Source: Candidatus Kuenenia stuttgartensis
GTDB lineage: Bacteria > Planctomycetota > Planctomycetia > Pirellulales > UBA1268
Assembly: GCA_945897435.1 (NCBI GenBank)
Contig: CAMDFJ010000012.1
Coordinates: forward strand, 1 to 38,048
Length of the DNA stretch: 38,048 nt
Direction of reading: 5' to 3'
Shown here: piece after piece, positions 1 through 38,048 of the stretch
Layout: each line of letters starts with the position of its first letter
Position numbering within the stretch: the first letter of the stretch is position 1
The notes under the pieces: model-generated
Told to the model about the DNA's origin: nothing
The model's database searches: none
Seen by the model: the letters and a program-made list of their open reading frames with translations, nothing else
Position numbers and translations under genes: made by a program

Positions 1-579
1 CAGCGGCAGACCGGCGACGCTGGCGCTGCTCCAGACCGGCACCATGCTGTCGCCGTGTTCGCCGAGGATCATCGCCTGAACCTGCGTGGCGGGGCATTTC
101 AGGTTCATGGCCAGGAGACTGCGGAAGCGGAGCGTGTCGAGCAGCGTACCGAGGCCGATCACGTGCCCCTTGGGAAGGCCGAGCTCCTTCTCGGCGAGGT
201 AGGTGAGGATGTCGACAGGATTCGAGACCACGAGCACCGTGGCATCCCGCCGCAGCCCCTTCGCCTTGATCGACGCCAGGATCGTGCGAAAGAGCTCGAC
301 GTTGCGGTTGATCAGGGCCAGCCGGCTCTCGTCGGGCTTGCGCCGCAGGCCCGCGGTGATGCAGATGCAATCGGCATCGGCCAGCTGCTCGTAGCCGCCG
401 GCGTGGATCGACTGGTCGGCGATCGCCGCCGTGCCGTGGAGCATGTCGAGGGCCTGGCCGTCGGCCAGATCGGCATTGGCATCGACGATCACGATCTCGT
501 GAACGATGCCGCCGAGTTGGAGGGCGAAGCCCGCCGACGAGCCGACGATGCCGCCGCCACCGATGATTCCAACCTTCAT
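1..579 (-). CDS. L-lactate/malate dehydrogenase, partial (3' end beyond window)
   Basis: ATG at 579 on minus strand; my translation MKVGIIGGGGIVGSSAGFALQLGGIVHEIVIVDANADLADGQALDML...ELFRTILASIKAKG...VLVVSNPVDILTYLAE...GEHGDSMVPVWSSASV: Rossmann GxGxxG, NPVD and GEHGDS motifs of the LDH/MDH family. Absent from the ORF track because it has no stop in the window. Confidence 0.9.
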   Translation of the reverse strand, partial: MKVGIIGGGGIVGSSAGFALQLGGIVHEIVIVDANADLADGQALDMLHGTAAIADQSIHAGGYEQLADADCICITAGLRRKPDESRLALINRNVELFRTILASIKAKGLRRDATVLVVSNPVDILTYLAEKELGLPKGHVIGLGTLLDTLRFRSLLAMNLKCPATQVQAMILGEHGDSMVPVWSSASVAGLPL

Positions 580-622
580 GAGGAGTTCCTTGTGCGCGAG
601 TGAGGAGGGAACGGGGGCCGTG

Positions 623-1534
623 TCAGGCAGACATCTTGATTCCCAGCTGCCTGCAGACGGTTTCCGTGACCACCCTGACGAGGGCCTCCTGATCGAGCCC
701 GGTCCCGGCTGCGGGGCTCGTCGAGGCGGCGGGGACGGCCATCGGCGGCGGGGCGTCGAAGGCCTTGCGGTCGACCCCCGTCGTGCTCCAACTGGCCCGA
801 AACACGTCGTTGGCGCAGATGTCGCAGTTCTCGATTCCCTTTTCGAGCCGCGGGTCGCTGTAGCCCCACTTCTGCTTGAGTTCGAGCAGTTCCTGCGTCT
901 CCTGCTTGGACAGGAAGGTGACCCGGCCGAGGTCCTTGGCGAGCATCAGAATCCGGCAGTAGGCGTCGAGGATCTCGGTCCACCAGTAGGCCTTCTCGAC
1001 CGTTTCGCCGAAGCTTACGGTGCCGTGATTGGCGAGGATCACGACGTTCGACTGCTTGACGAACGGCTTGACGGTGTCGGCGAACTTCTGGCCGCCGGGG
1101 GTCTCGTAGCGGGTGATCGGCACGTCGCCGAGAAACACCTCGACCTCCGGGAGCACGCACTGCGGGATCGGCTCGCGGGCCACGGCGAAGGCTGTGGCGT
1201 GGGGCGGGTGGCAGTGGACGACCGAATTGATGTCGGGCCGTTCCTTCATGATCGTGAGGTGGAGCAGGATCTCGCTCGACCGCTTGCGGTTGCCGCCGAT
1301 CTGGTTCCCCTCCATGTCGACGATGCAAAGGTCGGAGGGCTTCATGAAGCCCTTGGAGATCATCGTCGGGGTGCAGAGAACCTCGTTGGGGCCGAGGCGA
1401 AACGAGATGTTGCCGTCGTTGCCGGCGGCGAAGCCCTTGTTGTAGATCCGGCGGCCGATGTCGCAGATCTCTTCCTTGAGCTGGTTGAGTGGCTTGTTCG
1501 CGGTGGTCATCTTTCCTGCCTGGATGGGTGCCAT
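623..1534 (-). CDS. Class II sugar-phosphate aldolase (L-fuculose/rhamnulose-phosphate aldolase type), BMC-associated
   Basis: Metal-site motifs HCHPPHATAFA and ILANHGTVSFG; C-terminal extension ending LDQEALVRVVTETVCRQLGIKMSA resembles an encapsulation peptide. Alternative start at 1510 (MTTANK). Confidence 0.9.
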   Translation of the reverse strand: MAPIQAGKMTTANKPLNQLKEEICDIGRRIYNKGFAAGNDGNISFRLGPNEVLCTPTMISKGFMKPSDLCIVDMEGNQIGGNRKRSSEILLHLTIMKERPDINSVVHCHPPHATAFAVAREPIPQCVLPEVEVFLGDVPITRYETPGGQKFADTVKPFVKQSNVVILANHGTVSFGETVEKAYWWTEILDAYCRILMLAKDLGRVTFLSKQETQELLELKQKWGYSDPRLEKGIENCDICANDVFRASWSTTGVDRKAFDAPPPMAVPAASTSPAAGTGLDQEALVRVVTETVCRQLGIKMSA

Positions 1535-1562
1535 GGGTGTCGTTCTCCTTGACGATTATGAA

Positions 1563-1925
1563 TCAGGTTTTCGGTCGCGGTCGGTTTGCCTTGGATGAAG
1601 ATCGTGTCGCCGGGGCCGGTTCTGACGGGCCTGCGGGTCGTGACGGGCGGGCGAGATCGACACGGTCGATGATGGCGGCGATGTAGGCATCGACCGGCCT
1701 GTCGAGCGGATGAAACGGCTGGGCCGCCTCGCCCCCCTCGCTGAAGGCGACAAGCATCCCGTCGCCGCAGCCGAGTGGATCCCAGGCGACGAGCGGCTCG
1801 GCGTTGGCCAGGCCCGTTTCGAGATCGCTGGCCGAGAGCGGCACGATGATCCGAAACACGCCGCCGCGGACCGCGGGCAACGGTTCGACGAGCGTCAGTG
1901 TGCCGATCGTTCTGGCGAGTCGCAT
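1563..1925 (-). CDS. BMC-P shell vertex protein (EutN/CcmL family) with basic C-terminal tail
   Basis: MRLARTIGTLTLVEPLPAVRGGVFRIIVPLS...DPLGCGDGMLVAFSEGGEAAQ...PVDAYIAAIIDRVD matches the EutN/CcmL pattern; start at 1925 rather than the ORF-track start 2048. Confidence 0.85.
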   Translation of the reverse strand: MRLARTIGTLTLVEPLPAVRGGVFRIIVPLSASDLETGLANAEPLVAWDPLGCGDGMLVAFSEGGEAAQPFHPLDRPVDAYIAAIIDRVDLARPSRPAGPSEPAPATRSSSKANRPRPKT

Positions 1926-1965
1926 GGGGTTTGTCTGGGCTTGGGTGAGGCGGGCGGCCGCTGGA

Positions 1966-2751
1966 TCAGTGGCTGTGGCCCTGGCAGCCGCAGGGGGTCG
2001 GTGCGGAGTCGAGTTCGGCCGGCACGCTGCCGGTGTTCCGCTTCGCAAACTCGACGGCCAGCCGTTCGAGGCTCACGGCCGAGAAATCCCTGGGGTCGAT
2101 CGCGACGACATTCGCTGCGCAGGCGTCGATGGCGGCCATGACGGTCGTGGTATCGCGGCCCGTGATCGCCCGCAGACTCGGCTGCCGGTTGGCGAGGATC
2201 ACGGCCGCGGCGGGCCGGATCGTGAGCAGCAGGCAGCGGGCGCCGTCGCGGGGCACGTGGGTTGCAAAGGCGTCGATCGCGGCCCCGAGGCCGGCCGCGG
2301 GAAGCTGCTGGGTTCCGGGCACGGCCCGGGGGATTCCAGCGGCCCGGCCGGCGAGGTCGGAGGGGCAGTCGGCCCGGGCGATGACGAGCGGCCGGGCCGC
2401 CGCCGATCCATTTGCAACGGTCGCCCGCAGAATCTCGATCCCGGCATCGACTGCAAACTCCCTGGCCGAGGGCGTGATCACGGCCGCGGCCGGCACCGTC
2501 AGACGGCGTGTGCCAGGGCTGAGTCGCTCGAGCAAGGCGAGCGTGATCACCCGATCCGTGATCACCGGGCCGTCGTTTCCGGAAGACTGGGCCGCGGCCG
2601 CCTGGGAAGAGGTGACCTGGCCGGCAACCTGAGTCGGAGCCCTGGCAGCCGGGCTGCCGGCAGCGGAAGCCACCTGCCCGGACTGAATCCGGGCGAGCAC
2701 CTCGGCCACGATGCTGCGGACGATGTCTGGGCTGATGGGGGCGGAGGCCAT
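1966..2751 (-). CDS. BMC-associated accessory protein of unknown function (EutT-like N-terminal segment, weak RpiB-like C-terminal segment)
   Basis: N-terminal helix ISPDIVRSIVAEVLARIQSG (encapsulation-peptide-like), VITDRVITLALLERL...LTVPAAAVITPSAREFAVDAGIEI, later AAVILANRQPSLRAITGRDTTTVMAAIDACAANVVAIDP, tail PCGCQGHSH. Sits between two BMC-P genes. Confidence 0.7.
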   Translation of the reverse strand: MASAPISPDIVRSIVAEVLARIQSGQVASAAGSPAARAPTQVAGQVTSSQAAAAQSSGNDGPVITDRVITLALLERLSPGTRRLTVPAAAVITPSAREFAVDAGIEILRATVANGSAAARPLVIARADCPSDLAGRAAGIPRAVPGTQQLPAAGLGAAIDAFATHVPRDGARCLLLTIRPAAAVILANRQPSLRAITGRDTTTVMAAIDACAANVVAIDPRDFSAVSLERLAVEFAKRNTGSVPAELDSAPTPCGCQGHSH

Positions 2752-2798
2752 GGCGTTGCTCGAGGTGGAGTCTGGGTCTGGTCTGCGACCGGGTGCGG

Positions 2799-3071
2799 TC
2801 AGGCTGGGAGGGGCGGATCGACGATCGCCACCGCGCTCCAGCGGGCGGGCGTGGTGTCGCTCTTGAGCCGCTCCCGCAGGAGCCGGCCGTCGCTGGTGAT
2901 CATCACCGTGTCGCCGGGGCCGGCCGAGACGACGTCGATCGAGATCTGTGGGTCGCCATCCGGGGAACGGCCGTCGGCGAGCAGCGGCTGGACGAGCAGC
3001 AGCTTGGCGCCCTGGAGCGACGGGTGTTTCACCGTCGACGTGACCGTTCCGATGACGCGGGCGAGTTGCAT
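2799..3071 (-). CDS. BMC-P shell vertex protein (EutN/CcmL family)
   Basis: MQLARVIGTVTSTVKHPSLQGAKLLLVQPLL...DVVSAGPGDTVMITSDGRLLRE...AVAIVD matches the EutN/CcmL pattern. Confidence 0.9.
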   Translation of the reverse strand: MQLARVIGTVTSTVKHPSLQGAKLLLVQPLLADGRSPDGDPQISIDVVSAGPGDTVMITSDGRLLRERLKSDTTPARWSAVAIVDPPLPA

Positions 3072-3107
3072 GATGTTTCTTGAGGCGTTCTTCGGCCGAA
3101 GCCTGTG

Positions 3108-4577
3108 CTATGTGGGGCTGCCGAGGATGCGGAGATCGTCCACCAGCGTGCAGCGACGCTGCCGGGTGAAGGTGAGCGGCGTGGTCACGCCCTCACCGGT
3201 CGGGGTGGCGATCGAGAACGAGAGGTAGCCCTCGCCGCCGAGACCGAGGCCGGCCACGCTGGGGCCGTTCTTGACGAACAGCGTCGTGTCGAGAAGCCGT
3301 CCCATCCGCGTCATGGTGCGGACGTTGTTGGAGTGGATGATCGCGGTGTGGCGGAAGCCGTGCTCGCTCTCGTGGGCCAGTTGGATCGCATGGTCGACGT
3401 CCTTGCAGCGGACGAACGGCACGAAGGGCATCATCTGCTCGGTCGGCACGAAGGGGTTGTCGTTGGCGGTTTCGCCGAAGACGAGTTCGAGATCGTCCCG
3501 GGCGTCGGCGCCGGCCGCCCGGGCGAGCACGGCGGCATCCTGGCCAATGAAGTCCTTGCAGGGCGCCCAGTGGCGGTGGGCCCCCTCACCGACCATCACG
3601 ATCGCCTTCTGGGTCAGCGTCTCGACCTGGCGGGCGTGAAGCCGCAGGGCCCCGGCCCGCTCCATCGCGGCCATCATCGCGTCGAACACGCTCTCAACGA
3701 CGAACACCTGCTTCTCGCCGATGCAGAGCAGATTGTTGTCGTAGGCCGCGCCGGCGATGATCGAGCGGGCGGCGTTGTCGAGGTCGGCGGTCTCGTCGAC
3801 CACGACGGGCGGATTGCCTGGGCCGGCGACGATCGCCCGCTTGCTCGACTGCATCGCGGCCCGGGCCACGGCCGGCCCTCCGGTCACGCAGATCAGCTTC
3901 ACGCCCCGGTGGTTGAAGAGTTCGGCCGCCGTTTCAAGCGTCGGCTCGGCGACGAGGCAGACCAGATTGTCGATGCCGATGTCGCGATGGATCGCCTGGT
4001 TGAACCGGCGAACGCCCTCGGCCGCCACCTTTTTGCCGCTGGGATGCGGGTTGACGACGACGGTGTTGCCGCCGGCGATCATGTTGATCGCGTTGCAGGC
4101 GATCGTCGGCAGGGAGTGGGTCACCGGTGTGATCGCGCCGATGACGCCGAACGGGGCGTGCTCGATCACGGCCAGTCCGTGATCGCCGCTGAAGACCTCG
4201 CTCTGCATGAACTCCACGCCCGGCACCTTCTCGCCGAGCACCTTGAGCTTCTCGATCTTGTGGACGAGCCGGCCGACCTTCGTCTCGGCAAACTCCATCC
4301 TGCCGAGTTCCTCGGCGTCCTCGATCGAGATCCGGCGGATGTGGGCGATCGCCTTCCGCCGACCCTCCACGCCGAGCCGCTCGAGCTGCTCGAAGGCCTC
4401 CTGGGCTGCCCGGACGGCATCGTCGACACCGGCGAAGATGCCGTGGGAGCCGGAAAACGATCCGGCTGGGCGGGGCTGGTTCGCGGCTCGATTCGACCCT
4501 GGGGCGGCCGCCGTCTTCAGTTCGGCGATCACCTGGCGGACGATCTCGGCGATCTCGGGGGCTGTGGCGCTGGACAT
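3108..4577 (-). CDS. CoA-acylating aldehyde dehydrogenase (PduP/EutE-like), BMC cargo
   Basis: 489 aa; [52 protein letters not shown] catalytic region; N-terminal amphipathic helix [24 protein letters not shown]. Confidence 0.93.
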
Positions 4578-4583
4578 GGATGA

Positions 4584-4892
4584 TTACTTCCTGTTGAAGA
4601 CTTCCTGGCCTTCGATCCGGACGGTGTCGACGAGCCCGATGACGACGGCGTCGATCGGGAGGGTCTTGGTTTCGGGGGTCAGCCGGGCGCTCGAGCCCTG
4701 GGTGACGAGGACGAACTGCCCTTCGCCGGCGCCGAGGGTGTCGACGGCGATGAAGGTGCGGCCTGTCGAGACGAGCCTGTCCCGCGACTTCTCGTCGAGC
4801 CGGTAGGGTTCGACGACGAGCAGTTTGTGGCCGGTCATCGACTCGGTCTTCTGCGTGGCCACCACGGATCCGGTCACCAGTGCGACGAACAT
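4584..4892 (-). CDS. BMC-P shell vertex protein (EutN/CcmL family)
   Basis: MFVALVTGSVVATQKTESMTGHKLLVVEPYRLD...TLGAGEGQFVLVTQGSSAR...IDAVVIGLVDTVRIEG; start overlaps the acetate kinase stop by one base (TGATG). The longer 4584..5618 ORF is antisense-derived upstream of this ATG. Confidence 0.92.
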   Translation of the reverse strand: MFVALVTGSVVATQKTESMTGHKLLVVEPYRLDEKSRDRLVSTGRTFIAVDTLGAGEGQFVLVTQGSSARLTPETKTLPIDAVVIGLVDTVRIEGQEVFNRK

Positions 4893-6151
4893 CAGCCAGC
4901 GCTCCTCTCTGGGGTTCCGCCCGCGAGCAGGTCGCGGGCCTGCCGGGCCACGATCAGTTCCTCGTTTGTCGGAATGACCCAGACGGCGACCTTCGCCGAG
5001 GGGCTTCCGATCGACCGCTCCGCCGATCCCTTGGCCGCGTTGGCCATGGGGTCGATCGCGATCCCGAGATCCTCCAATCCGGCGAGCACCGCGGCCCGGG
5101 TCAGCGGCGAGTTCTCGCCGATGCCCCCCGCGAAGCCGATGCAGTCGAGCCCGCCAAGTTCCACGATCCCGGCTCCGAGCCAGTGGCGAATCGAGGCCAC
5201 GTAGACATCGATCGCCGTCCGGGCCCGCGGATTGCCGGCGGCGGCCGCCTCCTCGAGGTCCCGCATGTCGCCCGACGTTCCCGACATTCCCGCCAGCCCG
5301 CTGCCGCTGGAAAGCTCGGCCAGCAGCTCCTCGAAACCCTTCCCCGTCGCCTTCGCCACGTGGACGAGGGCGAACGGATCGAAGTCGCCGGCCCGGTTGT
5401 TCTGGGGCAGGCCCGACTGCGGGCTCATCCCCATCGACGTTCCCACGCTCCTTCCGTCCCTGATCCAGCAGACGCTGCTCGATCCGCCGAGGTGGCAGGA
5501 GATCGCCCGAAGCGGTCTCTGCTGACGCATCGGCACGAGCGTTGCCAGCCGTTCCGAGACGAAGCGGTGACTCGCCCCGTGGAAGCCCCAGCGGCGCACG
5601 AGATGTCGCCCGGCCCATTCGGTCGGAACGGCATAGAGGGCGTTGCGGTCCGGGATCGTGGCATGGAATCCCGTCTCGAACGCCGCCACCAGCGGAACCC
5701 GTGGCAGCCTCTCCCCCAGCAGCCGCATCGCCCGCACGTAGGGCGGGTTGTGGGCCGGTGCCACGAGTGACATCTCCTCCATCGCCGCGAGCACGTCGGC
5801 CGTGACCCGGACGACCCCGCTCACGCGGCCGCCATGCACCGCCTTGAATCCCACCGCCGCCACCTCGTCGATGCTCTCGAGGGGTCCGTCGGCGCCCGTC
5901 AACTGATCGACCGCGGCCTGCAGGGCGACGGCGTGATCGGGCACGGGCATGACGGTCTCGATCGAACGGCCTACGGTCGTGGCCCCGGGAGCGGCTGGCA
6001 ACGACGCGTAGACCCGGCTCTCGGCCGCGCCGACCCGTTCGACACCACCCTTGGCGAGTTCCAGGCCCCCCTCCGCGCCGGCCGTTTCCGGCAGGTCGAA
6101 GAGACGGTACTTGAAACTCGTCGATCCGAGATTGGCTACGAGGACTTTCAT
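4892..6151 (-). CDS. ackA: Acetate/propionate kinase
   Basis: MKVLVANLGSTSFKYRLFDLPE, AVHGGRVSGVVRVT, HNPPYVRAMRLL, RRWGFHGASHRFVS, LGGSSSVCWIRDGRSVGTSMGMSPQSGLPQNNRAGDFDP, GGIGENSPLTRAAV motifs of the acetokinase family. Confidence 0.93.
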   Translation of the reverse strand: MKVLVANLGSTSFKYRLFDLPETAGAEGGLELAKGGVERVGAAESRVYASLPAAPGATTVGRSIETVMPVPDHAVALQAAVDQLTGADGPLESIDEVAAVGFKAVHGGRVSGVVRVTADVLAAMEEMSLVAPAHNPPYVRAMRLLGERLPRVPLVAAFETGFHATIPDRNALYAVPTEWAGRHLVRRWGFHGASHRFVSERLATLVPMRQQRPLRAISCHLGGSSSVCWIRDGRSVGTSMGMSPQSGLPQNNRAGDFDPFALVHVAKATGKGFEELLAELSSGSGLAGMSGTSGDMRDLEEAAAAGNPRARTAIDVYVASIRHWLGAGIVELGGLDCIGFAGGIGENSPLTRAAVLAGLEDLGIAIDPMANAAKGSAERSIGSPSAKVAVWVIPTNEELIVARQARDLLAGGTPERSAG

Positions 6152-6179
6152 GGTTCTTGACGGGCTCGCGCCGCCTTCC

Positions 6180-6449
6180 TCAGCTGAAAAACGCGGCCAC
6201 GAGGCTGTCGGCAGGACGGGGGATCACGTGGCTGGCCACGAGTTCGCCGACCTGCTGTGCCGCCGTCGCACCAGCCTCGACTGCCGCCCGCACGCTGCCG
6301 ACGTCGCCCTGGACGACGGTCGCCACGTAGGCATTGCCGATGCTGATCCGCTTCAGAATCTTCACGTTGGCCGCCTTGGCCATCGCATCCGTCGCCTCGA
6401 CGAGGCCGACGAGTCCCTTGGTCTCGAGCAATCCGATCGCAGTGTTCAT
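6180..6449 (-). CDS. BMC-H shell hexamer protein
   Basis: MNTAIGLLETKGLVGLVEATDAMAKAANVKILKRISIGNAYVATVVQGDVGSVRAAVEAGATAAQQVGELVASHVIPRP: canonical Pfam00936-type BMC domain; ATG at 6449. Confidence 0.95.
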   Translation of the reverse strand: MNTAIGLLETKGLVGLVEATDAMAKAANVKILKRISIGNAYVATVVQGDVGSVRAAVEAGATAAQQVGELVASHVIPRPADSLVAAFFS

Positions 6450-6542
6450 GTCTGTTCCTTCCGAGTGGGTTCGATCTGTAAAAGTGGGAAAAACCGAGTT
6501 CAAAAACAGGTCCAGTTGTGTCTCCACGGCTGCAGCAGCCCG

Positions 6543-7022
6543 TCAGACATTGGCGGGCAGCACGATCCCGATGTCCTCGTGAGGACGGGCGATCACCTGC
6601 ACGCTGACGACATCGCCGATCCGGCCGCCGGCCGCCGCACCCGCGTCGGTCGCCGCCTTCACCGCGGCAACGTCACCCGAGACGAACGCCGTCACGAGTC
6701 CGCTGCCGATCTTGTCCCAACCGATGAAGGTGACGTTTGCCGCCTTCATCATCGCGTCCACCGCCTCGACGAGGGTGACGAATCCCTTCACCTCGATCAT
6801 GCCGAGGGCTTCGACGTTTTTCGCCATCTGTTGCTTCGCTCCTGTGTCAAACAACCAACCATTCCTGGCGGGGCCATCCCCGCCGACCGCACCGGCGCGC
6901 GCCGGAGAGACGGTCTTGTTTCGTGACTGCGATTTCCTCGATGCAGCTTTTTCCGGAGCGGTCTTTTGGGCCGCCTTTTTTCTGGCCGCTGATTTTTTTG
7001 CGGCTGGTTTCTTCGCCATCAC
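6543..7022 (-). CDS. BMC-H shell hexamer protein with optional Lys/Ala-rich N-terminal extension
   Basis: Core MAKNVEALGMIEVKGFVTLVEAVDAMMKAANVTFIGWDKIGSGLVTAFVSGDVAAVKAATDAGAAAGGRIGDVVSVQVIARPHEDI. In-frame upstream region MMAKKPAAKKSAARKKAAQKTAPEKAASRKSQSRNK... Core start at about 6827; extended start at about 7019-7022; both have SD-like GGAG upstream. Confidence 0.92.
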   Translation of the reverse strand: MMAKKPAAKKSAARKKAAQKTAPEKAASRKSQSRNKTVSPARAGAVGGDGPARNGWLFDTGAKQQMAKNVEALGMIEVKGFVTLVEAVDAMMKAANVTFIGWDKIGSGLVTAFVSGDVAAVKAATDAGAAAGGRIGDVVSVQVIARPHEDIGIVLPANV

Positions 7023-7050
7023 TGGTGTCTCCGGCAGCCGCCGGGCCGTC

Positions 7051-7803
7051 CTAGGTCTGCCTCACGAGTTCCACGCCCTCGGCGTGGTCGAGATCGGCCG
7101 CATTCCCCTCGTCGGTGTCGATGTGGACCTCGAGTTTGCTCGTGGCATCGGCCCGCACGAGCAGGTCGCGAAGCACGAGGCCGCAGCTCCCCTTGATGAC
7201 GAGGCTCATCCGGTCGCCATCGCGGACGCCGAAGTGGGCCGCGTCGGCATGGTTCATGTGAACGTGCCGCTCGGCGCGGATCACGCCCTCGCCGAGCTCG
7301 ACGGCACCCGCCGGGCCGACGAGGACGCAGCCGGGGGTGCCGGCGATCTTGCCGCTGGCCCGAACCGGCAGGTCGATGCCGAGCGAGATGCCGTCTGTGA
7401 AGGCGAGTTCCACCTGGGAGGCCTTGCGGGTCGGCCCGAGCACCCGAACCGTGGGCAGCATCTTCCGCTTCGGCCCGACCACCATCACGGTCTCCTCGGC
7501 GGCGTAGAAGCCGTCCTGATAGAGATCCTTCATCGGGGTCAGCCTGCGGCCGGGGCCGAACAGCTTCTCGACGTGCTCGTCGGTAAGGTGGCAGTGGCGG
7601 GCCGAGATGCTGACGACCAGCTTGGGCTCGACGCCACGCAGAGATTCTCCGTTCCGTCCGGCGGCTGCCGCCTGCGACGGCGGGATGCCCCGGGAGCGGA
7701 GGACGATCTCGCGGACGATCCGCTCGACGCCGGAGCGGTCGAGGCCGGGTATCGCATGTCCGGGAATCGCAAACTGCGGAGAAGGAAGTGTGGCTGTGGT
7801 CAT
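7051..7803 (-). CDS. pduL: PduL-type phosphate propanoyl/acyltransferase (phosphotransacylase)
   Basis: [75 protein letters not shown]: duplicated His-rich PduL motifs; N-terminal encapsulation-like helix [22 protein letters not shown] at 7803. Confidence 0.93.
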
Positions 7804-7843
7804 CTTTTCAACGGGCGATGGTTTCAAAGGGTCATGGGGCGAT

Positions 7844-8629
7844 TCATGAAACCGCTGCCGGGATGCTGGGTGTCTCGGCAATCACGAGGTCGGCGTCGGC
7901 CGAGCGGATCGTCTCCCGCCAATCCGCCGAGAGTCCGTCGTCGGAAACGAAAAGATCGATGGCATCGAGTGCCGAGACGAAGGTCAGGCTCTTGTGGCCA
8001 AACTTGGAACTGTCGGCCACGACGATCACCCGGCCGGCCGCCTTGAGCATCGCCTGCTCGGTCTCGGCGAGCAGCAGATGGGCGTTGAACAGCCCCTCGG
8101 CCGTGATCCCCGCTGCGGAGAGGACTGTCGTGGTGACATGCAGCCGGCCGAGCAGTTCGTTGGCATAGGGGCCGAGGCAGACACCGGTCCGCGGTGAGAC
8201 ATAGCCGCCGAGGAGCACGACATCGGTGCGGGCCGCCGACGCAAAAAGATTGGCGACGGGCAGGCTGTTGGTGACGATCTGCAGCGAGCGGCCGACGAGC
8301 AGGCGGGCGACTTCGTAGGTGGTCGTGCCACCGTCGAGGAGCACCGTTTCGCCGTCGTGGATCACCGCCGCGGCCCTGGCCGCAATGGCCCGCTTGGCCG
8401 CCCAGTTGGTCGGCTGCCGCTCGTCAAACTCCGGAAGCCTGGGGATGCCGCCGGAATAGAGGACTCCGCCGTGGGTTCGTCGGGCCGAGCCGTGCTCTTC
8501 GAGGGCGTCGAGATCCCGGCGGACCGTCGATTCAGAGACGCCCAGTTCCCGTACGAGTTCGTCGATCGCGGCAAAGCCGCGGATGCGGATCATGTCGAGG
8601 AGTCGGCTTCGCCGTTCGTGGTTTTGCAC
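7844..8629 (-). CDS. DeoR-family transcriptional regulator
   Basis: GTG start; [58 protein letters not shown] (DeoR HTH) plus DeoRC sensor domain ([34 protein letters not shown]). Confidence 0.95.
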
Positions 8630-8653
8630 GGAAGATTACCTTTTCCGAGCATC

Positions 8654-8681
8654 ATTATGCTTGCACGCTGACGGATGTCTA
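8654..8681 (-). promoter_or_regulatory. Candidate sigma70-like promoter of the BMC operon
   Basis: Minus strand TAGACA (8681-8676) - 16 bp - CATAAT (8659-8654), about 25 bp upstream of the DeoR GTG; 5/6 match to each consensus hexamer. Confidence 0.4.
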
Positions 8682-8691
8682 TCTTAAACCG

Positions 8692-8711
8692 ATTGATACC
8701 AGTCCATCAAT
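8692..8711. promoter_or_regulatory. Candidate operator: inverted repeat ATTGAT-N8-ATCAAT
   Basis: Perfect 6-bp inverted repeat (ATTGAT ACCAGTCC ATCAAT) about 10 bp upstream of the candidate -35 of the BMC operon, in the divergent intergenic region next to a DeoR gene. Confidence 0.35.
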
Positions 8712-8879
8712 GACTGAAATTGACGGAATCCTGGCGGTTTTTTACGCAAGTCCCTATACCGCATGGACTTTCGTTCAACCAAGTCGCTTGGATGAGTCTG
8801 GCGATCCGGTAAACTCTACCTCCTGTTTTCAGCCATGAATGCCTCATGATTGCGGCATAATTTCTCAGGCGAGCACTCC

Positions 8880-9389
8880 GTGACCGTTCTCCGTCACAGT
8901 CTTCAGATCACCGCCTATGCCGAAAATAGGGCCGATTCCAGTCAGATCTGCGTCCGTGCTCTGACACAATCCGACATTCCTGAGGCCATTGAAACGCTGG
9001 CCAGAGCCTGCCGCTCGGTCGGGGGCGGTTTGGCGAAGGGCTATTGTCCGGCGAATCCCAGTGCCGAGATCGTCTCGCGACGGGGCAGGCAGGTGCTTGC
9101 CTGGATGGCATTTGTGGCCGGCCAGGGGCTCAGGCAGCAGCCGGCCGGACTGGTAACGCTCGTGATCGCCGAGTCCCGCAACGGGAAGAGGCCGTCGGGC
9201 GGCGACGACCGCCGGTTTTCAATCGGTCTGTTGCTGGTCGATCCCAAGCATCGTCGCTCCGGAATCGGCACGATGCTCGCCTCGCAGGCCGTTGTCGAGG
9301 CTGGCAGGCAGGGGGCCGGGCAGGTGGAGGTCGAGACACGGGCAGACTGGCCTGCCGCGGCATTCTGGGAGGCGTTCCGCAACCGATAG
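8880..9389 (+). CDS. GNAT-family N-acetyltransferase
   Basis: ALTQSDIPEAIETLARA ... IGLLLVDPKHRRSGIGTMLASQAVVEAGRQGAGQVEVETRADWPAAAFWEAFRNR (acetyl-CoA loop RRSGIG). GTG start at 8880 preferred; the track starts at TTG 8850. Confidence 0.7.
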   Translation: MTVLRHSLQITAYAENRADSSQICVRALTQSDIPEAIETLARACRSVGGGLAKGYCPANPSAEIVSRRGRQVLAWMAFVAGQGLRQQPAGLVTLVIAESRNGKRPSGGDDRRFSIGLLLVDPKHRRSGIGTMLASQAVVEAGRQGAGQVEVETRADWPAAAFWEAFRNR

Positions 9390-9479
9390 GTGGAGGCCGA
9401 TCCTGAGCCCAAGCCGGCATGGGCAAGGCGGCGGGGTTCGGCTACGGTATTTGAGTCACTGTTCCTCGGAGGATTCATC

Positions 9480-10469
9480 ATGCTTCGGTTGCTCGCGACG
9501 TTTGCCCTGCTGCTTTCGATGACGGTCGAATCCCTCGCCCAGCCGCCGGCCCCGGCCAAGAAGCCGGTGGTCTTCGCGGCCTATGCCACTCCGCTGGAGG
9601 AGCCCTGGAACATGGTGATCCATGGGGCGCTCCAGCATGAGGAGAAACTGGGCCGAATCAGCTACTCCTGGCAGGACAACCTCGGCAGCCCGGATGCCAT
9701 GACATCGGGGCTTCAGGCGGGACTGGGCCGCCGTCCCGATCTTGTCTTCGCCGACGGGGCCGACTCGCTCGACGCCATCAAGGCCGTGGCGGCGTCCAAT
9801 CCCGGAATCGCATTCGTCGTCGGAACATCCGCAGGGCCGGTGCCGCCGAATCTCTCGGTCTTCGACAGCAACCTTTCGGAGCCTGCCTATCTCTGCGGCG
9901 TCATCGCTGGAAAACTGACCAAGACCGGGATCGTGGGGGTGGTGGCCGGCCGGAGCGACACCCAGGTGCATCGGGCGATCAACGCCTACATCCGGGGTGT
10001 CAAAGACACGAATTCCGCCGCCAAGGTGAAGGTGACGTTCATCGAATCATGGTATGACCCGCCCAAGGCGAAGCAGGCGGCGCTGGCCCAGATCGAGGCC
10101 GGGGCAGACCTCATCTGGGCGGAACGGGAGGGCGCGATCGCCGCCGCCCGGGAGAAGGGAGTGCTCGCCTTCGGCAATCTCGTCGATCAGACTGGCGAGG
10201 GCCCCGATGCGGTGATCACCGGACCGGTCTGGAGCATGGTGCCACTCGTCGATCATGCCGTCAGCATGGCGGCCGCGGGGATGATCTCCGGCGAGAGCTA
10301 CCTCGATTTCTCGTCGCTGGCCCGTGGCGGAGCCGTTTTGGCACCCTGGCACGGCTGGAGCGAAAAACTCCCTCCCGACCTGCTCGAACTGATCCGGGAC
10401 AAGCAGCACGACATCAAGATCGGCGAGCTCGTGATCAACCCGACCGCCGACCGGCCTGTGAGCGAGTGA
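9480..10469 (+). CDS. BMP-family (Med/PnrA-like) substrate-binding protein
   Basis: Signal peptide MLRLLATFALLLSMTVESLAQ; VVFAAYATPLEEPWNMVIHGALQHEEKLG...LVFADGADSLDAIKAVAASNPGIAFVVGTSAG...NLSEPAYLCGVIAGKLTKTGIVGVVAG. Confidence 0.8.
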   Translation: MLRLLATFALLLSMTVESLAQPPAPAKKPVVFAAYATPLEEPWNMVIHGALQHEEKLGRISYSWQDNLGSPDAMTSGLQAGLGRRPDLVFADGADSLDAIKAVAASNPGIAFVVGTSAGPVPPNLSVFDSNLSEPAYLCGVIAGKLTKTGIVGVVAGRSDTQVHRAINAYIRGVKDTNSAAKVKVTFIESWYDPPKAKQAALAQIEAGADLIWAEREGAIAAAREKGVLAFGNLVDQTGEGPDAVITGPVWSMVPLVDHAVSMAAAGMISGESYLDFSSLARGGAVLAPWHGWSEKLPPDLLELIRDKQHDIKIGELVINPTADRPVSE

Positions 10470-10514
10470 GCCACCTCGACGGGATCGAATCGTCGTCCTG
10501 ATGCGGGAGAGGTG

Positions 10515-11081
10515 TCAGGCGGAACCAAGGCCTTCCATCCGCCGCCAGGCGCTCATCTGTCCGAGATGCATCATCATGTGGCCACCGCAGTAGAAGCCCT
10601 GGGCCGAGCCGATCGTGGGAAACAATTCCTTCATCTTGCCCTCGGCAGGGTTGGGCTGATCGAAGACGTCGTCGTGCGTGCTGCGGAGCGCTCCGGTCAC
10701 CATTCGATAGCCCTCGGTGAAGAAGGCCACGACCTCGTCCTTGGGGGGATAGAGATCTCCGTCTGAATCGTCGATGCATCTGGCATCCTTGGAAAAGACC
10801 CGCTCGAAGTCATCCGGCACGCCGGGAGAAGGATGGCCGATCAGCCGGAGGATCCTCGGGGCGTAGAGGCTCAGATGCCCGTAGATGAAGGCGGGGTGGT
10901 TTGATTCGACGATCTGGCCGCCGACCACGGCAAACCTTCCGAAGCGGGGCTCGGGCACGTTGACCAGCAGTCGCTCCGCGTAACCGAGCGAGAGCTGCAA
11001 CGAGTCGGCGATCACGTTTCCAAGCGAGCGGTGGGGGTGGGGCGTCCCGTTCGAACCGTTCATGCTGTGGATGCCGGTCAT
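10515..11081 (-). CDS. DinB-like superfamily protein
   Basis: Four-helix type sequence with conserved His residues (NHPAFIYGHLSLYAPRILRLIG; GGHMMMHLGQMSAWRRMEGLG). Confidence 0.65.
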   Translation of the reverse strand: MTGIHSMNGSNGTPHPHRSLGNVIADSLQLSLGYAERLLVNVPEPRFGRFAVVGGQIVESNHPAFIYGHLSLYAPRILRLIGHPSPGVPDDFERVFSKDARCIDDSDGDLYPPKDEVVAFFTEGYRMVTGALRSTHDDVFDQPNPAEGKMKELFPTIGSAQGFYCGGHMMMHLGQMSAWRRMEGLGSA

Positions 11082-11130
11082 GGCTGTCCTTTCGGAGCGG
11101 GGTGTCGGAAGGATGCGGTGGAGATCTGGG

Positions 11131-11721
11131 TCAGGAAAGGAAGCCGGATGCGATCAGGCGGACTGCCTCGGGAAGGGCCTGGCATTCAGCTGCAAACACC
11201 CGGGTGGCGAGCGACTCGGGAGAGTCGTCCCGCAGCACGGGCACCGTCCTCTGGAGCAGAATCCGCCCATGATCATACTCGTTGTCGACCAGATGCACCG
11301 TGCAGCCGGAAACGGTGCAGCCACGGTCGAGCACCGCCCGGTGGACGTGCATCCCGTGAAACCCCTTGCCGCCGAAGGCCGGCAGCAGGGCAGGATGGAT
11401 GTTGATCACTCGGCCGCTGAAGTCGGACGGAATCTCGATCAGCTGGAGAAAACCGGCCATCACGACGAGATCGGCCTCGACCGCCCGACAGGCATTGAAG
11501 ATCGCGTTGCTCCAGGAGGCGATCGCTGCGGTTCCCCGCGGGAGCACATGGAGCGGGATCCCGGCCCGGCGGGCGACATCGACGCCGCGAACATTTCCTC
11601 GGCTCGAGACCACGATCTCGACGGTCGCATCGAGCCTGCCCGCGGCGATCCATTCGACCAGGTTTTCGAGCGTCCGGCCCGAGCCCGAAAGGAGCACGGC
11701 GAGACGGAGTGGCGACGGCAT
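11131..11721 (-). CDS. purN: Phosphoribosylglycinamide formyltransferase
   Basis: LAVLLSGSGRTLENLVEWI, VVMAGFLQLIEIPSDFSGRVINIHPALLPAFGGKGFHGMHVHRAVLDRGCTVSGCTVHLVDNEYDHG motifs. Confidence 0.92.
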   Translation of the reverse strand: MPSPLRLAVLLSGSGRTLENLVEWIAAGRLDATVEIVVSSRGNVRGVDVARRAGIPLHVLPRGTAAIASWSNAIFNACRAVEADLVVMAGFLQLIEIPSDFSGRVINIHPALLPAFGGKGFHGMHVHRAVLDRGCTVSGCTVHLVDNEYDHGRILLQRTVPVLRDDSPESLATRVFAAECQALPEAVRLIASGFLS

Positions 11722-11742
11722 GATCTGAAGCGGGAGTGCCCC

Positions 11743-11771
11743 GTCCGAAGTGGGACAGGCTTCAGCCTGTC
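11743..11771. repeat. REP-like palindromic repeat, copy 1
   Basis: GTCCGAAGTGGGACAGGCTTCAGCCTGTC; contains GACAGGC-TTCA-GCCTGTC (7-bp stem, TTCA tetraloop). Confidence 0.8.
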
Positions 11772-11776
11772 GTCTT

Positions 11777-11805
11777 GTCCGAAGTGGGACAGGCTTCAGC
11801 CTGTC
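11777..11805. repeat. REP-like palindromic repeat, copy 2 (tandem, 34-bp period)
   Basis: 29-nt identical to 11743-11771. Confidence 0.8.
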
Positions 11806-11832
11806 ACGAAAACACTCGCCCTTTCCCCCAGC

Positions 11833-14800
11833 CTACTTCCTCAGATGAATCCGCAGCGGATGTCCTTCGATATCGAGGGCCTCGATCGCGCCGCCGGCAA
11901 TCGGGCCGAAGGTCACGCTCGTGGCCAGGGTCTCCCCGGCCAGCGAGTCGAGGTGTGTCTCGAGCGCGGCCCGGAGCAGCGCTGAGTCGGTCTCGAATCC
12001 AAGCTCGATCCGATCTGTGAATTCGAGGTCGAGCGCCTTCCGCTGCGTCTGGACGGCATGGACCACCTCGCGGACGAGGCCCTCGGCAATCAGTTCCGGG
12101 GTCAGTTCCTTCGCGATCACGACGACCGCCCGCGGGCCCTCCGCCGCCGCCCAGCCCGGCTTTGCGGTCGTCCGCACGAGCACGTCCTCGTTCTCGACGA
12201 CGGCGATGCCGCCGCCCGCGAGGGGCACCTCGGCGCGGCCCGCTGTCGCAAGCGCATGGAGAAGAGCCGTCGCATCCATCCTGGCGAGCGCGTCGCGGGC
12301 CCTGGGCAGATCCTTGCCGAGTTTTGGGCCGAGCTTCTTGAGGTCCGGGAGAACAGCCCGGGTGATGTAGCGGTCGGGCTCGCCGCAGACCTCGAACTGC
12401 TTGACGTTGAGTTCGTCGCAGACGAGATCGGCGTGGGCCTCGAGCCAGGCGGCGTCATCCGCCCGCGGGTCGGCGAGGATCACTTCCACCTTCGAGAGCG
12501 GCTGGCGAACCTTGAGCTTCTCCGCGGACCTGGCCGCCCGGCCGAGCGAGGCCACGTCTCGCACCACGGCCATTCGCCTGACGAGGTCCCGATCGACGAG
12601 CGCCACGTTCCCGCTGGGATAGTCGGTGAGGTGAACGCTCTCCGGGGCCCGGCCGGAAAAGGCCGCCCCGGCCAGATTCCGCCAGATCGCCTCGCTGGTG
12701 AAGGGCACGAACGGGGCGGCCAGCCTGGCGATCGTGAGCAGCGTCTCGTAGAGCGTCCAGTAGGCATCGAGCTTTTCGGCGTTGGTTTCGGGGCCGCCGT
12801 CGGCCCGTCCGGAGGCCCAGAAGCGATCACGGCTCCGGCGGACGAACCAGTTGCTGACCGCATCGACGAGGGTGGAGAGCTGCTGGGCTGCACCGAAGTG
12901 ATCGTAGGCATCCATCTTCGACGTCATTGCGGACGCGACGGCGTTCAGCTCGGAGAGCATCCAGCGGTCGAGTTCACCGCGATCCTCGACCGCCCGCCAG
13001 CCCCGGGCCAAGGCCAGATCGGCATGGTCGAGCATGCCTGGCTCGGCGAGCAGGGAACCGGGATCGAAGCCGTCGATCCGGGCGTAGATCACGAAGAATG
13101 AGTAGACGTTCCAGAGCCGGAGCAGAAACTCAGGAACGCTCTCCTTGATGGCACGCTCGCTGTAGCGGATGCTCGTCCATGGAGCCTGCCCGGCAAGGAA
13201 GAACCAGCGCAGGGCGTCGGCCCCGTACCTGTCGAAGATCTCTGCCGGCTCGCGGTAGTTCCGCTTGCTCTTGCTCATCTTCTGGCCGTCCTCGCCGAGC
13301 ATGTGGCCGAGAACGATGCAGGTTTTGAAGGGGTGCGGATAGGGACGGCCAGCCGATCCGAAGAGCAGCGTGCTGATCGCAAGCTGGCTGTAGAACCAGC
13401 CGCGGGTCTGGTCGATCGCCTCGGAGATGAAGTCGGCCGGAAACTGTGCCTCGAAATCGGCCGCGCCCGAGTGCGGCCAGCCCCACTGGGCGAACGGCAT
13501 CGCCCCGGAGTCGAACCAGCAGTCGATCACCTCGGTCACCCGCCGCATCCGGGCCCCGGGAGCGAACGGCGAGTCGTAGGTGACAGCATCGATGTAGGGC
13601 TTGTGCACCTTGAGGTCATCGGAGAGACCGGGATTGCTCGCCTTGGCCCTGGCAAACCGGTCGGTTCCCTGCACGCCCGGCTTGGCGAGAAGATCGGCGT
13701 ACGACCGCACCGCCTCGGCCCTCCCGCTCTGCTCGCAGACCCAGATCGGCAGCGGCGTGCCCCAGTAGCGCTCTCGGGACAGCGCCCAGTCGACGTTGGT
13801 CTCGAGGAAGTTGCCGAACCGGCCCTCCTTGATGTGCTCGGGCAGCCAGTCGATCCGGGCATTGTTGGCGAGCATCTCCTCGCGGAACTGGCTCGTGCGG
13901 ATGAACCAGCTCTGCCGCGGGTACTGGATCAGCGGATCGCTGTCGGCCCGCCAGCAGAACGGATAATCGTGGACGTACTGCTCCTGATGGACGAGCAGGC
14001 CGCGGGAGCGAAGATCGCGGCTGATGTCGCGGTCGCAGTCCTTCACGAACCGGCCGCTGCCCATGCCGAAGATGTCGGTGAAACTGCCATCGGGGGCGAC
14101 GGCGTTGATCAGCGAAGGACCCTCTCCGGGGGCGAACCGGGCCTGCTCGGCGACGAGCACGGTGTAGTCGACCTCACCGAAGGCCGGCGCGATGTGAACG
14201 ATGCCGGTGCCGGAATCGGTGGTCACGAAATCGGCCGCCACGACCCGCCAGGCGACCGGCTCTGGCCTGCCCGAGGCGAGCAAAGCCGTGGCGGGAGGCC
14301 CGGCCGGGCGGAAGGTGTCGAAAGGCGGCAGGTAGGAGCGGCCGACAAGCTCTGAGCCGGGCAACCGCTCGACGATCTCGAATTCCTTTTTCAGCTTCTC
14401 GGCGAGTCCGGCGGCGAGCGGTTCTGCGACGACATAGTCGGTCGCGTCGGCGGCCCCAACCTCGCGGACGACGACATAGGTGAGGTCTGCCTTGACGGCC
14501 GCGAACTGGTTCGAGGGGAGCGTCCAGGGGGTCGTCGTCCAGGCGACGAGGCTGCGGCTCGTCGGCCTGCCCTGGTCGTCGAGCAGCGGAAACGCCACGT
14601 AGACGCTCGGGTCGGCGACCTCCTTGTAGCCCTGGCCGACCTCGCCGCTGGAGAGGGCCGTGCCCCCCTGGGCCCACCACCAGACGATCTTGTGCCCCTG
14701 GTAGAGCAGCCCCTTGTCGAAGAGTTCGGCCAGCGCCCACCAGACGCTCTCGACGTACGACTGGTGGTAGGTGACGTAGGCCTCGGAGAGATCGATCCAG

Positions 14801-15219
14801 AAGCCGATCCTCTCGGTGAGCGTCTCCCACTCCTTCATGTACCGCCAGACGCTCTCCTGGCACCTGTGGATGAAGGGCTCGATGCCGTAGGCCTCGATCT
14901 CGGCCTTGGAATGGATGCCAAGTTCCTTGCAGACCTCGACCTCGACGGGCAGGCCATGGGTGTCCCAGCCGGCCTTGCGCTCGCAATATTGGCCCCGCAT
15001 CGTGCGGTAGCGGGGATAGAGATCCTTGATCGTTCGGGTCAGACAGTGGCCGGGATGGGGGAGCCCATTGGCGGTCGGCGGGCCCTCGAAAAACACGAAA
15101 CGCTTCGCCCCGCGGCGGCGGTCGAGCGACTTTTGATAGATCCCTTGCTCCCTCCACCAGGCGGCGATCGAGGCCTCGAGGGAAGGGAAATCGGGCTGGC
15201 CGCGAACGGGTTCGAACAT
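11833..15219 (-). CDS. ileS: Isoleucyl-tRNA synthetase
   Basis: MFEPVRGQPDFPSLEASIAAWWREQGIYQKSL...FFEGPPTANGLPHPGHCLTRTIKDLYPRYRTMRG...GWDTHGLPVEVEVCKELG...DGQKMSKSKRNY. Start at 15219 by homology to IleS N-termini; the 1691-aa track ORF extends spuriously upstream. Confidence 0.95.
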   Translation of the reverse strand: MFEPVRGQPDFPSLEASIAAWWREQGIYQKSLDRRRGAKRFVFFEGPPTANGLPHPGHCLTRTIKDLYPRYRTMRGQYCERKAGWDTHGLPVEVEVCKELGIHSKAEIEAYGIEPFIHRCQESVWRYMKEWETLTERIGFWIDLSEAYVTYHQSYVESVWWALAELFDKGLLYQGHKIVWWWAQGGTALSSGEVGQGYKEVADPSVYVAFPLLDDQGRPTSRSLVAWTTTPWTLPSNQFAAVKADLTYVVVREVGAADATDYVVAEPLAAGLAEKLKKEFEIVERLPGSELVGRSYLPPFDTFRPAGPPATALLASGRPEPVAWRVVAADFVTTDSGTGIVHIAPAFGEVDYTVLVAEQARFAPGEGPSLINAVAPDGSFTDIFGMGSGRFVKDCDRDISRDLRSRGLLVHQEQYVHDYPFCWRADSDPLIQYPRQSWFIRTSQFREEMLANNARIDWLPEHIKEGRFGNFLETNVDWALSRERYWGTPLPIWVCEQSGRAEAVRSYADLLAKPGVQGTDRFARAKASNPGLSDDLKVHKPYIDAVTYDSPFAPGARMRRVTEVIDCWFDSGAMPFAQWGWPHSGAADFEAQFPADFISEAIDQTRGWFYSQLAISTLLFGSAGRPYPHPFKTCIVLGHMLGEDGQKMSKSKRNYREPAEIFDRYGADALRWFFLAGQAPWTSIRYSERAIKESVPEFLLRLWNVYSFFVIYARIDGFDPGSLLAEPGMLDHADLALARGWRAVEDRGELDRWMLSELNAVASAMTSKMDAYDHFGAAQQLSTLVDAVSNWFVRRSRDRFWASGRADGGPETNAEKLDAYWTLYETLLTIARLAAPFVPFTSEAIWRNLAGAAFSGRAPESVHLTDYPSGNVALVDRDLVRRMAVVRDVASLGRAARSAEKLKVRQPLSKVEVILADPRADDAAWLEAHADLVCDELNVKQFEVCGEPDRYITRAVLPDLKKLGPKLGKDLPRARDALARMDATALLHALATAGRAEVPLAGGGIAVVENEDVLVRTTAKPGWAAAEGPRAVVVIAKELTPELIAEGLVREVVHAVQTQRKALDLEFTDRIELGFETDSALLRAALETHLDSLAGETLATSVTFGPIAGGAIEALDIEGHPLRIHLRK

Positions 15220-15534
15220 TGGCAGTGGCGGTCGATCCGAGGGATTGGGAACGGGAATCGTACCGCGACGACCTCTGCCGCCACAGGGGGCGGTCGGCCC
15301 TGCGGGCGGCAGGTCGATCCGCTCGTCGACATGGCGATCGCCCTCGACGGTCCGCCCGCGATCAGGGCTGGGTCCGCCAGACACGCCAGCCACGGCCCGG
15401 CGGGGCAGATTTCTCCGGCTGAGGATCGTGGTGGCGATGAAAAAGATGCTGTTTTCCAGCGGTCCTTTGCTCTCGTCGGCCACCACACGGCGTGGTAGTG
15501 TCGGCTGGCGTTTCGCCAACGAGGGAGCCTTGCC

Positions 15535-16260
15535 ATGGGTCGCGTGGACCGCCCGATTCGGATGGATCGTCGGAGCTTTTTCCTGCGCGGGATCGTGCAA
15601 TTGCCGCTCCCTCTTCTGGCCCTCGGGGCCGCGGGCTGCCGCAGCATGCAGTTTGCCCGCCTGATGACGCCGGGCGAGGAAGGCATGATCGGCAGCCACC
15701 AGGCCGGTCAGGAGACGTTCACTCCCCTGGTCAACGAGGCCGTGGCAAAACTGCTGGCCCGCCACGCGGAGTCGGCCGTGCAGCAGGTTTCGGCCGTGGA
15801 CGGGGCCGAATCGATGCCGCCGCCGATGCGGCGGGTCTGCTTCGTCGGCGTCGAGAACAAGAGCGCCGAGGAGATCGGCGACTTCAAGGAGCAGATCTAT
15901 CAGGCGATCGACGCCCGGATCCTCGAGTCGCAGGTGTTCCAGTCGGTCAACCGCCGGTTCGTCGATGCCGGCCTCCGCGACACCCGCCTGCGGCCCGACC
16001 AGCTTCTCGTTCCCCAGCAGATGCGGACGTTCGCCGACCACATGGAGCAGCAGGGGCAGCCGATCGACTACCTCCTCTACGCCACGATCACGTCCGGCAC
16101 CACCCAGCAGAACCGCGACTACCAGCGGGACTACCTGCTCACGCTCGAACTCGTCGAGGTCGGCACCGGCAACTACGACAAGCAGTCGGCCGAACTGAGC
16201 AAGGGCTACCACCACAGCCGCCTCGGCCGCTGGCGGGCCGCGCATTCCCACTCCCCATGA
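15535..16260 (+). CDS. Lipoprotein, LpoB-like
   Basis: Lipobox LALGAAGC; RRVCFVGVENKSAEEIGDFKEQIYQAIDARILESQVFQSVNRRFVDAGLRDTRLRPDQL and DYLLYATITS resemble LpoB-type proteins. Confidence 0.65.
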   Translation: MGRVDRPIRMDRRSFFLRGIVQLPLPLLALGAAGCRSMQFARLMTPGEEGMIGSHQAGQETFTPLVNEAVAKLLARHAESAVQQVSAVDGAESMPPPMRRVCFVGVENKSAEEIGDFKEQIYQAIDARILESQVFQSVNRRFVDAGLRDTRLRPDQLLVPQQMRTFADHMEQQGQPIDYLLYATITSGTTQQNRDYQRDYLLTLELVEVGTGNYDKQSAELSKGYHHSRLGRWRAAHSHSP

Positions 16261-17624
16261 CCGGGCTGCCCGCACGCCTTTCGGGTTCCTTGATCGCCGC
16301 CGCCCTGTTCCTGACGGGATGCGCGACCCACATGGTCCGCCTTCAGCCGGTGCGGACGGCGTTTCAGCAGGGGGATCTGGCCGAGGCCGAGAGGCTGATC
16401 GTCGCCGAGGCCGAATCGGGGTCGGAGGACGACCTGCTGCTGCTCGATCGGGCGATGGTGGCGCTCGCGGCCGGCCGACCGGCCGACTCCGAGCGGATGC
16501 TCCGGCAGGCACGCGACGGCCTCGATCGGGTCGAGGAGGAAAGCCAGCTCGAGACGGCCTGGTCGATGCTTGGCGACGATCAGTCACGAACCTATGCGGG
16601 CGAGGACTACGAGAGGGTGCTCCTGCGGGCGATGCTCGCGGTTTCAAATCTCGTCCAGGACGGCGACGACGCCGAGGCCTACAGCCTGCAGGTGATCGAC
16701 AAGCAGCGGAGCATCGTGGCGGCGGCGGCAGAGCCCGACGGCACGAACCCGAAGGCGGCCTATCAGCAGGTGGCCCTCGCCCCCTACCTCCGTGGCATTC
16801 TCCGCGAGGAGACCCACCGCGATTACGACGACGCCGCCCGCAACTTCCGGCTCGTGACGACCTGGCAGCCCGACTTCCAACAGGGGCCGTTTCATCTGGC
16901 CCGGGCAAGCGCCGGCACCCATTCCCGCCCCGGCCACGGCGTGGTCCACGTCCTCGCGCTCGTCGGGCAGGGGCCGTTCAAGGCCGAGGCCGAGGAACAG
17001 CCTACGAGCGCATCCCTTCTGATCGCGGATCGGATCCTCAGTGCCCAGATGCAGAGCAGCCTGCCTCCGACGGTGGCCCCGATCCGGGTGCCGAGGATCG
17101 TCGCAGCGCCGGGCATCGCCGGGACGGTGCGGGTGGGGGTCGGCGACTGGTCCGCCGGCCAGACCGAAACGATCACGAGCGTCTCGCAGATGGCCCTTCG
17201 GCAGCAGGAGGCGATGCTTCCCTACCAGTTGGCCCGGGCGGTCGTTCGCCGGGTGGTGAAGAAGGGAACGATCCACGGCGTGAAGCAGGGCCTCGGCATG
17301 CGGCACGGGCTGCCGTCGGCGGCGCTCGATCTGGCGGGCGTGGCCTGGGAGGCTTCGGAGGCCGCCGACACCCGCTGCTGGAGCCTGCTGCCAGACAGGA
17401 TTCAGGTGCTGAGGCTCGAACTGCCGGTCGGCACGCTCCCGCTCGGACTGACCGTCCTCGACCATGGAGGACGGCCGCTCGGTGATCCAATCCTGCAGGA
17501 CGTGACCGTCGCCGACGGCCGCAACACCTATCTCCTTGTGCGGGCCAGCGACGCGGGCTTCGTCGGCCGGCCGCTGACCAGCAGTTCGAACGCCCGTATC
17601 GATCTACCAGGTGAGCCGCCGTAG
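16257..17624 (+). CDS. Lipoprotein with TPR-like region (COG3014-like), partner of upstream lipoprotein
   Basis: Lipobox AALFLTGC; start ATGA overlaps the previous stop; AFQQGDLAEAERLIVAEAESGSEDDLLLLDRAMVALAAGRPADSERMLRQA. Confidence 0.65.
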   Translation: MTGLPARLSGSLIAAALFLTGCATHMVRLQPVRTAFQQGDLAEAERLIVAEAESGSEDDLLLLDRAMVALAAGRPADSERMLRQARDGLDRVEEESQLETAWSMLGDDQSRTYAGEDYERVLLRAMLAVSNLVQDGDDAEAYSLQVIDKQRSIVAAAAEPDGTNPKAAYQQVALAPYLRGILREETHRDYDDAARNFRLVTTWQPDFQQGPFHLARASAGTHSRPGHGVVHVLALVGQGPFKAEAEEQPTSASLLIADRILSAQMQSSLPPTVAPIRVPRIVAAPGIAGTVRVGVGDWSAGQTETITSVSQMALRQQEAMLPYQLARAVVRRVVKKGTIHGVKQGLGMRHGLPSAALDLAGVAWEASEAADTRCWSLLPDRIQVLRLELPVGTLPLGLTVLDHGGRPLGDPILQDVTVADGRNTYLLVRASDAGFVGRPLTSSSNARIDLPGEPP

Positions 17625-17663
17625 TCGATCCAGAGAGGGCAAGCCTCGCCGGATGCCATTCCT

Positions 17664-18779
17664 TCAGGCGGCGACCTTTGCCGGTCGGTCGTGGGCGGGC
17701 GTGGACCGCAGCAGGATGCAGCCCTGAAGCACCTCGGGCCGGCCGGGACTGCCGACCGCCGCCGTGGGGCAGGCGATGAGGCCCGATAGCTGCGACCAGG
17801 TCGACTTCAGGGCGTGGGGCACGGAGCAGGCGCTGACATTGCCCGTGCGCCGGGTCAGACCGTTGATGAGTTCGCCGCGGATGCCGTATTCGTCGAGCTT
17901 CATGCCGGTGAACCGGACGATTCCCGATCCTGCCTGATGGGGCACCACGAAGTTCACATCGTCTCCCGAAAGCCCCGATTCGCCGAGCGCCTTGGCGACG
18001 GCACCCGCCATGGCCCGCGGCGCGATTTCGGCGATCGCCATCCCGTCGAGCGAATAGACCAGCCGCTCGTCGGCGTGGTCGATTCCGCCACCCGCGGATG
18101 GAACCGGAACCTGCCTGCGGACGTGGAAGTCGAAGGCCGGCCGCTCGACCGGCTGCTTTTCAGCGGCTGCATGGAGGATCTCGAAATGGACCGGATGTCT
18201 CCGGCTCGTCGAGGGGGAGAGCAGGGTGGCAGCCGCCATATCGCCGAAGAGGCCGCCGGTCTGCCGACAGCCGAAGTCGGTGATCCGGCTGATCCGGCTG
18301 GAGGCAACGACGAGCAGATAGTCGTCGGGGCGGAGGGTGAGCCGCGGCGCCCAGCGGCGGCAGACGAGGTCAAATGCCCGGCTGTAGCCACAGCAAAACC
18401 AATTCAGGCCGATCGAGCGGCAGTGCCGCATTCCGAGGCCGCGGGCCAGCTGGCGGGCGGCGCGGCCCGGCCGCTCAGCCGCGATCTGCTCGGGAGTGAG
18501 ATGCCTGCGGGCCACCGAGGCCGGGATGAAGGATGGCGACACGAAGACCAGCCCGCGGCAGTCGGCCAGGTTGCAGCCCGTCTCCCGCTGGAGCTGACGG
18601 ACCGCGTGCAGACCCATCGTGACCTCGTCGTCGTGCGAGATTCCCCGGGCCTCGATCCCGGTGTGATGGGAAAACTTCCGCGGCATCGTCTGGCCAAACC
18701 AGTCGTTCTCGAGCTCCCAGGGAGGCTGGTGCAGGGCTATCGCCGAAATACCAAGACTGGGACGGCTGGTCGCTTCCAT
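17664..18779 (-). CDS. 3-oxoacyl-ACP synthase III (KASIII)-like protein
   Basis: LNWFCCGYSRAFDLV (nucleophile Cys region), DVNFVVPHQAGSGIV (His), TRRTGNVSACSVPHAL (Asn): thiolase-fold Cys-His-Asn triad arrangement. Confidence 0.75.
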   Translation of the reverse strand: MEATSRPSLGISAIALHQPPWELENDWFGQTMPRKFSHHTGIEARGISHDDEVTMGLHAVRQLQRETGCNLADCRGLVFVSPSFIPASVARRHLTPEQIAAERPGRAARQLARGLGMRHCRSIGLNWFCCGYSRAFDLVCRRWAPRLTLRPDDYLLVVASSRISRITDFGCRQTGGLFGDMAAATLLSPSTSRRHPVHFEILHAAAEKQPVERPAFDFHVRRQVPVPSAGGGIDHADERLVYSLDGMAIAEIAPRAMAGAVAKALGESGLSGDDVNFVVPHQAGSGIVRFTGMKLDEYGIRGELINGLTRRTGNVSACSVPHALKSTWSQLSGLIACPTAAVGSPGRPEVLQGCILLRSTPAHDRPAKVAA

Positions 18780-19026
18780 TGAATCGGTCAGGCTTCGGGG
18801 CAGGGGCTGGGAATGGGGGCGGGGATTCTGGCGATCCCGGGCCGCCGTTGCCAGCCGGAAATTCAGCCGGTTCCTGCCGAACTCGTGGCGGTCCGCGACC
18901 GGAGGGTGGAATCGACCTGACTCGCCTCGGACCGCAGGACGCCTCCACCCAGATTGCGAAACATGGTCCACATGCCGTGGGTCTGGCATACTTTTTGGGT
19001 CTTTGCACCCAAGGGGGAACCAACGC

Positions 19027-20346
19027 ATGTCGGAGAAGCGATCGTTGCCGGCTGGAGGCCGGCCTGACGGGGTGAGCGGAGCCCTATCGCGGCGCTGCTT
19101 CGTCTCCGGAGCTGCAGGGGCCGCGACCCTGATGGTGCATTCCTCTCTGGCGGCCACCGAGGAGACCCGCGAACTTCGGCTCGGAGTGATCGGCTGCGGC
19201 GGCCGGGGCAGCGGTGCGATCAATGATTCGCTCACGATCAACGAGGGCGTGCGGCTCGTCGCCACGGCCGACCTCTTCGCACCCAAGTGTGCCGCCCTCT
19301 GGAAGGCCATGCGGGAGGCCCACCCGGACAAGGTGGCGGCCACCGACTCGATCGCCGCCGGCCTCGATGGCTGGAGGCGGGTGCTCGATGATCCTTCGGT
19401 CGACATCGTGCTGATCACGACGCCGCCCGGCTTCAGGCCCTCCTATCTCACGGAGGCGGTCGCGGCGGGCAAGCACGTGTTTGCCGAGAAGCCGGCCTGC
19501 GTCGATCCGGCCGGCTACCGGATCTGTCTCGAGGCCCACGACAAAGCCCTGGCGAACGGCACGGCGATCGTCGCCGGCACCCAGTACCGCCGCCAGGTGA
19601 ACTATCTCGGGGCGATCGAACAGATTCGTCAGGGGGCGATCGGCGACCTGGTCTCGGCCAGCGCACGCTACTGCGCCGGGGGAATCTGGTACCGGCCCCG
19701 GAAGGAAGGGATGAGCGACGCCGAATACCAGCTCACCAACTGGATGCACTTCATCTGGCTCAGTGGCGACCAGATCGTCGAGCAGGCGGTCCACAATCTC
19801 GACACCATGAACTGGGTGATGGGCGGGAATCCGATCTCGGCCTTCGGCTCGGGAGGCCGGTTCACGCGGCCCGACGACAGCGAGATGTGGGACAGTATGA
19901 GCCTCGACTACGAGTATCCCGGCAATCGGGTGGTGTCGTTCATGTGCCGGCAGATTCCCGGAGCCGCCGCGGACGTGGGCAACGTGATCCGCGGCACACA
20001 GGGGGAGTGCCAGATCGGAGGGGGCAACGCCGGTTCCAGGATCTTCGACCGTGCCGGGAAGAAGATCTGGGAAATGGCCGGCAGCATCGCCGATGCCTAC
20101 CGGCAGGAGCACAAGGACCTCGTCGATTCGATCCGTGCCGGCAAGCCGATCGTCGAACTCAGGCAGATGGCCGACAGTTCGATGATGGCGGTGCTCGGCA
20201 GGATGGCGGCCTACTCGGGCCAGAAGGTCACTTGGAAGTTCGCCACCGAGGAGTCTAGTCTGAACCTGTTTCCCAAGGATCTGGCCTGGGATTCGACACT
20301 TCCCAGGCCCCAGTTCGCGATTCCCGGCAGGACGAAACTCGTCTGA
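19027..20346 (+). CDS. Gfo/Idh/MocA-family oxidoreductase with Tat-like signal
   Basis: SRRCFVSGAAGAATLMVHSSLAA then ELRLGVIGCGGRGSGAINDSLTI...EKPACVDPAGYR...GTQYRRQVNYLG. Confidence 0.9.
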   Translation: MSEKRSLPAGGRPDGVSGALSRRCFVSGAAGAATLMVHSSLAATEETRELRLGVIGCGGRGSGAINDSLTINEGVRLVATADLFAPKCAALWKAMREAHPDKVAATDSIAAGLDGWRRVLDDPSVDIVLITTPPGFRPSYLTEAVAAGKHVFAEKPACVDPAGYRICLEAHDKALANGTAIVAGTQYRRQVNYLGAIEQIRQGAIGDLVSASARYCAGGIWYRPRKEGMSDAEYQLTNWMHFIWLSGDQIVEQAVHNLDTMNWVMGGNPISAFGSGGRFTRPDDSEMWDSMSLDYEYPGNRVVSFMCRQIPGAAADVGNVIRGTQGECQIGGGNAGSRIFDRAGKKIWEMAGSIADAYRQEHKDLVDSIRAGKPIVELRQMADSSMMAVLGRMAAYSGQKVTWKFATEESSLNLFPKDLAWDSTLPRPQFAIPGRTKLV

Positions 20347-20393
20347 GCCACCCGGCAGTCCGCAGCCCGACACCGTCAGCAGGAGATCTCTTG

Positions 20394-22346
20394 ATGTCTG
20401 CATCCGCCGCCTCGACAGCGGGCTCGACGCCGATCTACCGCGGGCCGCTGCCCCATGTGACCACCGTCGAGCGGATTCCGGTCACGGTCTACGACCTTTC
20501 GGCGGAGGCCAGCCGGGCGGTGGCTCGCGAGATCGCCGATCTCGTGCAACAGCGGGCCGCCGCCGGGAAGCGAACGGTGCTCGGCCTGGCGACAGGGAGC
20601 ACGCCCGTGGGCGTCTATGACGAGCTGATTCGGCTGCACCGCGAGGAGGGGGTCTCGTTCAAGACGGTCGTGAGCTTCAATCTCGACGAGTACTGGCCGA
20701 TGCCGCCCGACGCGCTGCAGAGCTACCACCGCTTCATGCGGGAGCACCTCTTCGATCATCTCGACATCCCGGCCGACGCCATCCACATCCCCGACGGCAG
20801 GCTCCCCCGGGAGGGAATCCACGCCGCCTGCGTTGCCTACGAGGAGAAGATCGCCGCGGCCGGCGGCATCGACCTGCAGATTCTCGGCATCGGCCGTACC
20901 GGCCACATCGGCTTCAATGAGCCGGGCAGCACGCTGGAGAGCCGCACCCGACTGATCACGCTCGACAGCGTGACCCGCGGCGATGCCGCCAGCGACTTCT
21001 TCGGCGAGTGGAACGTGCCCCGTCAGGCGATCACGATGGGCGTGGGGTCGATCCTCGCCGCCCGTCGGGTGCTGCTGCTCGCCTTCGGCGAGCACAAGGC
21101 GCCGATCGTCCGCAAGGCCGTCGAGGATCCGGCCTGCAGCCATGTGTCGGCGAGCGCCCTGCAGCAGCACCCCGACGCCCGGTTCGTGCTCGATCGTGCC
21201 GCCGCGGCAAGGCTCTCGAGGTTCGAGTCGCCGTGGGTGGTGGGTCCGCTCGATTCGATGGGGCTCGAATGGACGCCGCAGCTGACAAAGAAGGCGGTGA
21301 TCTGGCTCTCGCTTCATCTCGGCAAGCCGATCCTCAAGCTCACCGACGAGGACTACAACGAGCATTCCCTGCAGGACCTTCTCTCCTGCCGCGGCCGCGC
21401 CTACGACATCAACATCGAGGTCTTTCGGTCGATGCAGGGAACGATCACGGGCTGGCCGGGTGGCAAACCCGGCGGCGGCAGTGCGGATGCGTTTCCGAAG
21501 CGGGTGGTGGTGTTCAGCCCGCATCCCGACGACGACGTGATCAGCATGGGCGGCACCTTCATCCGGCTCTGCGAGCAGGGGCACGACGTGCACGTCGCCT
21601 ACCAGACGAGCGGCAACATCGCCGTCTGGGACGAATCGGCCGACCGGCACGTCGATTTTGTCGAGGAGTTCTGCAAGGCCTTCGGAGTGGGCACGAAGAC
21701 CTCGGGCATCGCCGACAGCATCCGGCAGTTTCTCAAGGCAAAGTCGGCCGGCGCCGTCGACATTCCCGAACTCCAGACCGTCAAGGGATTGATCCGTCGC
21801 ACGGAGGCACGGGCTGGGGCGAGATACTCCGGCGTCAGGGCCGACAACATCCACTTCCTCGACCTGCCCTTCTACGAGACCGGCAGGGTTCGCAAGAAGC
21901 CGATCGGTCCGGAGGACGTCGCGATCACGGTCGATCTCCTCGAGAGGGTCAGGCCGCAGCAGGTTTATGCGGCCGGCGACCTCTCCGATCCCCATGGCAC
22001 CCATCGAGTCTGCCTCGCCGTGATCCTGGCGGCGCTCGCCGAGGTCAAGAATCGGCCCTGGGCGGGGGACTGCCAGCTCTGGCTCTACCGCGGCGCCTGG
22101 CAGGAATGGGAGCCGCACGAGATCGAGATGGCCGTTCCGCTCTCGCCGGACGAGGTCGAGCGGAAGCGGATGGCGATCTTCAAGCATGAGAGCCAGAAGG
22201 ACCGGGCCCTCTTTCCGGGGGCGAGCGATCCGCGGGAATTCTGGCAGCGGGCGGAGGACCGCAACCGGGAAACGGCCCGGATCTACGACAAGCTCGGCCT
22301 GCCGGAGTACGAGGCCATCGAGGGGTTTGTGCGGCACGGCTTCTGA
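20394..22346 (+). CDS. nagB: Glucosamine-6-phosphate deaminase-like (NagB) fused to PIG-L/LmbE deacetylase domain
   Basis: N-terminal half: LGLATGSTPVGVYDELIRLH, FNLDEYWPM, GIGRTGHIGFNEPGS; C-terminal half: VVVFSPHPDDDVISMGGTFIRL and DPHGTHRVCLAVI of PIG-L. One continuous frame. Confidence 0.92.
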   Translation: MSASAASTAGSTPIYRGPLPHVTTVERIPVTVYDLSAEASRAVAREIADLVQQRAAAGKRTVLGLATGSTPVGVYDELIRLHREEGVSFKTVVSFNLDEYWPMPPDALQSYHRFMREHLFDHLDIPADAIHIPDGRLPREGIHAACVAYEEKIAAAGGIDLQILGIGRTGHIGFNEPGSTLESRTRLITLDSVTRGDAASDFFGEWNVPRQAITMGVGSILAARRVLLLAFGEHKAPIVRKAVEDPACSHVSASALQQHPDARFVLDRAAAARLSRFESPWVVGPLDSMGLEWTPQLTKKAVIWLSLHLGKPILKLTDEDYNEHSLQDLLSCRGRAYDINIEVFRSMQGTITGWPGGKPGGGSADAFPKRVVVFSPHPDDDVISMGGTFIRLCEQGHDVHVAYQTSGNIAVWDESADRHVDFVEEFCKAFGVGTKTSGIADSIRQFLKAKSAGAVDIPELQTVKGLIRRTEARAGARYSGVRADNIHFLDLPFYETGRVRKKPIGPEDVAITVDLLERVRPQQVYAAGDLSDPHGTHRVCLAVILAALAEVKNRPWAGDCQLWLYRGAWQEWEPHEIEMAVPLSPDEVERKRMAIFKHESQKDRALFPGASDPREFWQRAEDRNRETARIYDKLGLPEYEAIEGFVRHGF

Positions 22347-22366
22347 TCGCGACCACGAAGGACATC

Positions 22367-23398
22367 ATGTCGAAGAGATACAACGTCGGTGTCATTGGGT
22401 ATGGCTGGGCGGCGACGGCCCACATCGCGGCGATCAACGCCACCAGCCAGGGAAGGGTTGCGGCCGTCTGGTCGTCGCGGCCGCTCGATTCGGCCGAGCT
22501 GTCCGCCAGGCATGGCGGCTCGATCAGGGTCTACAGCGAACTCGACGCCATGCTCGCCGATCCCGACCTCCATGTGGTCGATATCACGAGCTATCCGAGC
22601 CAGCATCGGGATCAGGCCGTGGCGGCGGCCCGGGCCGGAAAGCACCTGATCCTCGAGAAGCCGATGGCCAACACACCCGAGGAGGTTCGCGAGATCGTGG
22701 CCGCCGCGGCGGCCAGCGGCGTGAAGGGCTGCATCTGCTTCGAGTGCCGTTTTTCGAACCAGTTTCAGGTGACGAAGGCCCTTCTCGACGAGGGTCTGCT
22801 GGGCCGGCTGCACTACGGCGAGGTCGACTACTACCACGGCATCGGTCCCTGGTATGGCCAGTACCGCTGGAACACCGGAAGGAAGGAGGGGGGCAGCGCG
22901 CTGCTCACCGCGGGCTGCCATGCCCTCGATGCGCTCCTGATGCTGATGGGCCAGGAGGTCGAGATGGTGTCGAGCCTGAGCACAAAGTCGTCGAGCCCGT
23001 TCTTCACCCCCTACGAGTACGACACCTCGAGCGTCACGATCCTGCACTTCAAGGGTGGAGCGATCGGCAAGACGGCGGCGATCGTCGACTGCCTGCAGCC
23101 CTACTACTTCCACACGCATCTGGTCGGCAGCGAGGGGAGCCTGCTCGACGATCGCTTCCATTCGATGAAGCTCAAGGCCGACAGGGGGCACTGGAGCCGG
23201 CTCTCGATGAAGATGCTCGACTCGGGCGACGTCAGCGACCATCCTTACCAGGCGCAGTTCCAGGCCTTTTTCGACGCTCTCGACGAGGGCCGCGACATGC
23301 CGCTGACGAGCCTGGCGGAGGCGGCGAAGACGTTCGACGTGATCTTCGCGGCCGACAGGAGCGCCGCTCAGGGTGGGCAGCCGGTGCGGCTACCATGA
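22367..23398 (+). CDS. Gfo/Idh/MocA-family oxidoreductase (cytoplasmic)
   Basis: MSKRYNVGVIGYGWAATAHIAAINATSQGRVAAVWS...HLILEKPMANTPEEVREIV; no signal peptide. Confidence 0.92.
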   Translation: MSKRYNVGVIGYGWAATAHIAAINATSQGRVAAVWSSRPLDSAELSARHGGSIRVYSELDAMLADPDLHVVDITSYPSQHRDQAVAAARAGKHLILEKPMANTPEEVREIVAAAAASGVKGCICFECRFSNQFQVTKALLDEGLLGRLHYGEVDYYHGIGPWYGQYRWNTGRKEGGSALLTAGCHALDALLMLMGQEVEMVSSLSTKSSSPFFTPYEYDTSSVTILHFKGGAIGKTAAIVDCLQPYYFHTHLVGSEGSLLDDRFHSMKLKADRGHWSRLSMKMLDSGDVSDHPYQAQFQAFFDALDEGRDMPLTSLAEAAKTFDVIFAADRSAAQGGQPVRLP

Positions 23399-23424
23399 GG
23401 GCTCGATCGATTCTCACGTGGCTC

Positions 23425-23444
23425 GGGGTTGCCCACGCCCCGTC
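23425..23444. repeat. Direct repeat GGGGTTGCCCACGCCCCGTC, copy A
   Basis: Identical 20-mer at 23503-23522. Confidence 0.8.
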
Positions 23445-23470
23445 AGAAGTGGGACAGGCTTCAGCCTGTC
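23442..23470. repeat. REP-like palindromic repeat, copy 3
   Basis: GTCAGAAGTGGGACAGGCTTCAGCCTGTC: one mismatch to the copies at 11743 and 11777. Confidence 0.8.
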
Positions 23471-23502
23471 ATGCCTCGGAATACTGGCGTCTTATAAAGG
23501 CC

Positions 23503-23634
23503 GGGGTTGCCCACGCCCCGTCGCCGGACGTTCGCTGCGGCCATCCTGGCCTTCGCTCACTCGATGCTGACGTCGCTTCGCCATCCATGGCTGCGCTCGT
23601 CAGCAACGCCGGCTCTCGGGGCATGGGCAACCCC
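23503..23634. repeat. ~130-bp element bounded by 18-bp inverted repeats (REPIN/MITE-like)
   Basis: GGGGTTGCCCACGCCCCG (23503-23520) and CGGGGCATGGGCAACCCC (23617-23634) are reverse complements with one mismatch; internal GCTGACG (23566-23572)/CGTCAGC (23598-23604) also inverted. Confidence 0.6.
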
Positions 23635-23672
23635 TCGCTGTCGACCCCTCGCTATCAGTTGAAGGAGTTTCA

Positions 23673-25628
23673 ATGATTCACTGGCGTCGGTTTGTACTCG
23701 GGGCCTGCTTCGTCGTCATGGCGGCGCCCCTGGCGGTCGCCCAAACGGAGGTTCCGGCCGGCTGGACGGCCCTGTTCAACGGTCGCGATCTGGCCGGCTG
23801 GCGGGGCCGGCCGCACTTCGATCCCGCGAAGGAGGCCGAGGGCACACCCGAGGAACGGGCGAAGCGGCAGGCCGACTGGGACGCCGACATGCGGCGGCAC
23901 TGGACGGTGGAGAACGGCCTGATCGTCAGCGACGGCCAGGGGGTGTTTCTGACGACCGACCGCGAATTCGGCGACTTCGAACTGATGCTCGAATGGATGC
24001 TGCCGGCCTCGTGTGCCGACAGCGGCATCTATCTTCGTGGCAACCCGCAGGTGCAGATCTGGGATCCGGCCTGCGAGCGGGATTTCAAGCACGGCTGCGA
24101 GAAGGGTTCCGGCGGCCTCTGGAACAACCCCGCCGATTCGCCAGGCAAGTGGCCGATGGTGAAGGCCGACCGGCCGATCGGCGAGTGGAACAGCATGCGG
24201 ATCACGATGAAGGGCGACCGTGCGACCGTGGTGCTCAACGGCCAGGTCGTCGTCAGCGACTGCCCGCTGGCCAACTACTTCCAGAAGGGGCAGCCGCTGC
24301 CCGCACGCGGCCCGATCCAGATCCAGACCCACGGTGCGCCGATGCACGTTCGCAACGTGTTCATCCGGGATCTCGGCAGTTTCGACCTCGCGGCTCCCGG
24401 CTGGCGGGATCTCGGCGAGGCCGACTTCACGAACGTCAACTGTGCCGCCGACACCTGGACCTGGACGCCGGATCGGGTGACCTGCTCAGGCCAGCCCGTG
24501 GGCGTGATTCGCACGAAGGAGCCGGTCACCGACTTCGAGATGTCGGTCGAATGGCGGCACCTCTCCGACGGCGGCAACTCGGGCGTGTTTCTCTGGGCTC
24601 CGATGGAGGCCCTCGATTCGATCAAGCCCGGCCAGTTGCCCCCCGGCGGCATCGAGGTGCAGGTGCTCGACCACGGCTACACGGCGAAATACGAGAAGTC
24701 GACCGGCAAGAAGGCTGACTGGTTCACGACCGATGGCGACGTCTTTCCGGTGGGCTCCTCCACGATGAAGCCCTTCCAGCCGACGGCCCCGCGGGGATCC
24801 CGGAGTTTCCCCAAGGCACGGCACTCCCTCGGCACACCCGAGTGGAATCACTACTTCATCCGTGCGTTCAAGGGGGAGGTTCGGCTCTGGGTGAACGGCC
24901 ACGAAGTCTCGGGCGGTTCCGACTGCACCCCGGCAACCGGGTATCTCTGCCTCGAATCGGAAGGGGCCCCGGTGGAATTCCGCCGGCTGAAAATCAGGGA
25001 AGTGCATCCCGATTCCGAAACCACAGCGGTCGCATCCGAGGATGGGTTCGTCCCGCTCTTCGACGGAAAAACGCTGGCCGGCTGGCAGGGAGCACTCGAC
25101 GGTCATCAGGTTGTCGACGGCGAGATTCGCTCGAGGCCCGGCGTCGGCGGCAACCTGCTGACAACGGCCGAATACGGCGACTTCGAGCTCCGGTTCGACT
25201 TCAGACTCACGCCGGGCGCCAACAACGGCCTCGGCCTCCGGGCTCCGCCCGAGGGAGACGCGGCCTTCGAGGGGATCGAGCTCCAGATCCTCGACGACGG
25301 CCATCCGAAGTATGCCGGCCTCAAGCCCTGGCAGATGCACGGCTCGGTCTATGGCGTCGTGGCGGCGGAACGCGGCTGTCTGAAGCCGGTCGGTCAGTGG
25401 AACGAGGAGCAGGTCACCGTCCGGGGCAGCCAGCTGACGGTGATCGTGAACGACAGGAAGATCCTCGCTGCCGACCTGACGGCGTTTCGTGACGGACAGC
25501 CGACGCCCGATGGCCGCAAGCATCCGGGCCTCGCGAGGGAGAAGGGCCATGTCGGCTTCCTCGGCCACGGCGACGAGGTCCACTTCCGCAACATCCGGAT
25601 CCGAGAACTCTCGAACGCGAACAACTGA
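23673..25628 (+). CDS. Secreted triple-DUF1080 (3-keto-disaccharide hydrolase-like/LamG-type) protein
   Basis: Signal peptide MIHWRRFVLGACFVVMAAPLAVA; domain starts GWTALFNGRDLAGW and GFVPLFDGKTLAGWQ plus a central FEMSVEWRHLSDGGNSGVFLWAP unit. Confidence 0.88.
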   Translation: MIHWRRFVLGACFVVMAAPLAVAQTEVPAGWTALFNGRDLAGWRGRPHFDPAKEAEGTPEERAKRQADWDADMRRHWTVENGLIVSDGQGVFLTTDREFGDFELMLEWMLPASCADSGIYLRGNPQVQIWDPACERDFKHGCEKGSGGLWNNPADSPGKWPMVKADRPIGEWNSMRITMKGDRATVVLNGQVVVSDCPLANYFQKGQPLPARGPIQIQTHGAPMHVRNVFIRDLGSFDLAAPGWRDLGEADFTNVNCAADTWTWTPDRVTCSGQPVGVIRTKEPVTDFEMSVEWRHLSDGGNSGVFLWAPMEALDSIKPGQLPPGGIEVQVLDHGYTAKYEKSTGKKADWFTTDGDVFPVGSSTMKPFQPTAPRGSRSFPKARHSLGTPEWNHYFIRAFKGEVRLWVNGHEVSGGSDCTPATGYLCLESEGAPVEFRRLKIREVHPDSETTAVASEDGFVPLFDGKTLAGWQGALDGHQVVDGEIRSRPGVGGNLLTTAEYGDFELRFDFRLTPGANNGLGLRAPPEGDAAFEGIELQILDDGHPKYAGLKPWQMHGSVYGVVAAERGCLKPVGQWNEEQVTVRGSQLTVIVNDRKILAADLTAFRDGQPTPDGRKHPGLAREKGHVGFLGHGDEVHFRNIRIRELSNANN

Positions 25629-25655
25629 CACGTCACTTTTCCACGGAGGTCATCC

Positions 25656-26957
25656 ATGAGCCACTCCCCGTCCGCTCCTACGCCGGCACCCACCTTTCGC
25701 CTCTGGCTGATGATGGTTCTCGAGTTTGCGATCTGGGGCGCCTGGCTGCCGCTGATCTGGGGCTACATGGGGGCCTCGCCGGCCGATGGCGGCCTCGGCT
25801 TCTCGCCGTCGCAGATCGCCTGGGTGGGGAGCGCCTTCGCGATCGCCTCGATCGTCGGCATCTTCTTTTCCAGCCAGTTTGCCGACCGGACCTTCGCGGC
25901 GGAGCGGTTCATGGCGGCCAGCCATCTGATCGGCGGATTGGCGATGCTCGGGATGTACTGGGCCAAGGATTTCCCGGTCTTCTTCGGCCTCATGCTCCTG
26001 CACTCGCTGTTCTACGTGCCGACGATCTCCGTCTCCAACTCACTCGCCTTCGCCCACATGAAGGATGCCCAGAAGGAGTTCGGGATCGTGCGGATGGGTG
26101 GCACGATCGGCTGGATCCTCGTCGCCTGGCCGCTGTACTTCATTCTCGAGGGCAAGACCGGGGCCGAGGCGGTGGCCGCGAGCCGGACCATCTTCCTGAT
26201 CGCCGGTGGACTGTCGCTGGCGCTGGCCGCCTACAGCCTCTTCCTGCCACACACTCCGCCCAAGCCGGCCAAACCTGGCGACGGCAGTTTTGCCTGGATG
26301 AAGGCGGCGCGGTTCCTCGCCAAGCCCTATCTGGCGGTCCTTTTCCTGGTGACCTTCATCGACGCCGTGATCCACAACGGCTACTTCGTGATGGCGGGCG
26401 ACTTCCTCGGCAGCAAGGCGGTGGGCCTGGAGCCGAAGTGGATCATGCCGGTGATGAGCATCGGCCAGGTGGCCGAGATCGCCACGATGGCGGTGCTGGG
26501 CACGGTGCTCGCGAGGCTCGGCTGGAAGACGACGATGATTCTCGGAATCCTCGGCCATGCCGCCAGATTCGCCGTGTTCGCGCTCTTTCCGCAGAGCCAG
26601 GCGGTGATTATCGCGGTCCAGGTGCTCCATGGCATCTGCTACGCCTTCTTCTTCGCCACGCTCTACATCTTCATCGATGCCGCCTTTCCGAAGGACGTTC
26701 GGAGCAGTGCCCAGAGCCTGTTCAATCTGCTCGTGCTCGGCCTCGGCGACCTCGCCGCCAAGTGGCTCTTCATTCCGCTCCAGCAGAGCCTCAAGGGGAC
26801 CGACGGCATCGACTACCGGCAGTTGTTTCTCGTGCCCACCTTCATGGCACTGGCTGCGGCGGTCGTCCTCGCGCTGGCTTTCTGGCCGCCGAGGTCGCTG
26901 GCGACGGCCGCAGCGACCGAGGACGATCTCGAGACCGAGCCACCGGCAATCACCTAA
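25656..26957 (+). CDS. MFS transporter, nucleoside:H+ symporter (NHS)-like
   Basis: Multiple hydrophobic helices; FRLWLMMVLEFAIWGAWLPLIWGYM, PTISVSNSLAFAHMKDAQKEFGIVRMGGTIGWILVAW. Confidence 0.85.
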   Translation: MSHSPSAPTPAPTFRLWLMMVLEFAIWGAWLPLIWGYMGASPADGGLGFSPSQIAWVGSAFAIASIVGIFFSSQFADRTFAAERFMAASHLIGGLAMLGMYWAKDFPVFFGLMLLHSLFYVPTISVSNSLAFAHMKDAQKEFGIVRMGGTIGWILVAWPLYFILEGKTGAEAVAASRTIFLIAGGLSLALAAYSLFLPHTPPKPAKPGDGSFAWMKAARFLAKPYLAVLFLVTFIDAVIHNGYFVMAGDFLGSKAVGLEPKWIMPVMSIGQVAEIATMAVLGTVLARLGWKTTMILGILGHAARFAVFALFPQSQAVIIAVQVLHGICYAFFFATLYIFIDAAFPKDVRSSAQSLFNLLVLGLGDLAAKWLFIPLQQSLKGTDGIDYRQLFLVPTFMALAAAVVLALAFWPPRSLATAAATEDDLETEPPAIT

Positions 26958-27084
26958 CGGCGGCTCCTTGCCCGCCTGCCTCTCGCCGGCAACGGTTACA
27001 CTGACCTCCCCAGACAGATCGGCGAATCTCAGCGAATGCCCATGCACTGCATTCCTGCCGTCCCATCACAAAGGTGAAGTCTCC

Positions 27085-28527
27085 ATGTCCATCACCCGAT
27101 CGAGAAGGCGGTTTTGCCTGACGGCGGCCGGCGTCCTGGGGGCGGTCGCGGTTGGCCGACCGGCAGTCGGGGGAGAGCCGGTGAAGCTCAGGGTGAAGGA
27201 TGTTCGAACCAGATTCTCCGAGCATCGCTACCGGATGCCCTACAAATTCGGCGGAACGCCGGTCGACCGCGTCACGCTGCTCGACGTCGAGATCGACGTC
27301 GAGACGCCGGCCGGCCGGAGGATTACGGGCTTGGGCTCGATGCCGCTCGGAAATGTCTGGTCGTTCCCCGCCCGCGACCTGCCCTACGAGACGACGCTCG
27401 GGGCCATGAAGTCGCTGGCCACGAGACTTGCGGCCATCGTCGCCGGCTGCGACGAAGCCGGCCATCCCCTCGAGCTCTGGCACCTGCTCGAACCCGACTT
27501 CCTCGCGGCGGCCCGGACCGAGTCGGAGCGTCTCGGATTGCAGATGCCGATCCCGAAGCTCGCGGTGCTCGTGACGGCGAGCCCGTTCGACGCGGCCCTT
27601 CACGACGCCTGTGGCAAGGCCCTCGAGCGGAGCAGTTTTCTCTCACTCGCGCCCGATCTGGTCGGCCACGATCTCTCCAGATATCTCGGCGAGGAGTTCA
27701 GGGGCGTCGATCTCCGGGAGATCGTCAGGCCGCGACCGGCAGACAGCGTGCCGCTCTTCCACTCCGTCGGCGGCAGCGATCCGTTGACCGCCGCCGAGGC
27801 CGATGCGGCCGCCGTTCCCGACGATGGGCTGCCGCGGACGCTTGCAGAATGGATCGCCTTCAACGGCCTCTGGAACATCAAGATCAAACTGCAGGGCGAG
27901 TCGCTCGACTGGGATGTCGACCGCACGCTCGCCGTCGATCGGATCGCCCGCCAGTCCCGGCCCGAAACGGGCTGGCGATATTGCGTCGACTTCAACGAAC
28001 GCTGCCCCGATGTGGCATACGTCCTCGAATACCTGAACCGGGTGAAGGAGGCCTCGCCGCGTTGTCTCGAGAGCATCCTCTATGTCGAACAGCCGACGGC
28101 CCGCGACCTCGCCGCACCGCCCCGCAACGACATGCATCTGGCGGCCAAGCTCCGCCCCGTGGTGATCGACGAGTCGCTCACCGATCTGGAAACACTCCTC
28201 CTGGCCCGCGACCTGGGCTATACGGGCGTGGCACTCAAGGCCTGCAAGGGCCAGTCGCACGCGCTCCTGATGGCGGCGGCGGCGAAGCGTTACGGCATGT
28301 TTGTCTGCGTGCAGGACCTCACCTGCCCGGGTGCCTCCCTGGTGCACTCGGCCGGAATCGCCGCCTGGGTGCCGGGCGTGGCGGGGATCGAGGCCAACGC
28401 CCGGCAGTACGTGCCGGAGGCGAGCCGCGGCTGGGAGGACCGGCTGCCGGGAATCTTCCGGGTGACCGACGGCTCGATGCACACCGGCTGCCTCGCCGAC
28501 CGTCCCGGACTCGGCGCGACGGCATGA
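27085..28527 (+). CDS. Mandelate racemase/enolase-superfamily protein with Tat-like signal
   Basis: SRRRFCLTAAGVLGAVAVG leader; NIKIKLQG (KxK), YCVDFNERC, YVEQPTAR, VVIDESLTD active-site-like motifs in order. Confidence 0.85.
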   Translation: MSITRSRRRFCLTAAGVLGAVAVGRPAVGGEPVKLRVKDVRTRFSEHRYRMPYKFGGTPVDRVTLLDVEIDVETPAGRRITGLGSMPLGNVWSFPARDLPYETTLGAMKSLATRLAAIVAGCDEAGHPLELWHLLEPDFLAAARTESERLGLQMPIPKLAVLVTASPFDAALHDACGKALERSSFLSLAPDLVGHDLSRYLGEEFRGVDLREIVRPRPADSVPLFHSVGGSDPLTAAEADAAAVPDDGLPRTLAEWIAFNGLWNIKIKLQGESLDWDVDRTLAVDRIARQSRPETGWRYCVDFNERCPDVAYVLEYLNRVKEASPRCLESILYVEQPTARDLAAPPRNDMHLAAKLRPVVIDESLTDLETLLLARDLGYTGVALKACKGQSHALLMAAAAKRYGMFVCVQDLTCPGASLVHSAGIAAWVPGVAGIEANARQYVPEASRGWEDRLPGIFRVTDGSMHTGCLADRPGLGATA

Positions 28528-28571
28528 GGATCATCCGTGGGTTTCGCGGTTTCATTATTTGAGGTTGAGTC

Positions 28572-29519
28572 ATGGGCGAGGACGGAATGCGATTGGGTTT
28601 TGTCAGCGCGATCCTGCCGGATCTGTCGCTGGAGCAGGTCCTCCGCACGGCGGCGGACATCGGCTATGACTGTGTCGAACTGATGTGCTGGCCGCCGTCG
28701 GTGGCCGATCGGCGGTATGCCGGCGTGACGCATCTCGATGTCGGGGAATTCACCCCGGCCGACGCCGAGAGAGTGCGGTCGCTCGCCGCCGCCGCGGGTA
28801 TCGGCATCAGCGGGCTCGGCTACTATCCCAATCCGCTCGCGCCTCAGGCGACCGAGTCTGCGACGGCCGTCCGTCATCTTGGCCAGGTGATCCGGGCGGC
28901 TGCACTGCTCGGCGTCGGCCAGGTGAACACATTCGTGGGTCGCGACTGGACCCGATCGGTCGACGACAACTGGCCACGTTTTCTGGAAGTCTGGCGACCC
29001 CTTGTCGATCTGGCGGAGGAGCAGGGAGTGAACATCGGCATTGAGAATTGCCCGATGCTGTTCTCCAGGGACGAATGGCCGGGGGGCAAGAACCTCGCCA
29101 GTTCGCCGGCGATCTGGCGGCGCATGTTCAGCGACATTCCCAGCCGCCGATTCGGCCTCAACTACGATCCTTCCCACCTCGTCTGGCAGCAGATGGACTG
29201 CGTGCACCCACTGCTTGAATTTGCCGATCGCATTCACCACGTGCATGCCAAGGATGCCCGAATCGATCGCGATCGGCTCGACGCGGTCGGCATCCTCGCC
29301 TCGCCGCTTGAATATCATGCACCCGTGCTGCCCGGTCTCGGCGACGTGCCCTGGAGCCGGTTCTTCGCCATGCTCCACAGGATCGGCTACCGCGGCCCGG
29401 TGTGCGTCGAGGTCGAGGATCGAGCCTTCGAGGATTCGCTCGCCGGCAGGCAGGCGGCGCTGAGGCAGTCCCACACATTCCTGCGAAATTTCCTGGTTCG
29501 ACGTCCGAGCCAGCCCTAG
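28572..29519 (+). CDS. Sugar phosphate isomerase/epimerase (xylose isomerase-like TIM barrel)
   Basis: [70 protein letters not shown]. Confidence 0.9.
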
Positions 29520-29572
29520 CCACAAGGCTCTCTGATCCGCTTCTCGAGATGCCTGCATCGAGGTACCGTCCC

Positions 29573-30289
29573 ATGTCTCACGATTCGGCATCGGCGTTCG
29601 TCTACTCCGACATCGCCAAGATGATCGACCACTCGCTCCTCAATCCGACGCTCCAGGCGGCCGAGCTGGAGTCCGGCTGCCGACTGGCCCGTGCCTACGA
29701 TGTGGCAAGCGTCTGCATCATGCCGTTCGCCCTCAGGCGCTGCGCCGACCTTCTTGCCGGATCGACCGTGAAGGCGAGCACAACGATCGGCTTTCCCCAC
29801 GGCGGTGGCGTGACGGCGATCAAGCTGGCCGAGACGCTCCAGGCCCTCGAGGATGGCGGCCAGGAACTCGACATGGTGGTCAACATCTCGGAGGTGCTCA
29901 GCGGCCACTGGGAGTACGTCCGTGCGGAGATCCGCGCCGTGACCGAGGCCACGCATGCCGCCGGGCAGAAGGTCAAGGTGATCTTCGAAAACTGCTACTT
30001 GAACGACGAGCAGAAGATCCGCCTCTGCGAAATCTGCGGCGAACTCGGCGTCGACTGGGTGAAGACCTCCACTGGTTACGGCTCTGGCGGTGTCACGATG
30101 GAGGATCTGGCCCTGATGCGGAGGCATTCTCCGGCGCACGTGCAGGTCAAGGCGGCTGGTGGCGTCCGCGATCTGGACACGCTGCTCAGGGTCCGCGCGC
30201 TCGGTGCGAGCCGCTGCGGTGCGAGCCGCACGCCGGAGATCCTCGACGAAGCCAACCGGCGGCTGGGGCGTCCGGCCTTCCGGTCCTGA
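29573..30289 (+). CDS. deoC: Deoxyribose-phosphate aldolase
   Basis: KMIDHSLLNPTL, VCIMPFALRRC, STTIGFPHGGGVTAIKLAET, ELDMVVNIS, VKVIFENCYLND, DWVKTSTGYGSGGVT. Confidence 0.92.
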   Translation: MSHDSASAFVYSDIAKMIDHSLLNPTLQAAELESGCRLARAYDVASVCIMPFALRRCADLLAGSTVKASTTIGFPHGGGVTAIKLAETLQALEDGGQELDMVVNISEVLSGHWEYVRAEIRAVTEATHAAGQKVKVIFENCYLNDEQKIRLCEICGELGVDWVKTSTGYGSGGVTMEDLALMRRHSPAHVQVKAAGGVRDLDTLLRVRALGASRCGASRTPEILDEANRRLGRPAFRS

Positions 30290-30310
30290 CGCTGCCCGAA
30301 TGGTCGCGCT

Positions 30311-31366
30311 TCAACCGCCGTAGGCAGACCCGGTGGGACCGCGGGCGAGGTCCGCTTCGAGTGGGCGGTGGGGATGGATGCCGAGCTTCGCCAATTCGCC
30401 GTGGTAGGCCTTGACGGCCTCCTCCGAGGAAATGGTTTCATCGGCCACCGCACGGAGAAACTTCACGAACTCGAGTTGATGCTCCGCTGCGTTGATCTTG
30501 CGGCCGAAGAGGGCGACGCGGGCGCCGTGCCGCTTCGCGTCGGCAACGAGTCCGAAGGCATCGTGCGTCGTGCCCGCGCCGCCGCCGAGTATGCCTACGA
30601 CCACCGAGCGGTCGTAGGCGGCCAGCTGCTCGGTAACCTCGGGCCCCAGATACGGAATCTTGAGGAAGATCGGCCGGCCGGCCCGCGGTACGCCGGCGAG
30701 ACACCGCGCGACGTGGTCGGCGAGGAAACGGGCCACGTCTTTCGGCTTGTCACCCGCCGGCCGCCCCGGCACCCGGTCGAGCGCGTTCGGAAAAAATACC
30801 TCGAGGAAGTGCCGGAAGCCGGCCCGTTCCGCCTCGATCCGAAACGTCTTGTAGGCCTCGAGCATGGCGCGATCGAGCAGGGCATCGTCGTTGAGCGTGA
30901 GCGAGAAGAGTCCGAGATTCGCACCGCGGCTGCGATCTTCGTGGGAGCGATCGATGCGGCCGCACTGGGCCTGCGGGATCGTCGTCGTCGAGAAGGGCAG
31001 GGCGGGCTGCCGGCTGTAACTGCCCGTGCCGGCGGCGAGCCAGATGTCGGTCGTGTCGTTCATGCGCACGGCGGGGGTCACGGCCGTGCCGCTAAAAATA
31101 TCCTCCTCGATCGAGAGTTGCTCGCTCGTGCTTGCGCTCATCAGCATGATGTCGACGAGGCCCTGCGTCACGAGAGCCCGGATACTTTCCCGGTAGTCGG
31201 CGATCGTGCGGAAGGGGCCCTTCACGGGCTCGCCACCAGGGGCGAGCCCGGCCGCGGCCAGCCCAAACGCCATGTCGGCATCCTTGGCGTCGGCAAGGAT
31301 GAAGTCGCGGCAGCCGGGATCGGACGTGATCCGGGCGAGTTTCAGGTCGAGCGTTTTCTGCTGCAT
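30311..31366 (-). CDS. Putative class I aldolase-like TIM-barrel protein
   Basis: FRHFLEVFFPNAL, RPIFLKIPYLGPEVTEQLAAYDRSVVVGILGGGAGTTHDAFGLVADAKRHGARVALFGRKI; TIM-barrel Lys strand followed by a GGGAGTT phosphate-site-like loop. Start at 31366. Confidence 0.5.
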   Translation of the reverse strand: MQQKTLDLKLARITSDPGCRDFILADAKDADMAFGLAAAGLAPGGEPVKGPFRTIADYRESIRALVTQGLVDIMLMSASTSEQLSIEEDIFSGTAVTPAVRMNDTTDIWLAAGTGSYSRQPALPFSTTTIPQAQCGRIDRSHEDRSRGANLGLFSLTLNDDALLDRAMLEAYKTFRIEAERAGFRHFLEVFFPNALDRVPGRPAGDKPKDVARFLADHVARCLAGVPRAGRPIFLKIPYLGPEVTEQLAAYDRSVVVGILGGGAGTTHDAFGLVADAKRHGARVALFGRKINAAEHQLEFVKFLRAVADETISSEEAVKAYHGELAKLGIHPHRPLEADLARGPTGSAYGG

Positions 31367-31694
31367 GGAGACTCCTGAGCCGAATGCTACCGCGGGCGTT
31401 GCCGTCCAAAAGACACAGCACAAATCGCCGGCGTTTCAGCTGCTTCTATAGCACCTACATGTGCCCTTGCCTCCAGATCCGATGCACCCGCTTGAAGTTC
31501 ACCCGCCAGCCTCCGAACGCAGTCGGGCCGATAAGAACCTGATGCGTTCGCTGCAGTTGACAGCCCCTGCGTGGTTACCGATCCTTACAATGGGGCCGGG
31601 GAACTGGATCCCCTGACGAGTTCCGGTCGTGGGGCCGGAGGACGCTCGCGGTCTGCTTTCTGGGAATCGCCCTTTGTCCGCCTCGAGGGTTCCG

Positions 31695-33026
31695 ATGAGC
31701 CGGTCTTCGAGCCTCCTCCTTGCCAGCATCGTTGCAGTCTGGCTCGCCTCCGTGGCGACGGCCATCGAGATCACCCGCACACTCGATCCGAGCATCGATA
31801 CCGTGGGCCAGCAGATCCTCACGGTGCAGACGTACACGAGCGGCACGACTGCAGTGCTCGATCTCGGCATCTACGACACAGGGGCGGCGGTGATCTCGTT
31901 CGCTGCCTACGCCAATGAGTATTTTCCCCAGCCACATCTCAATCCGGGTGGGGCCGGGGGCCAGGGGATCAACGGCCTCGTGATCGGCGACGTGTCCCAA
32001 CCGGGCACGGTTCTCGTGGGTGGCTTTCAGGATTTTTCCATCAATGTCGATCTCGACACGCTTGAATTCGATGTCGGCACCTCCACGTCGCCCGCCCGGG
32101 CCGTCCCCGGCATCCAGGCTTTTGTCGGTTCTCTCGACGGCAGCCCGAATCTCCCCACGCTCTCGGGCACGCCGATCCACAAGCCCAGCGTCGCCTTTCC
32201 GGGCGGCTCGGCTGCTCATGTGTCGTTTTCGGGGATCGACTTCGGGTCGTCACTCGGGCTGACAGGACAGCTTTTCATTCCGACGTTCGATCTCGTGTCG
32301 CCCGGGCAGACGCTGGCCGCGAAGGCCGGCAGCACGCAGCCGACCGTCATTCCGCTGATCCCGCTGGGCCTCGACAACTACGGGAACGAGGGATCCGACA
32401 TCACGGTCGTGCCAAACCCCACGGTCGCCGGGGTCGGCCTCGGGATGGCGGGCGGCTCCGCGCTGGTGACGGCTGGCAGCATGCTCTTCGACACCGGCGC
32501 CCAGGTATCGCTCATCTCCACGGGGCTGGCCGCCGGCCTGGGCCTCGACCTCGGCAATCCCGAGACGACGATCTCTGTGAAGGGAGCCGCCGGCGAACCT
32601 GTGGCGATTCCTGGTTTTACGCTCGGAGAGCTTGTCGTGGGTGCAGCGATCGATGGATCGGAGGCGGACGACACCCTCCGGTTCCTGGACGTGCCGGTCT
32701 ACGTGTACGACATCGGCGTACCGGGCCTCGACGGCATCCTGGGAATGAACCTTTTCAATCAGGCCGACGAGATGCTGATCGACCTGATCAACGGACGGTT
32801 CAGCGTCTCGTTTTACGAAACGCTGCCGGAAGGGGGTGGTGGCGAGGCGTTCGACACGCTCGGCGCCCTGCTCGCGGCCGGTGGGATGTCGTTTCCCGTA
32901 TTCGCCGGGAGCGTCGCTCCATCGCTGGGCCTGGGCCCGGTCGTGCCGGTGCCCGAACCCGGTACGCTCGTCGCGCTCGCGGCCGCACTGGCCACTCTTG
33001 CGTGCCGCAGGAGACATCGCCGCTGA
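31695..33026 (+). CDS. PEP-CTERM protein with retropepsin/pepsin-like aspartic protease motifs
   Basis: Signal peptide MSRSSSLLLASIVAVWLASVATA; IYDTGAAVISF and LFDTGAQVSLIS; GLDGILGMNLFNQADEMLIDLINGRFSVSF; C-terminus VPVPEPGTLVALAAALATLACRRRHRR. Confidence 0.75.
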   Translation: MSRSSSLLLASIVAVWLASVATAIEITRTLDPSIDTVGQQILTVQTYTSGTTAVLDLGIYDTGAAVISFAAYANEYFPQPHLNPGGAGGQGINGLVIGDVSQPGTVLVGGFQDFSINVDLDTLEFDVGTSTSPARAVPGIQAFVGSLDGSPNLPTLSGTPIHKPSVAFPGGSAAHVSFSGIDFGSSLGLTGQLFIPTFDLVSPGQTLAAKAGSTQPTVIPLIPLGLDNYGNEGSDITVVPNPTVAGVGLGMAGGSALVTAGSMLFDTGAQVSLISTGLAAGLGLDLGNPETTISVKGAAGEPVAIPGFTLGELVVGAAIDGSEADDTLRFLDVPVYVYDIGVPGLDGILGMNLFNQADEMLIDLINGRFSVSFYETLPEGGGGEAFDTLGALLAAGGMSFPVFAGSVAPSLGLGPVVPVPEPGTLVALAAALATLACRRRHRR

Positions 33027-33123
33027 CCGGCACGGCGTCTTCCGCGGGCAGCGTTGTGGCCAACACTACCCAGGAGCCGGGGGTCCCTTTCATACTGCCC
33101 CTTCCTCGTCTGGAGACGATCCG

Positions 33124-34518
33124 ATGCCAGCAGCCGTCCCGCTTTCCATCGGCAATGCCACGACCCGCCGCGATTTCCTCAGCACCACCAGCCGGGCCGC
33201 GACGGCCACGTCGCTTGTCGCCCTCGCCGGCACGATGCCCGCCGTCCACGCGGCTGGGAGCGACGAGATCCGCTTCGCCCTGATCGGCTGCGGAGGGCGG
33301 GGGGGCGGTGCCGCCGCAGACGCCCTCTCCGTGCCGGGCGCGAACCTCAGGCTCGTGGCGATGGCCGACCTCTTTCTCGAATCGATCAACTCCCGCCGCC
33401 GGGGCCTTGGAGAGCAGTTCAAGGAGCGAGTCGATGTTCCAGACGAACGGTGCTTCGTGGGCATCAACGCCTACAAGGCCGCCATCGACTGCCTCCGACC
33501 CGGCGACATCGCGATCTGCGCGACTCCGGTCGGCTTCCGAGCGGCCCACTTCGCCTATGCCGTCGAGAAGGGTGTTCACACGTTTCTCGAGAAGCCGGTT
33601 TCGATCGACGGTCCGAGCACCAGGCGGATCATCGAACTGGCAGCCAAGGCGGAGGCCAAGAACCTCAAGGTCGGTGTGGGGCTGATGTGCCGCCACAGTG
33701 AGGCCCGCCGCGAGCTTTACCATCGGCTACAGAGCGGCGAGGCGGGCGAACTGATCGCATTCCACGGCTACCGTGAGCATGGGCCTGTGCAGCCAATGGA
33801 CCTCTATCCCGGCCCGCCCGAGGGCATGCGTGATCTCTACTGGCAGGCCAAGCGGTTCCACAGCTTTCTCTGGGCCAGCGGGGGTGTGTTCAGCGATTTC
33901 TACGTGCACCACGTCGACGAGGTCTGCTGGATGAAGAACGCCTGGCCGGTGAAGGCCGAGGCGACCGGCGGCCGGCATTTTCGCGGTCGGCTCGACGACC
34001 AGAACTTCGACAGCTACGGTGTCGAATACACCTTTGCCGACGGCACGAAGTTTTTCTATTCCGGCCGGACGATGAAAGACTGCGAGCAGAAGTTTGGGGT
34101 CTTCGGCCAGGGGTCGAAGGGCGCCTTCACGATCTCCGGCAGCGGCCATGCGCCGGCCAAATCGACGATCTACAAGAACCAGCAGATGGCCAAGGACAAC
34201 ATCCTCTGGACCGCAGAGCAGCCCGAGAACAACCCCTACCGCCTGGAGTGGGAGCACCTGATGGCGGCGATCCATTCCGACGCGAAATACAACGAGGCCG
34301 TCCGCGGCGCCGAGGCGAGCCTCGTCACCGCCATGGGACGTATCGCGGCTCACACCGGCCGGACGGTCACGTTCGAGGAGATCATGAACTGCCCCGACGA
34401 CCTCACCGCAGGGGTCGCCGATCTGACCGACGATTCCCCCGCACCGCTGCAGCGAGGTGCCGACGGCCTCTACCCCGTGCCGATGCCGGGGCGATACAAG
34501 TTCGAGTTCCGTGGCTGA
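33124..34518 (+). CDS. Gfo/Idh/MocA-family oxidoreductase with Tat-like signal
   Basis: TTRRDFLSTTSRAATATSLVALAGTMPAVHA leader; IRFALIGCGGRGGGAAADAL; TFLEKPVSIDGPSTRRI; VGVGLMCRHSEARRE. Confidence 0.92.
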   Translation: MPAAVPLSIGNATTRRDFLSTTSRAATATSLVALAGTMPAVHAAGSDEIRFALIGCGGRGGGAAADALSVPGANLRLVAMADLFLESINSRRRGLGEQFKERVDVPDERCFVGINAYKAAIDCLRPGDIAICATPVGFRAAHFAYAVEKGVHTFLEKPVSIDGPSTRRIIELAAKAEAKNLKVGVGLMCRHSEARRELYHRLQSGEAGELIAFHGYREHGPVQPMDLYPGPPEGMRDLYWQAKRFHSFLWASGGVFSDFYVHHVDEVCWMKNAWPVKAEATGGRHFRGRLDDQNFDSYGVEYTFADGTKFFYSGRTMKDCEQKFGVFGQGSKGAFTISGSGHAPAKSTIYKNQQMAKDNILWTAEQPENNPYRLEWEHLMAAIHSDAKYNEAVRGAEASLVTAMGRIAAHTGRTVTFEEIMNCPDDLTAGVADLTDDSPAPLQRGADGLYPVPMPGRYKFEFRG

Positions 34519-34655
34519 CGGGATCGTGAAATGAACCGACCTGCATCCTCCTGACCGCCACGGCGGCATCAGCCGCCGCATGGCCTGCTGTTCCGGTCGG
34601 GAACTCGCAGGTCATACTGACTCCCGTGGGGCCCGTTTTCGATCGCGAGGATTGC

Positions 34656-35627
34656 ATGGTGTCGGCCGGACCCTCTGATTGCATCGTCTGCGGCACCTGC
34701 ACCGTCGATATTCTCGTCAGGCCCGTCGGCCTCACAGAACCGATCGGTGGCGGTCGGCTGTTCGAGGTCGATCCGATCGACGTGACCACTGGCGGGATCG
34801 TCTGCAACTCCGGGATCGCGATGCGTCGGCTCGGGCTGACGGTGGACGCGGCCAGCATCGTCGGCGACGACTTCTGGGGCGGCGTCGTGCGGTCGCGGCT
34901 CGGCAGCGAGGAGATCGGCACCGCCGCCGTCGAGGTTCATCCGTCGCTCGCCACGAGCACGACGGCCGTCCTCATCGACCCGAGCGGCGAGCGCAGCTTC
35001 GCGCACCATGTCGGAGCCCCGCAGTCGCTCGATCTCGCGTTCATTCGGCGGCATGCGGCCGACTTCGGCCGCAGCCGCATGGCGTTGATCGGATACTTCG
35101 GCCTGCTGCCCAGCCTCGAACCGATGCTCGACATGGCGGTCGCTGCCGTGAGGGCGGCGGGGGCCGCGGTGGCCCTGGAAACCGGCGGCTCCGGCGGCAC
35201 GCTCGAGACGCTCGCGCCGGCGCTGCGATATGTCGACCTCTACGTGCCGAGCCTCGACGAGGCGAGGCACCAGACCGGCCTCAACGATCCCCGTGAGATC
35301 ATCGCCTGCTACCGCCGGCATGGAGCGGGAGGAATCGTCGGCGTGAAGCTCGGGTCGAGGGGCACGCTCCTGAGTGGATCGGCAGGCGAGTTTCTCGACA
35401 TCCCCTGCGTGCCCGCGCCCGGGCCCGTTGCCGACACCACGGGCGCCGGCGACTCGCTGCTCGCCGGGCTCATCGCAGGACTGCTGCGGGGCATGCCACT
35501 CGCACAGGCCGGCCGTCTCGGCGCCGCCACGGCCGCCTGCTGCGTGACGGCGATGGGCGCGACCGCCGGCCTGCGGTCGTTCGAAGAAACGCTGCGGCTG
35601 GCCGGGGGCGTTGGCGTGCCTGAGTGA
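34656..35627 (+). CDS. PfkB-family carbohydrate kinase
   Basis: DCIVCGTCTVDILVRPVG; TTGGIVCNSGIAMRRLGL; VADTTGAGDSLLAGLIAGLLRG (PfkB signature). Confidence 0.92.
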   Translation: MVSAGPSDCIVCGTCTVDILVRPVGLTEPIGGGRLFEVDPIDVTTGGIVCNSGIAMRRLGLTVDAASIVGDDFWGGVVRSRLGSEEIGTAAVEVHPSLATSTTAVLIDPSGERSFAHHVGAPQSLDLAFIRRHAADFGRSRMALIGYFGLLPSLEPMLDMAVAAVRAAGAAVALETGGSGGTLETLAPALRYVDLYVPSLDEARHQTGLNDPREIIACYRRHGAGGIVGVKLGSRGTLLSGSAGEFLDIPCVPAPGPVADTTGAGDSLLAGLIAGLLRGMPLAQAGRLGAATAACCVTAMGATAGLRSFEETLRLAGGVGVPE

Positions 35628-35668
35628 GGGCAGCCGATTCCTGCCGGGTCCGACTGCGAGGGCCGCAC

Positions 35669-37096
35669 TCACTTCGGCTGGTTCGACCGTGCAGGATCGT
35701 GATCCGGGTTTTGGGAGGGCATTTGTGCGACGCTCGATGCCAGCCAGGCATCGAGCCTGCGGCGCAGGTCGGACACCGTCGCCGGCTGTGAACCGGCCAG
35801 GTCGTGCGTCTCGCCCGGATCGGCGTCGAGGTCGTAGAGCTCGTCCCGGCCGTCCTCGTAGAAGTGCACGAGCCGCCAGCGGCCGTGGCGAATGACGCTG
35901 TGGGGAGTGGCGCCACCGGGGTGATAGTGGGGATAGTGCCAGTAGAGCGCCTCCCGATCGAGACCGCCTCCGCGGAGCACGCCGGCCAGGCTCCTGCCGT
36001 CGACCGGCTGGCCGGGCTCCTCGCCGACGCCTGTGAGGTCGAGGATCGTCGCCGGGATGTCGGTGGTGATCACCGGCAGGTCGCTCGTGGTGCCGGGCCT
36101 CGTCACGCCCGGCCACGACATAATGAAGGGCACGCGGACCCCCGCCTCGTAGGCCGAACCCTTGCCGGCCCGGAGCGGACGATTGTCGGTCACCTGTACG
36201 AGGCCGCCGTTGTCGCTGGTGAAGATGATCGCGGTGCGGTCGCGGATGCCGAGTGATTCGCAGGCGTCGAGAATCCTCCCCATGGCGTCGTCGATGCTCT
36301 CCACCATCGCCGCGTAGCCAGGGTTCTTCGGTGCGGCCTCGCCTCGACGCGAGGCATATCGGGCCTGAACGTCGGCCTTGGCCTGGATCGGCGTATGCAC
36401 GCAGTGGTGAGGCAGATAGAGGAAGAACGGTTTCTCGCGGTGGTCCTCGAGAAACCGGACCGCCTCGGCGGCCTCCCGGTCGGTCAGATATTCGCCGATC
36501 GGCCCGTCCCTGAGCGTGGGAATGCGGTACGGGGAGAAATAGCTCGGCGGCTGGCCGCGGTCGGTGCCGGCGATGTTCTGGTCGAAGCCATGATCCTCGG
36601 GCGAGGATCCCGTCCCTCCGAGATGCCACTTGCCGATGCTGGCGGTGGCGTAGCCCGCCGCCCGCAGCCGCTCCGGCAACGTGACCAGATCGAGCGGCAG
36701 CGATCTACGCCAATCGGGGATCTGCAGCCGGGCGAAGGGGCGTGCATGTCCGGGGATCCAGTCGGTGAGGCGAAGCCGGGCCGGCGACTGGCCGGTCAGC
36801 AGCGCCGCCCGCGACGGCGAGCAGACCGTGCAGGCGGAATAGCCGTGGGTGAATCGCATGCCTCCCGCCACCAGCCGGTCGATCTGCGGCGTCTGGAAAA
36901 CCTCGCTCCCCTGACAGGAGAGATCCCGCCATCCCAGATCGTCCACGAAGACGACGATCACGTTGGGCTTCAGGGTGGAAGGATCTGCGGCACTACAGAT
37001 CCCTCCGCCGACTGCGACCGCGAATGCCTGCAGGGCCGCAACCAGCCGCGGAAGCCGGCTTCCAAGAACGCTATTCCTGAACGTGCATGGATGCAT
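35669..37096 (-). CDS. Sulfatase (formylglycine-dependent)
   Basis: KPNVIVVFVDDLGWRDLSCQG; ACTVCSPSRAALLTGQSPAR (C-x-P-S-R FGly motif); SIGKWHLGG; IIFTSDNGG; signal peptide. Confidence 0.95.
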   Translation of the reverse strand: MHPCTFRNSVLGSRLPRLVAALQAFAVAVGGGICSAADPSTLKPNVIVVFVDDLGWRDLSCQGSEVFQTPQIDRLVAGGMRFTHGYSACTVCSPSRAALLTGQSPARLRLTDWIPGHARPFARLQIPDWRRSLPLDLVTLPERLRAAGYATASIGKWHLGGTGSSPEDHGFDQNIAGTDRGQPPSYFSPYRIPTLRDGPIGEYLTDREAAEAVRFLEDHREKPFFLYLPHHCVHTPIQAKADVQARYASRRGEAAPKNPGYAAMVESIDDAMGRILDACESLGIRDRTAIIFTSDNGGLVQVTDNRPLRAGKGSAYEAGVRVPFIMSWPGVTRPGTTSDLPVITTDIPATILDLTGVGEEPGQPVDGRSLAGVLRGGGLDREALYWHYPHYHPGGATPHSVIRHGRWRLVHFYEDGRDELYDLDADPGETHDLAGSQPATVSDLRRRLDAWLASSVAQMPSQNPDHDPARSNQPK

Positions 37097-37107
37097 GATG
37101 GTGGCTT

Positions 37108-38048
37108 TCAATGCCGATTCGCCGCCTCCGGCAGCGGCACCTGCGCGGGCTGCATCAGGTAGCCGATCAGGTCGCGGATCGCCTCGGGGGAGAGCTGATC
37201 GAGCATTCCCTCCGGCATCGGCGACTGCTGCGTGATCGTCACCTCGTCGATGTCCTCGGCGGCGAACAGATGGCGGTCGGTCGGCGTGACGAGCGTCAGC
37301 GTGCGATCGTCACGGGCCGTCACGAGGCCACTCAGCACCCGACCGTCGGCGAGCGCGATGATCGACATCCGATAGTCCCGACTCACCACGCCGCTGGGAT
37401 CGACGATGTTTTCGAGCAGATAATCGATGTTGGCTCGGTTGCCGCCGGTGAGATCGGGACCGATCGACTCCCCTGCGCCGAAGAGTTTGTGGCACCGGCC
37501 GCAGGATGCATCGAAGAGCCTGCGGCCCTGGGATGTGTCGGCCGCCGCGATGGTCTCGGGAGACAGCGACTCCTTGAGCGAGTCGATCCGCCGTCGCTTC
37601 TCGGCCGATGTCTCGGCGACGCCACCCCATTCGCCTTCGATACGGGCGTCGAGCCGGGCATCGCCGAGCGAACGGATCTGCCTCAGGTCATAGGCGGTGA
37701 TCACATCGCGGGGAATTTTTCCATCAGCCACGGCGTCAAGAAGGGCGGCGGCGAAGGTCCGCCGCGAGGCCAGGATGCCGATGAGCTTGGGGCGGAACGG
37801 CGGGCGAAACCGGCCGTAGGCCGCGACGAGCGCCTGCGCCACGTCCGCGTCGTCACTTCGCGAGAGACCTTCGGCGGCCAACAGATTGAAACGCTGATCG
37901 CCGAGCAGGCCGAGGCAGATGCCGCGAAGGCCCTCCTCCCCCTGCCGCACGAGCGTTTCGAGCGCCGACAGGCGGATGCCGGTATCAGCCTTTTCATCGA
38001 GGACGAGCCGGCGGATCCCATCGATGGCACGGCCGTCGCCAAAGACCG
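37108..38048 (-). CDS. HEAT-like / c-type cytochrome domain protein, partial (5' end beyond window)
   Basis: Frame stays open to the window edge; GRRLFDASCGRCHKLFGAGESIGPDLTGGNRANIDYLLENIVDPSGVVSRDYRMSIIALADGRVLSGLV: CxxCH heme site of the planctomycete PVC cytochrome type. Confidence 0.88.
   Translation of the reverse strand, partial: VFGDGRAIDGIRRLVLDEKADTGIRLSALETLVRQGEEGLRGICLGLLGDQRFNLLAAEGLSRSDDADVAQALVAAYGRFRPPFRPKLIGILASRRTFAAALLDAVADGKIPRDVITAYDLRQIRSLGDARLDARIEGEWGGVAETSAEKRRRIDSLKESLSPETIAAADTSQGRRLFDASCGRCHKLFGAGESIGPDLTGGNRANIDYLLENIVDPSGVVSRDYRMSIIALADGRVLSGLVTARDDRTLTLVTPTDRHLFAAEDIDEVTITQQSPMPEGMLDQLSPEAIRDLIGYLMQPAQVPLPEAANRH

Follow-up and report, generated by a model that had tools for sequence, protein, structure and literature searches.

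Introduction

CcmM58 and CcmM35 are long and short microcompartment proteins that arise from one gene by internal initiation, and PduB is a trimeric (BMC-T) shell protein. In the Pdu microcompartment, PduB and PduB' are made from one gene with two starts, the long form carrying an extra 37-aa N-terminal peptide that links the shell to the enzyme core (PMC9132943). EutK and PduK are hexameric (BMC-H) proteins whose distribution in the cell is affected by an extension (PMC12487888, PMC9132943); the tail of EutK is positively charged, affects compartment positioning and, as its authors suggest, might bind nucleotides (PMC12487888). The placement of metabolosomes in the cell is still largely open (PMC8262871).

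Here, we describe bmcH1, a BMC-H gene that, like PduB/PduB', appears to give a long and a short shell form by two starts, and that differs from it in encoding a BMC-H protein with a basic tail and in having two RNA hairpins between the starts. As bmcH1 encodes a single BMC domain rather than the tandem domains of a BMC-T protein, it is not a PduB. It also differs from CcmM, which is not a BMC-domain shell tile and has no basic tail. The likeness to EutK and PduK lies in a BMC-H protein with an extension, which in EutK, as in bmcH1, is positively charged; their extensions, however, are C-terminal and encoded by separate genes, whereas that of bmcH1 is N-terminal, predicted to be disordered, and present only in one candidate isoform of an otherwise plain shell gene. 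No folded basic domain of the EutK kind follows the BMC domain of bmcH1. Shell proteins with two starts (PduB/PduB') and a shell protein whose tail is positively charged (EutK) have been described before; the bmcH1 combination and its RNA element appear new as far as could be checked, and a literature search confined largely to freely accessible papers found no description of a lysine-rich BMC-H extension.

bmcH1 belongs to a PVM-type microcompartment locus

The stretch of DNA analyzed here (the window; 38,048 nucleotides) is an entire contig of a 3.0-Mb planctomycete metagenome-assembled genome. It encodes the class II aldolase (PF00596), aldehyde dehydrogenase, PduL, acetate kinase and DeoR regulator of the gene set that defines PVM-type loci (PMC4207490), along with three BMC-P (EutN/CcmL) and two BMC-H proteins. 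The locus is a PVM-type (fucose/rhamnose) microcompartment locus and bmcH1 is its BMC-H1 gene, lying between pduL and a second hexamer gene:

623..1534, minus strand: class II aldolase, the PVM signature enzyme
4892..6151, minus strand: acetate kinase of the PVM locus
6180..6449, minus strand: BMC-H2, the second hexamer gene, without a tail (inferred start MNTAIGLL)
7051..7803, minus strand: pduL, phosphate propanoyltransferase, upstream neighbour of bmcH1 (PF06130 and NF011652 above cutoff; inferred start MTTATLP)
7844..8629, minus strand: DeoR-family regulator of the locus

A 261-aa protein without a Pfam or NCBIfam match is encoded at 1966-2751 (minus strand), flanked by two of the BMC-P genes. 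For the PVM microcompartment of Planctomycetes and Verrucomicrobia more widely, neither a tailed BMC-H1 nor the leader hairpin was found in the relatives inspected outside the family of the source genome.

The bmcH1 frame has two candidate starts

A sequence-only reading of the window had drawn attention to positions 6543-7022, coordinates that are right, and had omitted the strand; the frame lies on the minus strand. Its features are:

6543..7019, minus strand: BMC-H1 long frame, candidate cationic-tailed isoform (158 aa from ATG 7019-7017)
6543..6827, minus strand: candidate BMC-H1 short isoform, a canonical shell hexamer subunit, MAKNVEAL... (from the internal ATG 6827-6825)
7029..7032, minus strand: GGAG, putative Shine-Dalgarno of the long form, assigned from the sequence
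6839..6843, minus strand: AGGAG, Shine-Dalgarno of the internal short-form start, conserved in relatives

The long frame reads (V)MAKKPAAKKSAARKKAAQKTAPEKAASRKSQSRNKTVSPARAGAVGGDGPARNGWLFDTGAKQQ-MAKNVEALGMIEVKG..., where the bracketed residue reflects an alternative start, GTG 7022-7020, directly preceding ATG 7019-7017; the latter is most likely the start of the long form. The 64 residues between this ATG and the internal one agree with the extension of about 65 aa reported in that reading, as do the GGAG at 7032-7029 and the AGGAG at 6843-6839 with the GGAG it had noted before both starts. The extension contains 11 lysines and 5 arginines in 64 residues (net charge +13), and its K/A-rich low complexity resembles histone H1 in composition only. 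No homolog of the tail was detected elsewhere in the genome at E<0.1, and none of significance on plasmids. Residues 72-147 of the long frame match the Pfam BMC domain (PF00936, E=2.4e-25) and the protein has PduA/EutM-like PDB matches, as expected of a BMC-H shell protein. AlphaFold2 predicts a disordered tail (pLDDT <50, residues 5-66) and a BMC fold for the rest. Slippage might occur at runs of A7 and A6 within the first part of the extension (about 6970-6995, minus strand), and assembly errors are possible there as well.

Both starts are conserved among tailed relatives

A BMC-H match was obtained in 53 of 72 genomes of the family, one of which (G064) matched through the second hexamer gene only, leaving 52 with bmcH1; 50 of these were inspected. 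An in-frame K/R-rich extension with an M[ATS][KR][KRQ]-like start is present in 31 of the 50, at a net charge of only +5 in some. The long start of these 31 is always ATG or GTG. In groups g4 and g6 and in parts of g10 it shares nucleotides with the stop codon of pduL (ATGA/GTGA or TGATG), a usual sign of a coupled cistron; the upstream Shine-Dalgarno is weak in some lineages. Across the 1646 codons of these 31 extensions there is no in-frame stop, against 34 and 21 in the other two frames, counts that are supportive only, as related sequences are not independent.

Nearly every sequence, tailed or tailless, retains the internal ATG and its AGGAG-type site, usually 11 nt apart, although the linker around this start drifts. 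This bears on the proposal that only the long form matters, all BMC-H1 in tailed species being tailed and the internal start a relic. An in-frame fusion that stays open in 31 genomes would fit that proposal; yet it leaves the conservation of the internal ATG and AGGAG in tailed as in tailless relatives, while the linker drifts, without a reason, and six tails per hexamer would place an extreme charge load on the shell, so that we regard it as hardly probable at all.

The middle of the extension is conserved as two RNA hairpins

The best-conserved part of the tail appeared to be VxPARAGA(V/I)xGxGPA. Our analysis showed that this stretch coincides with two hairpins:

6885..6915, minus strand: RNA hairpin 1 (6-bp outer stem, 3-nt 5' bulge, 6-bp inner stem, 4-nt loop with consensus GCGU), encoding TVSPARAGAV in the long frame
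6867..6884, minus strand: RNA hairpin 2, GGCGGGG-ATGG-CCCCGCC (a comparable hairpin, variable in sequence, in 49 of 49 family members examined)

Tailless relatives keep the DNA of hairpin 1 without the reading frame and with paired changes, as in GGCCGT-CTT-GCCGGC-GCGT-GCCGGC-ACGGCC, GATCGT-TTA-GTTGGC-ATGT-GCCAAC-GCGATC and GGCTGT-GTT-GTCGGC-ACGT-GCCGAC-GCAGCC. In 33 sequences, 98.0% of the pair cells of hairpin 1 are standard pairs and 27 cells are doubly changed versus a mean of 6.0 after shuffling (0 of 500 shuffles as high); the double changes fall in 7 of the 12 pairs, and slid controls collapse. RNAalifold recovered the hairpin unprompted from a 57-column alignment of 20 sequences. Since the minimum free energy of the leader in the single window sequence is not unusual against shuffles (z -1.15), the case for RNA rests on covariation and not on energy. 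On this basis hairpin 1 is very likely an RNA structure.

We rejected PARAGAVGGDGPA as a conserved protein motif, because it is retained, with compensatory changes, where it is out of frame or follows a stop. It offers a clear case of protein-like conservation that is RNA conservation laid over a coding frame.

A covariance model of hairpin 1 gave one strong match in the source genome (E 7e-7; the next at E 0.27), and a repeated genome-wide element was rejected on this ground. Matches were obtained in 51 of the 72 family genomes, at the expected pduL-bmcH1 junction in all 51 (51 of the 52 genomes with bmcH1), five of them with weak extra matches (E 0.002-0.01). None was found at E<=0.001, under stricter filters, in about 231 genomes of the order's other families. 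The RNA element is family-specific and may control shell stoichiometry. A known Rfam family found no support (no match above the gathering score; the best, M23, reached 25.2 bits against a cutoff of 41.2), nor did an intrinsic terminator, as no GC hairpin followed by a U run was found on the minus strand at these hairpins. ANTAR sites follow a hexaloop pattern, which the 4-nt loops do not fit, and an ANTAR-type site was likewise without support. In genus g8 only (L024, L112 and others), a third GC-rich hairpin of the CTCCGGGC-nnnnn-GCCCGGA type lies between hairpin 2 and the internal Shine-Dalgarno.

The near-palindromic core of hairpin 1, CCGGCGCGCGCCGG, and the DeoR gene in the locus raise an alternative in which hairpin 1 acts at the DNA level, as a palindromic operator bound by this DeoR protein or another regulator. 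Pairing at the RNA level agrees instead with the bulge, which is always 3 nt long and on one side, with the tolerance of G-U pairs and with changes in one arm that are compensated in the other. No promoter match was found near the site, which is located between two genes, and hairpin 1 occurs about once per genome; we consider an operator very improbable and retain the RNA hairpin.

The cationic head is under protein-level selection

Each extension was divided into a head (before the hairpins), the hairpins and a linker. In the window, the head is:

6916..7019, minus strand: cationic head MAKKPAAKKSAARKKAAQKTAPEKAASRKSQSRN, the segment for which pN/pS in relatives indicates protein-level selection

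With a first, protein-guided alignment, pN/pS of the head was 0.33 in g8, 0.43 in g6, 0.58 in g10a+g12 and 0.49 in g10b, and the two shifted frames gave 0.95-1.5 in most groups (0.64 and 8.4 in g10b). To avoid the bias of a protein-guided alignment, the analysis was repeated on nucleotide alignments with 500 column permutations, giving 0.42 in g8 (P <0.002), 0.52 in g6 (P 0.036), 0.32 in g10a+g12 (P <0.002), 0.48 in g10c (P 0.028) and 0.58 in g10b (P 0.10), with permuted means of 0.86-1.19. The hairpin and linker segments showed no significant signal in the same permutation test. The protein constraint is limited to approximately the first 10-37 residues of the extension, and what follows the hairpins is a near-neutral linker together with the ribosome site of the short form.

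By comparison among relatives, we show that the head is under protein selection and that both starts are conserved, as in dual-start shell proteins of the PduB/PduB' kind. Selection on both starts is our main argument for two isoforms, and we judge it likely that the head is translated and that the gene has a dual start. The sequence-only reading had anticipated a plain and a cationic-tailed isoform from one gene, which the conserved starts and the selected head support at the level of sequence. Its histone-like tail survives as a K/R-rich head that is probably translated, not as one conserved tail, the middle VSPARAGAVGGDGPA being conserved through the two RNA hairpins. Its view that the frame is no chance ORF agrees with a stop-free frame in 31 genomes and a codon-structured head; its argument from AAA codons is weak alone, because relatives encode the same lysines mostly as AAG.

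Two other accounts of the frame have to be weighed against these results. In a GC-rich genome the long frame might be open by chance across a structured leader RNA; only the short BMC-H would then be made, and the apparent peptide conservation would mirror that of the RNA. This holds for the PARAGAVGG part, where hairpin 1 covaries and persists in tailless lineages, and it is in keeping with the near-neutral linker and with 19 of 50 relatives lacking a tail. For the frame as a whole it is quite improbable: several groups show codon-phase constraint in the head, a segment not covered by the hairpins, its start codons swap only between ATG and GTG, overlaps with the pduL stop recur, and in-frame stops are absent from all 1646 codons.

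Alternatively, the head could be a translated leader (an upstream ORF) whose translation controls initiation at the downstream start, either through coupling or by melting the hairpins, in which case the fused protein would be incidental. In several lineages the head does overlap the pduL stop, it precedes the hairpins and the internal Shine-Dalgarno, and the linker is unconstrained as protein. A leader peptide would normally stop, however, and here 31 genomes keep the frame uninterrupted into BMC-H. Its richness in K and R is conserved as well. In g10b, where the reading frame through the hairpin has changed, the change has been compensated and the head is still in frame with BMC-H. A leader of this kind is unlikely in our view.

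Proposed function of the tailed isoform

As a whole, the best explanation, which we regard as moderately probable, is a dual-start shell gene with a hairpin pair between its starts and an outward basic tail. Ribosomes that finish pduL, or that bind the weak upstream site, would start at the head and yield a minor BMC-H form with a disordered, strongly basic N-terminal tail, and ribosomes that bind the conserved AGGAG would start at the internal ATG and yield abundant plain BMC-H. The hairpin pair would be older than the tail, and its most likely role is to adjust how strongly the major shell protein is expressed compared with the enzyme gene upstream, whether by intercistronic processing, stabilisation or translation control; in the tailed clade it would also be read through as a linker.

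In PduA-type hexamers of recombinant BMCs the N-terminus is on the concave side, which faces the cytoplasm, and for native BMCs there is dispute over which face carries it (PMC6109187). If the BMC-H N-terminus of bmcH1 is likewise on the concave side, by analogy with PduA, the tail would point outward. The basic tails would then lie outside the organelle, most likely touching nucleoid DNA, RNA or another acidic partner, and such contacts would help to place or spread compartments. We infer, then, that both isoforms are made, that the short form is the major one, and that the tail points outward and has a partner; tentatively, we suggest the possibility that a minority of tiles carry such a basic tail on their outer side and reach nucleoid DNA, RNA or some other acidic partner with it. 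It is the charge of the tail, and nothing else, that suggests nucleic-acid binding. With tailless sister species serving as natural controls, a shell tile whose basic tail is optional opens the placement question to experiment.

Gain and loss of the tail

Stops, deletion of the head or a frameshift leave 19 of the 50 relatives without a usable tail. The sequence-only reading would have taken such orthologs as refuting the tail; they point to a tail that is dispensable rather than unreal, because they trace to lineages that branch outside the tailed clade, to a single nested clade of loss and to one frameshift. The tail is not essential for the organelle. In a gene tree of pduL and bmcH1, all tailed sequences except the one of g4 fall in one clade of 37 (support 0.97). 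This clade includes a nested group of six tailless sequences (support 0.90), which a single loss of the tail could explain; the deeper placement of g4 is weak (0.52). The frameshifted sequence (L022, from G039) is nested in the clade of 37 too, and has its K/R head in the +1 frame relative to BMC-H through one frameshift, either a recent decay or a sequencing error.

The hairpins span the whole family and the tail only part of it. In the simplest account, an old structured pduL-bmcH1 leader would have turned into coding sequence once an in-frame, K/R-rich head arose where pduL ends, and the head would later have been lost in one subclade. It is conceivable, if rather unlikely, that leader RNA captured in this way became an optional basic tail that tethers the shell directly to the nucleoid or to its own RNA, a means of positioning that would do without separate McdA/McdB-type proteins, the same hairpins setting the ratio of tailed to plain forms.

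The pduL-bmcH1 pair of the window stands apart in the tree from its same-genus sisters G057, G058 and G060, which cluster with g3 and G037 in a tailless clade, a position that reflects either weak resolution or gene transfer. Dispersed imperfect repeats of the GACAGGCTTCAGCCTGTC type and of the CAGGTTGCCAACCTGTGC type are inserted between pduL and the hairpin or head in several relatives (L130, L023, L122; L012, L013).
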